From: Pseudodesulfovibrio alkaliphilus
GTDB taxonomy: Bacteria; Desulfobacterota; Desulfovibrionia; Desulfovibrionales; Desulfovibrionaceae
DNA length: 64,000 bases
Assembly (NCBI RefSeq): GCF_009729555.1
Contig: NZ_WODC01000002.1
Span: 186,001 to 250,000, forward strand
Reading direction: 5' to 3'
The translations under genes were made by a program, and so were the position numbers. Shown piece by piece: positions 1-64,000 of this stretch (within the stretch, counting starts at the first letter, position 1; each line of letters begins with the position of its first letter). Under the pieces are notes generated by a model. It was not told the DNA's origin. It did no database searches and worked only from the letters and a program-made list of their open reading frames with translations.

Positions 1-96
1 CCTCTTTGGCACCTGTTGCAGCGAGTCCTGCTCCCTGCCGCATGGTGGCGGGGAGGGCGAGTGAGGTCGGATCACAAGCGGGCTTTTGACACGGCG

Positions 97-321
97 TTAT
101 TCGTTTACAAAAACAATGCACCCTTCGGGGCAGCAGTTCATTATGTCTTGCACCTCGTCCTCGCTTACCTGGGAACGGGTGACAAAAGGCATATCCAGTA
201 CCTCGTCCCAGCCAAAAATGTCGGGATTGAGGTCGATGCAGCCCCGGCAGTTGCGGCAATCGCCCAATTCGATGGCGACTTCGCGCATTGTGGTATCCGT
301 GTCATGTGTGTTCATAGTCAT
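97..321 (-). CDS. Small ferredoxin-like protein, single Fe-S cluster
   Basis: A 74-residue soluble electron carrier. A CRNCRGC motif near the centre and a CCPEGC motif near the C-terminus give the Cys-x2-Cys-x2-Cys ... Cys-Pro arrangement of one [4Fe-4S] cluster in the mono-cluster ferredoxins common in sulfate reducers. The partner redox enzyme is unknown. There is no Shine-Dalgarno before either possible start (ATG at 321 or at 315), and a plausible -10 box abuts the first ATG, so the start is uncertain by two codons. It is divergent from the phosphotransferase at 387. Confidence 0.8.
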   Translation of the reverse strand: MTMNTHDTDTTMREVAIELGDCRNCRGCIDLNPDIFGWDEVLDMPFVTRSQVSEDEVQDIMNCCPEGCIVFVNE

Positions 322-349
322 ATATTAGTTACCGTTCTTGTTTTGGCAA
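322..349 (-). promoter_or_regulatory. Candidate promoter of the ferredoxin gene
   Basis: Read on the minus strand: TTGCCA (349-344), a 16-nt spacer, then TAATAT (327-322). The -10 ends exactly where the first ATG begins, so a start site 6-8 nt downstream would fall at the second ATG (315-313), giving a leaderless message. Inferred from consensus only. Confidence 0.4.
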
Positions 350-386
350 GTCTTTTGGTGCGCTGGTAGATGCCAGCAGGGTATGA

Positions 387-1271
387 ATGAGCGGAAATAT
401 GAATTCGATACAGGCTGTTGCCACATTCCTGAAGGAAAAGAGGTGGTTGTTTCCCGATAATCCCAAGGAGCAGATCGTGCCTCTCGGGTCGCGTTGGAAC
501 AACGACAACTTCATGGTCAAGATACAGGAATTATACGGGGAGTCCCGGTATCTACTTCGGTTGACGCGGGGCGGCGGTTTCGGGGTCATGGCCCGAATCG
601 CCTACGAGTTTGGCGTACTGATGGCGGTTCGTTCTTCCGGGGTCACGCCCCGGCCATTTTATTGCGACGAGGCGGCTGTGGTGGACGGTCGGCCGACGGG
701 TGCCTTGCTTATGGAATTTCTGTCCGGGCAGCCGCTTGTCAGCGTAATCCACTGGCGCTTGGCCGCTCATACCCTGGGGCTGATTCATGTCCTTCCCAAG
801 GTCGAGGCCCTTGTGGAGCGCGACGACCCGGTCATGGACGTGTACGGTATGTGTGGCGGAAGCGCAGTCACGATTCCACCATCACATCGCAAGGAACTGC
901 AACGCCTTACGGATGAGGCCGCACGGCTGTTGGCTGGGGAGGAGAGGGTGGTGACCCACGGTTCTACCCAGCTGTCGGATTTTGTGGTGGACGAGGACAG
1001 GGGCAGGGCGTGGCTCGTGGACTGGGAGAACGGGGGCGTTTCCAGCCGCTGGGTGGATGTGGGGCTGTTCATGGCCTCGGCCGCAGCGACGGGTCCATTC
1101 TGCCGGACCGACGACGAGCGGCGGGAGTTCCTGGAAACCTACGCTTTGACCGCGGGGTTGTTCATGCCGATGGACGACATGCTCAAGCGGGCGGCAGTGT
1201 TTGAACGCGTTTGCGAGTTGCGTGACCAAGCCGCGCAGGGTCAATACGGATTTGACGCCAGACGGGTGTAG
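387..1271 (+). CDS. Phosphotransferase of the aminoglycoside phosphotransferase (APH)/choline-kinase fold
   Basis: A 294-residue cytoplasmic protein with the layout of small-molecule kinases. The N-lobe is nucleotide-binding. The catalytic loop is HGSTQLSDF at about residues 191-199, with the candidate base at D198, followed by VDWE at 211-214, where D212 would bind Mg2+. The usual HGDxxxxN loop is altered (S and D at the D and N positions), so the substrate cannot be named and activity may be unusual. The start at 387 has AGGG five bases upstream. A second in-frame Met lies at codon 5. It ends about 25 bp before the convergent ATPase gene. Confidence 0.7.
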   Translation: MSGNMNSIQAVATFLKEKRWLFPDNPKEQIVPLGSRWNNDNFMVKIQELYGESRYLLRLTRGGGFGVMARIAYEFGVLMAVRSSGVTPRPFYCDEAAVVDGRPTGALLMEFLSGQPLVSVIHWRLAAHTLGLIHVLPKVEALVERDDPVMDVYGMCGGSAVTIPPSHRKELQRLTDEAARLLAGEERVVTHGSTQLSDFVVDEDRGRAWLVDWENGGVSSRWVDVGLFMASAAATGPFCRTDDERREFLETYALTAGLFMPMDDMLKRAAVFERVCELRDQAAQGQYGFDARRV

Positions 1272-1295
1272 CCCGAGGCTACTCGTCAGCATGGA

Positions 1296-2309
1296 TCAGA
1301 CGTTGAAGCGGAATTCGATGATGTCGCCGTCGCGAACCACGTATTCCTTGCCTTCGAGCCGGGCCAGGCCCAGTTCCTTGGCCTTTTTGAAGGTGCCTGC
1401 CCGCAGGAAGTCCTCGTAGCCGATGACCTCGGCCCGGATGAAGCCTTTTTCGAAGTCGGAGTGGATGACTCCGGCCGCCTGAGGGGCGGTGGAGCCACGG
1501 CGCAGCGGCCATGTGCGGCATTCATCCTCGCCGGCAGTAAGGAAGGAGATGAGTCCGAGCAGGTGGTAGGTCTTGGCGATGACTGTTTCAAGCGCCGAGC
1601 AGGCGATACCCAGATCGTCGAGGAACATGCGTTTTTCGTCGGGATCGTCCACCTCTGCCAGCTCGCGCTCCAGCTTGGCCGAGGCAGCCATATGGGCCAT
1701 GCCCGGCGTTTCCTCGGGCAGGGAGATGGACGCCTCTTCGCCTTCCGGGCAGTTCCAGACATAGAGGATGGGCCGGGCCGAGAGAAACTTGTAGCCCTTG
1801 AGCTCCGGCAGCGCGGCCACGGCCGGATCGGTGCGCAGGGGCCGTTCCTCCTCAAGCATGGTCATGGCCCGCGCCAGGGCGTCTTCTTCCTTGGGGTCCA
1901 CCAGGGCCTTGTTCTTCTTCTTGTCCAGAGCGAGTTTCTCGAGCCGTTTTTCGATGACGGCCATGTCCGTGACCATCATGTCCGCCTCGATGGCCTGCCA
2001 CTGGACCTTGGGATCATTCATGCCGGAGAAGGCGTCGAGCACGCCGATGAAGCAGTCGTAGGGCCGCACCTCGTTGAGCACCCGCTCGCCCAGGCCGGTT
2101 CCCTTGCCCCCGCCGCCAGGGATGTCGAGATACTCGATCTCGCTGTAGGTGACTTTCTTGGGATCAAAGAGCTCGATGAGCGGGTCCAGGCGGCTGTCGG
2201 GCACCTTGACCATGGCCCGGTTGCCCGCTGACGCGGCCGAAGGGCCTGCCAGGGCGGCGAAAAGATCGGTCTTGCCTGAACCGGAAAATCCGAAAATGGC
2301 GGTCTTCAT
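1296..2309 (-). CDS. YchF/Obg-family P-loop ATPase (DUF933 type)
   Basis: 337 residues. The P-loop is GFSGSGKT (7-14), the Walker B/G3 motif is DIPG (62-65) followed by a GxGLG stretch, and NCPE matches the NxxE signature by which YchF proteins prefer ATP to GTP. The last about 80 residues carry the TGS-like DUF933 domain (FEKGFIRAEVIGYEDF and IIEFRFNV). It is shorter than typical YchF (about 363) and its P-loop lacks the usual NVGKS, so it is probably a divergent paralogue rather than the housekeeping ribosome-associated protein. The start at 2309 is chosen for its GGGGAG ribosome site and Walker A position. It is divergent from aroL. Confidence 0.8.
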   Translation of the reverse strand: MKTAIFGFSGSGKTDLFAALAGPSAASAGNRAMVKVPDSRLDPLIELFDPKKVTYSEIEYLDIPGGGGKGTGLGERVLNEVRPYDCFIGVLDAFSGMNDPKVQWQAIEADMMVTDMAVIEKRLEKLALDKKKNKALVDPKEEDALARAMTMLEEERPLRTDPAVAALPELKGYKFLSARPILYVWNCPEGEEASISLPEETPGMAHMAASAKLERELAEVDDPDEKRMFLDDLGIACSALETVIAKTYHLLGLISFLTAGEDECRTWPLRRGSTAPQAAGVIHSDFEKGFIRAEVIGYEDFLRAGTFKKAKELGLARLEGKEYVVRDGDIIEFRFNV

Positions 2310-2431
2310 GGGTGACTCCCCGTGCTCGATGTTGCGATGGCCGGGTGAATTTAGCAGCATTCCTCCCGATTGCAAAGACGGAACACCAGCCCACCATTGA
2401 ACAGGCCGGTGTTTTGCTCTACTGTCCGGCC

Positions 2432-2950
2432 ATGGACGCACAAAAGACCATATTTCTCATAGGGCCGCGGGCCTGCGGCAAGACCACTGTGGGCCGTGCC
2501 CTGGCCCGCCGCCTGAACTGCGGGTTCGTGGATACAGATCATCTGGTGGTGGAGGCCGTGGGCTGCGAGATCGCCGACTACGTGGCTGCCCGTGGCTGGG
2601 ACGCCTTCCGCGACCGCGAGACCGAGGCCCTGGAGCGGGCCGCGGCCCTGTCCGGGGTGGTCGGCTGCGGCGGTGGCATCGTCCTGCGCGAGGGCAACCG
2701 GCAGATCCTCGGAGGCGGCGCGGTCCTGTATCTGCGTACTTCGGTCGAGACCCTCGCGGCGCGACTGGCAAGCGACCCCAACGAGGCCCAGCGGCCCTCC
2801 CTGACCGGCAAATCCGTGGCCGACGAAGTGCGCGAGGTGCTGGCCGCTCGTGCCCCGCTCTACGAGGCCTGTGCGGACATCGTCCTGGACGAGGGGGAGC
2901 TTGACGCCGTGGCGGACCGGGCCGTGAGGGAGTTGGGGCGGCTTGGCTGA
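2432..2950 (+). CDS. aroL: Shikimate kinase (AroL type)
   Basis: 172 residues. It catalyses ATP-dependent 3-phosphorylation of shikimate, step five of the chorismate pathway. The P-loop is GPRACGKT (11-18). Shikimate-contact residues include DTD (34-36), R near 57 (FRDRE) and the GGG motif (GCGGGIV), and the lid RPSLTGK is present. The sequence resembles enterobacterial AroL more than AroK. The ATG at 2432 matches the family length but has no clear Shine-Dalgarno. It is followed 90 bp later by aroC, which has its own promoter-like element. Confidence 0.93.
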   Translation: MDAQKTIFLIGPRACGKTTVGRALARRLNCGFVDTDHLVVEAVGCEIADYVAARGWDAFRDRETEALERAAALSGVVGCGGGIVLREGNRQILGGGAVLYLRTSVETLAARLASDPNEAQRPSLTGKSVADEVREVLAARAPLYEACADIVLDEGELDAVADRAVRELGRLG

Positions 2951-2956
2951 CCCGTT

Positions 2957-2985
2957 TTGACAGTCGGGGCGGGCGGGTATACTAA
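2957..2985 (+). promoter_or_regulatory. Candidate sigma70 promoter of aroC
   Basis: TTGACA at 2957-2962. The -10 is either TATACT (2978-2983, 15-nt spacer) or TACTAA (2980-2985, 17-nt spacer). It sits just after the aroL stop and about 55 bp before the aroC ATG, so aroC can probably be transcribed independently of aroL. Confidence 0.6.
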
Positions 2986-3040
2986 TCCGGATGGCGGGGA
3001 GCCAGCGCCGAAGAGAATTTCCAACCATTAGGGAGCGGGT

Positions 3041-4105
3041 ATGAGTGGCAATGTCTACGGCACACTGTTTCGGCTGACCACCTACGGCGAATCCCACGGG
3101 CCGGGCCTGGGGGGGGTCGTGGATGGTTGCCCGGCCGGGATTCCCCTGGACGAGGCTGTGCTTCAGCGCGAGCTGGACCGTCGCAGGCCGGGGCAGGGGG
3201 GATTGGCCGCCACGGCGCGCAAGGAGGCGGATCAGGTACGCATTCTCTCGGGCGTTTTTGAAGGAATGACCACGGGAACCCCCATCGCCTTTCATGTGGA
3301 AAATACTGACCACCGTTCGGCTGACTACTCGGCCGTCAAGGACATCTATCGGCCCGGCCATGCGGATTTTTCCTTTGAGGCCAAATTCGGCCTGCGCGAC
3401 TATCGCGGCGGGGGCCGTTCGTCCGGGCGCGAGACCGTCAGCCGCGTGGCGGGCGGGGCTGTGGCCCAGGCCCTTCTGCGTGCCGAAGGCATAGCGGTGT
3501 ATGTCTGCACCGTGGAGCTGGGTGGCATTCCGGCCCGGCTGGTGGACTGGGAGGGGGCGCAGGAGCGTCCCTATTTCAGTCCTGACCCCGACGCCCCGGC
3601 CGCCTGGGACGAGCGGGTCAAGGCGGTCAAGTCCTCGGGCGACACCCTGGGTGGGGTGGTGGAGGTGCGTATTGTCGGGGTGCCCGCCGGGCTCGGGGAG
3701 CCGGTTTTCGACAAGCTCGATGCCCGGCTGGCCGGGGCTCTCATGTCTGTGGGCGCGGTCAAGGCCGTGGAGATCGGGGCCGGATGCCGGGCTGCGAGGA
3801 TGCTGGGCAGCGAGAACAACGACCCCATCACCGTTGAGGGGTTCGCGTCCAACAATGCGGGCGGTGTACTGGGCGGCATCTCCTCGGGGCAGGACATCGT
3901 GGTCCGGGCCTACGTCAAGCCCATCCCCTCCATCTCCCGCGAGCAACGCACTGTGACCCGCTCGGGCGAGGCCGCCATCATTACCGTGGGCGGCCGCCAC
4001 GACATCGCGGCCATCCCGCGCATCAACCCGGTGCTCAAGGCCATGGCCGCACTGACCCTGGCCGATCTGTTGCTCATGGACCGGCGGCTGGGAATGCGCG
4101 AGTAG
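3041..4105 (+). CDS. aroC: Chorismate synthase
   Basis: 354 residues. It converts 5-enolpyruvylshikimate-3-phosphate to chorismate using reduced FMN, the last step of the common aromatic pathway. Family signatures are GESHGPGLG near the N-terminus, DxRxxGGGRSSGRETVSRVAGG in the middle and the C-terminal RHDIAAIPR segment. Full family length, with the start after GGGAGCGGGT. It forms an aromatic pair with aroL. The pathway's entry enzyme is elsewhere in the window at 34434-35225. Confidence 0.97.
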   Translation: MSGNVYGTLFRLTTYGESHGPGLGGVVDGCPAGIPLDEAVLQRELDRRRPGQGGLAATARKEADQVRILSGVFEGMTTGTPIAFHVENTDHRSADYSAVKDIYRPGHADFSFEAKFGLRDYRGGGRSSGRETVSRVAGGAVAQALLRAEGIAVYVCTVELGGIPARLVDWEGAQERPYFSPDPDAPAAWDERVKAVKSSGDTLGGVVEVRIVGVPAGLGEPVFDKLDARLAGALMSVGAVKAVEIGAGCRAARMLGSENNDPITVEGFASNNAGGVLGGISSGQDIVVRAYVKPIPSISREQRTVTRSGEAAIITVGGRHDIAAIPRINPVLKAMAALTLADLLLMDRRLGMRE

Positions 4106-4129
4106 CCCCGGACTGTTTGATGAACGACA

Positions 4130-4166
4130 AAAAGCCCGCCTCCGGCATCTGCCGGGGCGGGCTTTT
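4130..4166. terminator. Bidirectional intrinsic terminator between aroC and the YbjQ-family gene
   Basis: An 11-bp outer stem (4130-4140 with 4156-4166, A4 at one end and T4 at the other) is stacked on a 5-bp inner stem (CCGGC/GCCGG, loop ATCT). It serves both convergent genes. Confidence 0.85.
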
Positions 4167-4185
4167 CGCGTCGGGGCGGGAGCTG

Positions 4186-4524
4186 CTATTTGGGTTTCTT
4201 CATCCGTACGGCAGTGCCGTAGCAGGAGTAATACTTGTCTCCCTCGGGGTGGAAGGCCACGCTTTCGCGGTAGCCGATGATGGCGTCGGCGTTGACATCC
4301 ACAGCCTGGGCCATGAGTCCGTGGAAGGCGTTGTCAAAGACGTAGCTGCGGCAGACGATGAGCCCGAAGGCGGACTGGATTTCCCGGCCCGGTATGGTCT
4401 CGGTGGTCACGATCTTGATCTTCCCGGCCATGTACATGTCTTTGGCCAGGGTCAGACGGTGGTCTGTCTTGACATCTTCCCTGAAGGAGCCCTGCTTCTT
4501 GGGCGAGCCGAAAATGAGCGCCAT
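4186..4524 (-). CDS. YbjQ-family protein (DUF74, heavy-metal-binding-like)
   Basis: 112 residues. The core IKIVTTETIPGREIQSAFGLIVCRS and the later VDVNADAIIGYR segment match the YbjQ/DUF74 family of small oligomeric proteins with poorly defined function, sometimes annotated as heavy-metal binding. The first about 30 residues (Lys/Arg-rich, SPKKQGSFRED) are less conserved. It is convergent with aroC across a shared terminator. Confidence 0.8.
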   Translation of the reverse strand: MALIFGSPKKQGSFREDVKTDHRLTLAKDMYMAGKIKIVTTETIPGREIQSAFGLIVCRSYVFDNAFHGLMAQAVDVNADAIIGYRESVAFHPEGDKYYSCYGTAVRMKKPK

Positions 4525-4688
4525 GGGTCAGTCCCCCCGGATGCTGGTGTTTGAAGCGGTGCTGACGAGTTGTAGCCCACCGGGCGGACATGGGCAAGCA
4601 TTTGAAGCGGTTTGGCCCTCGCTGCCCTGGAAAAGGGCCGGAGCGCCCGAAAGCGGCCCGGCCCTGGGTTTGGACACGGTTTGGCCCG

Positions 4689-7373
4689 TCAGGGCGTGAC
4701 CTGCATCAAGTACGCCTTGTCCGGGTCCAGGTACTCCCGGACGAGCTGGCGAATCCGTTCGGGCGTGATTGTGCGAGCCAGTTCTATGATTTCATGGTCG
4801 TACTCCCGGTCGAACCCCTGGGTGAGCAGGGATGCCGCCTCGCGACTGCGCGAGATGAGCGACTGGTGTTCCTGGTAGTAGTCCCCTGTCAGGATGTTGC
4901 GGGCGCGCTCCAACTCGGCCTCTGGAAGCGGTTTGGCCGAGAGGTCTGCCAGGATGCGGTGGAAGCCTTGAAGGGATTGGTCCACCTTGTCCGGGCTGGT
5001 GCCGATGTACAGGGCGATGAAGCCGGTGTTGCGGCTCTGCCAGAGCAGCGAGGTCACAGCGTAGGCCAGTCCCTGCCCGTCGCGCAGATCGCGAAAGAGG
5101 AGGCCGGACTGCCCGGACAGAGCAGCCTTGAGCAGTTCCAGCCCGGCCGAGGCTTCACGGTCGGTGCGGCCCGGCGCGGGGAAGGCCATGATCAGGTGCG
5201 ACTGGCTGCGATCCGGCAGATGCAGCATTATCTCGCGTGTGTCGTTCCACTCCGGGCTGGTGTACTGGTAGGCGGTGCCCGGAGCGGTCATGGTCCGCGA
5301 GAGCCCGGCGGCGAAGTCTTCGATCTCCTGGCCGTCAAATTGCCCGCACACGGCCAGGACAAAGGGCTGCATGGATTGCCTGCCCCAGAAGCGGACGATG
5401 TCGTCCCGGGTCATGGCCTGCACTTCTTCAACGGTGCCCTGGTGGAGCAGGGCGTATGGCCCGGTTTTGTAGAGGAATGGGAAGAGATGGCGGAAGGCGA
5501 GGCCCAGGGGCTGGTCCTCGCGCCGCCTGATGGCGGCAATCTGGTCCTGGCGGGCGCGTTCGATCTCGGCGGTGTCAAAGGCCGGGGCCGTAAGAATGTC
5601 GCGGACCAGGGGCAGCACCTCGCCCGTGAATCGGGACGGGAACTTGGTCTCCAGGGCAAAGACGTTTCGGCCGGAGCTTGCGCCGACACCGGCTGCGTGA
5701 TCGGCCAGGAAGTCCTGAATCCCTGTGGCCGACATGGTCATGGTGCCTCGGGTGAGGGCCTTGGCCGTCAGGGCGGCCAGCCCCTGCTGCTCCGGGGTCA
5801 GCTCGCCGTCGCCGCCGGTCCAGTAGATGCTCATGGCCGTGTAGGGCAGCGTGTCGTCCGGCAGCACAACCAGGGTGTTCCCGCCGGGAAGGGCAATTTC
5901 CCGCGCCTGATCCGGCATGCTCGCCGTCAGCTGGGAGGCGGTCAGGGATTTGAGGGGCCAGCCCTCCTCGGCGATAGCGGTCAGTCTGTCGCCTGTCGTG
6001 GTCGCGTCCTCGGGGGTCAGGACGCAGGCGGACAGCCGGTCGGGACGCAGGTATTCCCCGTAAAGGGCCTTCAGCTCGTCCCGGCCGGTGTGACTCAGGG
6101 CGTAAAGATAGTTGCGTTCGGCCTGTTCGCCGTTCTCGAAGAAATGGAAATAGCCGAGTTTGCTGGCCAGCCCGGAGAGGGTTTCCTTGGTCAGGAACAA
6201 GGAGTCCTCAAGGTTGAGCCGGGCGCGTTCGATCTCGCGGTCCGTGAAGTCTTGCGGATCAAAGGAGGCCAGCTCGGCCATGAGTTCGGTCCAGAAGGTT
6301 TCGAGCTTGTCTGCATCAAGGGTGGCACTCAGGTAGAGCATGCCGCCGCGTTCGATGGACAGGGGCGAAAGGGAGATGTCGTCCACTAATTGCTTGTCGT
6401 ATTTGAAGGTCCGGTACAGGCGAGAGGAATCGCCACCCCCCAGCAACTGACAAAGAAGCTCAATGCCGGGAATCTTGGCCGAGGCGGCATGGGGAATGGG
6501 GAAAGTGGCGCCAAGGTAGACCTTGTTCCACTTGCCCGGCAAAGTGACAACGCGGGGTCCGTTGCCCTCGGCGGGCACGGCAATGGGCTCGGGCGGAGAG
6601 AAGGGGCGGGTGTTTTTCAGTCCGCCGAGCAGCCGTCTGGCTTCGGCCAGGACCGCGTCCGGGTCCACCTTGCCGACCACGGCCAGGAGCATGGACTGGG
6701 GCTGGTAGTGTTCGGCTACATAGGCGTGGATGTCCTTGTCCGTCAGGGCGGAAACGGTCTCGCGATAACCGATGATGGGCCATTCGTAAGTGGTGCCATG
6801 CCAGACCATGCCCTGAAGCGTCTTGAAGAGCCTGCTGCCCGGGGTATCCTCGCCGCGTTCCAATTCTTCGAGCACCACCAGCCGTTCGCTGGCCAATTCG
6901 CCGGGATCTATGACTGCGTTGAAGGCCATGTCGGTGATCACGTCGAGCCCGATTTTCCATTTTTCGTCAGGCACCTCTACGTAATAGACGGTGTAGTCGA
7001 AGCTGGTGGCCGCGTTCATGCTGCCGCCCACGGCCTCTATATCGCGGGCGCTTTGGCCGGGGCCGCGCTTTTTGGTCCCCTTGAATACCATGTGCTCAAG
7101 CAGATGGCTGATGCCCGCTATTTCAGGAGTCTCGTAGCCGCTGCCGGCGTGGACGTAGAGGCGGGCGTTGACCAGCGGAAAACGGTCGTCCTGTTTGATC
7201 AGCACGGTCAGGCCGTTTTCCAGTCGGACGATGCGCGTGTCTTCCGCATTACGTTGGGTCAGCAGGGGCGGCGCGGTGGCTGCCGAGCCAGCCGGGCTTG
7301 TCTTGCTGGTGTGCGTCTGGCACCCGGTCAGGACCATAATGAGTGCTCCCAACAGCAGGAATTTTCTAAACAT
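4689..7373 (-). CDS. M16 (pitrilysin/insulinase) zinc metallopeptidase, lipoprotein
   Basis: 894 residues. It starts with a lipoprotein signal (hydrophobic residues 4-14, lipobox LTGC with Cys18). The inverted zinc motif HLLEH is at 90-94, with the distal metal ligand E169/E170 in LVVLEELERG. The remainder holds three further M16-like domains, the C-terminal half without HxxEH, as in one-chain pitrilysin homologues. It is probably anchored at the inner leaflet of the outer membrane and degrades peptides in the periplasm. The start at 7373 is chosen for the lipoprotein signal and the CCGGAG ribosome site. It is divergent from frdC. Confidence 0.9.
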   Translation of the reverse strand: MFRKFLLLGALIMVLTGCQTHTSKTSPAGSAATAPPLLTQRNAEDTRIVRLENGLTVLIKQDDRFPLVNARLYVHAGSGYETPEIAGISHLLEHMVFKGTKKRGPGQSARDIEAVGGSMNAATSFDYTVYYVEVPDEKWKIGLDVITDMAFNAVIDPGELASERLVVLEELERGEDTPGSRLFKTLQGMVWHGTTYEWPIIGYRETVSALTDKDIHAYVAEHYQPQSMLLAVVGKVDPDAVLAEARRLLGGLKNTRPFSPPEPIAVPAEGNGPRVVTLPGKWNKVYLGATFPIPHAASAKIPGIELLCQLLGGGDSSRLYRTFKYDKQLVDDISLSPLSIERGGMLYLSATLDADKLETFWTELMAELASFDPQDFTDREIERARLNLEDSLFLTKETLSGLASKLGYFHFFENGEQAERNYLYALSHTGRDELKALYGEYLRPDRLSACVLTPEDATTTGDRLTAIAEEGWPLKSLTASQLTASMPDQAREIALPGGNTLVVLPDDTLPYTAMSIYWTGGDGELTPEQQGLAALTAKALTRGTMTMSATGIQDFLADHAAGVGASSGRNVFALETKFPSRFTGEVLPLVRDILTAPAFDTAEIERARQDQIAAIRRREDQPLGLAFRHLFPFLYKTGPYALLHQGTVEEVQAMTRDDIVRFWGRQSMQPFVLAVCGQFDGQEIEDFAAGLSRTMTAPGTAYQYTSPEWNDTREIMLHLPDRSQSHLIMAFPAPGRTDREASAGLELLKAALSGQSGLLFRDLRDGQGLAYAVTSLLWQSRNTGFIALYIGTSPDKVDQSLQGFHRILADLSAKPLPEAELERARNILTGDYYQEHQSLISRSREAASLLTQGFDREYDHEIIELARTITPERIRQLVREYLDPDKAYLMQVTP

Positions 7374-7797
7374 GTTGTTTCTCCGGGGGTTGCGCCCCTT
7401 TGGGACATCTGATTGATTTTCGTGGATCGATTCATGTGAATTAATACCGGGATGGGTTTGAGGCAAGCGGTGTTGCGGTTGAGCTGCGTGGCAGGGGACG
7501 ACACTACCCGAGGTGGGGCGGGATGAAAACCACAATCCTGTTCCGGTGCGAATTTTCGGCATGTTCCCAAGTTCGATTGCTGGCGGCGGCGTCGGTTCGA
7601 TCAAAAAACGCACTAGGGGACAACCTGGTGTTTGACCGAGCAATCAAAGGGGGTTACGGGCTATTTTTGCTCGTAATTGCTGGACATTCCACCCTGTGTT
7701 CCCTGTGGGAATGTTGACAAGAATCCTTGGCCCGGCATAGGGAATCTGGATTGCTTGTCAAGGGTTTTTTGTGTGTTCAACAAAACGGAGGAAGTGA
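7374..7797. promoter_or_regulatory. Divergent regulatory region between the M16 peptidase gene and frdCAB
   Basis: This 424-bp spacer holds no convincing gene. It has three nested symmetries: an imperfect inverted repeat (ACATTCCAC at 7684 with GTGGGAATGT ending 7716), the perfect pair TTGACAAG (7714-7721) and CTTGTCAA (7754-7761), and TTTTGT-N7-ACAAAA (7767-7785) just before the frdC ribosome site GGAGG. The TTGACA at 7714-7719 could be a -35 but lacks a good -10. These suggest control of frd by a redox or respiratory regulator, not identified. Confidence 0.45.
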
Positions 7798-8448
7798 ATG
7801 TCCATCAGTTACGCACCTGCTGGCAGAACCGGAAAATGGGACGGCGCCATGGATTGGGTCCAGATGCTGTCCGGGGCCGGTCTGATCCTGTTCATGTGGT
7901 GTCACATGATACTGGTGTCCAGCGTTGTCATCAGCCCGGCCGTCATGGACGCCATTGCGGAATTCTTCGAAGCCACCGGCATGGCCCAGGTCGGCGGCCC
8001 CCTCGTCTTTTTGCTTTTTCTGACCCATTTCGTGCTCGCGGCGCGGAAAATTCCCTTTCGCTTCGACGGCCAGAAGACCATCTGGCAGCACGCCAGGATG
8101 CTGCGTCACGGCGACACCTGGTTGTGGGTGGTCCAGGCCGTGTCGGCCATGATCATATTGCTTATGGGGTCCATCCACATGTGGGTGGTTCTGACCGATC
8201 TGCCTATTACCGCCATCAAGTCGGCCGAGCGAATCCAGTCCGGCTTCTGGGCCGTGTTCTACCTCATTCTGCTTCCTCTGGTGGAGTTGCATGTGGGCAT
8301 CGGCCTTTACCGCATCGCCGTGAAGTGGGGATTCGTCAAGGACAAGGATCGCGCCAGATTCAAACGCGGCGAGAACATCCTCACTCTGGTCTTCATCGGC
8401 ATCGGCCTGATCACCCTGGTCCGGTTCCTCTTCCTCAGCGTCAACTAA
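7798..8448 (+). CDS. frdC: Menaquinol:fumarate reductase, di-haem cytochrome b subunit
   Basis: 216 residues and five transmembrane helices. It anchors FrdAB in the inner membrane and oxidises menaquinol. Histidines H36, H77, H127 and H165 have nearly the spacing of the four haem ligands in Wolinella FrdC (44, 93, 143, 182). E163, two residues before the last ligand, corresponds to the E-pathway glutamate (Glu180 in Wolinella) that carries the compensating proton. It is first in the frdCAB order typical of epsilon- and deltaproteobacteria. The start has GGAGG at the right distance. Confidence 0.93.
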   Translation: MSISYAPAGRTGKWDGAMDWVQMLSGAGLILFMWCHMILVSSVVISPAVMDAIAEFFEATGMAQVGGPLVFLLFLTHFVLAARKIPFRFDGQKTIWQHARMLRHGDTWLWVVQAVSAMIILLMGSIHMWVVLTDLPITAIKSAERIQSGFWAVFYLILLPLVELHVGIGLYRIAVKWGFVKDKDRARFKRGENILTLVFIGIGLITLVRFLFLSVN

Positions 8449-8461
8449 CGGAGAAATCGTC

Positions 8462-10297
8462 ATGCAGACTGTCTACACCGATTTGCTTGTTGTCGGCGCG
8501 GGTCTTGCTGGCGAGCGCGCGGCCGTGGAGGCCGCCGACGCTGGTTTCTCCGCCATCTGTCTGAGTCTGGTGCCCGCCAGACGTTCCCACTCATCGGCCG
8601 CTCAGGGCGGCATGCAGGCTTCCCTTGGCAACAGCGTCATGGGCGAGGGCGACTGTCCCGATGTCCATTTCGAGGATACGGTCAAGGGCTCTGACTGGGG
8701 TTGCGACCAAGAGGTGGCCCGCCTCTTTGCCGACGCGGCTCCCATAGAAATGCGCCGTCTTGCCCACTGGGGCGTACCCTGGAACCGTGTGGTGCCCGGA
8801 AAGTCCATTTATTTCAAGGGGGGCAAGCAGTTCGAAAAAGTCGAAAAGGAGGAGAAAGAGGGGCTGATCATGGCCCGCTCCTTCGGCGGCACGGCCAAAT
8901 GGCGCACCTGCTACACCTCGGACGGCACCGGCCACGCGGTCATGTGTACCATGGACAACCGCTGCGCCCAGATGGGCGTCGAGGTCCATGACAAGACCGA
9001 GGCCATCGCACTGATCCACGACGGCGAGACCTGCTCCGGCGTTGTCGCCCGTTGTCTTCGCAGCGGCGAATTGCGCGTCTACCTGGCCAAGGCGGTGATG
9101 ATTGCCTCGGGCGGATTCGGTCGCATCTACCCCAACACCACCAATGCCGTCATCTGCGACGGCGGGGCTCATGCCATGTGCGTGGATACCGGCGTGGTGC
9201 CCATGGGCAACATGGAGGCTGTCCAGTTCCATCCCACGGGCATCGTGCCCACCGACATCCTGGTCACCGAGGGGTGCCGGGGCGACGGCGGCACGTTGCT
9301 TGATGTCAACGAAAAGCGGTTCATGGACATTTATGAGCCCGAGAAGGCCGAGCTGGCTTCCCGAGATGTGGTCTCCCGCTGGATGACCCACCACATGCGC
9401 GAGGGGCACGGGGTCAAGAGCCCCTACGGCGAGCATTTGTGGCTCGACATCCGCCATCTGGGCGAGGAGCACATCACTGGCAAGCTGCGCGAGGTCTACG
9501 AAATCTGCACTTCCTTCCTGGGCGTGAACCCCATCCACCAGCTCATTCCGGTGCGCCCCACCCAGCATTATTCCATGGGCGGTGTGCGTACCAACAAGGA
9601 TGGCGCTGCCTATGGACTCAAGGGCCTCTTCTCGGCAGGCGAGGCCGCCTGCTGGGACATGCACGGCTTCAACCGGCTGGGCGGCAACTCCCTGGCAGAG
9701 ACCGTGGTGGCGGGCGGCATCGTGGGCCGCAAGATCGCCGAGTATCTCAAGGGATGCGAGACCATCTTCCAGACAGCCCTTATCAGCGACGCCGTCAAGC
9801 GCCAGCAGACGCGCATCGATGCCCTGGTCAAATGCCGCAACGGCTCGGAAAATGTCTATAGGGTCCGCGCGGCCATGCACGAGGCGCTGAACAAGGGAGC
9901 CAACATCTTCAGGACCCGTGAGGGGCTTGATGCGTGCGTTGCCGCGTTGCAGGAGGCGCTGGTGCGGGCCAAGAACGTGGGCCTTCGTTCCGATGGCAAG
10001 GGGGTTAATCCCGAGCTGGCCGCCGCCCTCAAGCTAGAAGGACAGGTCAAGCTTGCGCTGATGGTCGCCTACGGCGCGCTCATGCGTACCGAGTCGCGGG
10101 GCTCCCACAACCGCGAGGACTTCCCGGCCCGCAATGACCGCGATTGGCTGACCCGCACCCTGGCCATTTGGAAGAGCCCGGACGACACCCTGCCCACCTT
10201 GGAATACGAACCGGCCACCACCGTGGTGGAGATTCCCCCGGGCGACAGGGGCTACGGCAAATCCGAAATCATCAGCGCCGACGACAAGAAGGAATAG
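8462..10297 (+). CDS. frdA: Fumarate reductase/succinate dehydrogenase flavoprotein subunit
   Basis: 611 residues; the catalytic subunit for fumarate/succinate interconversion on the cytoplasmic side. The N-terminal dinucleotide fold is GAGLAG (12-17). H43 within RSHSSAAQGG is the expected covalent FAD attachment site. PTQHYSMGG contains the substrate-binding His. The C-terminal ESRGSHNREDFP motif is conserved in the family. It lies 13 bp after frdC with a GGAG ribosome site, in the same operon. Confidence 0.96.
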   Translation: MQTVYTDLLVVGAGLAGERAAVEAADAGFSAICLSLVPARRSHSSAAQGGMQASLGNSVMGEGDCPDVHFEDTVKGSDWGCDQEVARLFADAAPIEMRRLAHWGVPWNRVVPGKSIYFKGGKQFEKVEKEEKEGLIMARSFGGTAKWRTCYTSDGTGHAVMCTMDNRCAQMGVEVHDKTEAIALIHDGETCSGVVARCLRSGELRVYLAKAVMIASGGFGRIYPNTTNAVICDGGAHAMCVDTGVVPMGNMEAVQFHPTGIVPTDILVTEGCRGDGGTLLDVNEKRFMDIYEPEKAELASRDVVSRWMTHHMREGHGVKSPYGEHLWLDIRHLGEEHITGKLREVYEICTSFLGVNPIHQLIPVRPTQHYSMGGVRTNKDGAAYGLKGLFSAGEAACWDMHGFNRLGGNSLAETVVAGGIVGRKIAEYLKGCETIFQTALISDAVKRQQTRIDALVKCRNGSENVYRVRAAMHEALNKGANIFRTREGLDACVAALQEALVRAKNVGLRSDGKGVNPELAAALKLEGQVKLALMVAYGALMRTESRGSHNREDFPARNDRDWLTRTLAIWKSPDDTLPTLEYEPATTVVEIPPGDRGYGKSEIISADDKKE

Positions 10298-10300
10298 ACC

Positions 10301-11038
10301 ATGTCCAGACTGCTCAAATTCAATATATTCCGCTATAACCCCGAGGACACCTTGTCCACGCCTCACATGGAGGAGTTTGTTCTCGAAGAGACCGACGCCA
10401 TGACCCTGTTCATCGCCCTCAACCGTATTCGCGAAGAACAGGACCCGTCGTTGCAGTTCGATTTCTGCTGCCGTGCGGGCATCTGCGGTTCCTGCGGCAT
10501 GGTCATCAACGGTCGCCCCGGGCTGGCCTGTCATACCAAGACAAAGGATCTGCCCGGCGAGATCACCCTGCTGCCCCTCCCGGTCTTCAAGCTGGTGGGC
10601 GACCTGTCTGTGGACACCGGCAGCTGGTTTCGCGAGATGTACACCAGGACCGAATCGTGGATTCATACCGACAAGGAGTTCGATCCCGCCGCCCTTGAGG
10701 AGCGGATGGACAACAAGACCGCGGTGGGCATCTACGAGCTTGAGCGGTGTGTGGAGTGCGGCTGTTGCATCTCCGCCTGCGGCACGGCCCGCCTGCGCGA
10801 GGACTTCCTGGGCGCGGCGGCCCTCAACCGCGTGGCCCGGTTCCTTATCGATCCCCGCGACCAGCGGACCGATGCCGACTACTACGAGATCATCGGCAAC
10901 GACATGGGCATCTTCGGCTGCATGGGCCTGCTGGCCTGCGAGGATGTCTGTCCCAAGCACCTGCCGTTGCAGAACCAGCTCGGCTTCCTGCGCCGCAAGA
11001 TGGGCATCACGTCCCTCAAGCGTATCTTCAGGAAGTAG
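10301..11038 (+). CDS. frdB: Fumarate reductase/succinate dehydrogenase iron-sulfur subunit
   Basis: 245 residues; wires FAD to the haems. The [2Fe-2S] ligands are C57, C62, C65 and C77, the same numbers as in Wolinella FrdB. C150, C153, C156 and C217 fit the [4Fe-4S] cluster. C160, C207 and C213 fit the [3Fe-4S] cluster. It starts 3 bp after frdA ends. Together with frdC and frdA it gives a complete quinol:fumarate reductase. With fumarase downstream it can serve fumarate respiration or succinate oxidation. Confidence 0.96.
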   Translation: MSRLLKFNIFRYNPEDTLSTPHMEEFVLEETDAMTLFIALNRIREEQDPSLQFDFCCRAGICGSCGMVINGRPGLACHTKTKDLPGEITLLPLPVFKLVGDLSVDTGSWFREMYTRTESWIHTDKEFDPAALEERMDNKTAVGIYELERCVECGCCISACGTARLREDFLGAAALNRVARFLIDPRDQRTDADYYEIIGNDMGIFGCMGLLACEDVCPKHLPLQNQLGFLRRKMGITSLKRIFRK

Positions 11039-11340
11039 AATAGAGAATGTCTCCGGCGGCCGGGGGAAACCTCTTGAAAGAGGTTTCCCCCGGACCCCCT
11101 TCCAGAACTTCTTGGTGCCACACCGCCAGGAAGGGCAGGAGAGGCGGGCGAGCCGGACGGCGGCGTGGAGGGGCGCGTGAGGAATTTTCGTCGCCCTCCG
11201 CATGACAGAAACAACCCCAAAACGGCGTCCTCGCCGTTTTCGCCAAAAAGTTTTGGAGAGTCCAGAGAACCTTTTTCAAAAGGCTCTCTGGCCGCCGGAG
11301 GCATTCCCCTCCGGTGCATCTCGCCAAAGGGAGGCAGATA
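11039..11340. repeat. Hairpin-rich intergenic element between frdB and the fumarase genes
   Basis: No gene is seen in this 302-bp spacer. It has three strong stems: a perfect about 15-bp stem at 11060-11093 (arms around GGGGGAAACC/GGTTTCCCCC), a perfect 9-bp stem with TCCT loop at 11219-11240 (AAAACGGCG/CGCCGTTTT), and a 13-bp stem with one mismatch at 11262-11291. A short CCGGAG/CTCCGG stem follows. The first and third share the theme GA(A)ACCT...AGG. Such G/C-capped hairpins recur between genes in Desulfovibrio genomes (from memory). The middle one can act as an frd terminator. Confidence 0.6.
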
Positions 11341-12180
11341 ATGAGAGAGATTCCTGTTCAGAACGTGATCGACGCGGTGGCGGCCATGTGTATCAAGGCC
11401 AATACCGAACTGCCTGATGATGTTCGCGCCAAGTTCGAGCAGGCCATGGCCGAGGAGACGAGTGACTCGGCCAGGGAAGTCCTGCGTCAGTTGCTGGAGA
11501 ACGCCGATTTGGCCCGGGACACCAAGCTGCCGCTATGTCAGGACTGCGGACTGGCGGTGTTTTTTGTCGAGGTGGGCGATGATGTGCGCGTTGTGGGCGG
11601 CAACCTGCGCGAAGCCATCAACGAAGGCGTACGCAAGGGCTACGCCGATGGTTTTTTGCGCAAGTCGGCCTGCCATCCGCTGACACGGGCCAATACCGGC
11701 GACGGCACCCCGGCCATCATCCATTTCGACATGGTTCCGGGCGACAGGCTCAAGCTGGTCTACATGGCCAAGGGAGGCGGCAGCGAGAACATGAGCCGAG
11801 TGACCATGCTCTCCCCGGCCCAGGGCTGGGAGGGCATCAAGAAGTTCGTGGTCGAGCGCGTGGCCGAGGCCGGACCGAATCCGTGCCCGCCCACGGTCAT
11901 CGGCATCGGCGTGGGCGGCACCTTTGACCACGCTGCCAAGATAGCCAAGCAGTCGCTGATGCGCCGCCTGGACGACACCCATCCCGACCCGGACATCGCG
12001 GCCAGGGAGAAGGAGCTTGAGGACGCCCTCAACGCCCTGGGCATCGGCCCCATGGGACTTGGCGGCAACACCACGGTGCTCGGCGTCAAGATCACCATGG
12101 AACCCTGCCATCTGGCGAGTCTGCCGCTGGCGGTCAATGTCCAGTGTCATTCCCAGCGTCACGAGGAGGTGGAGCTCTAA
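11341..12180 (+). CDS. Class I (Fe-S) fumarate hydratase, alpha subunit
   Basis: 279 residues. With the next gene it forms an oxygen-sensitive [4Fe-4S] hydratase interconverting fumarate and malate. It matches the N-terminal half of FumA and TtdA/fumarase-alpha proteins, with cluster cysteines in LCQDCGLAVFF, SACHPLTRANTGDG and GPNPCPPTVIGIGVGG. The ATG at 11341 is preceded by GGGAGG. It overlaps the beta gene by one base (TAATG), suggesting translational coupling. Tartrate dehydratase is possible on sequence alone, but the frd context favours fumarase. Confidence 0.92.
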   Translation: MREIPVQNVIDAVAAMCIKANTELPDDVRAKFEQAMAEETSDSAREVLRQLLENADLARDTKLPLCQDCGLAVFFVEVGDDVRVVGGNLREAINEGVRKGYADGFLRKSACHPLTRANTGDGTPAIIHFDMVPGDRLKLVYMAKGGGSENMSRVTMLSPAQGWEGIKKFVVERVAEAGPNPCPPTVIGIGVGGTFDHAAKIAKQSLMRRLDDTHPDPDIAAREKELEDALNALGIGPMGLGGNTTVLGVKITMEPCHLASLPLAVNVQCHSQRHEEVEL

Positions 12181-12731
12181 TGGCCCAATACATCCTGAAC
12201 ACCCCGCTGACCGATGCGGATGTCAAGAAACTCAAGGCTGGAGACGTGGTCTTTCTGAACGGAACCATTTATTCAGCCCGCGATGCGGCCCACAAGAAAC
12301 TCATGGAGCTGCTGGACGCAGGCAAGGATCTGCCCTTTGACCTCAAGGGAGCGGCCATCTATTATGTCGGCCCCAGTCCGGCTCCTCCGGGCCGTCCCAT
12401 AGGCGCGGCCGGACCCACCACCAGCTACCGCATGGACACCTACGCTCCAAGGCTGCACAGCCTGGGCCTGAAGGCCACCATAGGCAAGGGCAAGCGCAGC
12501 GACGAGGTCAAGGCGGCCATGCGCGAGCATACGGGTGTTTACTTCGGGGCCACAGGTGGTGCGGGGGCGCTGCTGTCCAACTCCATCACCGAGTCCACGG
12601 TCATCGCTTTTGACGAACTGGGGCCGGAAGCGATCCGGGCCATGAAGGTCAAGGACTTTCCGCTGCTTGTGATCAACGACTGTTCCGGCGGCGAATTGTA
12701 CGTCAAACCGAGGCTTGACACGGCCGGGTAA
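12180..12731 (+). CDS. Class I (Fe-S) fumarate hydratase, beta subunit
   Basis: 183 residues, equivalent to the C-terminal domain of FumA. Motifs are GDVVFLNGTIYSARDAAHK, VGPSPAPPGRPIGAAGPTTSYRMD and VYFGATGGAGALL. The start overlaps the alpha stop codon. It completes the fumarase and is followed by a terminator. Together with FrdCAB it covers the malate-fumarate-succinate branch. Confidence 0.93.
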   Translation: MAQYILNTPLTDADVKKLKAGDVVFLNGTIYSARDAAHKKLMELLDAGKDLPFDLKGAAIYYVGPSPAPPGRPIGAAGPTTSYRMDTYAPRLHSLGLKATIGKGKRSDEVKAAMREHTGVYFGATGGAGALLSNSITESTVIAFDELGPEAIRAMKVKDFPLLVINDCSGGELYVKPRLDTAG

Positions 12732-12741
12732 TTGATTCACC

Positions 12742-12776
12742 AAGGGGCTGGGCGGCGCTGTCGCCCGGCCCTTTTT
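12742..12776 (+). terminator. Intrinsic terminator after the fumarase genes
   Basis: AAGGGGCTGGGCG pairs imperfectly with CGCCCGGCCCTT around an about 8-nt loop, followed by TTTTT. It lies 10 bp after the fumarase-beta stop. Confidence 0.75.
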
Positions 12777-12821
12777 GCCTGCATTGCGGGCGCAATTCCG
12801 AGACCGTAGAGGTTTTTTGTC

Positions 12822-12992
12822 ATGGAAAAGGCGTACGTTGGACAGCTCGACTGTCGGGACCAGGACCACCAGGAAGAGAAGATCTACACGCCGTACCCAG
12901 GTGCGGACGAGAAGTATGACGACGGCTCCGATTGGCGTCTCTACAACCCCGAAAAATATCGCGACCCCAGCTGGTCTCCTGACAAGGAATAG
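12822..12992 (+). CDS. Small acidic/aromatic protein of unknown function
   Basis: A 56-codon frame from ATG 12822 to TAG 12992, with AGAGG upstream and its own terminator 5 bp after the stop. It is rich in D, E, Y and W (for example DGSDWRLYNPEKY), has one Cys and no membrane segment or signal peptide. Flanking by two separate terminators and the ribosome site argue that it is a real, independently transcribed gene. No family is recognised. Confidence 0.5.
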   Translation: MEKAYVGQLDCRDQDHQEEKIYTPYPGADEKYDDGSDWRLYNPEKYRDPSWSPDKE

Positions 12993-12997
12993 CATCC

Positions 12998-13019
12998 AAG
13001 GGGCTCAAGGCCCCTTTTT
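12998..13019 (+). terminator. Intrinsic terminator after the small ORF
   Basis: AAGGGGC (12998-13004) pairs with GCCCCTT (13010-13016) around a TCAAG loop, followed by a T-rich run. Confidence 0.8.
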
Positions 13020-13152
13020 CTTTTTCTGTTTCGGGTTCTATGTGGCTTGAATCCCTTGTAGTTGCTTCACAGGCTGTCCGATCCTGACCGCTTAGGATGC
13101 TTGCCAGTGATGCCGTTTCGGAGTATCCCTCCTCATTTGGAGGAAGCAGATA

Positions 13153-14331
13153 ATGGCCGACATTTTTGCCCGACGCATGGGCACCGTTCACCGCTCTTTC
13201 ATTCGTGAAATCCTCAAAGTCACCGCTGATCCCGAAATAATCTCCTTTGCGGGCGGACTGCCCAACCCGGAGTTGTTTCCCGTTGCAGCCATGGACAAGG
13301 CGGCTCACGAGGTCTTTTCCACCATCGGGGCCTCGGCCCTGCAATATTCCACCACCGAGGGCGACGCCGGGCTCAGGGCCATCATCGCCCGCCGCTACAA
13401 GGAGAACCGGGGGCTTGATGTGGACCCGGACTCCATTCTCATTACCACGGGCTCCCAGCAGATACTGGACATGGTGGCCAAGGTCTTCATCGACAGGGGA
13501 GACAAGGTGGTCATCGAGCGGCCCGGCTATCTCGGGGCGATCCAGGCTTTTTCGCTGTTTGAGCCGGAGTTCGTCTCCGTGTCCCTTGAGCCGGACGGGC
13601 CGGATCTGGCCGAGCTTGAGGCGGCCTTCAGGGCCGGGGCCAAGTGTTTTTATTCCGTGCCCAATTTCCAGAACCCGTCGGGCGTCAGCTATTCGCTGGC
13701 CAAGCGCCAGGCCGTCGCCCGGCTGCTGGACGAGTACGGTGTGCTTTTTGTGGAGGACGACCCCTACGGCGAACTTCGCTTCATGGGCGACGACCTGCCG
13801 AGCATCTTTTCCCTGCGTAAAAATCCCGGCATTCTTTGCGGCTCGTTTTCCAAGATCGCAGCTCCGGGCTTCCGTCTGGGGTGGCTGGTGGCGGACAGAG
13901 CCGTTCTCGACAAACTGGTCATCGCCAAGCAGGCGGCCGACCTGCACACCAGCACCGTGGCCCAGGCCATCATGCGCCGCTATCTGGAAACCAATGATAT
14001 AGAGGGGCATGTGGCCCTGATTCGCGAACGCTACGGTTCCCAGCGTGAGGTCATGGTCGAGATGATCCGCCGGTATTTCCCGCCCGAAGTGTCCATCATC
14101 GAGCCCGAGGGCGGCATGTTCCTGTGGGCGACCATGCCCCGGGGCGCTTCGTCCATGGACCTGTTCGATGCGGCCATCAAGGACAAGGTCGCCTTTGTGC
14201 CGGGCCAGCCGTTCCATGTGGACGGTACGGGCGATAACACCTTGCGCCTCAACTTCTCCAACTCCGACGCCCCCCGCATCGAGGAGGGCATCAGGCGTCT
14301 TGGCAGGAGCATTCAGACCATTTTGAAATAA
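13153..14331 (+). CDS. PLP-dependent class I/II aminotransferase (2-aminoadipate/aromatic type)
   Basis: 392 residues, fold-type I. The Schiff-base lysine lies in GSFSKIAAPGFRLGW. Upstream are VPNFQNPSGVSYSLAKR and DDPYGELRF, the N-P and D-x-Y cofactor motifs. The sequence belongs to the LysN/KAT-II-like group related to the MocR aminotransferase domain but lacks a helix-turn-helix region, so it is an enzyme. The substrate is not deducible; branched, aromatic or 2-aminoadipate amino acids are typical. It has a strong GGAGGAAG ribosome site, ends about 50 bp before the next gene, and may share its transcript. Confidence 0.88.
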   Translation: MADIFARRMGTVHRSFIREILKVTADPEIISFAGGLPNPELFPVAAMDKAAHEVFSTIGASALQYSTTEGDAGLRAIIARRYKENRGLDVDPDSILITTGSQQILDMVAKVFIDRGDKVVIERPGYLGAIQAFSLFEPEFVSVSLEPDGPDLAELEAAFRAGAKCFYSVPNFQNPSGVSYSLAKRQAVARLLDEYGVLFVEDDPYGELRFMGDDLPSIFSLRKNPGILCGSFSKIAAPGFRLGWLVADRAVLDKLVIAKQAADLHTSTVAQAIMRRYLETNDIEGHVALIRERYGSQREVMVEMIRRYFPPEVSIIEPEGGMFLWATMPRGASSMDLFDAAIKDKVAFVPGQPFHVDGTGDNTLRLNFSNSDAPRIEEGIRRLGRSIQTILK

Positions 14332-14384
14332 CCGCATCCGGCCGCCGAGGGACGGGCGGGGCGAGAAGCATGCAAGGACAGAAT

Positions 14385-16094
14385 ATGGCTCAGCACATCG
14401 TAGTGATCGGCGGCGTTGCCCTGGGGCCCAAAGCCGCCTGCCGCTTCAAGCGACTTAAGCCCGGCTCCACCGTGACCATGATCGACCAGAGCGGCCTCAT
14501 CTCCTATGGGGGGTGCGGTATTCCCTATTTTGTCTCGGGCGACGTGTCCGAGGCGAGAGAACTCTCCACCACCAGTTTTCACATGGTGCGTGATGTGACG
14601 TTCTTCAAGGATGTCAAAGGGGTGGATGTGCTCACCCTGACCCGGGCCACGCGTATCGACCGGGAGCGGAAGCAGGTCCATGTAGAGAATGTGACTACAG
14701 GAGAGACCACGGTGCTCGACTACGACAAGCTGGTCATCGCCACGGGGGCCACGCCACGGAGGCTGGGCCTGCCGGGCGAGGATCTGGCCGGAGTCAGCTA
14801 TGTCTGCAACCCGGACGACGCCACGCGCATCCGCGACGGTATCGCCAAGGGCGAGGTGGGAAGTGCCGTTGTTATCGGCGCGGGTTTCATCGGCCTTGAA
14901 ATGGCCGAAGCCTTTGCAGACATGTGGGGCATCGAGACCAGCGTGGTGGAGATCACGGACCAGCTCATGCCCAGGCTGGTCAGCCCGACTCTGGCCGCCA
15001 TGGCCCAGCGGCATATGGAAGAGAAGGGCGTCGGTTTCTACTTCGGCGAGTCGGTTCGGGCTCTTGAGGGCGAGAACGGCCGCGTCAAGCGCGTGGTCAC
15101 GGACAAGCGGACCTTGGACGCCGATGCGGTGATCATTGCGGCAGGCGTTGTGCCGGTCTCGGAGCTGGCTCGTGACGCCGGGCTTGCCGTGCATGACCGC
15201 GGCGGGGTCATGGTGGACGAATACATGCGTACCAGCGACCCGGATATCTACTCCGGCGGTGACTGCGCCGTCGTCAAGCATTTGATTACCGGCCAGCCCG
15301 CCTTTCTGCCGCTTGGCTCCATGGCCAATCGACAGGGCCGGGTCATCGGTACCAACCTGGCCGGGGGCGAGGCCCGATTTCCGGGCGTGGTCGGCTCCTT
15401 TGTGGTCAAGCTTTTCGAGACCTCCCTGGCTGGGACGGGTCTGAGCCTTGAAGCGGCCCTGGCCGCCGGGTACGATGCCGTAAGCGTACTTCAGGTCCAG
15501 TTGGACAGGGCGCATTTTTATCCTACCAAGGAGTTGATGACCCTGGAAATGGTGGTCGACAAAAAGACCCGTCGTGTACTGGGAGTGCAGGGCTTTGGCA
15601 GTTCGGGCGATGCCATGGTCGGCCGCATCAATGCCATTGCCGCCATTCTGCCCCGCAATCCGAAGGTGGAGGACATTTCCAACCTTGAGATGGCCTACGC
15701 GCCGCCGTTTGCCTCGGCAATGGACGTGCTTAACTCCCTGGCCAATGTGGCGGACAACGTGCTTGACGGCATCAATCGAGGTGTCGGCCCTGACGGGTTC
15801 GCTACATTGTGGAACAGTAACGGCGAGGGCACCTGCCACTTCATCGACTGCCGCGAGGAGGCAGACGCCGATGGTTATGTGCAGCGTAACCCCGGCCGGT
15901 GGCACAACATCCCTCAGGGCGAGTTGCGTCAACGCATCAATGAGGTGCCGCGTGACAGGACCGTGGTTCTGGTCTGCAACACCGGAGCCCGTTCCTACGA
16001 GGCCCAGATCATTCTTGATGAACAGGGGTTCGACGATGTTATTAACGTCCAGGGCGGCATGGCTGCCATCAAGAAATACGGGATAGAGCTTTAG
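14385..16094 (+). CDS. FAD-dependent CoA-disulfide reductase-like oxidoreductase with C-terminal rhodanese
   Basis: 569 residues. An N-terminal FAD fold (VVIGGVALGPKAA) is followed by the redox cysteine in SYGGCGIPYF, the NAD(P)H fold GAGFIGLEMAE and the second FAD motif YSGGDCA. This is the single-Cys CoA/persulfide reductase (CoADR/Npsr-like) pattern. Residues from about 460 form a rhodanese domain with active-site loop CNTGARS. Fusions of this kind reduce polysulfide or CoA-persulfides, fitting a sulfur-metabolising host. The start at 14385 is preferred (AAGGA seven bases upstream, start next to the FAD fold); an ATG at 14370 is in frame. Confidence 0.87.
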   Translation: MAQHIVVIGGVALGPKAACRFKRLKPGSTVTMIDQSGLISYGGCGIPYFVSGDVSEARELSTTSFHMVRDVTFFKDVKGVDVLTLTRATRIDRERKQVHVENVTTGETTVLDYDKLVIATGATPRRLGLPGEDLAGVSYVCNPDDATRIRDGIAKGEVGSAVVIGAGFIGLEMAEAFADMWGIETSVVEITDQLMPRLVSPTLAAMAQRHMEEKGVGFYFGESVRALEGENGRVKRVVTDKRTLDADAVIIAAGVVPVSELARDAGLAVHDRGGVMVDEYMRTSDPDIYSGGDCAVVKHLITGQPAFLPLGSMANRQGRVIGTNLAGGEARFPGVVGSFVVKLFETSLAGTGLSLEAALAAGYDAVSVLQVQLDRAHFYPTKELMTLEMVVDKKTRRVLGVQGFGSSGDAMVGRINAIAAILPRNPKVEDISNLEMAYAPPFASAMDVLNSLANVADNVLDGINRGVGPDGFATLWNSNGEGTCHFIDCREEADADGYVQRNPGRWHNIPQGELRQRINEVPRDRTVVLVCNTGARSYEAQIILDEQGFDDVINVQGGMAAIKKYGIEL

Positions 16095-16106
16095 GCTGTT
16101 GTCATC

Positions 16107-16502
16107 ATGCGGATTCTCATCGTGGACGACGACGAGAGCATCGTGCTCTACCTGCAGACCGCGCTGGCGCCCTTTGCCCGGTGCGACGGCGCGGCCAGCG
16201 GCGAGGACGGGCTGCTTCTCTTCGGCCAGGCCCAGAACGAGGGTGTCCCCTACGACGTGGTCATGATGGACATCCTGATGCCGGGCATGAACGGCCACGA
16301 GGCGGCCGAGGCCATGCGCAGCCGGGAGGCGCAGAGAGGCATCGCCCCCCGCGATGCCTTCAAGCTGGTCATGATCACCTCATTGGTGGACGATGCTAAC
16401 GTCACTCGGGCCTTTTTCGAGGCCCACGCCACCTGCTATCTGGTCAAGCCATTTGACAAGGAGAGCGTACTCGACGAACTGCGTCAAAACCTCGTGCTCT
16501 GA
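16107..16502 (+). CDS. Stand-alone receiver-domain response regulator (CheY-like)
   Basis: 131 residues forming one receiver domain and no output domain. The acidic pocket is D8/D9, the phosphoacceptor is D55 (MMDILMPGMNG), with T91/S92 (ITS) and K114 (LVKPF). It lies 12 bp after the oxidoreductase gene, without a histidine kinase nearby, so it may be co-transcribed. Its partner is unknown. The HPt protein at 34118 is a possible but unproven partner. Confidence 0.9.
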   Translation: MRILIVDDDESIVLYLQTALAPFARCDGAASGEDGLLLFGQAQNEGVPYDVVMMDILMPGMNGHEAAEAMRSREAQRGIAPRDAFKLVMITSLVDDANVTRAFFEAHATCYLVKPFDKESVLDELRQNLVL

Positions 16503-16529
16503 GTTTTCGAATCCCATTGGATCAATGAC

Positions 16530-16558
16530 AAGGGGACGGCCGATTCGGCCGTCCCCTT
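16530..16558. terminator. Bidirectional terminator between receiver gene and peptide transporter operon
   Basis: A near-perfect 14-bp inverted repeat, AAGGGGACGGCCGA (16530-16543) with TCGGCCGTCCCCTT (16545-16558). It sits between two convergent transcription units. Confidence 0.85.
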
Positions 16559-16607
16559 GGTGTTTTGTTGCGGTGGGTCCGGGCCGAATGGGCCCTTCAG
16601 GGCAGGA

Positions 16608-17615
16608 TCAGATGCGGCCTTCCTCCACGGCGTGGCAGGCCACCACCGTGCCGCTGGGCAGGGTGTGCGTGGCCGGAATTTCGCGGCGGCAACGATTGTC
16701 GGCGTGAGGGCAGCGGCCGTGGAAGACGCAGCCCGGAGGAAGGTTGATGGGGGTGGGCACGTCGCCGGAGAGTTTGACATGGCCGCCCGCCCGCCCGCCG
16801 AGGCGCGGGATGGCCGAGAGCAGGGCCTGTGTATAGGGATGGCGCGGGTTGGTGAACAGCTCTTTGGCTGTGGCCAACTCGCAGACGCAACCGAGGTACA
16901 TGACCGCAACCCGGGTGGAGATGTGCTGGACCACGCTTAAGTCGTGGCTGATGAAGAGGTAGGTCAGGCCGAGTTTTTCCTGGGCGTCCATGAGCAGGTT
17001 GAGAACCTGCGCCTGGATGGAGACATCAAGGGCGGCAATGGGTTCGTCGGCCACGATGAACTCCGGCCCCACCACCAGGGCGCGGGCGATGGAGATGCGC
17101 TGGCGCTGCCCTCCCGAGAACTCATGGGGAAAGTTGGTGGCCCAGACCGGGTCCACGCCCACCTGACGCATGACCTCGGCCACCCGGTCGGCAACCTCGT
17201 CCCGGTTGAGGGAGGGATTGTGGAACCGCACAGGCTCTTCCAGAATCTGGCGCACGGTCATGCGCGGATTCAGCGAGGCGTAGGGGTCCTGAAAGACCAT
17301 CTGCATCCGGGTGCGGTAGGGGAGCATGGACGAGGAGTCGAGGTGATCGATGCGCTCGCCTCGGTAGAGTATCTCGCCTCGGTTGGGCCGGTACAGTCCC
17401 ATGACCGTGCGGGCCAGGGTGGACTTGCCGCAGCCGGATTCGCCTACCACGCTCAAGGTTTCGCCGGGGAGGACGTTCAAGGATACGCCATTGACCGCCT
17501 TGACCACGGTGCGCTGGCGCGTCAGCCTGCCTCCCCGGAATTTCAACTGGTCGAGCAGGGAGCCGGAGATGTCGAAGTGCTTGTCGATGTCTTTGATTTC
17601 AAGGATCGGCTGCAT
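16608..17615 (-). CDS. Peptide ABC transporter ATP-binding protein (OppF/DppF type)
   Basis: 335 residues. Walker A is GESGCGKST, the signature is FSGGQRQRISIARAL, and Walker B is FIVADEP. The C-terminal Cys-rich oligopeptide-transporter tail (PPGCVFHGRCPHADNRC) is typical of OppF/DppF. It is the last gene of the minus-strand oppA-B-C-D-F array; its ATG lies two bases after the previous stop, with GGAGGGATG as ribosome site. It powers import together with its neighbour. Substrate class (di- or oligopeptide) is not resolved. Confidence 0.94.
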   Translation of the reverse strand: MQPILEIKDIDKHFDISGSLLDQLKFRGGRLTRQRTVVKAVNGVSLNVLPGETLSVVGESGCGKSTLARTVMGLYRPNRGEILYRGERIDHLDSSSMLPYRTRMQMVFQDPYASLNPRMTVRQILEEPVRFHNPSLNRDEVADRVAEVMRQVGVDPVWATNFPHEFSGGQRQRISIARALVVGPEFIVADEPIAALDVSIQAQVLNLLMDAQEKLGLTYLFISHDLSVVQHISTRVAVMYLGCVCELATAKELFTNPRHPYTQALLSAIPRLGGRAGGHVKLSGDVPTPINLPPGCVFHGRCPHADNRCRREIPATHTLPSGTVVACHAVEEGRI

Positions 17616-17617
17616 GG

Positions 17618-18589
17618 TCACATCCCTCCCTGGCGCACGAAACAGGCGACCTGACTGCCGTCTTCCGGCGCAGTGAGCAGGGGGATTTCGTGAAGGCATT
17701 TGTCGATGCGCACCGTGCAGCGCGGCTGGAAGGGACAGCCTGAGGGCATGTCGCGCAGTGAGGGCATCATGCCCGGAATCTGGTTGAGTCGTCTGGCGCC
17801 GCCAGCCATCTGCGGCAGGGCCTGGATCAGGCCCTGGGTGTAAGGATGCCGGGGGTTGTCGATGATCTGTCGGGTGGGGCCGATCTCCACCACCTTGCCC
17901 GCGTAGAGTACCGCGATGCGCTGGGTGACTTCCGAAACCACAGCCAGATCGTGGGTGATCAGGATGAGCCCCATGTTTTCCGTTTCGCACAGCTCAAGAA
18001 GCAGGTCCATTATCTCCGCCTGAATGGTCACGTCCAGTGCCGTGGTCGGTTCGTCGGCGATGATCAGGTTCGGATTGGTCAACAACGAGATGGCGATGAC
18101 GATGCGCTGACGCATGCCCCCGGAGAACTCGTGGGGATACTGGTTCAGGCGTTTTTCCGGCGAGGGGATGTAGACCTTGCGCAGCTTGTCGAGGCAGATG
18201 GCCTCCGCCTCCTTGTCCGAGACGTTGCGGTGGGCGTGGATGGTCTCCTTCATCTGGGTGCCGATGGTCAGGACAGGATTGAGGGTCATCATCGGGTCCT
18301 GGAAGATCATGGAGATGCGGTCGCCCCGGATTTTGCGCATTTGTTCACAGGAATATTTGGAGATGTCCTGGTTGTTGAAGATGATCTGGCCACCAGTGAT
18401 CCGGCCCGGTTTGGAGATAAGATTGATGATGGAGAATCCGAGCACGGATTTGCCCGCGCCCGATTCACCGACGATACCGAGGCGCTCGCCCTTGTTTATG
18501 GTCAGGGTCACGTCGCGCAAGGCTCGGACCATGCCCGAGCGCAGAGCGAAATCGACCCGCAGGTTCTTTATTTCGATGAGCGGTTCCAT
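17618..18589 (-). CDS. Peptide ABC transporter ATP-binding protein (OppD/DppD type)
   Basis: 323 residues. Walker A is GESGAGKSV, the signature is FSGGMRQRIVIAISL, Walker B is LIIADEP, and the C-terminal oligopeptide-family Cys tail is PSGCPFQPRC. It pairs with the downstream OppF-like ATPase to drive the two permeases. It starts 3 bp after the OppC-like gene. Confidence 0.94.
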   Translation of the reverse strand: MEPLIEIKNLRVDFALRSGMVRALRDVTLTINKGERLGIVGESGAGKSVLGFSIINLISKPGRITGGQIIFNNQDISKYSCEQMRKIRGDRISMIFQDPMMTLNPVLTIGTQMKETIHAHRNVSDKEAEAICLDKLRKVYIPSPEKRLNQYPHEFSGGMRQRIVIAISLLTNPNLIIADEPTTALDVTIQAEIMDLLLELCETENMGLILITHDLAVVSEVTQRIAVLYAGKVVEIGPTRQIIDNPRHPYTQGLIQALPQMAGGARRLNQIPGMMPSLRDMPSGCPFQPRCTVRIDKCLHEIPLLTAPEDGSQVACFVRQGGM

Positions 18590-18592
18590 GGT

Positions 18593-19510
18593 CTACCCCT
18601 TGTACAGTTTGGGGTTGAGGAAGTCCCGGAGCCAGTCGCCAAGGAGGTTGATGACCAGGATCAGGGTGACGAGCAGGATGCCGGGGAAAGTGGTGATCCA
18701 CCATGAACCCGAGAAGATGTATTGGAATCCCGCTGTGATCAGGGAGCCGAGTGAGGGCTGCGTCACCGGCATGCCAAGACCGAGAAAGGAGAGGGCCGCC
18801 TCGCTCATGATGGCGTTGGCCACCTGCACGGTGGAGATGACCAGTACCGGCGAAAGGGTGTTGGGCAGGATGTGGCGCCACATGATGCGTGTTTTTGGCA
18901 GACCGATGACCCGCGCTGCCTCAACGTATTCCTTCCGCCGCTCGGCCAGCACCGAGGCGCGTACAGTGCGGGCATACTGAGGCCACTCGGCAAGGCCGAT
19001 GATGACGATGAGCAACGGCACGGCGACCTTGTTATACCCGGCCACGCCGAAAACGGTCTGGACGATGGCTCCGATGAAGATGGCGACCATGTAGGTGGAG
19101 AACGAGAGCTGCACGTCGGCTATGCGCATCAGGATGGTGTCGAGGCGCCGGATATAGCCGGAAAGCAGCCCTACCACAATGCCGATGGCCGCCTGCAGAC
19201 AGACCGCACCGACGCCGATGATCAACGAGACGCGCATACCGTAGAGCATGGTGGAGAGAATGTCGCGGCCCTGGGAGTCTGTGCCGAGGAGGAACTTGGC
19301 ATCGCCCTTGTCGGACCACGAGGGTGGGGTCCGGGCGTCCATGACGTTGATGGTGCGGGTGTCGTAGGGATTGTGGGGGGCGATGACGGGCGCGGCAAAG
19401 GCGGAAAACACCAGCGTGGTCAGGATGATGAAGCTGCACAGCGCCACAGGGTCGCGCAGGAAGCTGTGGAGCATGTAGGATTCCTTGAAGCGGGTCCAAC
19501 TGGTCTGCAT
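18593..19510 (-). CDS. Peptide ABC transporter permease (OppC/DppC type)
   Basis: 305 residues with about six transmembrane helices; an N-terminal OppC-type segment precedes the permease core. The ATPase-contact loop is EYVEAARVIGLPKTRIMWRHILPN. The start at 19510 uses GGAGG and overlaps the upstream stop (TAATG). Confidence 0.93.
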   Translation of the reverse strand: MQTSWTRFKESYMLHSFLRDPVALCSFIILTTLVFSAFAAPVIAPHNPYDTRTINVMDARTPPSWSDKGDAKFLLGTDSQGRDILSTMLYGMRVSLIIGVGAVCLQAAIGIVVGLLSGYIRRLDTILMRIADVQLSFSTYMVAIFIGAIVQTVFGVAGYNKVAVPLLIVIIGLAEWPQYARTVRASVLAERRKEYVEAARVIGLPKTRIMWRHILPNTLSPVLVISTVQVANAIMSEAALSFLGLGMPVTQPSLGSLITAGFQYIFSGSWWITTFPGILLVTLILVINLLGDWLRDFLNPKLYKG

Positions 19511-20487
19511 TACTTCCTCCCCGCCACGCGCACCGTGGGATTGACAAGACCGTAGATGATGTCCACCGCCGTGTTGACCAGCACGAAGACGAAGCCGACA
19601 AAGACGAGGTAGGCGACCATCAGCGAGGTGTCGGAGCGCTCCACCGACTCGATGAACATGGAGCCCATGCCCTGCCACTGAAAGACCGTCTCGGTCAAAA
19701 TGGTGAAGGCGACCATGATGCCAAGCTGCACACCGCCCACGGTGATGACCGGCAACAGCGTGTTCTTGAAGGCGTGGACCCACCAGACGCGGCGGGGTTT
19801 AAGGCCTTTTGCCCAAGCGTATTTGACATATTCGCTCTCAAGAACCTCCATCATCTCCGAGCGGATGAGGCGGATGAAAAGCGGTAGCATGATGGACGAG
19901 AGGGCGATGGAAGGCATGATCAGGTGCAGCAGGCCGTCCACGGTGAGCAGGCCGGTGTCCCACCAGCCGAAGAGGAGCACGGTTTCGCCCCGGCCGAACG
20001 AGGGCAGCCATTTCAATTCCACCGAGAAAATGTAGATGAGCAGAATGGCCGTGAGAAAGACCGGCATGGATACGCCGACAATGGACCCGCTCATGATGAA
20101 CCGGCTGAAGAGGGTCTTTGGCCTGATGGCTGCGTAGATGCCAAGGGGCACGGAGAGCAGCACGATGATCAGGGAGGCGCAGAAAACAAGTTCCAGCGTG
20201 GCCGGGGCCTTTTTGATGATCACTTCCGAGGCGGGGCGCTTGAAGAAATAGCTCTGCCCCAGGTCGCCCTGGACCGCTGCGCCCAGAAAACGGACATACT
20301 GGATCATGAAGGGATCGTTGAGGCCCAGCTTCTGACGGATTTCCGCCCGTTCGGCCGGTGTGACCCGCTGGCCCACGAGGTCGCGGACCGGGTCGCCGAA
20401 ATTGTGCTTGATGGCGAATCCGATGAAGCTGATGATCAGCATGACGATCACCGCCTGAAGGATTCGTTTTATGGCGAATGCGAACAT
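19510..20487 (-). CDS. Peptide ABC transporter permease (OppB/DppB type)
   Basis: 325 residues with six helices. It begins with the OppB hallmark MFAFAIKRILQAVIVMLIISF and an extended periplasmic loop (GDPVRDLVGQRVTPAERAEIR). The coupling loop is EYVKYAWAKGLKPRRVWWVHAFKN. It is separated from the upstream binding-protein gene by 140 bp containing a strong hairpin; the remaining opp genes follow with overlaps or tiny gaps. Confidence 0.93.
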   Translation of the reverse strand: MFAFAIKRILQAVIVMLIISFIGFAIKHNFGDPVRDLVGQRVTPAERAEIRQKLGLNDPFMIQYVRFLGAAVQGDLGQSYFFKRPASEVIIKKAPATLELVFCASLIIVLLSVPLGIYAAIRPKTLFSRFIMSGSIVGVSMPVFLTAILLIYIFSVELKWLPSFGRGETVLLFGWWDTGLLTVDGLLHLIMPSIALSSIMLPLFIRLIRSEMMEVLESEYVKYAWAKGLKPRRVWWVHAFKNTLLPVITVGGVQLGIMVAFTILTETVFQWQGMGSMFIESVERSDTSLMVAYLVFVGFVFVLVNTAVDIIYGLVNPTVRVAGRK

Positions 20488-20556
20488 GGTTTCTCGTTTG
20501 ATGGTGGCGTTTTCTGGTCCGGGGGATGCCGTTTTGGCCGCGTCCGGGCGTCGTCA

Positions 20557-20589
20557 AAGGGGAACCCCGGTCAGGCCAGGGTTCCCCTT
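20557..20589 (-). terminator. Intra-operon hairpin between binding-protein and permease genes
   Basis: A perfect 11-bp stem, AAGGGGAACCC (20557-20567) with GGGTTCCCCTT (20579-20589), followed on the minus strand by TT then GACG. The T-run is short, so it may be a partial terminator or an mRNA 3'-end stabiliser giving more binding protein than permease. Confidence 0.65.
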
Positions 20590-20627
20590 ATGTGTCTTTT
20601 GCGTCGTTGGCAAGTGCGGCCCGAAGG

Positions 20628-22262
20628 CTACTCGACGATCAGGTCTCCGAAGTACGGGAAGTCCATGACATTCACGATCTCTTCGGTATTCATGTTGCTC
20701 TTGGAGGCCCAGGAGAGGTTCTGCCAGTGCAGGGGAATGTACCCGGCCTCGTCGTACTGGATCTTTTCCACTTCCTGGAGCATGGCGGCGCGCTTGTCCA
20801 GATCGGTCTCGGTCTGTGCGGCCAGGGTCAGCTCGTCCACACGTGGGTTGCAGTAGTTGCCGGAGTTGTACTGGCCGTAGCCGGTCTCAGCGTTGCGGCA
20901 CATGGACAGGAACTCGTAGAAGTTGCCGGAGTCCTCGGTATCTGCATGCCAGCCGATCATCTGGATGTCGGCCACCTGGGCGTCGAACTCGTCCCAGTAC
21001 TGGGCCTTGGGCATGGTCTTCAGGCTGATCTTGATGTTAAGCCGGGACATCATGGAAACGAAGGCCTCGGCGATCTTGGCATCGTTGACGTAGCGGTTGT
21101 TGGGGGCGATCATGGTCGCTTCAAAGCCGTTCGGGAAGCTTGACTCGGCCATCAGGGCCTGGGCCTTTTCCATGTCGAAACGGGGGGTCAGCTCGGGATT
21201 GTGGCCCATGTATCCGTCAGGGCTCATCTGGCCTGCGGCGGTGGCGAAGTTGTTCATGATCTTTTCGACCACGCCGTGGTTGTCATAGGCGTAGTCCATT
21301 GCCAGACGGACTTTGGGGTCCTTCAGGGCCGGGTTGCGTTCGCCGTTGAGCTGCATGGTGATGATGCGGGTGCCGGACATGGTGATCAGCTTGAGGCCCT
21401 GGGTATTGCCGATGCGGTCCAGATCCTGGGGCGGCACGGGCAAGATGAAGTCCACATCGCCGGAGAGCAGGGCGGCCACGCGGGTGGCATCGTTCTTGAT
21501 CGGGGTGAGGATGATCTCGTCCACATTGCCGCTCTTGTCCCAGTAGTCGGCAAAGCGGGTGAACACGGTTCGCACGCCCTGTTCTCGGGAGGTGACGGCA
21601 AACGGGCCGGTGCCGGACTCGTTCTCGTTGGCAAACGAGTAATCGGTCTTGACGATGCGGTCCTTTTCCAGCCCCTTGTCGTCGGTGCCGGTGTAGAACT
21701 GTTTGTCCATGGGGAAGATGTAGGTGGCCATGTTCAGGACCAGGCCGTAGGGCTTGGCCGTGATCAGATCAATGGTGTATGGGTCCACGATGTTGGCGCT
21801 CACGAAGGGCTCGAAGAGACCCTTGTAGTCCTCGCTTTTCTTGAGGCGCTCCAGGGTGAAGGCCACGTCCTCGGCCGTGAATTCATTGCCGGAGTGGAAT
21901 TTGACCCCCTTGCGCAGGAAAAAGCGCATGGTCAGGTCGTCGATACGCTCCCAGCGTTCAGCCAGCCGGGGAACGAAGTGCATGTCCTTGCTGTCGTAGC
22001 GGACCAGCGGATCGAAGACCATGTGCGAGAGTTGGAGCATGCCGCCTGAGAGCTGGACATGCGGGTCAAGGGACACCGGATCGGCGTCAATGGCCAGTTT
22101 CAGCGTCACTTTTTGCGGGGCGGCGGGTGCCTCGGGAGCGGCCTGCTGGGCCTGTTCCTTGGGTTGGTCGTTTCCGCATCCGGCCAGCAGCATGGCGCAC
22201 AGGGCGGTGGCGACAATGAACAGAGAGAAGGTGCTGGCGGATTTCTTCGGCAGCAGTTTCAT
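20628..22262 (-). CDS. Peptide ABC transporter substrate-binding lipoprotein (family 5)
   Basis: 544 residues. The lipoprotein signal ends at a lipobox LAGC, followed by a Gln/Ala/Pro-rich linker. The mature protein starts with the SBP-family-5 motif VTLKLAIDADPVSLDPHVQL and continues with the ERLKKSEDYKGLFEP-type domain. It captures peptides in the periplasm for the permease pair. The start at 22262 is supported by GGAGG. First gene of the operon, with its own promoter and an about 140-nt leader. Confidence 0.94.
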   Translation of the reverse strand: MKLLPKKSASTFSLFIVATALCAMLLAGCGNDQPKEQAQQAAPEAPAAPQKVTLKLAIDADPVSLDPHVQLSGGMLQLSHMVFDPLVRYDSKDMHFVPRLAERWERIDDLTMRFFLRKGVKFHSGNEFTAEDVAFTLERLKKSEDYKGLFEPFVSANIVDPYTIDLITAKPYGLVLNMATYIFPMDKQFYTGTDDKGLEKDRIVKTDYSFANENESGTGPFAVTSREQGVRTVFTRFADYWDKSGNVDEIILTPIKNDATRVAALLSGDVDFILPVPPQDLDRIGNTQGLKLITMSGTRIITMQLNGERNPALKDPKVRLAMDYAYDNHGVVEKIMNNFATAAGQMSPDGYMGHNPELTPRFDMEKAQALMAESSFPNGFEATMIAPNNRYVNDAKIAEAFVSMMSRLNIKISLKTMPKAQYWDEFDAQVADIQMIGWHADTEDSGNFYEFLSMCRNAETGYGQYNSGNYCNPRVDELTLAAQTETDLDKRAAMLQEVEKIQYDEAGYIPLHWQNLSWASKSNMNTEEIVNVMDFPYFGDLIVE

Positions 22263-22409
22263 GGGGATTCCTCCATTGTGATATGATACGCCTCGGCAGT
22301 GGGCGTACACCTGATCATTCCATGCCCTTGCCGTGAGTCGGCCCTGCTCCCGGGAGGCGGGTTGGCCTGGACCGGACAACGCGGTATAAGGGCGGACGAA
22401 AACGGGACA

Positions 22410-22438
22410 GTAATACACGCTTCACGGAATTTTAACAA
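22410..22438 (-). promoter_or_regulatory. Candidate promoter of the peptide transporter operon
   Basis: Minus strand: TTGTTA (22438-22433), 17-nt spacer, TATTAC (22415-22410). The predicted start near 22403 gives an about 140-nt untranslated leader before the binding-protein ATG. The leader contains CCTCCCGGGAGC-type symmetry, with no recognisable riboswitch. Confidence 0.5.
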
Positions 22439-22478
22439 TAGCGGGCGCAATGTTTGCGCAAGGGGTGTTTTGCGAATA

Positions 22479-22886
22479 ATGTTCAGTAAAGTTGTGTTAA
22501 ACACCTGTTTTACGATTTTTCTTCTTCTCGCCGCAGCGTGTGGCGCATCTTATGATGCTGCAACCGGGCTTTCGCCGGCAAAAAGTCTTGATCTGTACGG
22601 CGGGTTCGACTTTGTCGCGACCATCGAAAAGGGTGAGGTGCTGGCCCTGGACCTGCCAAAGCCCCTGAGGAGCGGCCACACGCTGGTGGGAGCGTCCTTT
22701 GACCCGACCGTGCTTCGGCTGGAGCGCTACCTGGAGCGAGACGGCGGGAGCGCCAGGTATCTCTTTACGGGTATGGAGAACGGCATGACCGACGTATTGA
22801 TCAAGATGCAGCCCCGGGAGGGCGGGGATGTCGTGGTTTATAAACGCGTCAGCATCACCGTGGGCGGACGTTCCGGTCTGTTCTGA
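22479..22886 (+). CDS. Small lipoprotein with an Ig-like/chagasin-like beta domain
   Basis: 135 residues. The N-terminal hydrophobic stretch ends in a lipobox-like AAAC, so it is probably an outer-membrane-directed lipoprotein. The rest looks all-beta: VLALDLPKPLRSGHTL, FDPTVLRLE, ARYLFTGMENGMTDVLIKM, VVVYKRVSITV. Its rhythm resembles chagasin-type cysteine-protease inhibitors (a late G-x-T-D/V-x-I strand and a Y-K-R before the last strand), but the NPTTG loop is absent, so this is only a fold suggestion. AAGGGG lies rather far (13 nt) upstream. It is convergent with the radical SAM gene. Confidence 0.6.
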   Translation: MFSKVVLNTCFTIFLLLAAACGASYDAATGLSPAKSLDLYGGFDFVATIEKGEVLALDLPKPLRSGHTLVGASFDPTVLRLERYLERDGGSARYLFTGMENGMTDVLIKMQPREGGDVVVYKRVSITVGGRSGLF

Positions 22887-22892
22887 GGTGGC

Positions 22893-25412
22893 TCAGGCGA
22901 ATCGCTGGGCTGTTTTGGTCAGGTTGAAGTCCAGGAGCGTGGCGCCATTGAGCACGGTCTGGATCAGAGCCAGCGGGCTGATGTAGCCCTCGCGCCAGTC
23001 GCAGGTCAGGGTTACGGTGTCGTCGGATGTGACGGCGCTTGCGACCATGGCCCGGATGTCAACGTCCTTGGTCCCTCGCTTTGTTTTCCTGGTGATCAAA
23101 AACTTGTCGGATTCCATGAATGCGGCCCATTGGGCCAGATGTTGCGGCGCATCGCGCAGCAGAAGCAGCTCAAAGTCCTCTATCACAGGTTGGGGCTGAC
23201 GTTTGCCCATGTCCAGCCGCTCGGTGCGCAGGGGTGACAGCCCTTCGGGCATGACCCGGTCAAGCCGGGCGGTGACTTCGTCGGGATCAAAGTCTTCGCG
23301 CAAGAAGATATTGATCCACTCCAGGCGGCTGGCCACGCCCACCGGCAGGGCCATGCCGAACGAGAGCCTGGGCATGGGATGAAATCCGGCCGAAAAGCTG
23401 AGCGGTAGTCCGGCCCGGCGCAGGGCGCGTTCAAATACGGCTTGAAGCTCAAGCTGGCTCAAAAAGGCGGCCGGGCCGGTCTTTTGGTACCAGATGCGGA
23501 AGTGGGCGGCGCGGATGGTCAGGTCCGGCTTGTCCAGCGAATAGGCTGGCTGCTCACCCTCCTGGTCTCGTTCGGTAAAGACCAGTCGGGGCCGGATGTT
23601 CTTGTGGGCCTGGGCGGTCAGGGTCGAGATGTGGTCGTCGTGTCCGCACACCCCGCAGTTGCGGCAGGCAGCGTAGCGACAGTCCTCGGTCACGCGTTCG
23701 GCCAGGGCGCGTTGGCGCTCGGTCAGCAGAAAGCGTCGGGTCAGCCCGCAGGAGAGATGGTCCCAGGGCAGGGGGGACTCGGGGTCGCGTGGGCCAGTGA
23801 ATTCATCCCAACTCAGGCCAAGCTCCTCGACAGCCTTGCGGTAAGGCCCAAGGGAGAGGTGGTCCTTCCAGCTTGAGAAGAGTGCTCCGTCGCGGTAGGC
23901 CTGTTCCACCACCTCGGCCAGCCGTCTGTCGCCTCGGGAGAAAAGCCCTTCAAGGGTGGTCATTTCCGGTTCATGGAATTTCAGGTTGATCCGCTTGTGG
24001 ACGCGGAATCCGTCGCGCAGACGGCCGATGCGGCGGCATATTTCATCGTAGGAAAGCTGGGGCTCCCACTGGAACGGGGTCTGGGGCTTGGGCACGAAAG
24101 GCGATACGGCCGCCGTGACCTGGAGTCGCTTGACGTGCCGACCGGCCGCATCGCGCACCTTGAGACAGAGGTCGACGATGGCGTCAAGGTCGGCATCGGT
24201 TTCTGTGGGCAAGCCGATCATGAAGTAGAGTTTGACGCCTTGCCAGCCGTTGTCGAACAGCAGGCGGACGTGGTCGATGAGTTCCTCCTCGGTCACGCCC
24301 TTGTTGATGACATCGCGCAGGCGCTGGCTGCCCGCCTCGGGTGCCAGGGTCGCGCCAGTGCGACGGATGGACGAGATGCGCTCCATGATGGGGGCCGAAA
24401 GGGAGCCCACACGCAGGGAGGGCAGCGAGATGGAGACCTGCTCGGCCGCGCATTTGTCGAAGCTGCGGGTGAAGAAAGTGTCCAGCGCCGAGAAATCGCC
24501 CGTGGACAGGGAGAGGATCGAGGTTTCCTCGTAGCCGGTTTCGGCCAGGCCTCGGGTGAGGATGTCGTCCAGGGTCTCCAGAGAGCGCTCTCGCACCGGG
24601 CGGTAGATCATGCCAGCCTGGCAGAAGCGGCAGCCCCGTGTGCAGCCGCGGGCGATCTCCATGGTCAGCCGGTCGTGGACCGCTCCGTAAGGCACGGCCG
24701 TACCGCGCGGGAACGGGGCCGCGTTCAGGTCTGCCACCACGGCCTTTTCCACCTTCTCGTATCCCTCCACCAGCGGCTTGAGGGGCATCCCCGGTCCCTG
24801 GTCTGCGAAAAAGGAGGGCACATAGATGCCGGGAATGTCGATGAGTCCGCGCAGCAGTTGCTCCCGGGATTCGCCGACATGCCGACTTTTCTCGATGCAG
24901 GCCAGGATGGCGGGCAGGGTTTCCTCGCCGTCTCCGAGGACCATGGCGTCGAAAAAAGGGGCCATGGGTTCCGCGTTGAAGGTGGAGCCTCCGCCCGCAA
25001 TGACCAGCGGGTGGGTTTCGTCGCGTTGGGCCGACCGGAGCGGGATGCCGCCAAGGTCGAGCATGTAAAGGACGTTGGTATAGCAGAGCTCGTGGGTCAG
25101 GCTGAAGGCGACGGCGTCCAGTTCGCCCAGAGGCGTGTCGGACTCCAGGGTGGCCAGAAAGACGCCGCGATCACGCAGGATGGCCGCAGTCTCGACGCAC
25201 GGGGCGTAGACGCGCTCGGCCCAGAATCGGGGATGGGCGTTGACCGCTTCGGAAAGAATGCGTTGTCCGAGATAGGACATGCCCACTTCGTACATGTCGG
25301 GAAAGGCCAGGGCACAGCGCACCGTCACCCGGGCCGGGTCCTTGCGGACAACGCCCCATTCGCTTCCGATGTAGCGGGAGGGGCGGGGCAGAATGGGCAG
25401 CAGTTCTTTCAT
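22893..25412 (-). CDS. B12-binding-like/radical SAM protein (TIGR03960) fused to a TIGR03936/DUF2344 domain
   Basis: 839 residues. An N-terminal B12-binding-like region (YEVGMSYLGQRIL, GGGSTFNAEPM) is followed by the radical SAM core with cluster cysteines C257, C261 and C264 (CTRGCRFC). A Cys-rich segment (CRYAACRNCGVCG) near residue 590 precedes the C-terminal TIGR03936 domain (FLSQLELQAVFERALRRAGLP). This composite is common in anaerobes and often lies near RNase E/G or ribosomal genes; its reaction is unproven. The start at 25412 fits homologue length but the ribosome site is weak; ATG 25448 is in frame. Confidence 0.87.
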   Translation of the reverse strand: MKELLPILPRPSRYIGSEWGVVRKDPARVTVRCALAFPDMYEVGMSYLGQRILSEAVNAHPRFWAERVYAPCVETAAILRDRGVFLATLESDTPLGELDAVAFSLTHELCYTNVLYMLDLGGIPLRSAQRDETHPLVIAGGGSTFNAEPMAPFFDAMVLGDGEETLPAILACIEKSRHVGESREQLLRGLIDIPGIYVPSFFADQGPGMPLKPLVEGYEKVEKAVVADLNAAPFPRGTAVPYGAVHDRLTMEIARGCTRGCRFCQAGMIYRPVRERSLETLDDILTRGLAETGYEETSILSLSTGDFSALDTFFTRSFDKCAAEQVSISLPSLRVGSLSAPIMERISSIRRTGATLAPEAGSQRLRDVINKGVTEEELIDHVRLLFDNGWQGVKLYFMIGLPTETDADLDAIVDLCLKVRDAAGRHVKRLQVTAAVSPFVPKPQTPFQWEPQLSYDEICRRIGRLRDGFRVHKRINLKFHEPEMTTLEGLFSRGDRRLAEVVEQAYRDGALFSSWKDHLSLGPYRKAVEELGLSWDEFTGPRDPESPLPWDHLSCGLTRRFLLTERQRALAERVTEDCRYAACRNCGVCGHDDHISTLTAQAHKNIRPRLVFTERDQEGEQPAYSLDKPDLTIRAAHFRIWYQKTGPAAFLSQLELQAVFERALRRAGLPLSFSAGFHPMPRLSFGMALPVGVASRLEWINIFLREDFDPDEVTARLDRVMPEGLSPLRTERLDMGKRQPQPVIEDFELLLLRDAPQHLAQWAAFMESDKFLITRKTKRGTKDVDIRAMVASAVTSDDTVTLTCDWREGYISPLALIQTVLNGATLLDFNLTKTAQRFA

Positions 25413-25450
25413 ATGTATGCGCCGTGTCCTTGGTGCGGGTATGAACAAGA

Positions 25451-25484
25451 AACGGGGCCTGTCCGTTCAAGAACCGGCCCCGTT
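25451..25484 (-). terminator. Terminator of the small Sm-like gene
   Basis: AACGGGGCC (25451-25459) pairs with GGCCCCGTT (25476-25484). On the minus strand the stem is followed by TCTTGTTC. It lies 27 bp after the stop of the 107-residue gene. Confidence 0.7.
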
Positions 25485-25510
25485 CCCCTCAGGTGTCAAA
25501 AGGAAGGCGA

Positions 25511-25834
25511 TCAGCCCAGATTGAGCCCGCCGCCCGCACCCGAGAGATCGAGCCCGCCGCTGGACAGGGAGATGTTGGTGGCAGCCTCGATGTATTTGGT
25601 CTTCAACTCCTCGGGGCAGTACTTGTACTCGAAGAGGACGTGATCCATGGAAATCTCGCCGTGCATTTCCTGGTCAAAGGGGTAGCCGAAGGGCAGGAGC
25701 ACCATCTGTGTTCCCTGCTGGGTGGGCATGGCCTGAATGGTCGCGGGCTCTTCAATGGTCTTGGCCTCGGTGTTGAACTTGCCGATGACCATATCGCCGC
25801 TGACGAGTTTGACCAGCCTGATGTCGTAGCTCAT
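25511..25834 (-). CDS. Small Sm-like (LSm-fold) conserved hypothetical protein
   Basis: 107 residues. The segment VKLVSGDMVIGKFN ... PATIQAMPTQQGTQMVLLPFGYPF reads like a short five-strand Sm-like barrel (a G-x-x-V/I-x-G strand followed by an L-x-P-F strand), as in small LSm-type proteins of phages and deltaproteobacteria. The acidic/Tyr-rich region EYKYCPEEL and the Gly/Leu-rich tail (SSGGLDLSGAGGG) are probably flexible. No catalytic motif. It has its own promoter, a strong GGAGACG ribosome site and a terminator, so it is monocistronic. Confidence 0.6.
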   Translation of the reverse strand: MSYDIRLVKLVSGDMVIGKFNTEAKTIEEPATIQAMPTQQGTQMVLLPFGYPFDQEMHGEISMDHVLFEYKYCPEELKTKYIEAATNISLSSGGLDLSGAGGGLNLG

Positions 25835-25867
25835 GGATGCGTCTCCTTGGTGTTGTGGGTGGCCTTT

Positions 25868-25896
25868 TAAGTATGTACGGCGCGGCGCGGTGTCAA
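25868..25896 (-). promoter_or_regulatory. Candidate promoter of the Sm-like gene
   Basis: Minus strand: TTGACA (25896-25891), 17-nt spacer, TACTTA (25873-25868). The start codon lies about 30 bp downstream, giving a short 5' untranslated region. Confidence 0.65.
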
Positions 25897-25934
25897 GGAG
25901 CCAATTCCTCGGGCCGGTCTGGTCCCCCATGATC

Positions 25935-26009
25935 GGGCGGGGGCTCGCCGCTGTCGCGACGGCCCCCGCCCCGGCCGCGTCCGTGTCCATCCCGGCATGG
26001 ACGCGGCCG
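25935..26009 (-). terminator. Tandem hairpins after the sodium symporter gene
   Basis: Two perfect stems lie back to back: CGGCCGCGTCC/GGACGCGGCCG (25972-25982 with 25999-26009) and GGGCGGGGGC/GCCCCCGCCC (25935-25944 with 25962-25971). No T-run follows, so they may protect the mRNA end or terminate with Rho. Confidence 0.55.
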
Positions 26010-26030
26010 TTGGTATGGAGTTGAGGAGAG

Positions 26031-27605
26031 CTACGCCTGTTCCGGGCCATGGAGGATGGCCATGACCTCCTTGGTGTCGTGGGGCAGGGCAGCCTCGCCC
26101 TTGGCGGCGATTTCCATCTTGGAGGCCGCGTAGATGGCGAGGAAGCTGATGATCATGACGAATCCGCCCGGGTTGTTGAATTGGAGGAAGGTCGGGAGCA
26201 TGCCCTTGCCAAGGATCATGGCGAACGATCCGATGATGCCGACCACAAGCCCGGCACATGCGCCGTTTTTGGTCATCCTCGGCCACCATACGCCCATGAC
26301 CAGTACCGGGAAGAAGGTGGAAGCCGCGATGGCGAATGCCAGGCCCACGAGGATGGCGATCTGCATGTTTTCGGCCCACAGGCCCAGCGGGATACCCAGA
26401 AAACCGACGAAGACCGAGGCCACGCGGGCCACCTTGACGCGGGTGACTTCGGGCATGTTGGGGTTGAAGACGTTGACCACCAGGTCGTGGCCAATGGCTC
26501 CGGCACAGGCGATGATCAGCCCGGCCACGGTGGAGAGGATGGCCGCGAAGGCCCCGGCCACCACGATGCCGAGCAGGATCTGGCCGCCGAAGTACGATCC
26601 GGCCACGGGCACGGCCAGGTTCTGGCCGTTTTCGGCCAGCCACGCCATCTGGTGCTGGGTGACGCCCAGGGCGTCGCCCTGGAGGTAGATGTAGCGGACC
26701 ACATGGCCCACATACGGGCTCAGGATGTAGAACATGCCGATGAGAAAGAGCACATAGATGACCGTGCGACGGGCGGCCTTGCCATCGGGAGCGGTGTAAA
26801 AGCGCACCAGGATGTGCGGCAGCCCGGCCGTACCGAACATCAGCGCCAGGAGCAGGGAGAGAGTGTCCTTGAGGCTGGTCAGCCAGAAGGCCGGGGCAGT
26901 GTACGCCTCTCCGTCGAACATCTTGCCCGTCTCGGGCTCCGGCCCTTTGAAGGAAGCGAGGAACTGCACCACGTCGGTGTAGGTATAGCCCTTGAGCACA
27001 AAGGGGATGAAGGCGAGCAGGAACATGGCGCCAAAGAGAATCCAGAACTGGACCAGTTGGTTGACCGTGGTCCCCTTCATCCCGCCCACGGTGACGTAGA
27101 CAGTGATAATCAGGGTGATGAGGATGATGGCCATGTCATACTCCATGCCCAGGAGCAATCCCATGACCTTGCCCGCGCCGAGCATCTGCGGGGCCATATA
27201 GAAGAGGGAGACGAAGAGCACGCCGATGACGCCGAGGACACGGGCCGTCTTGGAGTGGAACCGTTCGGAAACGAAGTCGGGTACGGTGTAGCGGCCGAAC
27301 TTGCGCAGCGGGCTGGCCAGGAACAGGAGCAGCGCGATGTAGCCCACGAAGAACCCGAGGGCGTAGATGATGCCGTCAAAGCCGTAGAGGAAGGCCACGC
27401 CTGCCACACCCAGGAAGGAGGCGGCGGAGAGGTAGTCCGAGGAGATGGCCGAGGCGTTGATGAACGAGTTGACCTTGCGTCCGGCCAGGTAATAGTCGGC
27501 CGAAGTTTTCTGTTTACGGAACATCACGGAGGTTATCACCGTGAAGGCCAGCATCAGCCCGATGAGCACCAGGGCGGTGACAGGTATCTGGTATCCGGTT
27601 TCCAT
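26031..27605 (-). CDS. Sodium:solute symporter, acetate permease (ActP)-like
   Basis: 524 residues and about 13 transmembrane helices. SSS-family features are DYYLAGRKVNSFINASAISSDYLSAASFLG near the N-terminus, the GGMKGTTVNQLVQFWIL segment, and LMFGTAGLPHILVRFYT, which is typical of the ActP/acetate-monocarboxylate branch. It probably imports acetate, lactate or a related monocarboxylate with Na+. The ATG is two bases after the small subunit stop; the two form an operon. Confidence 0.88.
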   Translation of the reverse strand: METGYQIPVTALVLIGLMLAFTVITSVMFRKQKTSADYYLAGRKVNSFINASAISSDYLSAASFLGVAGVAFLYGFDGIIYALGFFVGYIALLLFLASPLRKFGRYTVPDFVSERFHSKTARVLGVIGVLFVSLFYMAPQMLGAGKVMGLLLGMEYDMAIILITLIITVYVTVGGMKGTTVNQLVQFWILFGAMFLLAFIPFVLKGYTYTDVVQFLASFKGPEPETGKMFDGEAYTAPAFWLTSLKDTLSLLLALMFGTAGLPHILVRFYTAPDGKAARRTVIYVLFLIGMFYILSPYVGHVVRYIYLQGDALGVTQHQMAWLAENGQNLAVPVAGSYFGGQILLGIVVAGAFAAILSTVAGLIIACAGAIGHDLVVNVFNPNMPEVTRVKVARVASVFVGFLGIPLGLWAENMQIAILVGLAFAIAASTFFPVLVMGVWWPRMTKNGACAGLVVGIIGSFAMILGKGMLPTFLQFNNPGGFVMIISFLAIYAASKMEIAAKGEAALPHDTKEVMAILHGPEQA

Positions 27606-27607
27606 GA

Positions 27608-27874
27608 TTATTCCCCCTGGGCGATGGTTTCTATCTCGTCCTCAATGGCGTTGGCCTTGCCCACGTACCAGATGAACAGCGCCCAGGTGACGGGATAGAC
27701 GGCCACCGCGACCAGCCAATAGTGCAGGGGGAAATTGAGGATGTTCACACTGGTGACGGTTTCCTTTGCCAGATAGACCAGCAGGAAGATTCCTATGACA
27801 AAGGCGAAGTACGGAATGCCGATGCCAAGTGCGAAGTTGAGTTGTCGTTTTCTGATTCTTTCGATTCGGTCCAT
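27608..27874 (-). CDS. Small membrane subunit of the symporter (DUF485/DUF4212-like)
   Basis: 88 residues with two transmembrane helices (about residues 15-37 and 50-70), a basic N-terminus and an acidic tail (KANAIEDEIE). Position directly upstream of, and almost touching, the symporter gene matches the YjcH-ActP and small-subunit/SSS pairs. The exact family (DUF485 or DUF4212) is not settled by eye. Confidence 0.78.
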   Translation of the reverse strand: MDRIERIRKRQLNFALGIGIPYFAFVIGIFLLVYLAKETVTSVNILNFPLHYWLVAVAVYPVTWALFIWYVGKANAIEDEIETIAQGE

Positions 27875-27953
27875 GGTGTGCCCCCTTTTGGTTAGCAGGT
27901 TTGCCGTTGGGGTCTTTTTAAAGTAGTAATATAGTCCGGGGCATGGCATTTCA

Positions 27954-28036
27954 GGTAAACGGTCAAACTCGTCCGGTCGCGGGTCCTGAGCTGGTCATCC
28001 CTGCGGTTAACGGGTCCATTTTGCCGGTAAACGGTC
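27954..28036. repeat. Three GGTAAACGGTC-like direct repeats in a divergent promoter region
   Basis: GGTAAACGGTC occurs exactly at 27954-27964 and 28026-28036, with a near copy GGTTAACGGGTC at 28005-28016. They lie between the symporter pair (minus) and the nucleotidyltransferase gene (plus), so they could be operator sites for the symporter or both units. The regulator is unknown. Confidence 0.45.
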
Positions 28037-28048
28037 GCCTGGGCGGCC

Positions 28049-29137
28049 ATGGAGCGCGATGTGAGCGACGAATCCGGGCATTCCCGCTTCCCTGGTCCTA
28101 AATTCGAGGCTGTTTTTGGCGCACCCGCCGGGCTAGACCGCGAACTGCTCAGGATGGCTCGCGACGGTAAGCTCGCCGGGCTGCGTAGCACCCGGCGCGA
28201 CCTTGTGCAGGACTGGCTCGACACCGGGCTCTCCGCCGAACAGACCTGCAAGCGGCTCTCGGCCTACAACCGTTCGGTGATTCAGGCGGTCTTGGAGGCC
28301 CACGCCCAGGACGCCCCTTGGCTGCGCCGATGCACTTTTCTCGAATTCGGCTCGGGCGGTCGCGACGAGCAGGTCATCGGTTCGGATCAGGACAATGGGA
28401 TGATCGTGGCCGAGGGGGTCGATCCTGACGATCTTGAGGACGTGGCCCAGTCCATAGTGGTGGCTTTGGACGGCGCGGGCATTCCCCTGTGCGATGGTGG
28501 GGTCATGGTCTCCAACGGGCAGTGGCGAGGTTCCTATGACGATTGGTTGTTGCGGCTCACGGGCTGGCTTTCCAATCCGGCTGAAAAGGGGGCGTGGCAG
28601 TCGGGATTGATCCTCGACTTTCGCGGCCTCTTCGGCTCTCCCGAAGAGGCGGATAAGCTGCGTGAGCGGCTGTGGGAATACGTCCGCACCAAGCCCATCG
28701 TCCTGTCCCTGCTCATCGGCGAGTTGACGGATTACCGGCTGCCACTGACCATTTTCGGCGCCTTCATCACCGAGCGATCCGGGCCGTGGCAGGGGCATCT
28801 CAATATAAAAAACAGTGTGCTGGCCCACCTGACCAACAGTGCCCGCATCCTGACCCTCAAATACAACCTCGGTCCCAGCAACACCTGTGATCGCGTCCGG
28901 GCCATGGCCGAGGCCGGGCACGTCTCGGCGGACCATGGCCAACGGCTGTTGGCGGCCTGGGAGTATCTCCAGCGCAAGCGGCTCGAGATCGGCCTGGCGT
29001 GCGAGGCCGAGGGCGTGAGGCCGCACAGCCTCGTCAACCCCGCCGCTCTGGATGCCGGAGAACGCGCCCGGCTCAAGGCGGCCATCCAGTCCACCGAGAA
29101 GCTGGTGCGTCTGGTTCAGGCCGGGGCCGGACTCTGA
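28049..29137 (+). CDS. DUF294/GlnD-like nucleotidyltransferase-fold protein
   Basis: 362 residues. Residues 101-116 (GSGGRDEQVIGSDQDN) match the GS-x-GR-x-EQ-x3-(T/S)DQDN motif of DUF294 proteins, the GlnD-like nucleotidyltransferase fold. The C-terminal helical part (HLNIKNSVLAHLTNSARILTLKYN) corresponds to the substrate-binding DUF294_C domain. CBS and cyclic-nucleotide-binding domains usually found N-terminally are missing. It is divergent from the symporter genes; in many bacteria such proteins sit next to SSS symporters or DNA polymerase III epsilon-like genes. No good ribosome site is seen, so the start is tentative. Confidence 0.78.
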   Translation: MERDVSDESGHSRFPGPKFEAVFGAPAGLDRELLRMARDGKLAGLRSTRRDLVQDWLDTGLSAEQTCKRLSAYNRSVIQAVLEAHAQDAPWLRRCTFLEFGSGGRDEQVIGSDQDNGMIVAEGVDPDDLEDVAQSIVVALDGAGIPLCDGGVMVSNGQWRGSYDDWLLRLTGWLSNPAEKGAWQSGLILDFRGLFGSPEEADKLRERLWEYVRTKPIVLSLLIGELTDYRLPLTIFGAFITERSGPWQGHLNIKNSVLAHLTNSARILTLKYNLGPSNTCDRVRAMAEAGHVSADHGQRLLAAWEYLQRKRLEIGLACEAEGVRPHSLVNPAALDAGERARLKAAIQSTEKLVRLVQAGAGL

Positions 29138-29215
29138 GACGGGACGGCGTCAAATTTGCATTCGTCTTGATAAAGTGATGATTCCCTGACGCCCGATCCA
29201 TCCGAGGACCCTTTT

Positions 29216-30772
29216 GTGAATGTGCTGATAATCAATCTGACCCGGTTCGGCGATCTTATTCAGACCCAGCCCGTCATTTCGGGGCATGTGGCCCTGGGGC
29301 ATCGCGTCGGGCTGGTGTGCCTGGAGAATTTTGCCTCGGCTGCCCGTCTGCTCCACGGCGTGGACCGGGTCTTTCCACTGCCGGGCGCCGGCCTGCTGGC
29401 CCGGATTGATCAGGATTGGCGGCTGGCCGTCCGCGACATGGCCGCCTTTGCCGCGGATATCCCGGCCTTGTTTCCGGCAGATGTGGTCATCAACCTGACG
29501 CCGTCAGTGTCCTCGCGGCTGCTCACCCGCGCCCTGACCCCGGCGGACGCCCGAGTGGCCGGGTTTGGTGTTGACCAGTTCGGATTCAACGCCGACACGT
29601 CGTCCTGGGCCGCTTTCCTGCAGATGGCCGGAGCCAATCGCGGAGCCAGCCCATTTAATATTTGCGATATATTCCGGCGCGTGGCCGGGCTGCGCGATGA
29701 GGGCAACAGCCTGGTTCTGGCGCGGCCCGATCCGGCGGAGCTGGAACGGGCCGACGACCTGTTGGCCGGGGATCATGGTGCCTGGCAGGGTGGGGGATTC
29801 CTGGCCCTGCAGCCGGGTGCCAGCGAGGAGTGCCGCCGTTGGCCTGTGGCTTATTTCGTGGCCCTGGCCCGGCTGGCCAGGGAGCGGCTCGGGCTGGTTC
29901 CCGTGCTGCTTGGCAGTTCGGACGAGATCCCTCTTGGCGAGCGGTTTCGAACCGCCTACGAGTCCCCTTGCATTGACCTCATGGGCCGTACATCGCTGAC
30001 CGGGCTGGCCAGCGTGCTGTCGCGTTGCCGTGCCCTGGTCACCAACGACACCGGCACCATGCACCTGGCCGCCGGTCTGGGCGTGCCGCTGGTGGCTGTG
30101 TTCCTGGCCACGGCCCAGCCCTGGGATACTGGCCCCTACCGGCAGGGAAACATTTGCCTTGAGCCTGACTTGCCGTGTCATCCCTGCGGATTCGGCACCG
30201 TTTGCCCCCACGACAACGCCTGCCGCAGGACGGTGACGCCCGAGGCCGTGTTCTCGGCTCTGGACCGTCTTATGACCGGACGGGAGAGCGATTCTTGTCC
30301 AGGTGCCAGGGTCTGGCTCACCCGCACCGGAAACGCCGGGTTCCTTGATCTTCTTTCCCTTTCTGGCCACGACCAGACGGATCGTAGTCTGTGGATCGCC
30401 TTGCAACGGGCCTGCTATCTTCCCTTTCTTGATGGCGATCCGCTTGAGGGAGCCACCGGCCTGGGGAAGTTGCTCGGCTCTGCAATGAGGGCTGACATGT
30501 CCAATATTTTGACAAGCGGGGCGGATCTGCTTTTTCTGCTGTCGAGGCAGGCCATGGTCCTGGCTGCCAATCCCAGACCACAGGCCAAGGCAAAATTTCT
30601 CGCCTCCTGGCAGCGGCTGCAGAATGTGCTGTCTGCTGATTCTCGTCTTAATATACTGGGATTGCTTTGGATGTTTGAGTCGCAACAGTGTGGGGACGAT
30701 CTTGGTTCCCTTATGGCGCTCATTGAGCGCTACCGCGCCCTGTTCATTTCGCTGGCCACGGAACTCGCGTAG
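29216..30772 (+). CDS. Glycosyltransferase family 9 (heptosyltransferase-like) with C-terminal extension
   Basis: 518 residues. The first about 345 form a GT9 GT-B fold: VLIINLTRFGDLIQTQPVISG at the N-terminus, LQPGASEECRRWP, and CRALVTNDTGTMHLAAGLGVP for nucleotide-sugar binding, followed by the Cys cluster CHPCGFGTVCPHDNAC seen in GT9 enzymes. About 170 further helical residues have no recognised domain. It starts with GTG after GAGGA. It precedes two genes of unknown function in the same direction; in Desulfovibrio, GT9 genes of this kind lie in flagellar regions, so flagellin glycosylation is a guess. Confidence 0.82.
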   Translation: MNVLIINLTRFGDLIQTQPVISGHVALGHRVGLVCLENFASAARLLHGVDRVFPLPGAGLLARIDQDWRLAVRDMAAFAADIPALFPADVVINLTPSVSSRLLTRALTPADARVAGFGVDQFGFNADTSSWAAFLQMAGANRGASPFNICDIFRRVAGLRDEGNSLVLARPDPAELERADDLLAGDHGAWQGGGFLALQPGASEECRRWPVAYFVALARLARERLGLVPVLLGSSDEIPLGERFRTAYESPCIDLMGRTSLTGLASVLSRCRALVTNDTGTMHLAAGLGVPLVAVFLATAQPWDTGPYRQGNICLEPDLPCHPCGFGTVCPHDNACRRTVTPEAVFSALDRLMTGRESDSCPGARVWLTRTGNAGFLDLLSLSGHDQTDRSLWIALQRACYLPFLDGDPLEGATGLGKLLGSAMRADMSNILTSGADLLFLLSRQAMVLAANPRPQAKAKFLASWQRLQNVLSADSRLNILGLLWMFESQQCGDDLGSLMALIERYRALFISLATELA

Positions 30773-30851
30773 TCGGCATGGTTATTGAATAGATCGTTCG
30801 GAACCGACTTTTTCGGAAAAAAGTATCATCCCACTCAAGGAGGAGACAAGC

Positions 30852-31454
30852 ATGATAGTCATTGACGGCAAGCCCTACGACATCGGCATCGGACATTTCC
30901 AGAATCTGGAGCAGGTTTTCAACAAGGTGGTTGAGGATGGCCGCCTTGAGGACCGCGTTGTCACCGACGTGATGATCAACAATGAACCCTTTACGGAAAT
31001 CTATCCCCACCAGTCCGAGGACATCGACATGTCCGATGTCCAGTCTGTCGAGATCGTGACCATGTCTACCGGCGAGATGGCCGTGGAAGTCACCCTTGAG
31101 CTCTACAAGGTGGTCAACCTCATGTCCGAGGGGGGCAAGCGGGTGGCCCAGCTCTTCCGTCAGGCCGACGACGCCGAGGCCCTGGACACCTACCAGGACC
31201 TCCTTGAAGTGATCAGGAACTTTCTGCGTACCATTGGCGTCCTGCGCGACGAATACTCCCTCAAGGACAATGTTGAGTACACCAAGGCGGCCGAGGAGCT
31301 CAACGAGCTGTTCACCGAGATGAGCTCTGTGCTCGAAAACGAGGACTGGATTCTCCTGGCCGATTTGCTCGACTATGAGTTTCTGCCTGCGGTGGAGAAA
31401 TGGAAAAAGGTCATCAAGCTTATTCGCGACGACATCAGGGCTGCCCGGAGGTAG
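30852..31454 (+). CDS. Conserved hypothetical protein, partner of GT9 gene
   Basis: 200 residues, acidic and cytoplasmic. The first about 75 residues look like a small alpha/beta domain (MIVIDGKPYDIGIGHFQNLEQVF ... VEIVTMS). The rest is strongly helical (EELNELFTEMSSVLENEDW), suggesting a coiled coil or four-helix domain. Strong AAGGAGGAG ribosome site; the next gene begins two bases after its stop. No family is recognised. A secretion-chaperone or flagellar role is possible from context only. Confidence 0.65.
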   Translation: MIVIDGKPYDIGIGHFQNLEQVFNKVVEDGRLEDRVVTDVMINNEPFTEIYPHQSEDIDMSDVQSVEIVTMSTGEMAVEVTLELYKVVNLMSEGGKRVAQLFRQADDAEALDTYQDLLEVIRNFLRTIGVLRDEYSLKDNVEYTKAAEELNELFTEMSSVLENEDWILLADLLDYEFLPAVEKWKKVIKLIRDDIRAARR

Positions 31455-31456
31455 AT

Positions 31457-31813
31457 ATGACCGCCAGACATCGGATGATCGACGAGGCGCTTTCCATCGG
31501 CCGCCGCGAGCTGGGTTTTCTTGTGGCGGGCGACGTGTTCGAGGCGGAGAAGCTCTCGCGAGACCGCGAGCGCATTCTCGACCAGGCCATTGAAGACCTC
31601 GACCGCAAGCACCTGGAGATCCTCGCCGACAAGCTGGTGGAGATGAAATCGCTCCAGGACGAGATTTCTGGTGAGGCCAGACGGCTGCACTCGTCTCTCA
31701 AGCGCGATCTGGCGGATATGAAGCAGCAAAACCGCAGAATCGCGGGGTACAGCTTTGGCGCGGGCAATGTCTCCCGCCTTGCCCGCGACCGTTTTGTCAG
31801 CAAGAAGAGCTGA
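31457..31813 (+). CDS. Small coiled-coil hypothetical protein (FlgN-like shape)
   Basis: 118 residues, nearly all helical with heptad-like charge patterning (DRERILDQAIEDLDRKHLEILADKLVEMKSLQDEISGEARRLHSSLKRDL). The tail is basic (RFVSKKS). Size and helical character resemble FlgN/FliT-type flagellar export chaperones, but no signature is certain. It is translationally coupled to the preceding gene (GGAGG overlapping its stop) and followed by a terminator. Confidence 0.6.
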   Translation: MTARHRMIDEALSIGRRELGFLVAGDVFEAEKLSRDRERILDQAIEDLDRKHLEILADKLVEMKSLQDEISGEARRLHSSLKRDLADMKQQNRRIAGYSFGAGNVSRLARDRFVSKKS

Positions 31814-31833
31814 TTCCTCCTCACTCGAAGCAA

Positions 31834-31868
31834 AGAGCCCCGGCCGGATGTGGTCGGGGCTTTTGTTT
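31834..31868. terminator. Terminator between the coiled-coil gene and the PilZ gene
   Basis: AGCCCCGGCC (31836-31845) pairs with GGTCGGGGCT (31852-31861) through one G-T wobble, followed by TTTGTTTTG on the plus strand. Confidence 0.8.
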
Positions 31869-31876
31869 TGGGGGCA

Positions 31877-32791
31877 TCAGTCGAAGCGGGTCCAGCGGAG
31901 TCCCCCGCGGGCCAGGGGGGCGGCCGCGCCATCAAAGGCGATGCCCATGCGGGTGAAGCCGGGGCGGCCCGATTCCATGGTGCGCACCGTGCCGCTGTAC
32001 CAGTAGGGCTTGAAGGTCTTTTCCCGGAAATTGAACATGAACAGGTTGACGGTCACGGCGGCGCCCACGGCGCAGGTTTCGGGGATGACGTGGTTTTGTA
32101 CGCTCAACCCCAGGCCGCCGCTTGAGATATTGAGCACGGCGTTGGCCGCCTGCGCGGCCCCTTCGGTCGAAAGAGAGTTGATTCCGATATGGGGCATCGC
32201 GTCCTCAAAGGACGTGTCCGAGGCGTAGGGGCTTTCCATCCACAGTTTGACACGGATGAATTGCTGGTCGGCCACGCGCTTGCGCGAGTGTTTGCGACGC
32301 ACGACCATGGCGTAGCTGCGCGGAGCGGAGAGGACGATGCGGTCGGCTCTGCGTCCCGATCTGTCAGACTCCACGAGGCGGGCAGTGAAAGCGTTGACCC
32401 TGCCACTCTCGACCCGGACCGGGGCGAAAACGCAGGTGACATCTTCGCCCTCCGTGGCCTTGATGGTGTCGAAGCGTTCGATGATCTCGCAGGTGAGTTT
32501 GCCTGACGCGGCAGCAGTGATGACGAAGCGTACCGCCACGGCGCCGTCGTTTATCAGGTCAATGGACGCGCCTTGATGCTGGAGGGTTCGGGCGATGTTG
32601 ACACGTTTGGCCTTGCCGCCTCTGTTTCTTGTCAACAGGCGCAGGGCGATCAGCAACAGTGTCAGGGCGGCCAGACCAAGGATTGCGCCCGCGCCCAGGC
32701 GGATCATCTCGGGCGTCAGCCCGGACAGCTGCCCGGTCAACAGTTCCGACAGTGACTCTCCAAGGAGGGTGGTGGCGTCGTGGATGTTCAT
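31877..32791 (-). CDS. Membrane-anchored PilZ-domain protein (YcgR-like, c-di-GMP receptor)
   Basis: 304 residues. One transmembrane helix (about 34-52) is followed by a YcgR-N-like beta domain (about 65-160) and a C-terminal PilZ domain. The c-di-GMP motifs are present: RRKHSRKR (165-172, RxxxR type) and NISSGG (221-226, D/NxSxxG type). It probably couples c-di-GMP to motility or surface behaviour. It lies 13 bp after the transglycosylase gene on the same strand. The ribosome site is weak. Confidence 0.85.
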   Translation of the reverse strand: MNIHDATTLLGESLSELLTGQLSGLTPEMIRLGAGAILGLAALTLLLIALRLLTRNRGGKAKRVNIARTLQHQGASIDLINDGAVAVRFVITAAASGKLTCEIIERFDTIKATEGEDVTCVFAPVRVESGRVNAFTARLVESDRSGRRADRIVLSAPRSYAMVVRRKHSRKRVADQQFIRVKLWMESPYASDTSFEDAMPHIGINSLSTEGAAQAANAVLNISSGGLGLSVQNHVIPETCAVGAAVTVNLFMFNFREKTFKPYWYSGTVRTMESGRPGFTRMGIAFDGAAAPLARGGLRWTRFD

Positions 32792-32804
32792 GAGTGTCAG
32801 CTTG

Positions 32805-33986
32805 TTAGAAGTTGACGAAGTGTCGTCTGGCGTCCACGACCTTACCGAGATAGCGTCGGGTTTCGGCGTGGGGCAGGCTAGTGCGCAGGGTGTCGTAAAC
32901 CGCGCCGGGATGCATGCCGTTGATGCGTCGCGCCGCCTTGGCGCGGTCACTGTGAAACGTCCTGAGCACCCCGCCCGCCCCGCCGTTGTAGCCCGCGATG
33001 ACGCAGTATTCACGGGACACAGGGTCGGCCACTCCCGAGAGGTAGCGGGTGTCGAGCAGGTGCAGGTAGGCGGTACCGTAAGTGATGTTGGTGGGCGGGT
33101 GGAAGAGGTCATCCTGTCCGGGCTGGCCTTCCCGGCCGTTGAGCAGGCGGTAGACATCGCTTCCGGCAGTGGCGGCCACCACCTGCATCAGGCCGATGGC
33201 GTTGGCGTGGCTGACGGCAAAGGGGTTGAAGTCCGACTCCACCTTCATGATGGCGTAGATCAGGCTGCGGCTGACGGCAAAGCGGACTGCCGCCGTCTCC
33301 ACAAGCCCGCGATACTTCCGGGCGCGTACGTCAAGATGGTCGGGAATCATGTGGAAGGTCACGGCCCGTACTGTCTTGCCGTCAATGGTCCGTACGCCCA
33401 CGCCCGAGGCCATCAGGTGGTCGGCGAACCGTTCGGCCCGCCATGCCCAGCGGATGTCATGTCCTTCGTGGTCCTTGACCTCGCCATAGAGAAAAGGCGT
33501 TTCACCGAGTTTGACCGGGCTTGATGAATACAGGTCCACGGTGCGGGGATCGGCCGGGGTGAGCAGGGTGGTGATAATGGCTGTGCGCAGGCTCTCCATG
33601 GGATTTTCCTGGTCAAGGGTCTCGACCAGGATGATGCCCTTGTCAAAGTCCACGCTGGCTCGCGAGAGGTAGTTGTGGGTGTACTTGACGTATTCCTTGG
33701 GGGTGGGGACTCGGGTGTCCTTTTTGCCCCATACCGACTCCACGGCCTTGAGGAAGCTCTCGATCATCCTGGCCATCTGTTTGAGGTCTGCGGTCAGGGC
33801 TGCCGGATTGGCGGCATAGGCCTGCGCTTTGCTTCTGGCCAGGGATTCGGCCGCAGCGGCCGGACTGCCCGTGGCCGCCGCCCGGGCCACCCTGACCGCG
33901 TCGTGGCGCGAGCAGGAGCCAAGCAGGGCGGCCATCGTGATCAGGACGACAAGGGCCAGAGCGCGGTCTTTCATGCGGTGGGCCAT
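32805..33986 (-). CDS. mltC: MltC-type lytic murein transglycosylase, lipoprotein
   Basis: 393 residues. The lipobox is LLGSC (Cys25). An N-terminal MltC-specific domain (DUF3393-like, with EYVKYTHNYLSRASVDFDKG) precedes a C-terminal SLT domain with catalytic E250 (IYAIMKVESDFNPFAVS), the GLMQV motif and AGYNGG. It cleaves peptidoglycan glycan strands at the outer membrane. ATG 33986 is used; an in-frame ATG four codons downstream is also possible. The PilZ gene follows in the same direction. Confidence 0.9.
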   Translation of the reverse strand: MAHRMKDRALALVVLITMAALLGSCSRHDAVRVARAAATGSPAAAAESLARSKAQAYAANPAALTADLKQMARMIESFLKAVESVWGKKDTRVPTPKEYVKYTHNYLSRASVDFDKGIILVETLDQENPMESLRTAIITTLLTPADPRTVDLYSSSPVKLGETPFLYGEVKDHEGHDIRWAWRAERFADHLMASGVGVRTIDGKTVRAVTFHMIPDHLDVRARKYRGLVETAAVRFAVSRSLIYAIMKVESDFNPFAVSHANAIGLMQVVAATAGSDVYRLLNGREGQPGQDDLFHPPTNITYGTAYLHLLDTRYLSGVADPVSREYCVIAGYNGGAGGVLRTFHSDRAKAARRINGMHPGAVYDTLRTSLPHAETRRYLGKVVDARRHFVNF

Positions 33987-34117
33987 ATCCTCAAGGCTTG
34001 ACAGGGTTGGTTCCAGAGGTGATTGTCAGGAACAACCTTAGGGGCATTTTCCAACAAGTTCAAGTCGGTGCAACTTTCGCTACACCGGGGTCGCCCCGCG
34101 GTATCAGGCAGGAATCC

Positions 34118-34426
34118 ATGACCGAACCGCCCATCATCGAACGCATAGACGCAGATCTTGAGGAACTCATGGAGCGATTCTTCGCCAGTTCCCGGCGCGA
34201 AGTGGAGGCCATGCGGGCCGCGCTGGCCGCGCAGGATTTCGTCACCCTGGCCCGTCTGGGCCACACCGCCAAGGGAACGGGCTATGGCTACGGCTTCCGG
34301 GGCATGGGCGACATCGGCCTGGCTCTCGAGAGCGCCGCCCTGGCCGACGACCACACCGGGGCCGCCAGCCAGGTCGAGCGTTTGGCGCACTATCTGGCCT
34401 CCGTGCGCGTGGAATTCGTGGATTGA
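34118..34426 (+). CDS. Stand-alone histidine phosphotransfer (HPt) protein
   Basis: 102 residues, a four-helix HPt domain. The phosphorylatable H49 lies in ARLGHTAKGTGYGYGFRGMGDI, which corresponds to the usual H-x-L-K-G-x(3-5)-G segment. A phosphorelay intermediate without a kinase beside it. AGGA precedes the ATG. It is convergent with the aldolase gene, with 7 bp between. Confidence 0.82.
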   Translation: MTEPPIIERIDADLEELMERFFASSRREVEAMRAALAAQDFVTLARLGHTAKGTGYGYGFRGMGDIGLALESAALADDHTGAASQVERLAHYLASVRVEFVD

Positions 34427-34433
34427 TTCTTCA

Positions 34434-35225
34434 TCACAGCAGGGTCATGGCCGAATCCACGTCCCAGTCCTCATGAACGACCTTGTGCAGAGCGGCCACG
34501 ATGCGGGCCGGGTCTTCATTCTGGAAAATGTTGCGGCCCACCGACATGCCGGCGCCGCCCGCACGGATGGAGTCGTGGACCATCTGGACAAGGTCGCGCT
34601 GGCTTTCGAGCTTGGGGCCGCCTGCGATGACCACCGGAACGCAGCAGCCGTCGACCACCCGCGAGAAGGAATCGATGTCGCCGGTATAGTTGACCTTGAC
34701 GATGTCCGCCCCCAGTTCAACGCCCACCCGGGCGCAGTGGGCGACCACCTTCGGGTCATACTCGTCGGTGATCTTGGGGCCGCGAGCGTACATCATGGCC
34801 AGCACCGGCATCCCCCATTCATTGGCTTCGGAGCAGAGCCTGCCAAGATCGGCCAGCATCTGAGGCTCGGTCTCGTCGCCCAGGTTGACATGGACCGACA
34901 CCGCGTCCGCGCCGAGCTTGATGGCGTCGGTGACAGATCCCACGATGGTTTTGGCGTTGGGAAAGGGCGAGAGCGAGGTGGAGGCCGACAGGTGGATGAT
35001 CAGCCCGATGTCCTTGCCGCCCGCCCTGTGCGAGCAGCGGGGAATGCCTTTGTGCATGAGCATGGCGTTGGCTCCGCCCTCGGCCACCAGGTCGACGGTC
35101 TCGCGCAGGTCCACCAGGCCGTAGATGGGGCCGACGGTCACGCCGTGGTCCAGCGGCACCACGATGGTGCGGCCGTTGTTGCGGTTCATGATCCGTTCCA
35201 TGCGGATGGCCTTTCCAAGGTGCAT
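34434..35225 (-). CDS. 2-amino-3,7-dideoxy-D-threo-hept-6-ulosonate (ADTH) synthase, class I aldolase
   Basis: 263 residues; the DhnA-type class I aldolase that begins the alternative (DAHP-independent) route to dehydroquinate. It condenses a 6-deoxy-5-ketofructose phosphate with aspartate semialdehyde. D26, Y146 and K177 keep the exact mutual spacing of Asp33, Tyr153 and Schiff-base Lys184 in archaeal MJ0400. A class I fructose-bisphosphate aldolase is the alternative by fold, but the Phe/Tyr leader upstream strongly supports the aromatic role. The start follows AAAGGAG. The matching dehydroquinate synthase II gene is not in the window. Confidence 0.88.
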
Positions 35226-35270
35226 GACGTTCTCCTTTCTCGGTTTGGGTCGCTGGCGCGGCCTGAAACG

Positions 35271-35303
35271 AAAGAGGCCGCGGACTCTGCCCGCGGCCTC
35301 TTT
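35271..35303 (-). terminator. Attenuator terminator upstream of the ADTH synthase gene
   Basis: A perfect 13-bp stem, AAAGAGGCCGCGG (35271-35283) with CCGCGGCCTCTTT (35291-35303), 7-nt loop, ends in CTCTTTCGTTTC on the minus strand. It begins about 25 nt after the leader stop codon and lies 45 bp before the structural gene. Its 5' arm can pair alternatively with 35341-35352 (see findings). Confidence 0.8.
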
Positions 35304-35328
35304 GTTTGCTGATACTTCTCTTCAGACG

Positions 35329-35406
35329 TTAGCGCACACCAAGACCGCAGGCGTTCCTGTAAAAAAAGCTAAAGAAAAAGAAACGGGCGGCGGTATTGCG
35401 TGTCAT
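35329..35406 (-). CDS. Phe/Tyr leader peptide of the aromatic-pathway attenuator
   Basis: A 25-codon frame from ATG (35406-35404) to TAA (35331-35329). Codons 9-16 read FFFFSFFY, that is six Phe, one Ser and one Tyr, an extreme clustering like E. coli PheL. No Shine-Dalgarno precedes it, and the ATG is only 9 nt beyond the best -10 box, so translation may be leaderless. Codons 19-22 (GCC TGC GGT CTT) form one arm of a predicted antiterminator. The peptide itself probably has no function: ribosome position at the Phe/Tyr codons would set the fate of the transcript. Confidence 0.8.
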   Translation of the reverse strand: MTRNTAARFFFFSFFYRNACGLGVR

Positions 35407-35415
35407 GTTTTTTCG

Positions 35416-35443
35416 CTTATCGGAGTTCTTGCAAAGGTGTCAA
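35416..35443 (-). promoter_or_regulatory. Promoter of the ADTH synthase leader transcript
   Basis: Minus strand: TTGACA (35443-35438), 16-nt spacer, GATAAG (35421-35416). It lies between the ridA stop and the leader ATG. The predicted start at about 35409 leaves 0-4 nt before the leader ATG. Confidence 0.65.
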
Positions 35444-35461
35444 GCGGAGTTTCGGGGGCGG

Positions 35462-35842
35462 CTATCCGGAAACCGCCATGCACTTAAACTCCACCAGCCC
35501 GCCAAGGGGCAGCCCGGCCACCTGGATGGCCGCCCTGGCAGGCTTGTGATCGCCGAAATATTCCGCATAGATGGCATTGAGGTCTGCGAAGCGGCCCATG
35601 TCCAGGATGAATACGTCCACTGTCAGCACCTTGCTCAGAGACGATCCGCCCGCTTCAAGGATCGCCTTGAGGTTGTCCAGGGCCTGACGGGTCTGGGCCT
35701 TGAATCCCTCGGCCAAGCCCTGGCCGGGGACGATGCCGAGTTGGCCGGAGACGAAGAGCATGTCCCCGGAGCGGGTGGCCTGCGAGTAGGGGCCGACGGC
35801 GGCGGGCGCCTTGTCTGTGTGGATGATGGAGATTGCTGTCAT
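35462..35842 (-). CDS. ridA: RidA-family reactive intermediate (2-iminobutanoate/2-iminopropanoate) deaminase
   Basis: 126 residues. It hydrolyses toxic enamine/imine intermediates released by PLP enzymes. Family motifs are APAAVGPYSQATRSGDMLFVSGQLG, with catalytic-type Arg in KPARAAIQVAGLPLGGLVE. GGGAGA precedes the ATG at 35842. It starts 26 bp after the gate-domain gene stop. Confidence 0.95.
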   Translation of the reverse strand: MTAISIIHTDKAPAAVGPYSQATRSGDMLFVSGQLGIVPGQGLAEGFKAQTRQALDNLKAILEAGGSSLSKVLTVDVFILDMGRFADLNAIYAEYFGDHKPARAAIQVAGLPLGGLVEFKCMAVSG

Positions 35843-35868
35843 GGTGTCTCCCGATTGGTTCCGGGTGG

Positions 35869-36837
35869 TCATTTACCAACCCAGAGGTAGGTGTTTTGAA
35901 CATGCGGAGGCAGTCGGCGGACGATCTGGACGATGCCCGCCACAGCCACCACAGCGAAGATCAGCCGTCCCCAGAAGATGCCGGAGATGTGGCCGCCGAT
36001 CAGGGCCAGAAGCAGGGTATCCTCGATCAGCGAATGGCACAAGCCCATAAGTGTCAGGGAGTAGAAGACATCCTCCTTGCCCACGTTGCCCTGGCGGGCC
36101 TCATTGATGATCAGGCCGCCGCCGTAGGACAGGCCCATGGTCAGTCCGATGACCGTGATGGCCGATGCCTTGGGGCCGATGCCGATGAGCTTGAGCAGCG
36201 GGCGCAGGAGTCTGTTCATCAGCTCCACGATACGCAACGCCGTGAGTAGTCGCATCAGCAACAGGAGCACGAGGATGACCGCGAATATGGAGGCGAGGTT
36301 GATGGACTGGTCCACTGCCCAGGAGGCCAGCGTTGGGTCGGCTGTGTCCTGATGATCCATGCGGAAGAGTACTGTGGCCGGTTCCTGCAGGGTGTCCGTG
36401 GCGGTGTAGAGGGTGTTGAGCAGCCAGCCCAGGGTGAAGGCCCCCACAAGCCGAACCGCGCACTGGAACAGGAAGCGTGCGCCGGAACGTCGGGCAATGG
36501 CGCTCTCCATGGGGAGGGCGTGGGCAACCAGGATGAGTACGGCCAGTACCGTGGCCTGGGCCGTTGTCAGGGGATGGTCCGCGGCCAGCGAGAGGAAAAC
36601 GATGAGGCCCGCATACGTCGTGTTGACGATGGCCGTGGCCCAGACCAGCCCCATCTCGGCGGGTAGGCCCACCAGTCCCATGAGCGGCTTGAGCGGCCAG
36701 GCAAGGTAGGCTATCAGCTCCAGCTCCTGGAGGATCTTGACCACGATGATCACGGGGATCATGACCTTGAACATCTCAAGGCTGGCCAGGGTGGCGTCCT
36801 TGAACAGGGATTTCAGGTGGGCGAGGACGGCGGGCAT
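35869..36837 (-). CDS. Nucleoside-recognition (gate) domain membrane protein
   Basis: 322 residues and about eight helices arranged as two gate domains, with NTTYAGLIVFLSLA in the first and GLTMGLSYGGGLIINEA followed by GLCHSLIEDTLLL in the second. These domains also occur in FeoB and SpmA/B. Transport substrate unknown; the position directly after feoB makes an accessory role in iron or metal transport possible. Ribosome site AAGGAG. A terminator separates it from feoB. Confidence 0.8.
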   Translation of the reverse strand: MPAVLAHLKSLFKDATLASLEMFKVMIPVIIVVKILQELELIAYLAWPLKPLMGLVGLPAEMGLVWATAIVNTTYAGLIVFLSLAADHPLTTAQATVLAVLILVAHALPMESAIARRSGARFLFQCAVRLVGAFTLGWLLNTLYTATDTLQEPATVLFRMDHQDTADPTLASWAVDQSINLASIFAVILVLLLLMRLLTALRIVELMNRLLRPLLKLIGIGPKASAITVIGLTMGLSYGGGLIINEARQGNVGKEDVFYSLTLMGLCHSLIEDTLLLALIGGHISGIFWGRLIFAVVAVAGIVQIVRRLPPHVQNTYLWVGK

Positions 36838-36887
36838 GATTCTCCTTGTGGCTTGCGGGCGCACCATAGAGGATTTGGCGTCAAATG

Positions 36888-36917
36888 AAAAGGGGAGCCC
36901 CGATGGGCTCCCCTTTT
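36888..36917 (-). terminator. Terminator after feoB
   Basis: A perfect 13-bp stem, AAAAGGGGAGCCC (36888-36900) with GGGCTCCCCTTTT (36905-36917), loop CGAT. On the minus strand it ends TTTTCATTT, 22 bp after the feoB stop. Confidence 0.88.
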
Positions 36918-36938
36918 TTGCGTGTGTTTCCGGGCTCG

Positions 36939-39125
36939 TCAGAGCACGAGCCGGGCGATGTTGTATCCGGCCACGGCCATGATGAAGGCCAGTACAGTGG
37001 AGCCGACGACGCTGGAGGCGGCCCAGGTCCAGCTCGACTCGCGGGCCATGGCCACCACGGTGACGAAGCAGGGGGCGTAGAGCATGGTGAAGAGGATCAG
37101 GGCTACAGCCGAGGCCGGGGTGAACATGGGGTCGTTTACCAGCCTCTGGGCCAGGGACTCGGTTTCCTCGGGGTCCACCTCGCCCAGGGAATAGGCGGTG
37201 CCCAGCGTGGAGACGATGACCTCCTTGGCCGCGAATCCGCCGGTAAGGGCTATGTTGGTGCGCCAGTCGAATCCGGCGTAGCGCGAGATCGGTTCCAGGG
37301 CGGTGCCGATGCGCCCTGCCACGGTGTGGCGGATTGCTGCCTCGGCTTCGGCGTTGTCTATGTCGGCCAGCTGTTCTTCAAGGGGTGTCAGGATGCTTTC
37401 ATCCGCGTCCTCTCCCAAGGCTTCGATCAGGGCAACGATGGGGGTGCGCTTGGCCTCAAAGACCTCGGCTTGTTCCTCGGGCATCTGGGGGAAGGTCATC
37501 ATTGCCCAGATGAGGATGGAGATGCCGAGAATGATGGTGCCCGCCTTCTTGGCGTATTCCCAGGTTCGTTCCCAGGTGTGGATGAGCACGCCGCGCAGGG
37601 TGGGCATGCGGTAGGGCGGCAGTTCCATGACAAAGGGCGTTGAGGCGCCTCGGATGATGGTGGAGCGCAGGATGCGGGCGACGATCAGGGCCATGGCCCA
37701 CGCGCCCAGGGTGATCATGAGCATGACCGTGGCCGCGTTATTCGGGAAGAAGGCGGCGGTGAGCATCAGAAAGACAGGCACCTTGGCCCCGCAGGTCATG
37801 TATGGGGCGACGAAGAGGGTGGCCAGTTTCTCCTTGGGGCTTCTGAGGGTGCGGGTGGCCATGACGCCGGGAACGGCGCAGCCCCCGGCAATGCCGCCCG
37901 AGACGATGAAGGGCAGCACCGAGGTGCCGTGCAGGCCGAATATCTTGAAGATCCTGTCGAGCATGTAGGCCATGCGGGCGATATAGCCCGAATCCTCAAG
38001 GGCCGAGATCATCAGGAACATGAACATGATCAGCGGCACAAAGCCCAGAACGCCGCCCACGCCGTCGATGATGCCTGAGACGAGGAGCGAGCGCAGGTGG
38101 CCTTCGGGCATGGCGTCGCTGACCGTGTCTCCGAGCCAGCCGAAGAACGATTCGAGCCAACCCATGGGCACTTCGCCCACCGTGAAGGTGATTTCGTAAA
38201 TGACATAGACGATGCCGAGCATGATCAGCGGGCCGAGCAGGGTGTGGGTGAGCACCTTGTCCATGGCGTCCGAACGGCTGATGCGGTCTTCGTCGAGAAC
38301 GGGATAGGTGACGACATCCTTGATCATTCCGGCGATGAAACCGTAGCGATAGTCGGCGATGAGGGCGTCCGGTGCGGCCTTGAGAGTCTTTTCGGTATGA
38401 GTCTCCACCGCGTCGGCCATGGCCTCGAGCCTGGCAGAGAGGTCTGGGTTGGCGGTGCGCCCCCTGGTGATGACATCCTCGTCGCGTTCCAGATACTTGA
38501 TGCCGGTCCAGCGCGGCGGTACCTTGTCCGTAAGAAAGGACTCCGACTCGATGAGGGCTTGCATCTCAGCGAGCACCGGGTCCAGGTCAGGGCCGTAGGA
38601 GATGTTCAGCGGCTTCCACTGGCCGTCTTGCTCGCGGGCCAGATCAAGGGAGGTGCGCAGCAGCTCGTCCGCCCCCTTGCCATCCCTGGCCACGGTCTCC
38701 ACAACCTTGCACCCGCTCAGGGCGGCCAGTTTGGCGCTGTCGATGTGCTTGCCGCTCTGGCGGACTTCGTCCATCATGTTCAGGCCCAGCACCAACGGCA
38801 CGCCAAGCTCCATGAGCTGAACGGCCAGGTAGAGATTGCGCTCCAGGGCATCGGCGTTGATCACGTCGATGACTACCTGGGGGCGTTCTTCCACAAGAAA
38901 GTTCCTGGCGACCAATTCCTCCTGGGTGTAGGCCGTCAGCGAGTAGGTGCCTGGCAGATCCACCAGTTCCACGGTGTCCGAGTCTGTCTTGATGATGCCG
39001 ATCTTTTTTTCGACCGTGACGCCCGGCCAGTTGGCCACATGCTGTCTTGCGCCTGTCAGGGCGTTGAACATGGTCGTCTTGCCGCAGTTGGGGTTGCCCG
39101 CTATGCCGAGGGTGTATTTGGCCAT
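36939..39125 (-). CDS. feoB: Ferrous iron transport protein B
   Basis: 728 residues. The N-terminal G domain has G1 GNPNCGKTT (10-18), G3 DLPG (56-59), G4 NMMD (116-119) and the helical GDI domain after it. The membrane domain has two gate repeats (GFVPLIMFMFLMISALEDSGYIARMAY and the later FVAPYMTCGAKVPVF). Cys14 replaces the more common Ser in the P-loop. It imports Fe2+ across the inner membrane. It follows feoA with a 4-bp gap. Confidence 0.96.
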   Translation of the reverse strand: MAKYTLGIAGNPNCGKTTMFNALTGARQHVANWPGVTVEKKIGIIKTDSDTVELVDLPGTYSLTAYTQEELVARNFLVEERPQVVIDVINADALERNLYLAVQLMELGVPLVLGLNMMDEVRQSGKHIDSAKLAALSGCKVVETVARDGKGADELLRTSLDLAREQDGQWKPLNISYGPDLDPVLAEMQALIESESFLTDKVPPRWTGIKYLERDEDVITRGRTANPDLSARLEAMADAVETHTEKTLKAAPDALIADYRYGFIAGMIKDVVTYPVLDEDRISRSDAMDKVLTHTLLGPLIMLGIVYVIYEITFTVGEVPMGWLESFFGWLGDTVSDAMPEGHLRSLLVSGIIDGVGGVLGFVPLIMFMFLMISALEDSGYIARMAYMLDRIFKIFGLHGTSVLPFIVSGGIAGGCAVPGVMATRTLRSPKEKLATLFVAPYMTCGAKVPVFLMLTAAFFPNNAATVMLMITLGAWAMALIVARILRSTIIRGASTPFVMELPPYRMPTLRGVLIHTWERTWEYAKKAGTIILGISILIWAMMTFPQMPEEQAEVFEAKRTPIVALIEALGEDADESILTPLEEQLADIDNAEAEAAIRHTVAGRIGTALEPISRYAGFDWRTNIALTGGFAAKEVIVSTLGTAYSLGEVDPEETESLAQRLVNDPMFTPASAVALILFTMLYAPCFVTVVAMARESSWTWAASSVVGSTVLAFIMAVAGYNIARLVL

Positions 39126-39129
39126 GGCC

Positions 39130-39372
39130 TTATCCCTCCAGAGCCGAGACGGTGATGTGGTCCGCCTCGCTGTTGCGCAGGGTAAGGGTGAAGTCCTTGA
39201 GCCTGAGAGCCACAGGATCCTTGAGGGGAGCCTTGCCGATGACCTTGCACTCGGTGCCGGGAATCAGGCCAAGATCGCGGATGCGTCGGCCGAGTTCCCC
39301 GTCTGCCTTGACTGTCACGATCTTCAGCCTCTGGTTGACCTGGGCCTCGCGCAGACAAAAACTGGTGTTCAT
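39130..39372 (-). CDS. feoA: Ferrous iron transport protein A
   Basis: 80 residues, an SH3-like FeoA domain: LREAQVNQRLKIVTVKADGELGRRIRDLGLIPGTECKVIGKAPLKDPVALRLKDFTLTL. It regulates or assembles FeoB in the cytoplasm. GAGAGGA lies 11 nt upstream of the ATG at 39372. It is preceded by a 17-nt perfect palindrome. Confidence 0.93.
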   Translation of the reverse strand: MNTSFCLREAQVNQRLKIVTVKADGELGRRIRDLGLIPGTECKVIGKAPLKDPVALRLKDFTLTLRNSEADHITVSALEG

Positions 39373-39393
39373 GATGAGTGTTCCTCTCGAATT

Positions 39394-39410
39394 AAATTGA
39401 AATTCAATTT
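39394..39410. promoter_or_regulatory. Perfect 17-nt palindrome, Fur-like operator candidate
   Basis: AAATTGAA (39394-39401), a central A, and TTCAATTT (39403-39410). It lies between the Cys-rich Feo gene and feoA, so it could be an internal iron-dependent operator. Assigned from symmetry and context only. Confidence 0.5.
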
Positions 39411-39425
39411 CAGCAGGCGACAGTG

Positions 39426-39605
39426 TCACTTCGTGTCGCAGCGCATGCTGTCCTTGTCTTTGCCCGCGCTCGGGCAGGAACCTGCGCCTGAGCATCCAGA
39501 GCAGCCGCAGGACGGTGTCTTGGTAAAAAATTGGTTGAAAATCCGGCGTCCGACATAGACAGCGGCCACCAAGACGATGGCGCCTACGACCAAGGTGTCG
39601 AGCAT
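39426..39605 (-). CDS. FeoB-associated Cys-rich membrane protein
   Basis: 59 residues. One N-terminal transmembrane helix (LDTLVVGAIVLVAAVYVG) is followed by a cytoplasmic cysteine cluster (CGCSGCSGAGSC, plus a late Cys). This is the architecture of the small Cys-rich partner found next to feoAB in anaerobes. The ATG at 39605 is preceded by AGGGAAG. First gene of the feo operon. Confidence 0.85.
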   Translation of the reverse strand: MLDTLVVGAIVLVAAVYVGRRIFNQFFTKTPSCGCSGCSGAGSCPSAGKDKDSMRCDTK

Positions 39606-39648
39606 TGCTTCCCTCGCTGTGTTCAAACCGATTTGGACCGACAGAGGG

Positions 39649-39677
39649 AAAATAGTGAAATTGAGAATCGGTGTCAA
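39649..39677 (-). promoter_or_regulatory. feo operon promoter with an overlapping Fur-like box
   Basis: Minus strand: TTGACA (39677-39672), 17-nt spacer, TATTTT (39654-39649). TGAGAAT-C-GGTGTCA (39662-39676) fits a 7-1-7 Fur-type arrangement and covers the -35, where a bound repressor would block initiation. Confidence 0.65.
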
Positions 39678-39782
39678 GAGTTGTCGTGCAGATCGAAGGA
39701 AGTGTGCGATCGAAAGCCGCAGTCGCCCTGCGCTGGATGCAAAAGCGCTTTGGGGAGAGGGGTGGCGTTGAGTGCACCTCCC

Positions 39783-39811
39783 TTGTCAATGTCCCTCAAT
39801 TGACATATACC
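39783..39811 (+). promoter_or_regulatory. Candidate promoter of the PilZ gene
   Basis: TTGTCA (39783-39788), 17-nt spacer, TATACC (39806-39811), 44 bp before the TTG start codon. Confidence 0.5.
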
Positions 39812-39854
39812 CTCATTTCTGTTCCCGGAGGGCAGACCAAGGAGGCCTGCGCGT

Positions 39855-40526
39855 TTGAAGACCAGACTGTTGTTGATCGCAGAGGCGGGCCCGGCCCGTG
39901 CCGCGTACCTTGGCGCCTTGAGTCGTCTTGATGTCGAGGTCGATTGCGTTGCCTCCCCGGACGACATTGGCGGTGCGGTCATCGAAATACCTTATAGCGG
40001 GTTGCTTATCGACGTGCCGACCATGATCCGGTGCGAGTGCGCGGACAAGAACCGTGTCAACCGCATTGTGGAGCGCTTTCCCTCGTTACGGTTGATGTTT
40101 GATGCCGACTTTGGCGGCATTCGCGGATTGGCCCGGGGCGGAACCATGCGGGACAACCGCGATCTGGCCGAGTTCGTTTTGAGCGAGTGTGTGCCCTTTG
40201 CGCCGCGTTCCATCCGGGTAGCCACCCGGCAGGCCCTTATCTTCAATGTGTTGCTGGGTGGTGCTCCCGAGCGCATGGCTGCAGAGGCAGAGCGTACAGT
40301 GACCATCAACGTGTCCGAGCATGGTTGCTTCGTCTTCACGGCCGGGCGCTGGGTGATTGATGCGCCGGTCTGGCTCGTTGTCGGCGAGTTTGAGGACAAG
40401 ACGCCCATCGAACTGCGCGTGCGTTGGCGGCGGAACTGGGGCGAGGTGATGACTCTTCCCGGCATCGGGGCCACCTTTGAATCCATGACCGCGCATCAAT
40501 ATGCGCAACTGCACTCGTATCTCTAG
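39855..40526 (+). CDS. PilZ-domain protein with receiver-like N-terminal domain
   Basis: 223 residues. The N-terminal about 105 residues (LLLIAEAGPARAAYLGALSRLDVEVDCVASPDDIGGAV) look like a receiver-type alpha/beta fold lacking the phosphoacceptor pattern. The C-terminal PilZ domain has R121xxxR125 (RVATR) and NVSEHG (152-157), the c-di-GMP contacts. It starts with TTG, preceded by GGAGG at good distance. A cytoplasmic c-di-GMP effector is likely. The following small gene is 26 bp away. Confidence 0.75.
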   Translation: MKTRLLLIAEAGPARAAYLGALSRLDVEVDCVASPDDIGGAVIEIPYSGLLIDVPTMIRCECADKNRVNRIVERFPSLRLMFDADFGGIRGLARGGTMRDNRDLAEFVLSECVPFAPRSIRVATRQALIFNVLLGGAPERMAAEAERTVTINVSEHGCFVFTAGRWVIDAPVWLVVGEFEDKTPIELRVRWRRNWGEVMTLPGIGATFESMTAHQYAQLHSYL

Positions 40527-40552
40527 CATGCGAGGGCAAGGAGGATGATCGG

Positions 40553-40843
40553 ATGAGCGACGATTCCAGGGAATTCATGGGGTGGGTCGACGCCCTGGCC
40601 AAGGGCATCATCGCCGGATGCGCCCTGGGCTACCTCTTCAGCCTCACGGGGCTCATTCCTGCGGCCAAGGCCGTGGTCCTCGGCGGTCTGGCCGGCTGTC
40701 TCGCCTCCATCACCTTCAAGAATACCCGCGATGATATGAGGGCGAGGAAGAAAGCGGAGAACGCCGATAAATCCGTCAATGCCGACACCGGTGTGAAGGG
40801 TGCCAAGAAGAACAGAAGGAAAGGCGAGAAGGGAAGAGGCTAG
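40553..40843 (+). CDS. Small membrane protein of unknown function
   Basis: 96 residues. Two hydrophobic segments (about 16-34 and 38-54, Gly-rich) are followed by a long basic tail (RARKKAEN ... KKNRRKGEKGRG). Ribosome site GGAGGATGA. No family recognised. Its stop overlaps the convergent GT9 stop through a shared CTAG. Confidence 0.65.
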   Translation: MSDDSREFMGWVDALAKGIIAGCALGYLFSLTGLIPAAKAVVLGGLAGCLASITFKNTRDDMRARKKAENADKSVNADTGVKGAKKNRRKGEKGRG

Positions 40844-41892
40844 GCGGTCTGCGTCTTTCGTCTTTCGCGCCCGATGGCGATGAGGCGAAGCGCCTCGGCC
40901 AACAGGTCTTCGGGCAGGAAGGTTTCGAGGCATTCCCGCGTCTTGCAGGTGTTCTTGTTGCACGGGTAGCAGGGCAGGCGCTTGGTGGCGCTGACGTGCT
41001 CGTCCGAAGGGAATCCCCAGCCTGTGCCCGTGGCCCCCTGAATGGTCAGGGAGGGCGTGTCCACCGCCACCGCGAAATGCCTGGGCGCCGAGCAGTTGCC
41101 CAGGTGAAGCACTGCCCGCTCCTGCACCGCAGCCATCTCTCGCAACGATAGCATGTTCCCAGTGACCAGCGCCCTGTCCCCGGCCAGCGAGGCCACCTCC
41201 TCGGCCAACTCCCGTTCCCCCGGACCATAGAGAATCATGGCCTTGAGGTCAGGCTGGCTCTCCCCGAGCAGGCGGATCAGGCTGGCGAAATGGCGGGCGG
41301 GCCAGCGGCGCGTCTCCCGGCGATGGCTAGGATCAACCGTGATGAAAGGGCCGGTCGCCAGATCGTGCTCTCGCAGGAGCGCGTCGGCAAATTGCCTCTC
41401 CTGCTCAGTCAGCCATATTTCCGGCCTTTCACCGTTCCATTGTATACCCAGCGGGGCCAGCACGCTGGCCTTGCACTTGGCAGCATAGCCGCACACTACC
41501 GGAGCCCAGTGGGTGTAGAGCTTTCTGTTGAACCACCTGGGTGGGAAGGAGAGCCGGACGGGAGCCTTGGAAAAGCGTAATACCCACTTGCAGCGTGGTA
41601 GTTGCTGGAAATCGACGATCAAGTCAAAGCCGTGGCGTCCCACCGAGGCGTAGTAGGCCAGCGCCTTGAGCGGGTTGGCCAGCGCCTTGCGGTCTATGGG
41701 CCAGATTCTGTGGACCCGGGGATTGTTCACCAGCACGGGGACGCATTTCTTTTCGGTGAGGACATGAATCTCGGCCTCAGGGAAACGCTCCCCGAGCAGT
41801 CGGATGGACGGCGTGGCAAGCAGCACGTCGCCAATCTGCCTGAGTTGGCAAACGAGGATGCGTTTCGGATTGATTGTGAATATGTCGGTCAT
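40840..41892 (-). CDS. Glycosyltransferase family 9 (heptosyltransferase)
   Basis: 350 residues of normal GT9 length. N-terminal RILVCQLRQIGDVLLATPSIRLL, the donor-binding region VDPSHRRETRRWPARHFASLI, LHLGNCSAPRHFAVAVDTPSL, and the Cys cluster PCYPCNKNTCKTREC near the C-terminus. It probably adds heptose or a related sugar to lipopolysaccharide core or a surface glycan. First member of the sugar island; ATG 41892 has no strong ribosome site. Confidence 0.87.
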   Translation of the reverse strand: MTDIFTINPKRILVCQLRQIGDVLLATPSIRLLGERFPEAEIHVLTEKKCVPVLVNNPRVHRIWPIDRKALANPLKALAYYASVGRHGFDLIVDFQQLPRCKWVLRFSKAPVRLSFPPRWFNRKLYTHWAPVVCGYAAKCKASVLAPLGIQWNGERPEIWLTEQERQFADALLREHDLATGPFITVDPSHRRETRRWPARHFASLIRLLGESQPDLKAMILYGPGERELAEEVASLAGDRALVTGNMLSLREMAAVQERAVLHLGNCSAPRHFAVAVDTPSLTIQGATGTGWGFPSDEHVSATKRLPCYPCNKNTCKTRECLETFLPEDLLAEALRLIAIGRERRKTQTA

Positions 41893-42107
41893 GTGGTGCT
41901 TGTATGGTGTGGCTAAGCCCACGCCGAGTGGTTTGCGGTCGAGACTTGTCTTATAGGTGGGTTTCGTTTATCCGACTCCTTGTCCGAAGTCAAAGCCGAT
42001 GCTTTGGATCCCTCCCTGCAGACAACTGTGGAAAAAAGGATGAGAGATATCTCTTCCTTTGGCTCGGTTGCCATGCGGCTGAACTTTACATTTCCCGAGG
42101 ATTTTTT

Positions 42108-43463
42108 ATGTTGTGCGCCATTCCTATTGAAATTAGCAATCGTGAACTCGACGGTGTGTTGTATCTGGCTTTGAAGCTCGTTCAACGCGGACTGCCCGTG
42201 ATGTTCGGCGAGCGTATGGTGACGCAATACGTCAAAAATAATAATGAACCTGTGCTGTATTTCGACATTGAGCAGTATGTTCCTATCAACCGAAAGGTCA
42301 TTGCCGATGGTGGCGCGGTTTTCAACCTGAATTCTGAAGGATTTGCATTTCTTTGCGATGAGAAGTTCATTAGTATATTTGAACATATCAGAGATGATGT
42401 CACGAAGATATTTCTCTGGGGAAAACGGCAGCGTGAGGTGGTGAGCAGGCAACTGCCCGACTTGATGCAGGATAGACTTGTGGTTTCGGGGCACCCGAGT
42501 TTCGATATGGCGCAAGAGCGTTTCGTGCCCTATTACAGAAACGAATCCATCCTGCAATGCCATGGTGAAGATTATATTCTTGTCAACGCTAACAGCGGCA
42601 TATTCAATCACGCAATGGGGCTGGAAAACTATCTCAAAATGATCCAGAAGATGGATGAATGGCAAATTTACAGGGATGAAGACTACCTGAAGTTCATCAG
42701 GACGCAATCGGAGTATCAGGAGAAAGTGGCCAACGGCATGCTTGAGCTGGTGGCCCATCTTGCCCGCGCTTTTCCCAAACGGCATGTCATCATTCGTCCC
42801 CACCCTACCGAGGGTATGGACTTCTATACAAAGCCGCTCAAGAGATACCCCAATGTGTTTGTGACCAACGAGGGTCGAGTTCGCGAATGGATCGCCAGCG
42901 CACGTGTCGTGGTTCATCACGACTGCACCACGAGCCTGGAGGCTCTACTTATGGGCAAGCCGGTTATCCAGTTCCGTCCTGTTTATGACGAGAGATTTAA
43001 TGACCCTCTGTTGGCAGGAATCGGCTTGGCTACAGGGAAAGTTGAGGAGGCGGAGGCAATTGTTCGAGACGGTGAGATGCCCGTGGGTCTGCGGGAGCGC
43101 CAGTTGGCGAATTTAGAGCCAAGTCTTGCCAATATCGGTTTTGTTGCAGCGGAAATGATTGCCGATCAGGCCGTAGATGTGGCTCGAGGCGTTGTCAATA
43201 CTTGGATTCCCGAACCGCTCGGTTTCTGGGGCAATGTCAAGTGCTGGCGAAAGCACCTGAGCAAGCAGCTGCGGGCTAGGCAGCCTGGAAGAAACGGGCG
43301 CAAGGTTCGCTATGCCCTAAGCAAGTTCCCGCGTCTGTCTTTGGATGCGGTGCAACTGCGCCTTGACAAACTGCGGGTCATTGAGCCGTCGTTGCCCGAG
43401 GTGGATGTAACGTCGCTGACCCTGAACACCTTCCTGATGCGGCCGCGCACCACCATGGATTAG
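42108..43463 (+). CDS. Surface carbohydrate biosynthesis protein (CDP-glycerol-transferase-like GT-B fold)
   Basis: 451 residues. The N-terminus (MLCAIPIEISNRELDGVLYLALKLVQRGLPVMFG) and the motifs RPHPTEGMDFY and VVHHDCTTSLEALLMGKPVIQF match the surface-polysaccharide family often found in nonulosonic-acid clusters. The HP and H-D-C-T-T-x-x-E elements resemble CDP-glycerophosphotransferases. Likely a transferase acting on the surface glycan. ATG 42108 with GAGG upstream. It is the only plus-strand gene inside the island, convergent with its right neighbour. Confidence 0.7.
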   Translation: MLCAIPIEISNRELDGVLYLALKLVQRGLPVMFGERMVTQYVKNNNEPVLYFDIEQYVPINRKVIADGGAVFNLNSEGFAFLCDEKFISIFEHIRDDVTKIFLWGKRQREVVSRQLPDLMQDRLVVSGHPSFDMAQERFVPYYRNESILQCHGEDYILVNANSGIFNHAMGLENYLKMIQKMDEWQIYRDEDYLKFIRTQSEYQEKVANGMLELVAHLARAFPKRHVIIRPHPTEGMDFYTKPLKRYPNVFVTNEGRVREWIASARVVVHHDCTTSLEALLMGKPVIQFRPVYDERFNDPLLAGIGLATGKVEEAEAIVRDGEMPVGLRERQLANLEPSLANIGFVAAEMIADQAVDVARGVVNTWIPEPLGFWGNVKCWRKHLSKQLRARQPGRNGRKVRYALSKFPRLSLDAVQLRLDKLRVIEPSLPEVDVTSLTLNTFLMRPRTTMD

Positions 43464-43762
43464 CTCTCAGGGTCGAGCCTTTCCAGCAGGAATACCACGG
43501 GCCGGTAGCCGTCGGTGCAGCAGGTGACGAACTGTTTGGGCCCTCCGCGGGACATGCCCCAGATCATCTTTTGCATGTCTGCCCACGCCCATCCGCAGAA
43601 ATCCTCGGGTTTATTCCATGGGGCTTGGGCGGGAATGGTAAAGGTCTGCCCCTCCTTGAACAACTGGCATGGTGTCCAGGAGTTCGGATTGTCGGTATAA
43701 TTTTTTACCAGATCCTCATGGAACAGTCGTTTGAGAACAGTGATTTTAACATCATGGAGCAT
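43460..43762 (-). CDS. TIGR04076-family small protein
   Basis: 100 residues. MLHDVKITVLKRLFHEDLVKNY, CQLFKEGQTF, PEDFCGWAWADMQKMIWGMSRGG and FVTCCTDGYRPVVFLLERL form the pattern of this uncharacterised family, which has conserved Cys residues. It directly follows the hisF-like gene (4-bp gap), so it is likely co-transcribed with the amidotransferase module. Its stop overlaps the convergent stop at 43461-43463. Confidence 0.75.
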   Translation of the reverse strand: MLHDVKITVLKRLFHEDLVKNYTDNPNSWTPCQLFKEGQTFTIPAQAPWNKPEDFCGWAWADMQKMIWGMSRGGPKQFVTCCTDGYRPVVFLLERLDPES

Positions 43763-43766
43763 GGTG

Positions 43767-44525
43767 TCAATCCTTTCGTACCGGGATGCCTGCCCGTCGA
43801 AGGATTGCTCTGCATTCGGCGGGAGTTTGTTCCGTGAAGTGAAAAATTGATGCGGCTGCTACGGCCGTGGCACCGCCATCCCGAATGGCTTCCAGCATGT
43901 GCTGCGGATTGCCGACACCACCAGACGCGATGACCGGAATGGAGACTGCGTTGCTGACGCGTGTCAAGGCATCAATGTCATAGCCTTGCATCGTGCCGTC
44001 CAGCTCGACCGAAGTGAGCAATATTTCTCCAGCCCCGTTCCCCTCGGCGATTTTTGCGAATTCCACGAGGTCTGTACCGCGTGGTTGTCGCCCGGAGTGG
44101 GTGACCACCTCAAGGAACCCGTTTTTTCTGGTGAAGTCGATGGACACGATGGCGCATTGGGAACCATACTTTTGGGCTACCTGTCTAATGAGGGTGGGGT
44201 TTTCAAATGCGGCGGTATTCATAGCAATTTTGTCTGCGCCTACGTCCAGTAGTTTGCCGACATGATCTACTTTTGAAACCCCGCCGCCCACCGTGAGGGG
44301 CATGAAGCATTCGTCCGCGAAGTCGTCCACCCATGCGAAGTCGGGGGGGCGGCCGTCGTCGGTGGCCCTGATGTCCACGATTAGTAGTTCGTCCACGTTG
44401 CGCATGTTGTAGACCTTGATGGATTGCATGAGCGATCCCACGTGCCGCCAACTGTCGAAGCCGACACCTTTGACCAAGCCGTAGTCCCGATAGAGGAGCG
44501 TTGGGATGATTCTGGTCTTGAGCAT
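43767..44525 (-). CDS. HisF-like protein of a sugar amidotransferase module
   Basis: 252 residues, a (beta-alpha)8 barrel of the HisF family. True HisF has catalytic Asp11 in P-C-L-D-V-K-D; here the same place reads PTLLYRD, so Asp11 is Leu. The second catalytic Asp (VSIDFTRKNG) remains. Cyclase activity is therefore improbable. Family knowledge (WbpG/HisH2/HisF2 and Pse/Leg clusters) says such proteins channel ammonia from the HisH-like glutaminase to an acetamidino-forming enzyme. No other his gene is nearby. It abuts the hisH-like gene with no gap. Confidence 0.88.
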   Translation of the reverse strand: MLKTRIIPTLLYRDYGLVKGVGFDSWRHVGSLMQSIKVYNMRNVDELLIVDIRATDDGRPPDFAWVDDFADECFMPLTVGGGVSKVDHVGKLLDVGADKIAMNTAAFENPTLIRQVAQKYGSQCAIVSIDFTRKNGFLEVVTHSGRQPRGTDLVEFAKIAEGNGAGEILLTSVELDGTMQGYDIDALTRVSNAVSIPVIASGGVGNPQHMLEAIRDGGATAVAAASIFHFTEQTPAECRAILRRAGIPVRKD

Positions 44526-45152
44526 TTAGAACTTCTCGCAGTAATGGATGAAGTTCCTAAGCAATCTCAAGCCGATCCCCTGGCTTTTTTCAGGATGAAA
44601 TTGCGTGCCGAAAATATTTTTATGGCGAACTGCTGATGTGAACTTGCCGCAGTAGCTGGTTTTTCCGAGAATGTTTGAAGGGCTATCCACGTCGAAATGA
44701 TAGCCGTGGACGAAGTAGAAATCCTCACCCGAAGGAATGCCGTCGAACAGAGGGTCTGAGCCATCGTGCTCCACACTGTTCCAACCTACATGAGGGATGC
44801 GTTCCTTGGCCGTGGGCTTCAATGGTTTCACCGTGCCGGGGATCCAGCCCAAGCCTTCGTGCTCGCCGAGCTCGAAGCTGCGCGATGCCAGCAGTTGCAT
44901 ACCGAGACAGACTCCAAGAATGGGTATGTCGTAAGCGATGATCTGGTCTTCGAGGATTGTGTCGAGATGTCTGGCACGCAGTAGTTTGATGGCGTCGCCG
45001 AAGGCTCCCACGCCGGGGAGGACGCATGCGTCGACCACCTTGAAGTCTTTCTCGCGGTCGGTGAGTAGCGGCTTGGCTCCGCAAACGGTCAGGGCGCGGG
45101 AGAGGGAATCGATGTTGCCTACGCCATAGTTCACGACTGCCACTGATATCAT
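44526..45152 (-). CDS. HisH-like glutamine amidotransferase of the sugar amidation module
   Basis: 208 residues, a class I glutaminase with nucleophile C82 (GVCLGMQ), H186 and E188 (QFHPEKSQ). It releases ammonia from glutamine, passed through the HisF-like barrel to the PP-loop amidotransferase encoded just upstream. The island context, not histidine biosynthesis, decides the role. Confidence 0.9.
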   Translation of the reverse strand: MISVAVVNYGVGNIDSLSRALTVCGAKPLLTDREKDFKVVDACVLPGVGAFGDAIKLLRARHLDTILEDQIIAYDIPILGVCLGMQLLASRSFELGEHEGLGWIPGTVKPLKPTAKERIPHVGWNSVEHDGSDPLFDGIPSGEDFYFVHGYHFDVDSPSNILGKTSYCGKFTSAVRHKNIFGTQFHPEKSQGIGLRLLRNFIHYCEKF

Positions 45153-45165
45153 GGTCGGGGCCGTT

Positions 45166-46326
45166 CTAGACGTTATCGTCGTTGAGTCGAATCAGATCGC
45201 CTTGACCGTCTCTGACGAGATTGCCGCGCCGGTCGACCTTGAATATTTTTTTGTTGGTGAAGCGGTCGCATACAGCCTTGAACTCATCCAACGTCATGCC
45301 GATCTCGTCCAGGATGGTAGCTAGGTCGCAGCCGAGGTATTTCCATGGGAATTTGCCCTCGTGCTTCTTGACGAGCTTGAGTCCCTGCTCGCGTGAGAGA
45401 CGGCCCCGGCGGATGTGCCAGCACGCCCAGTCGGTGGGGCGGCTGTAGCCATACTTCAGGAACTTGAAGTAGTCGTGGATGCGCATTTGCTGGTTGTCCA
45501 GGTTCTCGTAGTTAACGATGGAGCCTTCGACAATGGTCGGGTTGCTCTCGAACCCATGGGCAGCAGCAACCAGCGCGTTGGCCAAGCCGTCCCAGGGCTT
45601 GTAGTAGCCGAGGAAGATGCCCGTAACGCCCACGCGTGCCAGTTCTTCATCAGACGGGTACGTATAGGGGATGAGGTGCTTTTTCTCGATGCCTTCCTGA
45701 TCAACCAGGTCAGTCACGCGCAGGCCGAGCAGCCCGCCAAATTCTTCGAGCCACCTCCGAGTGAGGTTGGGATTCTCGGCGTCTGTGGCTGGCCCTCCAT
45801 TCTCGTTTTGCGAGTTCTCACCCCAGACAATGAGCGGGATGTTCATCTGCACGGCGATTCTTACCGGGATGGTGAAAATGGTCAGGTGTTCGGGCCAGGA
45901 GATGTCGCCCACCTGCTCAAGGCAGAGTTTGTTGATTTTGCGACGGATCACTGGGTTGGTGGTCACCTCGATGTAGTCGACCCCGAGGTTCTTAATATTT
46001 TCGATATTGCGGCGGCCAATGTCCGAGAGGCGGTCAGTGGTGGCTGTGACACACAGGGGGTTGAGCCCCATGTCCAGCATGGTCAGGGTCTGGAAGGTGG
46101 AGTCCTTGCCGCCACTGCACGGGATTACGCAGTCGTAGTTGCTGCCGTCTTTGGAGCGGTATTGTTCGACTATGGTCTCCAGCTCTTTCTTTCTGGCTTC
46201 CCAGTCGATTTCGTCCCGTTCGTCGAAGTATTTGCAGGCTGCACAGACGCCGTCCTCGTCAAACCACAGATCCGGTTTGGTTTCAGGCATAACACATTTG
46301 GTGCAATAGCGGATGGTGTTTGACAT
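45166..46326 (-). CDS. pseA: N-acetyl sugar amidotransferase (PseA/WbpG family)
   Basis: 386 residues. PP-loop ATP pyrophosphatase motif SGGKDST, an N-terminal zinc-like cluster (YCTKCVMPETKPDLWFDEDGVCAACK), and IVWGENSQNENGG. The family converts an N-acetyl group of a sugar into an acetamidino group, using ammonia from the HisH/HisF-like pair. In this operon the substrate is most likely pseudaminic acid or its precursor. Start 46326 with GAGAAAG upstream. PseA versus LegA-type specificity is inferred from the pse neighbours. Confidence 0.87.
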   Translation of the reverse strand: MSNTIRYCTKCVMPETKPDLWFDEDGVCAACKYFDERDEIDWEARKKELETIVEQYRSKDGSNYDCVIPCSGGKDSTFQTLTMLDMGLNPLCVTATTDRLSDIGRRNIENIKNLGVDYIEVTTNPVIRRKINKLCLEQVGDISWPEHLTIFTIPVRIAVQMNIPLIVWGENSQNENGGPATDAENPNLTRRWLEEFGGLLGLRVTDLVDQEGIEKKHLIPYTYPSDEELARVGVTGIFLGYYKPWDGLANALVAAAHGFESNPTIVEGSIVNYENLDNQQMRIHDYFKFLKYGYSRPTDWACWHIRRGRLSREQGLKLVKKHEGKFPWKYLGCDLATILDEIGMTLDEFKAVCDRFTNKKIFKVDRRGNLVRDGQGDLIRLNDDNV

Positions 46327-46357
46327 GGTCTTTCTCATCTTGGCTGTTTTATATTTA

Positions 46358-47383
46358 TTATGCGATGAGTTCCCAGGATAGGGGCGTACCCTTCCTGATG
46401 GCCGCCCGGGCCGTCTTGCCCAGGAGTTCTTCGTAGTGTCTTGGGTGCAGGCCGTGGCCTGGGCGAACGGACCGGACGTTGTCCGGGGTCAGCCGCTCAC
46501 CAGCCCCGATGTCGCGAGTCGCAAAGAGGGAACGGCGGAACACGGCGCTCGCCTTCTGCTTTTCGGTCAGTTCGAAGCAGACGGTGCCAAGGCCCTTTTC
46601 CACGTTGCGCACGCTACGGACCATGGCCGCGAACTCTTCGGGATCAAGGGAAAAAGCGGCGTCCGGCCCGCCGAGATCGCGAGAGAGGCAGAGGTGCTTC
46701 TCGATCACCCGGGCGCCCAGGGCCACGGCGGCGATAGGCATGTCGATGCCCAGGGTGTGATCGGACAGCCCGGCCACCACGCCAAAGCGCTCGGCCAGAT
46801 AGGGGATGGTCCTCAGGTTCATCTCCTCGGGCGGCGCGGGATAGGCCGAGGTACACTTGAGAAGGACCAGCTCGGTGCCGCCAGCGGTTCTGAAGGCCGC
46901 CACAGCTTCCTCGATCTCGGCCTCGCTGGCCATGCCTGTGGATAGGATTACCGGCTTACCCGTGGCCGCCACCTTCCTGATGAGAGGCAGGTCCACGATT
47001 TCGAAAGAGGCTATCTTGTGGCAGGCCACGTCCATCGCTTCCAGAAAGTCCACGGCGGTGAAGTCGAACGGGGTAGAGAAGAGCATCAATCCCAAGGAAT
47101 CGGCCACGGCCTTGAGTTTCGGCTGCCATTCCCAGGGGGTGTATGCCTCGCCGTACAGCTCGTGCAGGGTGCGCCCCTCCCAGATGGTTCCCTGGATGCG
47201 GAAGTATTCGTTGTCGCAGTCCAGGGTGATGGTGTCCGGCGTGTAGGTCTGGATCTTGACGGCGTCGGCCCCGGCGGCATGGGCCGCGTGGATGATCCTT
47301 ACTGCCTGGTCGTAATCCTGGCCGTGGTTGGCGCTCATCTCGGCGATGACGAGGACCGGGGTGTCCGGCGTGAAGAGTGGCAT
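46358..47383 (-). CDS. pseI: Pseudaminic acid synthase
   Basis: 341 residues, NeuB family. It condenses the 2,4-diacetamido-trideoxy-altrose hydrolysis product with phosphoenolpyruvate. VIAEMSANHGQDY and LFSTPFDFTAVDFLEAMDVACHKIASFEIVDLPLI are of the PseI subtype, GLSDHTLG is the metal/PEP region, and a C-terminal SAF (antifreeze-like) domain is present (RRSLFATRDIGAGERLTPDNVRSVRPG). It starts 17 bp after the fusion gene. Confidence 0.93.
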   Translation of the reverse strand: MPLFTPDTPVLVIAEMSANHGQDYDQAVRIIHAAHAAGADAVKIQTYTPDTITLDCDNEYFRIQGTIWEGRTLHELYGEAYTPWEWQPKLKAVADSLGLMLFSTPFDFTAVDFLEAMDVACHKIASFEIVDLPLIRKVAATGKPVILSTGMASEAEIEEAVAAFRTAGGTELVLLKCTSAYPAPPEEMNLRTIPYLAERFGVVAGLSDHTLGIDMPIAAVALGARVIEKHLCLSRDLGGPDAAFSLDPEEFAAMVRSVRNVEKGLGTVCFELTEKQKASAVFRRSLFATRDIGAGERLTPDNVRSVRPGHGLHPRHYEELLGKTARAAIRKGTPLSWELIA

Positions 47384-47400
47384 GGCGTATCGTTTCCTGA

Positions 47401-48870
47401 TCACAGTTCCAGGCGATGGTATTCGCCGCGTTCGTCCCAGATCGTTTTCACGAGCCTGAATCCCACCTTGGCGAACATGGAGAGAGATGCGGCATTGTCC
47501 GGCTTGACCCGGGCCACGGCCCTGGCCGATGGGACATTGCGGGCCAGCCACTGGCAGGCGAGCCGGGTCATGGCCGTGCCGATGCCGCGTCCGGTCCTGT
47601 CCGGGGCAGTGCTCAAGCTGACAAGGGCTTCGTCCCCGTCGAGATCGAAGCGGAATTGCCCGACAGGCGTTCCCTGGTCGTCCTCGGCGATGAACAGGTG
47701 GCAGGATGGCTCGTTAAGCTTGCCTGCGAACCACCGAGCATGGTCCTTGGGGGCGATCCGATCATTGGAGAAGGACTGCGCCCTGATGTCGGGGCGGTTT
47801 CGCCAGTCAAGGGTGCGCTGACAGTCATCCTGCGTGGCGGGACGCAGCCGGAGTCCGGTGCAGTAGAGGTGGTCCGCCACCCGCAACGCGCCGCAGCCGT
47901 CGATGGCCCGCATTCCGGCCTCGCTCATGACCTGCCGCCTGTCCGGAGCGTTCATGAGCATCGTCAATCTGGAGACAATGTTTTCCAACGCCCTGTTCGT
48001 GTCAAGGCAAATGGCGGCCCCGATCCCGTTCAGCCCGGTGCAGACGCTCTCCTGATTGTTGGCCGCTTGCAGGGCGAGCATGGGTACGCCCATGCGGCAG
48101 AGTTCCCAGCAGGTGGAGCCGGCGGCGGTCACGGCCAAGTCGGCCCAGGCCATCAACCCGGGCATGTCCCGGACATCGGTCAGCAGTTCCGTCGGGCAGG
48201 GGAGGGTGGTCATGTCGCCTCGGAGCCGGTCCAGGTGCGGGTTTGCGGCACCGGCCACCACCTTCACCCGGAGCGAATCGTCCTTGAGGGAGGCCATGGC
48301 CGCGAGCACGGCGCTGGTGAGGTTGCCCGGATCGGCTCCGCCCAGGGTGACGAGGATGTTCCAGGCCTTTTGCGGGGCCGGTGATTTGACCGGTCCCGTG
48401 GTGCGGAATTCCCGCCGCAGCAGCGTGAAGCGTGTGCCCAGAAGCAGGGCAGCGTCCGCGTTGATCTCGTATTGGTAGGCATCGGCCCCGTGGTTCTGGT
48501 TGAGCAGGGCGGTGGCGAAATAGGGGGCGCGGTCGCAGATGTCGTCCATGACCAGGGTGCGGAATCCGGCCCCGATCAGCGCCTGCTGGTAGGCGGAGTC
48601 GAAGTGGTAGCCGTCGATGGCCAGCCAGTCGCCCTTTCGCATGTGGGCAGAGACCAGGGCGAGGTCGTCGGGGGCCGGATGGGGGGCGTTTGGAGCAATG
48701 AAGTCGAATCCCTCGGCGCGGATGCGGTCTTCCAGTGCGCCGACAGAGCCGATGAGGCGGACTCTGCCGCCACGGTCCTGCCACGCCTGCCCCAGGGCAA
48801 TCATGCGCATGACGTGGCCAGTGCCCATGCTCGGCGAGCTGTCGGCGCGGATGGTGAGTGTGCCGATCAT
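47401..48870 (-). CDS. Fusion of PseG hydrolase and PseH-like N-acetyltransferase
   Basis: 489 residues. Residues 1-340 are the GT-B-like PseG nucleotide-sugar hydrolase with catalytic H19 in GTGHVMR, and GGADPGN and AAGSTCWELCRMGVP in the second half. Residues about 341-489 are a GNAT domain (LRLRPATQDDCQRTLDWRN ... DRTGRGIGTAMTRLA), standing in for PseH, which is absent elsewhere. The GNAT step precedes the hydrolase step in the pathway, so one polypeptide would perform two successive reactions. Overlaps pseF by 4 bp. Confidence 0.9.
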   Translation of the reverse strand: MIGTLTIRADSSPSMGTGHVMRMIALGQAWQDRGGRVRLIGSVGALEDRIRAEGFDFIAPNAPHPAPDDLALVSAHMRKGDWLAIDGYHFDSAYQQALIGAGFRTLVMDDICDRAPYFATALLNQNHGADAYQYEINADAALLLGTRFTLLRREFRTTGPVKSPAPQKAWNILVTLGGADPGNLTSAVLAAMASLKDDSLRVKVVAGAANPHLDRLRGDMTTLPCPTELLTDVRDMPGLMAWADLAVTAAGSTCWELCRMGVPMLALQAANNQESVCTGLNGIGAAICLDTNRALENIVSRLTMLMNAPDRRQVMSEAGMRAIDGCGALRVADHLYCTGLRLRPATQDDCQRTLDWRNRPDIRAQSFSNDRIAPKDHARWFAGKLNEPSCHLFIAEDDQGTPVGQFRFDLDGDEALVSLSTAPDRTGRGIGTAMTRLACQWLARNVPSARAVARVKPDNAASLSMFAKVGFRLVKTIWDERGEYHRLEL

Positions 48871-49559
48871 AATTCACCGATTTCCTTGAGGACTCGATAC
48901 ATGGTTTCGGCGCGCACCCAGTCCTCTTCGGTGTCAATGTCCTGTACCCGGTGGCGTGGGATGTGGACGCCTATGGCCTCTCCGTCCATGAATTCTTTGC
49001 CCGAGAGCAGAAAGGTGGCGTTCGCCCAGTAGAATTGGCCGCAGTCGTGAAATGCCTCGGGCAGATCCTGAGAGCGGGTCTGGCTGTGTTCGGGCCAGAG
49101 CAGAGACATGCGGCCGTTCTCGTTTCGGCTCAGGCCCCGTTGGATGGGGTAGGGGAAAGTCGTCACGGCGAATGAGGCCGGGGCCATGGTCAGCGCTGCA
49201 TGGCCTTGGATGAGGTCGCGAGGCAGGATGAACGGGGCGGTGGCGTACAAGCCGCAAACAGCCTCGACCTTTCGCCCGTTGTCCAGGCACCATTCAAGCG
49301 CGTGACGAAGGACAGGTGTAGTACCAGTAAAATTGTCAGCCAGATGGGAAGGGCGGGTAAATGGAGTCTCAGCGCCATAGGTACGAGCAATCTCGGCAAT
49401 GGTTTCGTCATCAGTGGAAACGATGATTGAGTCAAACAGGCCGGTCGCCAGTGCTGTCTTGATGGAATACGCGATGATCGGCTTGCCGCAAAAGTCCCGG
49501 ATGTTCTTGCGGGGAATGCGCTTGGAGCCGCCACGAGCCGGGATCACGGCAATGATCAT
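48867..49559 (-). CDS. pseF: CMP-pseudaminic acid cytidylyltransferase
   Basis: 230 residues. CTP-binding signature IPARGGSKRIPRKNIRDFCGKPIIAYSI, then VSTDDETIAEIARTYGAETPFTRP. It activates pseudaminic acid to the CMP form used by glycosyltransferases. Overlaps pseC and the pseG fusion by 4 bp each, implying translational coupling. Confidence 0.93.
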   Translation of the reverse strand: MIIAVIPARGGSKRIPRKNIRDFCGKPIIAYSIKTALATGLFDSIIVSTDDETIAEIARTYGAETPFTRPSHLADNFTGTTPVLRHALEWCLDNGRKVEAVCGLYATAPFILPRDLIQGHAALTMAPASFAVTTFPYPIQRGLSRNENGRMSLLWPEHSQTRSQDLPEAFHDCGQFYWANATFLLSGKEFMDGEAIGVHIPRHRVQDIDTEEDWVRAETMYRVLKEIGEL

Positions 49560-50671
49560 GCAAGCTCCAGCATGGTTTTGACAACGTGTTCCTTATCGCC
49601 AGCGGTCATGGTTGGGAACATGGGGATCGAAAGAATTTGCCGGTACGCTTCTTCCGCCACCGGGCACAACCCCTCGCCGGTTCCCAGGGTGCTGCGGTAG
49701 TAGGGGTGCAGGTGAACAGGAATGTAGTGCACCTGCGCACCGATGCCCGCCGCCCGGATTTCGGTGAAGACACGGTCGCGATCAGATATGCGGACCACAT
49801 AGAGATGGTAGGCGTGTTCTACACCCTCGCGCACAGCGAGGGGGCGGACCGGAGTTCCCGCAAACTGATTGTCGTAAAAGGCCGCGATCTCGCGCCGCCG
49901 GGCCAGAAATTCCGGTAGTCTGCGCATCTGGCTGGTGCCCAGTGCCGCCTGGATGTCGGTCAGGCGGTAGTTGTAGCCAAGGTCGGTCATTTCGTAGAAC
50001 CACTGGCCCGTCTCCTCGCGGGAGCGGGCGTCCGTGGTGATGCCGTGGTTGCGAAAGAGGCGCAGGCGTTGGTCGAAGTCGTCACGGTCGGTCATTATCA
50101 TGCCGCCTTCGCCCGTGGTCACATGCTTGACGGGGTGGAAGGAAAAGACGGTCATGTCGGCCAGGGTGCCCACTTTACGGCTGTCAATGGACGCTCCGAT
50201 GGCGTGGCAGCCATCAGCCACCAGGGAGAGTCCGCGCTCATCCGCAAGTTTGCGCAAGGCGTCCCAATCGCCGGGCTGCCCGGCGTAGTCCACGCCTATT
50301 ATCGCTCTGGTCCTGGTGGTGATCCGCTCCCTGACCCTGTCGGGATTGATGAGCAGGGTATCCGGGCAGACATCGGCGAATACCGGGGTGGCCCCCATGT
50401 ACAGCACGCAGTTGGCCGTGGCCGCAAAGGTCATGGGCGGGAGGACGACCTCGTCGCCGGGGCCGATGCCCAAGGCGAACATGGCGGCGTGCAGGGCGGC
50501 GGTGCCGTTGGCCACGGCCACGCCATAACGTGCGCCACAGTAAGCGGCCACAGCGGACTCGAATTCAGGCACCCGGGGGCCCGTGGTGAGGAAGTCGGAC
50601 TTCAAGGCCTCGGTCACGGCCTGGATGTCGTCTTCAGTTATGGACTGTTTGCCGTATGGAATCTTGCGCAT
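49556..50671 (-). CDS. pseC: UDP-4-amino-4,6-dideoxy-N-acetyl-beta-L-altrosamine transaminase
   Basis: 371 residues, DegT/DnrJ/EryC1 aminotransferase. MRKIPYGKQSITEDDIQAVTEAL and SDFLTTGPRVPEFE are typical PseC openings; the PLP lysine lies in SFHPVKHVTTGEGG. It aminates the 4-keto sugar made by PseB. It is 9 bp downstream of pseB. Confidence 0.94.
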   Translation of the reverse strand: MRKIPYGKQSITEDDIQAVTEALKSDFLTTGPRVPEFESAVAAYCGARYGVAVANGTAALHAAMFALGIGPGDEVVLPPMTFAATANCVLYMGATPVFADVCPDTLLINPDRVRERITTRTRAIIGVDYAGQPGDWDALRKLADERGLSLVADGCHAIGASIDSRKVGTLADMTVFSFHPVKHVTTGEGGMIMTDRDDFDQRLRLFRNHGITTDARSREETGQWFYEMTDLGYNYRLTDIQAALGTSQMRRLPEFLARRREIAAFYDNQFAGTPVRPLAVREGVEHAYHLYVVRISDRDRVFTEIRAAGIGAQVHYIPVHLHPYYRSTLGTGEGLCPVAEEAYRQILSIPMFPTMTAGDKEHVVKTMLELA

Positions 50672-50680
50672 GAGGTTACT

Positions 50681-51667
50681 TTACAGCGAGAAGCCCTGCT
50701 GAACAAGGATTGCTCTCAGTTCCTCGACGCTTATCCACATGTCGTTGGTGTCGGAGCTGTAGGCGAAGCCCTCGGGGACGCGGCGCATGTTGGAAGCGTT
50801 TCCTTGGTAATCGAAGACCCCGGTATCGGGCAGGATGACGTAGCCCCTGTCGTTCATGACCACATTGCGCGAGTCCTCGGCCGGAATCATGCATTCGTGA
50901 AGTTTTTCTCCCGGACGGATGCCCACAACCTCGGTCTTGCAGCCAGGGGCGATGGCCTCGGCCAAGTCGGTGATCTTCATGCTCGGGATGCGTGGGACGA
51001 ATATTTCGCCGCCCGCTGCATGCTCGATGGCGTCGAGAACCATCTGGACGCCCTCGTCCAGGGTGATCCAGAACCTGGTCATGCGCGGGTCGGTGATGGG
51101 CAGGACGCCTTCCTGGCGTTTTTTCAAAAAGAAGGGGACCACGCTGCCCCGGCTGCCCAGGACATTGCCGTAGCGAACCACCGAGTATTTTGGCCCAACG
51201 GCAAAGCCGTTGGCCGCCACGAAAAGCTTGTCCGAGGCGAGCTTGGTGGCACCGTAGAGGTTGCACGGAGCCACGGCCTTATCTGTCGATAGGGCCACAA
51301 TCTTTTCCACGCCGACGTCGGCGGCCACGTTGATGAGGTTCTGCGCCCCGTTGATGTTGGTCTTGATGGCTTCGGTGGGGTTGTATTCCGAGGCCGGAAC
51401 CTGCTTCATGGCTGCGGCATGAACTATGATCTCCACGTCACGGCAGGCGCGGTAGAGCCTTTCCTTGTCGCGCACATCGCCGATGAAGAAGCGAAGCGCC
51501 CCAAATTTACCCGGTGGAAAGTCTTGGGCCATTTCAAACTGTTTGAGTTCGTCGCGGCTGAAGACGATAAGTTTTTTCGGCTTGTACCGTTCCAAGACGA
51601 TCTGCACGAAGCGTTTTCCGAAGGAGCCGGTGCCTCCGGTGATCAGAATTGTTTTTCCGTCAAGCAT
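50681..51667 (-). CDS. pseB: UDP-N-acetylglucosamine 4,6-dehydratase (inverting)
   Basis: 328 residues. Rossmann motif GGTGSFG, then AAMKQVPASEYNP, the PseB-type active site in which Met-Lys replaces the usual Tyr-x3-Lys. It catalyses the first committed step to pseudaminic acid, with C5 inversion. First gene of the pse operon, with its own strong promoter 90 bp upstream. Confidence 0.95.
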   Translation of the reverse strand: MLDGKTILITGGTGSFGKRFVQIVLERYKPKKLIVFSRDELKQFEMAQDFPPGKFGALRFFIGDVRDKERLYRACRDVEIIVHAAAMKQVPASEYNPTEAIKTNINGAQNLINVAADVGVEKIVALSTDKAVAPCNLYGATKLASDKLFVAANGFAVGPKYSVVRYGNVLGSRGSVVPFFLKKRQEGVLPITDPRMTRFWITLDEGVQMVLDAIEHAAGGEIFVPRIPSMKITDLAEAIAPGCKTEVVGIRPGEKLHECMIPAEDSRNVVMNDRGYVILPDTGVFDYQGNASNMRRVPEGFAYSSDTNDMWISVEELRAILVQQGFSL

Positions 51668-51752
51668 TAGACTTCCTGTGATGTAAAAGCGTTATGGAGT
51701 GGATGGGGTGTTCGTTGAGCCGCCTGCAAGGCGTGTTGGAACGATTGCGACG

Positions 51753-51780
51753 ATTGTAGTCGATGTCATGGCAGTGTCAA
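51753..51780 (-). promoter_or_regulatory. Promoter of the pse operon
   Basis: Minus strand: TTGACA (51780-51775), 16-nt spacer, TACAAT (51758-51753). The predicted start near 51746 gives an about 80-nt leader before pseB. It follows the flippase-like gene on the same strand without a clear terminator. Confidence 0.75.
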
Positions 51781-51839
51781 GCCGATCTGAGGGGCAAACT
51801 GTTGCTTGAATTGTTTTGCTATACCGGATGGCTGTCATT

Positions 51840-52799
51840 TTATGATATGAATTTTTTGCTGCGAACGAAATGAACGCCCCAGATTGTGCCAGTGACAATG
51901 ACATAGGCGCTTGAAAGAAGGAAGCGCATGGATAAAACCGCAATAGCCGCACCTTTGGCATCCAATCCGTTGGTTTTGAGTGCGCCCACCCAAGTCCAGT
52001 CGAGTGCGCCTAGCCCGCCTGGCATCTGACTGAGTACGCCTGCCATTTCTGCCGTGGGAGCGGCCCAGTAAATATCAAATAACATGGTGTGCAGGCCGCA
52101 GAGGGAGAAGAGGCAGGTATATACTGCTGCGCTAAGCATGTATTTGATCATCGCCAAAGAGAAGAGCTTGCGAGCCACTTGAACGCTTAGGAGGTCAGAG
52201 GTTAGTTGGCCGAGCCTAATGCGTTTCTTTTCTGGAATTCGTTCCCATGAACACAACAGTTTAATTGTGATCTGAATGGTTGCCGTCAGTAGGTTCATTC
52301 CGGCAATGATGCAAAACCCACTTCCGAGAACGAGACCTAACGTCATTACGAGTGGCAGGTTGCCAAATACATAGACCACGCCGATGCACATAAGTATGGA
52401 GAGTGCGATAAAGTCGAAGAGTTGGTCCCATAGAAACAGACCTGCAGTAGTCATGATGCCATGGTTTGCTTGACGTTTTAACGCATAAATCCGAATTGAA
52501 GAGTTGGTCAGCGATAGCGGGAAGACCTGTCCCACAAGCACTGCCAGAGAAATATACCGAAAATAGAAGAACAGGGAACCACTTGGGCCGCATTGAGCTT
52601 CGGTTACAATGCGCCACTTCATGGCAGCACATAGAAAAACTCCAGAGAGCAGTGCCAGGGTAAGTATGGCCAAGGTTGGGTCGACGGATTTGAGCGTCGT
52701 CAAGACAGGACCCCAGGAATACTCAGAAAGCCTGGCAACTCCAATAAAAAGCGTGACTCCTGCAATGAATAGAGCCAGTGGGACGAGCCATTTCTTCAC
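51840..52799 (-). CDS. Lysylphosphatidylglycerol-synthase-TM/flippase-like membrane protein
   Basis: 319 residues and about eight transmembrane helices. FPLSLTNSSIRIYALKRQ (a charged cytoplasmic motif) and AEMAGVLSQMPGGLGALDWTW are characteristic of the UPF0104/AglD-like family. Members flip or modify lipid-linked intermediates; none is well defined for this group. It comes 8 bp after the GT4 gene and is the last gene of the upstream sugar module. The DNA here is notably AT-rich. Confidence 0.78.
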   Translation of the reverse strand: MKKWLVPLALFIAGVTLFIGVARLSEYSWGPVLTTLKSVDPTLAILTLALLSGVFLCAAMKWRIVTEAQCGPSGSLFFYFRYISLAVLVGQVFPLSLTNSSIRIYALKRQANHGIMTTAGLFLWDQLFDFIALSILMCIGVVYVFGNLPLVMTLGLVLGSGFCIIAGMNLLTATIQITIKLLCSWERIPEKKRIRLGQLTSDLLSVQVARKLFSLAMIKYMLSAAVYTCLFSLCGLHTMLFDIYWAAPTAEMAGVLSQMPGGLGALDWTWVGALKTNGLDAKGAAIAVLSMRFLLSSAYVIVTGTIWGVHFVRSKKFIS

Positions 52800-52807
52800 G
52801 TCTCTTC

Positions 52808-54022
52808 CTATCCAATCACGGATCGGTATAACTCTTGATGCTTTTCAGTGACGCGATCCCAGTTGAATGTCTCAAGGGCCATCTCTCGGGCGTTGTTTCC
52901 GATGCTCTGTGCCAGTTCCGGGTCGCGAAAAAGTTTGAGCAGGGAGGAGGCAATGTGGGGCTCAGGATCGCGGAAAGGGGTAATCACGATGTTCTCCCAA
53001 TCCCTGAGAACTCCTTCACCGTAGGCATTGATGTCAAGCATCCCCATGACGGGCTTGCCATAATACATCGCCTCAATGTTGGCGTTGGCCAGGGAGTTTC
53101 GTCCTTCCGGGTCAAGGTCGAACCACATGGAGTGAACGTCGCACGCCTCCATGAAAGCCGGGATAAGATGGTGAGGCTGTTTCCCGGTAAATATTACGTG
53201 TGATTCAAGGCCTAGTTCTCGCACCAGTTCTATGGTGGGTTGGTAGTTCCGTGCACCTACTATGAGCATTTTGCATTCCGGCATTGCTTCCAAAACCATT
53301 TTAAACCCGCGTATGAGAGACAGGCGGTTTCGCAAATGGTGCAGATGGCCAACCGAAAGAAGCACTTTTTTGTCTTTGAGTCCGTATTTGTCGCGGATCA
53401 TTTCCACGTCGACGGGGTCTGCCTTGGCCGGAAGATCGACAGCCAGCGGGATCAGCTCGCCGTCATTGCGTCCAAAGCGACTGGCGAGGTATCGGGTACA
53501 TGAGTTGTCCAAGTCCACCACGGCGTTCGCCCGGCGTACAACAGCGAATTTGAGCAGGGTCGAATCCGCTGCTTTGAGCACGGTATTGTAGAGGGGAACC
53601 GGATGCCGGATGATGGAGTGGATAGTCAAAACCATAGGCAATTTGAGCTTGCGAGAAAGAAGAGCACCATGAAAAGCCATGTCGAACATGTGGTTGTGAA
53701 CATGGAGCAATTGGCAATTCCTGCTTTCCAGCACCCCGCGCATGTATGCGAGGTTGCCGGGCAACATGGTCAGGCTAAGCCAGGGAAAGTTGACCGCAAT
53801 AGGCAGTTTTGGAAGACGGATGCAGGGAACGCGATAGACATCCACGCCCTCAATAACCTCGTGGCGGGGAGATGTCTTATCCAGATGTGCAGTAAAGACG
53901 GTTACGTCTACGCCCCGCTTGACCAGATTCATGGCAAGCTTGCTGGAATGAATGGAAGAACCTGTCGCCACGGGGGGGAACAGGTTGGTGAGCATGGCTA
54001 TGGACTTTAGTGGGGATTTCAA
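52808..54022 (-). CDS. Glycosyltransferase family 4
   Basis: 404 residues, GT-B fold. The N-terminal domain has PPVATGSSIHSSKLAMNLVKRG and the His-containing LLHVHNHMFDMAF; the C-terminal domain has SVGHLHHLRNRLSLIRGF, NANIEAMYYGKPVMGM and an E-x7-E-like region. It probably transfers a nucleotide-activated sugar to a lipid- or protein-linked glycan. Acceptor unknown. Confidence 0.85.
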   Translation of the reverse strand: MKSPLKSIAMLTNLFPPVATGSSIHSSKLAMNLVKRGVDVTVFTAHLDKTSPRHEVIEGVDVYRVPCIRLPKLPIAVNFPWLSLTMLPGNLAYMRGVLESRNCQLLHVHNHMFDMAFHGALLSRKLKLPMVLTIHSIIRHPVPLYNTVLKAADSTLLKFAVVRRANAVVDLDNSCTRYLASRFGRNDGELIPLAVDLPAKADPVDVEMIRDKYGLKDKKVLLSVGHLHHLRNRLSLIRGFKMVLEAMPECKMLIVGARNYQPTIELVRELGLESHVIFTGKQPHHLIPAFMEACDVHSMWFDLDPEGRNSLANANIEAMYYGKPVMGMLDINAYGEGVLRDWENIVITPFRDPEPHIASSLLKLFRDPELAQSIGNNAREMALETFNWDRVTEKHQELYRSVIG

Positions 54023-54036
54023 GTCACCCTCGCGGG

Positions 54037-55170
54037 TTAGTTTAGTCTGTTATAGGCGGAAATCACCGCTGTAATGACCTGCTCGACTTCCTGGTCCGTC
54101 AGCCGCACGTACATGGGAATGGTAATGGTGCGATCACCTATTTCCTCGGCAACGGGCAGGGGATGGGGCGAACATTCAGGGCGGGCGGCGTAGTAGGTCA
54201 GGCCATGAACGGCGCGGAAGTTGACTGCGACACCGATTCCATTGTCCTGTAGCAGGCCAAGCATGTCATCGCGCTTTCCACGCGGAGCCCATATTGTGAA
54301 CAGGTGGCGTGAGTGTTTGGTATTGTCGAGAACAATGGGGAATTCAATGCCCGCTTCGGAAAAAGCGGCTTGGTATCGCTGGCAAATTGCTTCCTTTCGT
54401 GCCAGCCTTTCATCGATACGTTCTAGTTGGTGCAGGAGCAGGGCAGCCTGGATGTCAGACATGTTTGCCTTCCAGCCAAGTTCGGCCATATCCCAATGTT
54501 GGTACTTGGCCGTATAGCGGTCAGCGGCGGATTTGCTCATGCCGTGCAAGCGAAGGATTTGTATCTTCTCAGCAAGATCTTTGTCATTGGTGACAATGGC
54601 TCCACCCTCGCCAGAGGTGATATTCTTGGTGGCATAGAAGGAGAAGCATGCGGCATCTGAGAGCTGGCCTGGAACGATGCCGTCACGGCTACCCTCTATG
54701 GTGTGGGCGCAATCTTCGACAATGGCGAGGTTGTGCCGTGCAGCGATTTCGTTGATCGCTTTCATGTCCGCCATTTGGCCGTAAAGATGCACTGGGATGA
54801 TTGCCTTGGTCCGTCCGGTAATGGCCGTTGCAACCTTTGCTGCGTCAATATTGCCCGTTTTCGGTTCTGAATCGACAAAAATCGGTGTTGCGCCGCATTG
54901 AACCACGGCGTTTGCTGTCGAGATGAAGGTCATGGACGGTACAAGAACTTCGTCGCCTTCCCCTATTCCCAACGCTTTGAGGGCAAGAAACAATGAAATC
55001 GTGCAACTGGTGGTGCCCAAGCAATATTCTGCACCCAGATATTGGGCGAACTTTTCCTCAAACAGCCGGGTCTTTGGTCCGGTGGTCAGGAATATCCCTC
55101 TGAGCGTTTCGACGACAGAGTCGATCTCCTCGTTGCCGACATTATGCCGGAAAAATTCGATCTTGTTCAT
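54037..55170 (-). CDS. DegT/DnrJ/EryC1 nucleotide-sugar aminotransferase
   Basis: 377 residues. PLP lysine in FYATKNITSGEGG; FRHNVGNEEIDSVVETLRGIFLTTGPKTRLFEEKFA is the DegT start. It probably aminates a 4-keto (or 3-keto) deoxysugar made with the epimerase/dehydratase next to it. Together with the WecD-like acyltransferase it suggests an N-acylated amino sugar separate from pseudaminic acid. Overlaps the epimerase gene by 4 bp. Confidence 0.86.
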   Translation of the reverse strand: MNKIEFFRHNVGNEEIDSVVETLRGIFLTTGPKTRLFEEKFAQYLGAEYCLGTTSCTISLFLALKALGIGEGDEVLVPSMTFISTANAVVQCGATPIFVDSEPKTGNIDAAKVATAITGRTKAIIPVHLYGQMADMKAINEIAARHNLAIVEDCAHTIEGSRDGIVPGQLSDAACFSFYATKNITSGEGGAIVTNDKDLAEKIQILRLHGMSKSAADRYTAKYQHWDMAELGWKANMSDIQAALLLHQLERIDERLARKEAICQRYQAAFSEAGIEFPIVLDNTKHSRHLFTIWAPRGKRDDMLGLLQDNGIGVAVNFRAVHGLTYYAARPECSPHPLPVAEEIGDRTITIPMYVRLTDQEVEQVITAVISAYNRLN

Positions 55171-56198
55171 CCCAGGAGCCTGCCGTTCAGTTTTACAGAC
55201 TTGATGATCTCATCAGCGTCGACGAGATACTTGTACCACTTCACGGTCACCGTCTTGGGTTCAAACTTGACGGCGTTCACCTTGAGGGCCTCGTAAATTT
55301 CCTTGGCGCCATCCATGGGGCTGTTTTCGAGCTCGAATCCAAGGATTTCGGATATTTTTCGGAAATTCACATTGTAGTCGCGGCGGTCGGGATCGCTGAG
55401 CACATGATTGACCTGTACTGGAAAAGGGAGTTCTTCACGGATCAGGTAAGCCAGTGTCGCGATTTGAAAATTGTGGTCGGTGGCACCGACGTTGAACACT
55501 TCTCCACTCACAAGGTCAGTGTCAGACTCAAGCACAGAGGCAAATGCTCGAGCCGCGTCCTTGACATGCACAAAGGGACGCCACTGTTCGCCACCGCCAG
55601 TGATTTGGATTTCGTTATTTGAGAATGCGTGGTATGTCATTATGTTTACGGCAAGATCGAAACGCATGCGCTTTGACAAGCCGTAGACTGTGGCCAAGCG
55701 GAGCGCCGTGACGCAATAGTTTTCATCGCAAAGAGAAAAGGCCGCCTGTTCGGCTTTCACATTGCACTCAGCATACACGGTGAGCGGATTGGGCGTGGTC
55801 TCTTCGGAGGAGGCTTTTCCAGTGCCCGCGCCATAGACCGAGCAGGAGCTTGCAAGCACATACCGGGGAACGCCGGCTTCCTTGGCGAGCCTGGATATGC
55901 GAGCGCGGCCATCAAAGTTGATGGATCGGGTCAGTGCAGGATCAAGATCGCCGCAGGGATCGTTGGAGAGAGCCGCGAGGTCGCAGACGCCGTCCACTCC
56001 CTGAAAGAGAGATGGTTCGACGTAACGAATATCTTGCTTAATCAGGGTATAGTTGGGGTTGTCGAGAGTCTCTTTCAGAAGATTCTCCCCAAAAAAGAAA
56101 CGATCAAGACCTATGACCTTGTGCCCGTTCTTAAGCAAGAGGTCGCAAAGAGTGGTGCCGATATAGCCGCCAGCTCCGGTGATAAGAAAAGTGCTCAT
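55167..56198 (-). CDS. NAD-dependent epimerase/dehydratase
   Basis: 343 residues, extended SDR. GAGGYIG (8-14) for NAD, an SSCSVYG element, and YAECNVKAEQ providing the Tyr-x3-Lys-like pair (Y-x5-K spacing, unusual). EQWRPFVHVKDAARAF is the typical C-terminal sugar-epimerase motif. Substrate unknown. Start 56198; ribosome site weak. Coupled to the aminotransferase by an ATGA overlap. Confidence 0.83.
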   Translation of the reverse strand: MSTFLITGAGGYIGTTLCDLLLKNGHKVIGLDRFFFGENLLKETLDNPNYTLIKQDIRYVEPSLFQGVDGVCDLAALSNDPCGDLDPALTRSINFDGRARISRLAKEAGVPRYVLASSCSVYGAGTGKASSEETTPNPLTVYAECNVKAEQAAFSLCDENYCVTALRLATVYGLSKRMRFDLAVNIMTYHAFSNNEIQITGGGEQWRPFVHVKDAARAFASVLESDTDLVSGEVFNVGATDHNFQIATLAYLIREELPFPVQVNHVLSDPDRRDYNVNFRKISEILGFELENSPMDGAKEIYEALKVNAVKFEPKTVTVKWYKYLVDADEIIKSVKLNGRLLG

Positions 56199-56238
56199 GA
56201 TTTTGTACTCGATTGTTTGAATTTGCCCATGAAATACG

Positions 56239-56934
56239 TCATCGTCCATGCCGGTGGAGAATGAAGTCAATACTATTCACAGTGTATCCCAGCCGACTGT
56301 ACAGCTGTAATGCCGGGTTGTTTTCCAGCTGAGTAACCACCTCATAACGGGTGCAATGTGAATACTTCGCCTCAGCGGCGGCAACCAGATGATAAGCGAT
56401 CCCTTGACGTGCAAATTGACGGTCTACCGCTATCAGGTCGATGGAAAAGAGGTCGTTTTGAATAATAAGAAGAATGAAACCGGCAACTTTGCCGTTTTCT
56501 TCCCAGACCAGCATGTCCGTCCCCCGATTGCCCGCATAGTAATTGACAGCCCATGAGGCGTTGAGGCGGTCGGCGAATTGGTTGAGTTCCTGATCCAGGT
56601 GAAAACGGTCAAAAATGAAGGATTGGTAAGCGATATTCCACACCGCGTCCCTATCCTCGGAGCGGGTTTGGCGGACGTTGTCTGCGGAGTGTCCGGCAAA
56701 CTCAGTGGTATCCTTAGTCAACGATGCCTGCGCGTTGATGAAGCGAAATCCGCTTCCTACCAAGCCTGCAACGGACAGGGTTTCATCTGCTGCGACTTTG
56801 GCGTAGCAAAATGAGAGATCGCTTGGCAGCGCTGAAAGGCGCGACGTTGTCAGTCCGCTGGAAGGAAGTATGCGGTAGGCATCCTTATGAATCTGCGCCG
56901 CCAGCCAATCGTCCTTGGTGTATAATGTGGTCAT
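56239..56934 (-). CDS. GNAT-family acyltransferase (WecD/RffC-like)
   Basis: 231 residues. A degenerate N-terminal part (1-90) precedes the GNAT core: AGFILLIIQNDLFSIDLIAVDRQFARQGIAYHLVAAAEAK (acetyl-CoA pyrophosphate loop R/Q-x-x-G-I/A) and NNPALQLYSRLGY. Length and FDRFHLDQELNQFADRL resemble the TDP-fucosamine acyltransferase WecD. Likely acylates the amino sugar of the neighbouring aminotransferase. Begins 17 bp after the GT39-like gene. Confidence 0.8.
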   Translation of the reverse strand: MTTLYTKDDWLAAQIHKDAYRILPSSGLTTSRLSALPSDLSFCYAKVAADETLSVAGLVGSGFRFINAQASLTKDTTEFAGHSADNVRQTRSEDRDAVWNIAYQSFIFDRFHLDQELNQFADRLNASWAVNYYAGNRGTDMLVWEENGKVAGFILLIIQNDLFSIDLIAVDRQFARQGIAYHLVAAAEAKYSHCTRYEVVTQLENNPALQLYSRLGYTVNSIDFILHRHGR

Positions 56935-56951
56935 TTCAGCCTTCGAACAGC

Positions 56952-58415
56952 TTATCGGGCAATGGCGTATGCGTTTTTCCGGTCAAAGTATAAGTCAACA
57001 GCTGGCGGTGTGCCGATGTCGGTGCCGGGCGGATAGTAGATATACTCTAAATCTCCTACGGGCAGCAGGGGTGCGTCACGATACTCGCGGACAAGTCGTT
57101 TATCAACAAGATTCATGGCAAGCATGCGATCTCGTGCACGAATCATGAACATCTGGACATCTTTTCTGTCAATGCCTTTGGCTCTCTTGTATCCGACCAG
57201 GTCGAAAAGACGTTGTTCAATGAAATTGGGTCGCCATGGTGACCAGTGAAGGGCAATGGGCTCACCGGCAGCAAGGGCAGGACTGAGGACTGCATAGTCG
57301 GCATTCATCTGACTCAACGAATTTGTCGGGGGAATACTCTTTACGGAAAAGCCTACGAAAGCCAAGAAAATCAGGCTCAATATCGACCACGACACCTTGG
57401 GCCTGCTTTGTCCGATGTCAAGCAACCATTTTGCCGTCAGCAGCAAGCCGAAGGGAGCGGCGGTGGCCCAGTATCGTGCCGAGGGCCAGGTGGCTGCGCG
57501 AATGGGCGAAAAGCCTCCAACCATGTAGACGAGCAGGAAGATATAGATGAGATATATGGCGGCGATACCGCTCCACCGTTTGTCATCGCTCCTGATTAAT
57601 ACGACGGCTGCGACGACGCTCAACGCGAAAATAGGCAACAACCCTTTGAGCTTTTTGTACTCGATAATGCGAATCAAGTATTTTTGAATCGAGAGAACTT
57701 CATGATTGACGATTGCAGAACCGCTCACGAGGCCGACCCTGCCTGTGGGGCTGCCTGTAATATGCCAAAAAGCCCACCATTCCATCACGAAGAGTGCTGC
57801 AAGTATGGAGAAAAAAATGAACACAGGTTTGAATTCTCTTGAGGGCAGCCAGATAAGCAGCGCTAGGCCGGGGAAAAGATACACTGCGGTAATCCGTGAC
57901 CCCCAAATGCAAAAACAAAACAGAGCCGCGCCCACGAGCAAATAAAGGTGTTGCTTTTCATGCCAAAGCACAAGCAGATAGACGACTATGGACAGGAACA
58001 TGAATTGAAATACGCTTGGCCACAGCTGGCTCCCGGTCTGGGTCATCACCGGAAAAACAATGAGTAGTGCCGCCGACACCATTCCAAGTCTGTGTCCGCC
58101 CAGTCGGGTACCTGTAAGGTAGATAAACACCGTGCCTATGGCTGAAGCCAGGATGGGCAGGACCGAGTAGACAGCGGGTTTGAAGCCGAAAACCCCTGTG
58201 AGGAGGGTCAACGGAATCATTATCGCCCATCGGGAGGTATGGTGGTTCATGCCTGAAAGCGAACCTTCCCGAAGATAGGCGTCTGCAAAAGCCCACCGTT
58301 GCGCATTGTCACCGCCAATATCTAAATATTCAGCGGTGATGTAACGTATAGCTATGGTGGCAACGAAAAGAAAAAGAGTAGCACTCCATACCGGGTGCTC
58401 TTTCAGCTTCAACAT
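56952..58415 (-). CDS. Integral membrane glycosyltransferase (GT39/ArnT-like, GT-C fold)
   Basis: 487 residues and about 11 transmembrane helices. The first periplasmic loop carries D-x-G-G-D-N (YLDIGGDNAQRW), close to the catalytic Asp region of GT-C enzymes, which use polyprenyl-phosphate sugars. A soluble C-terminal tail (residues about 400-487) contains a Tyr-rich end. It could transfer the island's sugar in the periplasm. First gene of this module; TTGACT sits about 30 bp upstream of the ATG, but no convincing -10 was found. Confidence 0.78.
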   Translation of the reverse strand: MLKLKEHPVWSATLFLFVATIAIRYITAEYLDIGGDNAQRWAFADAYLREGSLSGMNHHTSRWAIMIPLTLLTGVFGFKPAVYSVLPILASAIGTVFIYLTGTRLGGHRLGMVSAALLIVFPVMTQTGSQLWPSVFQFMFLSIVVYLLVLWHEKQHLYLLVGAALFCFCIWGSRITAVYLFPGLALLIWLPSREFKPVFIFFSILAALFVMEWWAFWHITGSPTGRVGLVSGSAIVNHEVLSIQKYLIRIIEYKKLKGLLPIFALSVVAAVVLIRSDDKRWSGIAAIYLIYIFLLVYMVGGFSPIRAATWPSARYWATAAPFGLLLTAKWLLDIGQSRPKVSWSILSLIFLAFVGFSVKSIPPTNSLSQMNADYAVLSPALAAGEPIALHWSPWRPNFIEQRLFDLVGYKRAKGIDRKDVQMFMIRARDRMLAMNLVDKRLVREYRDAPLLPVGDLEYIYYPPGTDIGTPPAVDLYFDRKNAYAIAR

Positions 58416-58789
58416 GGGCGGAATGTGAGCTTATTCATATGAAAAGTCAACGGTTGAGCAGCAATTTTAGCCAGTTCGTCAAGGTCGCTAAGGGGGTTGA
58501 TTCGTTCCACAAGTCGCAAAAAGGAAGGGGTGCGCCTCTTGATCAGACTCCGCCCCAGGGGCCAGGGCGGAGTCTGGGTGCTCGTTGTATTGATGCCCAA
58601 AGTCGCCAGGGGGCATGGCTTTGGGTTTTTAGCATGGATTCAGGCAGATATTGATCTGGCGGGTTGTTTGCGCCTTTTGGTTGTGGCAATCCACGTCTGC
58701 CAATGCGTCTGCCTGGGTTTTGCCTGCCAGGATTTGGGCGATGCGTTCCTTTTATTCATTTCCAAAGGCGGCTCGTCTCCCTTCAGTTT
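58416..58789. other. 374-bp spacer with two hairpins and no gene
   Basis: No coding sequence is supported. A perfect 12-bp stem, CAGACTCCGCCC (58544-58555) with GGGCGGAGTCTG (58565-58576), loop of nine. A second stem pairs CCCAAAG (58596-58602) with CTTTGGG (58619-58625), followed by TTTTT on the plus strand, so it is terminator-like facing right. An 8-bp direct repeat CGTCTGCC occurs twice close by. The stretch may be an old junction of the island. Confidence 0.45.
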
Positions 58790-59521
<732 letters not shown>

Positions 59522-59522
59522 C

Positions 59523-60530
59523 TTACTCCACCGACCTTTTTTCGAGATACTGAACGAACATGGACAGGGCGAAGGTGACCGCAAGGTACATCACGCCGCA
59601 GACGAAGTAGAGCTCGTAGGGCATGAGGCTTGTGGTGACTGCCTCGCGAGTGGCCTTGGTCAGTTCGCGGATGGCGATGACGCCCAGCAGCGAAGAGTCC
59701 TTGATAAGGCTGATGAACTGGCCCGCAAGGGGGGGCAGGATGCGTCGAAATGCCTGGGGCAGGATGATCTTGCGCATGGCCATGGCCCTGGTCATGCCAA
59801 GAGATCTGGCGGCCTCGGTCTGCCCCCTGTGGATGGACTGGATGCCTGCCCGGACGATCTCTGCCACATAGGCTCCGGCAAAGATGGAGAGCGAGGCGAT
59901 GCCGAACCACATTTCGGGAATCTGCGGCAGGCCGGATGAGGCGAGCAGGTTGTTCACCAGAGTGCCGATGACGTAGTACCAGATGAGGATCTGGACGAGC
60001 AGCGGTGAACCCCTGATGATTTCGATATAGGTGATGGCCGTCCATTTGAAGCAAGGGTTGGTCGATATTCGTGCAAGCCCTGTGAACAGGCCGAGCACAA
60101 TGCCGAATGCGATGGCGATGATGCTGATCTCTATCGTGATGAGCATGCCCTGGGCCATGAGTCCGAGACTGCCTTTCTCGTATGTGCCGATAACGTCGCC
60201 CATGTAGAGGGTGTCGTTCTCGCCCACTCGCAGGTCGGAACCCGGAACAGTGTAGAATTCGGAAGTTCCGTCGCCTTCGACGATGACCACCGCATCGCCG
60301 CTTTTGTGGGTTATGTTGGCGACCCTGCCTTCTATTTCGGCGCGGACTTTGATGGTATCGGTGTAATAGAAATATCGGGGAATCCGGTTCCAGTGCCAGA
60401 TATAATTGGCTTGCTGCGTGGCGACGTAAAAGCCATAGGCTAGGCCGAAAAGGCCGGCGAAGAACACGAGCATCCAAAGGGTGTTCCGGCTCGGAAGTAC
60501 CCTGGTGAGGGTTTGCGTGATGTCGTTCAT
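59523..60530 (-). CDS. Amino acid ABC transporter permease with large periplasmic insertion
   Basis: 335 residues. After one helix (about 19-37) there is a hydrophilic beta-rich stretch (about 40-120: [14 protein letters not shown] ... [30 protein letters not shown]). It precedes the HisM/GlnP-type core, with coupling loop [30 protein letters not shown]. Normal GlnP-like permeases are about 220 residues. The insertion may contact the binding protein. Start 60530. Confidence 0.9.
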
Positions 60531-60560
60531 GAAAAAAACTCTATGGAGTTGAGTGCATAG

Positions 60561-60596
60561 AAAAAAAGGCCGGGGATCGTTGGCACGATCCCCGGC
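60561..60596 (-). terminator. Strong terminator between amino-acid binding protein and permease
   Basis: A perfect 11-bp stem, GCCGGGGATCG (60569-60579) with CGATCCCCGGC (60586-60596), followed on the minus strand by seven T. It lies within the operon after the binding-protein gene, so most transcripts should end here. Confidence 0.9.
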
Positions 60597-60612
60597 AGGG
60601 AAGCATATCTGG

Positions 60613-61479
60613 TTACTGAACGTCCTGGAGCCAGTCGTTGCTGCCGAACCACTTGTTGTAGATGGCCTCATAGCGGCCGTCGTTCTTGGTCTGGCGCAGG
60701 AAGTTGTTGAGCCAGTTCAGGAAGTCCGGGTCGCCCTTGTTGATGGCCCAGCCCAGCGGCTCGTAGGTGAAGGGTTCGTCCAGGAACTTCATGCCGCCAG
60801 CCTTGCCGCGCTCGGCGTAGAAGATGGCGAGCATCGGCAGGTCGTAGACCGAGGCGGTGGCCTTGCCGTTGAGGACTTCGAGCATGGCCTCGGACTCGGT
60901 CTCGAAGGACTTGTAGGTGGCCTTGGGCATCATGCGCCGAACGGCCTGCTCGCCAGTGGTGCCGAGCTTGGAGGTGACGGTGACGCCTTCGGCGTTAAGG
61001 TCTTTCCAGGAGTTGATGCGGTCGGCATCGGCGGCGTTGACCAGCACGGTCTGGCCGACAATGATGTACGGGTCGGCGAAGTTGATTTTCAGGTTGCGCT
61101 CCTGGTTGATGGTCATTCCCGAGGCAATGATGTCGAACTTGTCGGAGAGCAGGGCCGGGATGATGCCATCCCAGGCGGTGTTGACCAACTCCAGCTTCAC
61201 ACCCATGGCCTTGGCCATCTCGGTGACCATGTCAACGTCGAAGCCGACGATGTTGCCCCTCTTGTCGGTCATTTCAAAAGGCATGTAGCCCGCTTCGAGA
61301 CCGACACGCAGGGTGCCGCGCTGCATGATGCGCTCAAGGGCCGAGCCTTTGCTCAGTTCAAGGCGGACATTGATGTCCTGCTTGGCGGGCGCTTGGCCCT
61401 GGTTGGCGGGCTGCTGGCCGCAGGCGACGAGAAGAACGAGGGTGGCGAGCATCGCCAGGAGACAGAGTACGCGTTTCAT
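60613..61479 (-). CDS. Polar amino acid ABC transporter substrate-binding lipoprotein
   Basis: 288 residues, SBP family 3. The lipobox is LVAC. The mature domain opens with IMQRGTLRVGLEAGYMPFEMTDKRGNIVGFDVDM, and LNINFADPY-like and GTTGEQAVRRMMP segments are the ligand-binding loops. Ligand not determined. Start 61479 with GGAGGAAAGG. First gene of the operon; the downstream terminator would make it the most expressed. Confidence 0.94.
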   Translation of the reverse strand: MKRVLCLLAMLATLVLLVACGQQPANQGQAPAKQDINVRLELSKGSALERIMQRGTLRVGLEAGYMPFEMTDKRGNIVGFDVDMVTEMAKAMGVKLELVNTAWDGIIPALLSDKFDIIASGMTINQERNLKINFADPYIIVGQTVLVNAADADRINSWKDLNAEGVTVTSKLGTTGEQAVRRMMPKATYKSFETESEAMLEVLNGKATASVYDLPMLAIFYAERGKAGGMKFLDEPFTYEPLGWAINKGDPDFLNWLNNFLRQTKNDGRYEAIYNKWFGSNDWLQDVQ

Positions 61480-61943
61480 CCTTTCCTCCAGTAAACTAAA
61501 GTTGAGTGGTATCCCTTCGCCCAGGGCCGTCGTCCGGGTTGAAACGGCGGCGCGGGGTCTTTGGTTCCATCGTGCTGGCCGCCCTGGGCGGGTTGATCCA
61601 CAGGGCGACATTTCACCTTAGCTGCAAATGTCAAAAAAAACAAGATGCCCGTTTGTAATGGTTGGCAGCAATAAGGCGTATCGCGGCGTTTGTGCGCTCT
61701 GTTGGTTTTTGACGCAAACAAAATACGCTCTTTGCGGGCGGAGCTTTTCTGATTCCGACGAAAATTCTCCTGGGACCCGTAGCCGATTGCTGGCATGGCG
61801 CTGGAGTCACCCGCAGCCCATGAACCCGGGAAACTGTGTCGTCAGTGGGAACGGGTTGCTGTTGACACCGGGGCGGCAATCATACAATCCACTGTGAGGA
61901 TCAAAACCCGGATGATGAAAACGGTGAAATACCGGAGCGTATC
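61480..61943. promoter_or_regulatory. 464-bp divergent spacer between the amino acid and AI-2E transporter genes
   Basis: No gene is supported. For the rightward gene a promoter is clear: TTGACA (61862-61867), 15-nt spacer, TACAAT (61883-61888), with the start codon about 55 bp downstream. For the leftward operon a weaker candidate reads TTGTTT, 17-nt spacer, TAAGGT around 61610-61645, within an A/T-rich run. No riboswitch is recognised. Confidence 0.5.
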
Positions 61944-63044
61944 ATGAGTGACAGGAACGGATCAGTTCCCCTGCTGGAGGGAGGCATCTACAAGGTGTTT
62001 CTTATCCTGCTGCTGCTTTTCGCCCTGTACCTGGGCTTTTCCATTGTCGAGCCCTTCCTGCACACATTGATCTTTTCCACTGTGCTGGCCGTGCTTTTTT
62101 CCCCGGTGTTCACCTGGGTTCTCAAGGTGGTGCATGGCCGCCGCGCCCTTGCCTCGCTGCTTACGGTGTGCATCATCGTCTTTTGCCTGCTTTTGCCCAT
62201 GACCTTTCTGGTGATGGCGCTCATCAGCCAGGGCGTGGAATCCCTGGTGTCCCTCAACGCCTGGGTGGCGCACGGCGGACTTGACGCCTTGACCAGCGGC
62301 GAACGTCTGGAAGGCTACTTGGAGTGGCTCAGGCGCGAGTTGCCGTATTTGCGCATCGATCAACTGGATATTCAGGAAAGTGTCGTCAAGTATTCGCGGG
62401 AATTCGCGCAGTTCATGCTCGGTCTTGGCACCATGCTGGTCCGGGACGCCGCCAAGGGAATATTGCATTTTCTGCTGATGGTCTTCATCCTTTTCTATTT
62501 TCTGCGCGACGGGGCCAAGATGGTGGCGTATCTCAAGCTGCTCTCGCCCCTTCGGCCCCGCCAGGAGGATTTTATCATAGACAGTCTGCGGCGCGTGGCA
62601 CGCGGGGTGCTCATGGGATGTCTGCTGGTGGCCGTGCTTCAGGGCATTGCCGGCGGCATCGGGCTTGCCTTTGTCGGGATACCGGCCTTTTTCTGGGGAG
62701 CGATGATGGCCCTGGCCTCGCTCATCCCTGTGCTCGGTACGGGCTTGGTCTGGGTGCCCGCCGTGGGGTATCTGCTCCTTGCCGCGCAGTGGAAGGCGGC
62801 TATCATGCTCGCCCTGTGGTGCGGCATCTTCGTGGTCGGCATTGACACCATCTTGCGGCCAATCTTCATGCGCGAGGCGTCGCGTGTGTCCACATTTTAT
62901 ATTCTCCTGGCCATTCTCGGCGGGGTCTACACCTTCGGGATGCTCGGCATCTTTTACGGTCCACTTATCCTGAGTCTGGTCATGGTCATGCTGCAACTTT
63001 ATGTCGAAGAATATGCCGAAGATTTGAAGGATGGTTGCGAATGA
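61944..63044 (+). CDS. AI-2E family (PerM/YdiK-like) transporter
   Basis: 366 residues and about eight helices. Motifs include FLRDGAKMVAYLKLLSPLRPRQEDFI and ARGVLMGCLLVAVLQGIAGGIGLAFVGIPAFFWGAMMALASLIPVLGTGLVWVP, the family signature. Function within this family ranges from quorum-signal export to Na+/H+ antiport; not resolved. CCGGAG ribosome site. Overlaps the next gene by 4 bp (ATGA). Confidence 0.88.
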   Translation: MSDRNGSVPLLEGGIYKVFLILLLLFALYLGFSIVEPFLHTLIFSTVLAVLFSPVFTWVLKVVHGRRALASLLTVCIIVFCLLLPMTFLVMALISQGVESLVSLNAWVAHGGLDALTSGERLEGYLEWLRRELPYLRIDQLDIQESVVKYSREFAQFMLGLGTMLVRDAAKGILHFLLMVFILFYFLRDGAKMVAYLKLLSPLRPRQEDFIIDSLRRVARGVLMGCLLVAVLQGIAGGIGLAFVGIPAFFWGAMMALASLIPVLGTGLVWVPAVGYLLLAAQWKAAIMLALWCGIFVVGIDTILRPIFMREASRVSTFYILLAILGGVYTFGMLGIFYGPLILSLVMVMLQLYVEEYAEDLKDGCE

Positions 63045-64000
63045 ACCTGATTCGTCCGCTCTTTGTTCTCATTGTGCTGGCGTTCTGCCTCGGGGCATGC
63101 GCCAAGGATGCGCCCTTGCCCGAGCCTGTTCCGGCTCCCGCTCCGGAACCGCCGCCGACGCCGGAACCGGACCCGACACCGGCCTATGCGGCGGTGACTC
63201 GGGAAGAGGCAAAATCGCTGGCGTCGTCGCTTTCCAGGGACAGCCAGCACATAGAATCTTGGACCGCTCTGCGCCCCGTCCTTGAGGACAGCCTGCGCTA
63301 CATCCTGCGAAGGCCCCAGGGAGCTGTGGCCGTGAGCAGGCCTGGCCTGACGCTGACCTGGGCCCAGCTTGGCGACAGCGTGGCCGAGTTCATCGGCATG
63401 CTCTCTGCCCTTGACATCGACCCCACCCTGGCGGCCGACCGTTTCGTCTGGCTCAAGGTCATGCCCGGCACCCTGCTTACCGGCTACTACGAACCCTGGA
63501 TCGAGGCATCGCTGACGCGGCAGGGAGACTACCGTTATCCCATCTACGGCAAGCCGGACGATCTGAAAACAATAGATCTCGGTGCCTTCCATCCGCGCTG
63601 GCAGGGACAGTCGCTGGTCTATCGCCTGGACGGGGGCGGCATCAAACCCTACCATGACCGCAAGGCCATCGACGGCAAGGGGGTGCTGGCCGGCCGGGGT
63701 CACGAGATCGCCTGGGTCAAGGACCCGGTGGACATCTTCTTTTTGCAGATTCAGGGGTCGGGCCGACTGGTGCTGCCCGATGGCACTGTCAGGCATGTGC
63801 TCTACGGCGGTCGCAACGGGCATGAGTACGTTGCGCTGGGCAGGGTGCTCATCAACCGGGGATATGTGCCCAGAGAGGAGATGAGCATGCAGCGCATCCG
63901 GGAGTTTCTTGCGACCAACCCGGACAAGGCCCAGGCATTGATGTTCGAGAATCCTAGCTACGTCTTCTTTCACCTCTCGGACGAGGGACCATACGGAGCC
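63041..64000 (+). CDS. mltA: MltA-type lytic murein transglycosylase, lipoprotein (partial, cut by window end)
   Basis: The first 320 codons are present with no stop before the window ends. The signal peptide ends in lipobox LGAC (Cys20). A Pro/Glu-rich linker (about 26-48) precedes the MltA barrel domain: GTLLTGYYEPW, AWVKDPVDIFFLQIQGSGRLVLPDG and YGGRNGHEYVALGRVL. The C-terminal 3D domain with the catalytic Asp should lie beyond 64000. It cleaves peptidoglycan at the outer membrane and is translationally coupled to the AI-2E gene. Confidence 0.88.
   Translation, partial: MNLIRPLFVLIVLAFCLGACAKDAPLPEPVPAPAPEPPPTPEPDPTPAYAAVTREEAKSLASSLSRDSQHIESWTALRPVLEDSLRYILRRPQGAVAVSRPGLTLTWAQLGDSVAEFIGMLSALDIDPTLAADRFVWLKVMPGTLLTGYYEPWIEASLTRQGDYRYPIYGKPDDLKTIDLGAFHPRWQGQSLVYRLDGGGIKPYHDRKAIDGKGVLAGRGHEIAWVKDPVDIFFLQIQGSGRLVLPDGTVRHVLYGGRNGHEYVALGRVLINRGYVPREEMSMQRIREFLATNPDKAQALMFENPSYVFFHLSDEGPYGA

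Follow-up and report, generated by a model that had tools for sequence, protein, structure and literature searches.

The closest described relatives of the amidotransferase considered here are PseA of Campylobacter, WbuX and WbpG (all family TIGR03573), together with LpNASAT (8wex). WbuX is a PP-loop enzyme thought to turn ATP into AMP and PPi, and a tetracysteine set and an SGGXDS PP-loop are named as features of its family (PMC10607449). A trio made of WbuX, a HisH homologue and a HisF-like barrel is already known from the family databases, both as a kind (WbuX/Y/Z and AglZ/HisF2) and in the idea that the HisH-HisF pair aids amidination. The barrels WbuZ (TIGR03572) and AglZ/HisF2 (NF038364) share the HisF fold and adjoin WbuX and a HisH homologue. 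A further relative of such a pair is imidazole glycerol phosphate (IGP) synthase, HisF-HisH, where R5, E46, K99 and E167 of the barrel form what we take to be the ammonia gate; we found no paper in the open-licence literature that supports these gate roles. The HisF reaction itself is catalyzed by two aspartates, D11 and D130 (PMC11350729).

Here we describe a trio of this kind in a 64-kb stretch of the Pseudodesulfovibrio alkaliphilus genome, hereafter the window. The trio terminates a complete pseudaminic-acid operon comprising PseB, PseC, PseF, a PseG-PseH fusion and PseI, after which comes a TIGR04076 gene (Table 1). The gaps between the WbuX, HisH-like, HisF-like and TIGR04076 genes are 13, 0 and 4 bases, and the frames are open. 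The initial annotation had the pair flanked by a PseA/WbpG-type amidotransferase and a TIGR04076 gene, and that gene order holds. It ended the region at position 46326, an in-frame internal Met within the WbuX open reading frame, which spans 45166-46338. The operon neighbors are family 9 and group 1 glycosyltransferases and TIGR04396.

Table 1. Genes of the pseudaminic-acid operon, the trio and the following gene, with coordinates in the window.
Feature	Position	Strand	Remarks
PseB UDP-GlcNAc 4,6-dehydratase	50681..51667	-	family match
PseC aminotransferase	49556..50671	-	family match
PseF CMP-pseudaminic acid synthetase	48867..49559	-	family match
PseG-PseH fusion (nucleotide hydrolase + N-acetyltransferase-like domain)	47401..48870	-	PseH match 38.2 bits, under the curated cut-off of 93.1
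PseI pseudaminic acid synthase	46358..47383	-	TIGR03586 485.3 bits; start probably an internal Met; mechanical ORF reaches 47551
WbuX/PseA N-acetyl sugar amidotransferase, 390 aa	45166..46338	-	CxxC...CxxC zinc-type site, SGGKDS PP-loop
HisH-like glutaminase, 208 aa	44526..45152	-	triad C82-H186-E188 and PGVG strand kept
HisF-like (beta/alpha)8 barrel, 252 aa, proposed ammonia conduit	43767..44525	-	Leu at D11; D130, R5, E46, K99 and E167 kept
TIGR04076 family protein, 100 aa	43460..43762	-	4 bases downstream of the barrel gene; probably co-transcribed

Three of the four proteins pass the cut-offs of their NCBIfam families. The amidotransferase scores 332.9 bits against TIGR03573 (cut-off 203.2), which adjusts the PseA/WbpG label of the initial annotation to the WbuX/PseA family and leaves the amidotransferase call in place. 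It contains the tetracysteine set at C12, C15, C32 and C35, with SGGKDS at residues 75-80. It resembles PseA, WbuX, WbpG and LpNASAT in its above-cut-off match, its motifs and its position in a nonulosonate cluster, and differs in being of the pseudaminic-cluster type. Its relatives at 60-73% identity are in records titled Chloroflexi, Cyanobacteria, Clostridium, Vibrio and archaeal bins. The glutaminase scores 214.5 bits against TIGR01855 (cut-off 105.4), and its Cys-His-Glu triad, as first claimed, is intact and also kept in 126 of 126 aligned relatives. The TIGR04076 gene product scores 54.9 bits (cut-off 33).

The barrel falls under every relevant curated cut-off, with 274.7 bits against WbuZ TIGR03572 (299.7), 254.3 against AglZ/HisF2 NF038364 (310) and 246.1 against the HisF cyclase TIGR00735 (294.55). 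Its AlphaFold model has a pLDDT of 95.1, and the best match among solved structures is HisF-LUCA 4evz (Z 36.4, rmsd 1.8 over 246 residues); HisF structures as a group give Z 34-36, as expected. In a gap-free alignment to HisF-LUCA, the barrel has the predicted Leu in place of D11 and keeps Asp at 130, and thus lacks one of the two acids that a HisF cyclase is expected to carry. The fold, the gate residues and the glutaminase triad are those of IGP synthase; the missing D11, the different operon and a canonical pair elsewhere in the genome set the window pair apart from it. The window barrel would work like WbuZ, though it is not filed as a WbuZ equivalog.

Separate hisF and hisH genes had been anticipated by the initial annotation, and the 3.22-Mb genome, which is 99.99% complete, has them. 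A canonical hisF (354.2 bits, cut-off 294.55) lies beside hisH at C2:341721-343113, and HisA is found elsewhere. The window genes are therefore not the only hisH and hisF in the genome, and the window pair is not a spare histidine pair. The WbuX-Y-Z kind of trio is recognized by three genes in a saccharide cluster and a separate HisF in the genome, and both are found here. A second WbuX-HisH-HisF trio is present at C4:148786-151225 (locus L014), and the barrel of this trio, in contrast to that of the window, passes the AglZ/HisF2 cut-off (333.5 bits vs 310).

WbuX over the cut-off was found in 65 of 348 genomes of the class. We fetched only these above-cut-off loci and scanned them with filters of at least 90 bits for barrels and glutaminases and at least 120 bits for WbuX, counting as a partner any same-strand hit no more than 3.5 kb away. 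The class set, which includes the window and L014, holds 86 WbuX genes, of which 62 have both partners, 1 has the glutaminase only and 23 have neither; one unpaired above-cut-off WbuX (L115) was lost to the score filter, and counting it turns 62/86 into 62/87. In a cross-phylum set, drawn from the best 80 loci in named genomes, both partners were present for 72 of 85 WbuX genes, L192, on the same contig as L077, being counted among the 85. These best 80 loci are 47-86% identical to the window WbuX, in records titled Cyanobacteria, Chloroflexi, Clostridium, Vibrio, Pseudomonas, archaeal bins and others, and they are no random sample because they were found by patterns from window-type WbuX. Gene order varies (XHF, FHX, HFX, XFH), with the three genes remaining together. 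The trio arrangement thus recurs far beyond chance. Across both sets, 32 of 171 WbuX genes are without either partner by this definition; three of these are cut by a contig end (L105, L248, L258), and for another five less than 3.5 kb is available on one side. The other 24 have more than 3.5 kb on both sides, which indicates that the pair is not always needed or is located elsewhere. A WbuX without a nearby pair may draw on a distant pair or use free ammonium.

We then compared 130 distinct WbuX-adjacent barrels with 60 true HisF proteins, having dropped identical copies and barrels under 200 aa. Barrels not nearest to any WbuX were excluded from the 130, such as the first L057 barrel, which is of the D-E type (named by residues 11 and 130) and keeps the gate. 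In this set, which was collected by an HMM seeded on two gate-bearing proteins, the gate is nearly invariant: R5, E46 and E167 occur in 130/130 and K99 in 129/130. The cyclase acids are not, with D11 in 22/130, D130 in 110/130 and both in just 3/130. At least one acid is changed in 127 of the 130: 108 have lost D11, and 19 others have Glu instead of D130. The residue pairs at 11 and 130 are L-D (91), D-E (19), T-D (5), F-D (4), Q-D (4), D-D (3), V-D (2), P-D (1) and L-S (1). The loss of acids does not rest on the targeted set, since it is also seen in the class alone (60 barrels; D11 in 22, D130 in 40). True HisF proteins share 71 conserved positions; only 16 of them persist in at least 98% of the barrels, and these include the four gate positions (hypergeometric P = 0.0019, a value that assumes independent positions, yet the barrels are related by descent).

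HisA, a sister barrel with no known ammonia tunnel, gives the mirror image. When 30 HisA sequences were aligned with 20 true HisF and 44 of the 130 barrels, both acids were kept in 30/30, while E46 was aromatic, E167 was Phe, K99 was Arg and R5 had no counterpart in the alignment. Because HisA has none of the four gate residues, they are not simply required by the fold. Phosphate-site positions are also retained in the WbuX-adjacent barrels (G177 in 129/130, G203 in 130/130 and N103 in 124/130), and loop-1 F23 is largely kept; HisA shares G177 and G203 with the barrels, not N103.

A quick tree of the 130 barrels and 15 true HisF placed the window barrel, in a branch with support 92, among 62 L-D barrels, almost all of which came from the loci retrieved with window-type WbuX. 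The three D-D and the D-E barrels were placed nearest true HisF. A reduced tree of 87 rows, in which true HisF and L-D barrels were each sampled at one in three and three long rows were removed, separated the true HisF from the rest at a branch with support 87/63 and grouped true HisF, D-E and D-D barrels with support 99/94. The D-E and D-D types may have to be treated separately, since they lie nearer true HisF than the other barrels do. If the ancestor carried both acids, the two routes of change mean that acids were lost on at least two occasions.

These patterns also bear on whether the barrel is still an enzyme, with a cyclase or other phosphosugar activity, altered catalytic residues and possibly histidine intermediates. 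Such a role would account for the retention of D130, of the phosphate site and of loop-1 F23, and for the few barrels that keep both acids, which are nearest true HisF along with the D-E type. We consider it very improbable nonetheless. D11 and D130 are the residues that catalyze the HisF reaction (PMC11350729), one or the other is changed in nearly all barrels, and the genome has its canonical hisF/hisH pair. The changed acids and the canonical pair uphold the view of the initial annotation that the pair does not serve histidine synthesis.

In five genomes, barrel and WbuX form a single open reading frame with no internal stops. Three of these are among the 348 class genomes (L102, 681 aa; L092, 689 aa; L099, 788 aa including a doubtful N-terminal extension). 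The other two (L289, 690 aa; L290, 683 aa) are among 395 genomes drawn and come from two other families of the phylum. Both of their barrels have Leu at 11 and the four gate residues, and a common junction pattern suggests that these two fusions probably had one origin. Barrel and glutaminase are likewise single open reading frames in L057 and L072. Over 126 trios, distance correlations were 0.74 for WbuX-barrel, 0.54 for WbuX-glutaminase and 0.70 for barrel-glutaminase.

Where one genome or locus offered a choice of barrels, WbuX fitted the adjacent one better in 17/17 trio comparisons (15 within one genome, 2 within one locus), and the adjacent barrel-glutaminase pairing likewise beat the swap in 17/17. 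The test left out glutaminases under 170 aa, WbuX under 330 aa, L192 and any second WbuX sharing a barrel (L057, L090, L093). Three barrels had been counted twice in the survey, for two WbuX each: those of L090 and L093, where two WbuX genes flank one pair, and that of L057, where the nearest-gene rule took the barrel of the other trio. With the upstream barrel and glutaminase used for L057, the adjacent pairing still wins. The trios persist as sets, and this result fits physical coupling, as it does inheritance as a cassette. Colonies of a freshwater Sphingomonas changed when a transposon struck any one of three genes of one polysaccharide cluster, WbuX (12 insertions), HisF2 (10) or HisH (9) (PMC11340318).

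The pair could also be a general ammonia generator whose product is set free close to WbuX and does not pass into it by a direct channel. The WbuX genes without a nearby pair and the two loci with one pair between two WbuX genes would suit this reading, and the text of TIGR03572 reportedly describes WbuY and WbuZ as not essential for WbuX activity. It is harder to reconcile with the barrel-WbuX fusions, with the dedicated pairing, or with L077 and L078, which carry two complete trios side by side where one source would do. On balance, we regard free release as unlikely.

Instead, we favor a glutaminase feeding a gated barrel, which in turn supplies an ATP-using amidotransferase, giving acetamidino-pseudaminic acid or a close derivative; from the sequence evidence, we put the probability of this reading at roughly three in four. 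The HisH-like protein would hydrolyze glutamine, and the ammonia would enter the HisF-like barrel at a charged gate shared with IGP synthase. It would then cross the barrel and exit at the C-terminal (far) face into the WbuX/PseA active site. There, an N-acetyl group on a free or CMP-linked pseudaminic-acid intermediate would be activated by ATP and converted to an acetamidino group. The barrel would have abandoned cyclase catalysis and would serve its own WbuX alone, as a conduit physically coupled to it. The genes and their families, the residues retained or lost, the pairing and the fusions are direct sequence observations. We infer from them that the proteins form a complex, that ammonia passes, that ATP chemistry takes place on this substrate and which glycan results; the transfer of ammonia from glutaminase to WbuX is read from residues and fusions.

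An extended version of this relay is more tentative, and we hold it at somewhat less than even odds. The barrels may be former cyclases turned gated ammonia valves through at least two losses (D11, and D130 to Glu), docking on WbuX to complete a relay of three proteins. Given that many residues of the phosphate site and loop 1 survive, a phosphorylated ligand such as ATP or the CMP-sugar may also be sensed by the barrel, which would turn the glutaminase on only when WbuX is loaded.

The initial annotation called the pair an ammonia source for acetamidino formation on a surface sugar. Our comparisons agree with this role, with the supply itself still putative, and narrow the sugar to an acetamidino-nonulosonate, which would be the natural product because the operon is a full CMP-pseudaminic acid set. 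Both Pse5Am7Ac (PMC3068675; PMC3958885) and Pse5Ac7Am are described in the literature, and Clostridium drakei, locus L212 of our cross-phylum set, is listed as encoding genes for the latter (PMC13317340). Looking up to 9 kb from each WbuX on its own strand, we found a PseI-like or PseB-like gene for 37/86 in the class, compared with 62/85 in the window-type set. With such a neighbor at only 37 of the class genes, the trio appears to serve other sugars as well. This raises the alternative that the operon makes unmodified pseudaminic acid and that the window trio acts on another sugar, an alternative in keeping with the second trio in the genome and with the several sugars on which WbuX family members act (PMC10607449). 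We find it quite improbable, given that WbuX directly follows PseI in a tight gene run in the window and that most window-type WbuX genes have the PseI/PseB-like neighbor. For acetamidino-pseudaminic acid, the carrier could be of two kinds. Two matches to PF01973, presumably the family covering Maf-type proteins, are present on another contig and would fit flagellin; the operon neighbors would fit an envelope glycan.

The TIGR04076 neighbor named in the initial annotation is present, and it looks incidental. It adjoins the trio at only 4/86 class WbuX genes (the window, L077, L078 and L088), all in the genus of the window, and with linkage so confined we rejected it as a functional partner of the trio. 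The family occurs in 13 of 100 drawn class genomes; two of these (G000, G299) hold such trio-linked copies, and none of the places listed for the other 11 is beside an above-cut-off WbuX. A model of the protein (two-sequence alignment, pLDDT 76.4) gave no Foldseek match with E below 0.001.

In the open-licence literature we found no statement of a WbuX-HisF fusion, an ammonia tunnel or the ammonia source of PseA, and no print record of the kept gate and lost acids with their HisA mirror, the barrel-WbuX fusions or the 17/17 pairing. HisH and HisF are unnamed in the main text of the WbuX crystal-structure paper (PMC10607449).

The nitrogen source of the acetamidino sugars on flagella and LPS is not settled, and the trio bears on that question. 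A textbook bienzyme has apparently been stripped of its chemistry with the entrance of the ammonia tunnel retained, and the hisF and hisH labels in such clusters mislead annotators. The natural barrel-WbuX fusions make the proposed relay directly testable with one polypeptide and a glutaminase.

Loci fetched from other genomes include several in which members of the trio, a WbuX/PseA amidotransferase, a HisH-like glutaminase and a HisF-like barrel, are fused. The barrel and WbuX share a single open frame in L092, L099, L102, L289 and L290, none of which contains an internal stop. In L057 and L072 the barrel is instead joined to the glutaminase and precedes it, the reverse of the solved HisHF fusion (1jvn), in which HisH comes first.

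Both catalytic acids of the HisF cyclase, D11 and D130, are retained in only 3 of the 130 distinct WbuX-adjacent barrels (L067, L068 and L069). In L090 and L093, one HisH-HisF pair is flanked by a WbuX gene on either side. A divergent WbuX-like set from a single genus of Desulfovibrionia, g18 (L109, L113, L114, L116 and L117), carries an SGGVDS motif, and no HisH-HisF pair was found near these genes.

The second trio of the P. alkaliphilus genome, on contig C4, neighbors a PseC-like aminotransferase, a PseF-like cytidylyltransferase and an asparagine synthase-like gene.

Coordinates of fused, additional and tandem trios and of the TIGR04076 gene
Feature	Locus	Coordinates	Strand
Barrel-glutaminase fusion	L057	4374-5918	
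Barrel-glutaminase fusion	L072	4378-5910	
WbuX-HisH-HisF trio, AglZ/HisF2 type	L014 (own genome, C4)	9224-12131	
Double trio	L077	5950-11531	
Double trio	L078	5986-12608	
TIGR04076 gene	Window	43460-43762	-

Among 86 WbuX genes of the class, a TIGR04076 gene adjoins this trio in one genus only. Cys and Trp residues are common to the five copies compared, which include L192, from the same contig as L077; a fold search with the predicted model of the window protein returned no confident match. In L077 and L078, two close relatives, two complete WbuX-HisH-HisF sets lie within one pse cluster that ends with a TIGR04076 gene, whereas the window and L088 have the first trio only, directly followed by TIGR04076. 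The second trio has therefore been gained or lost.
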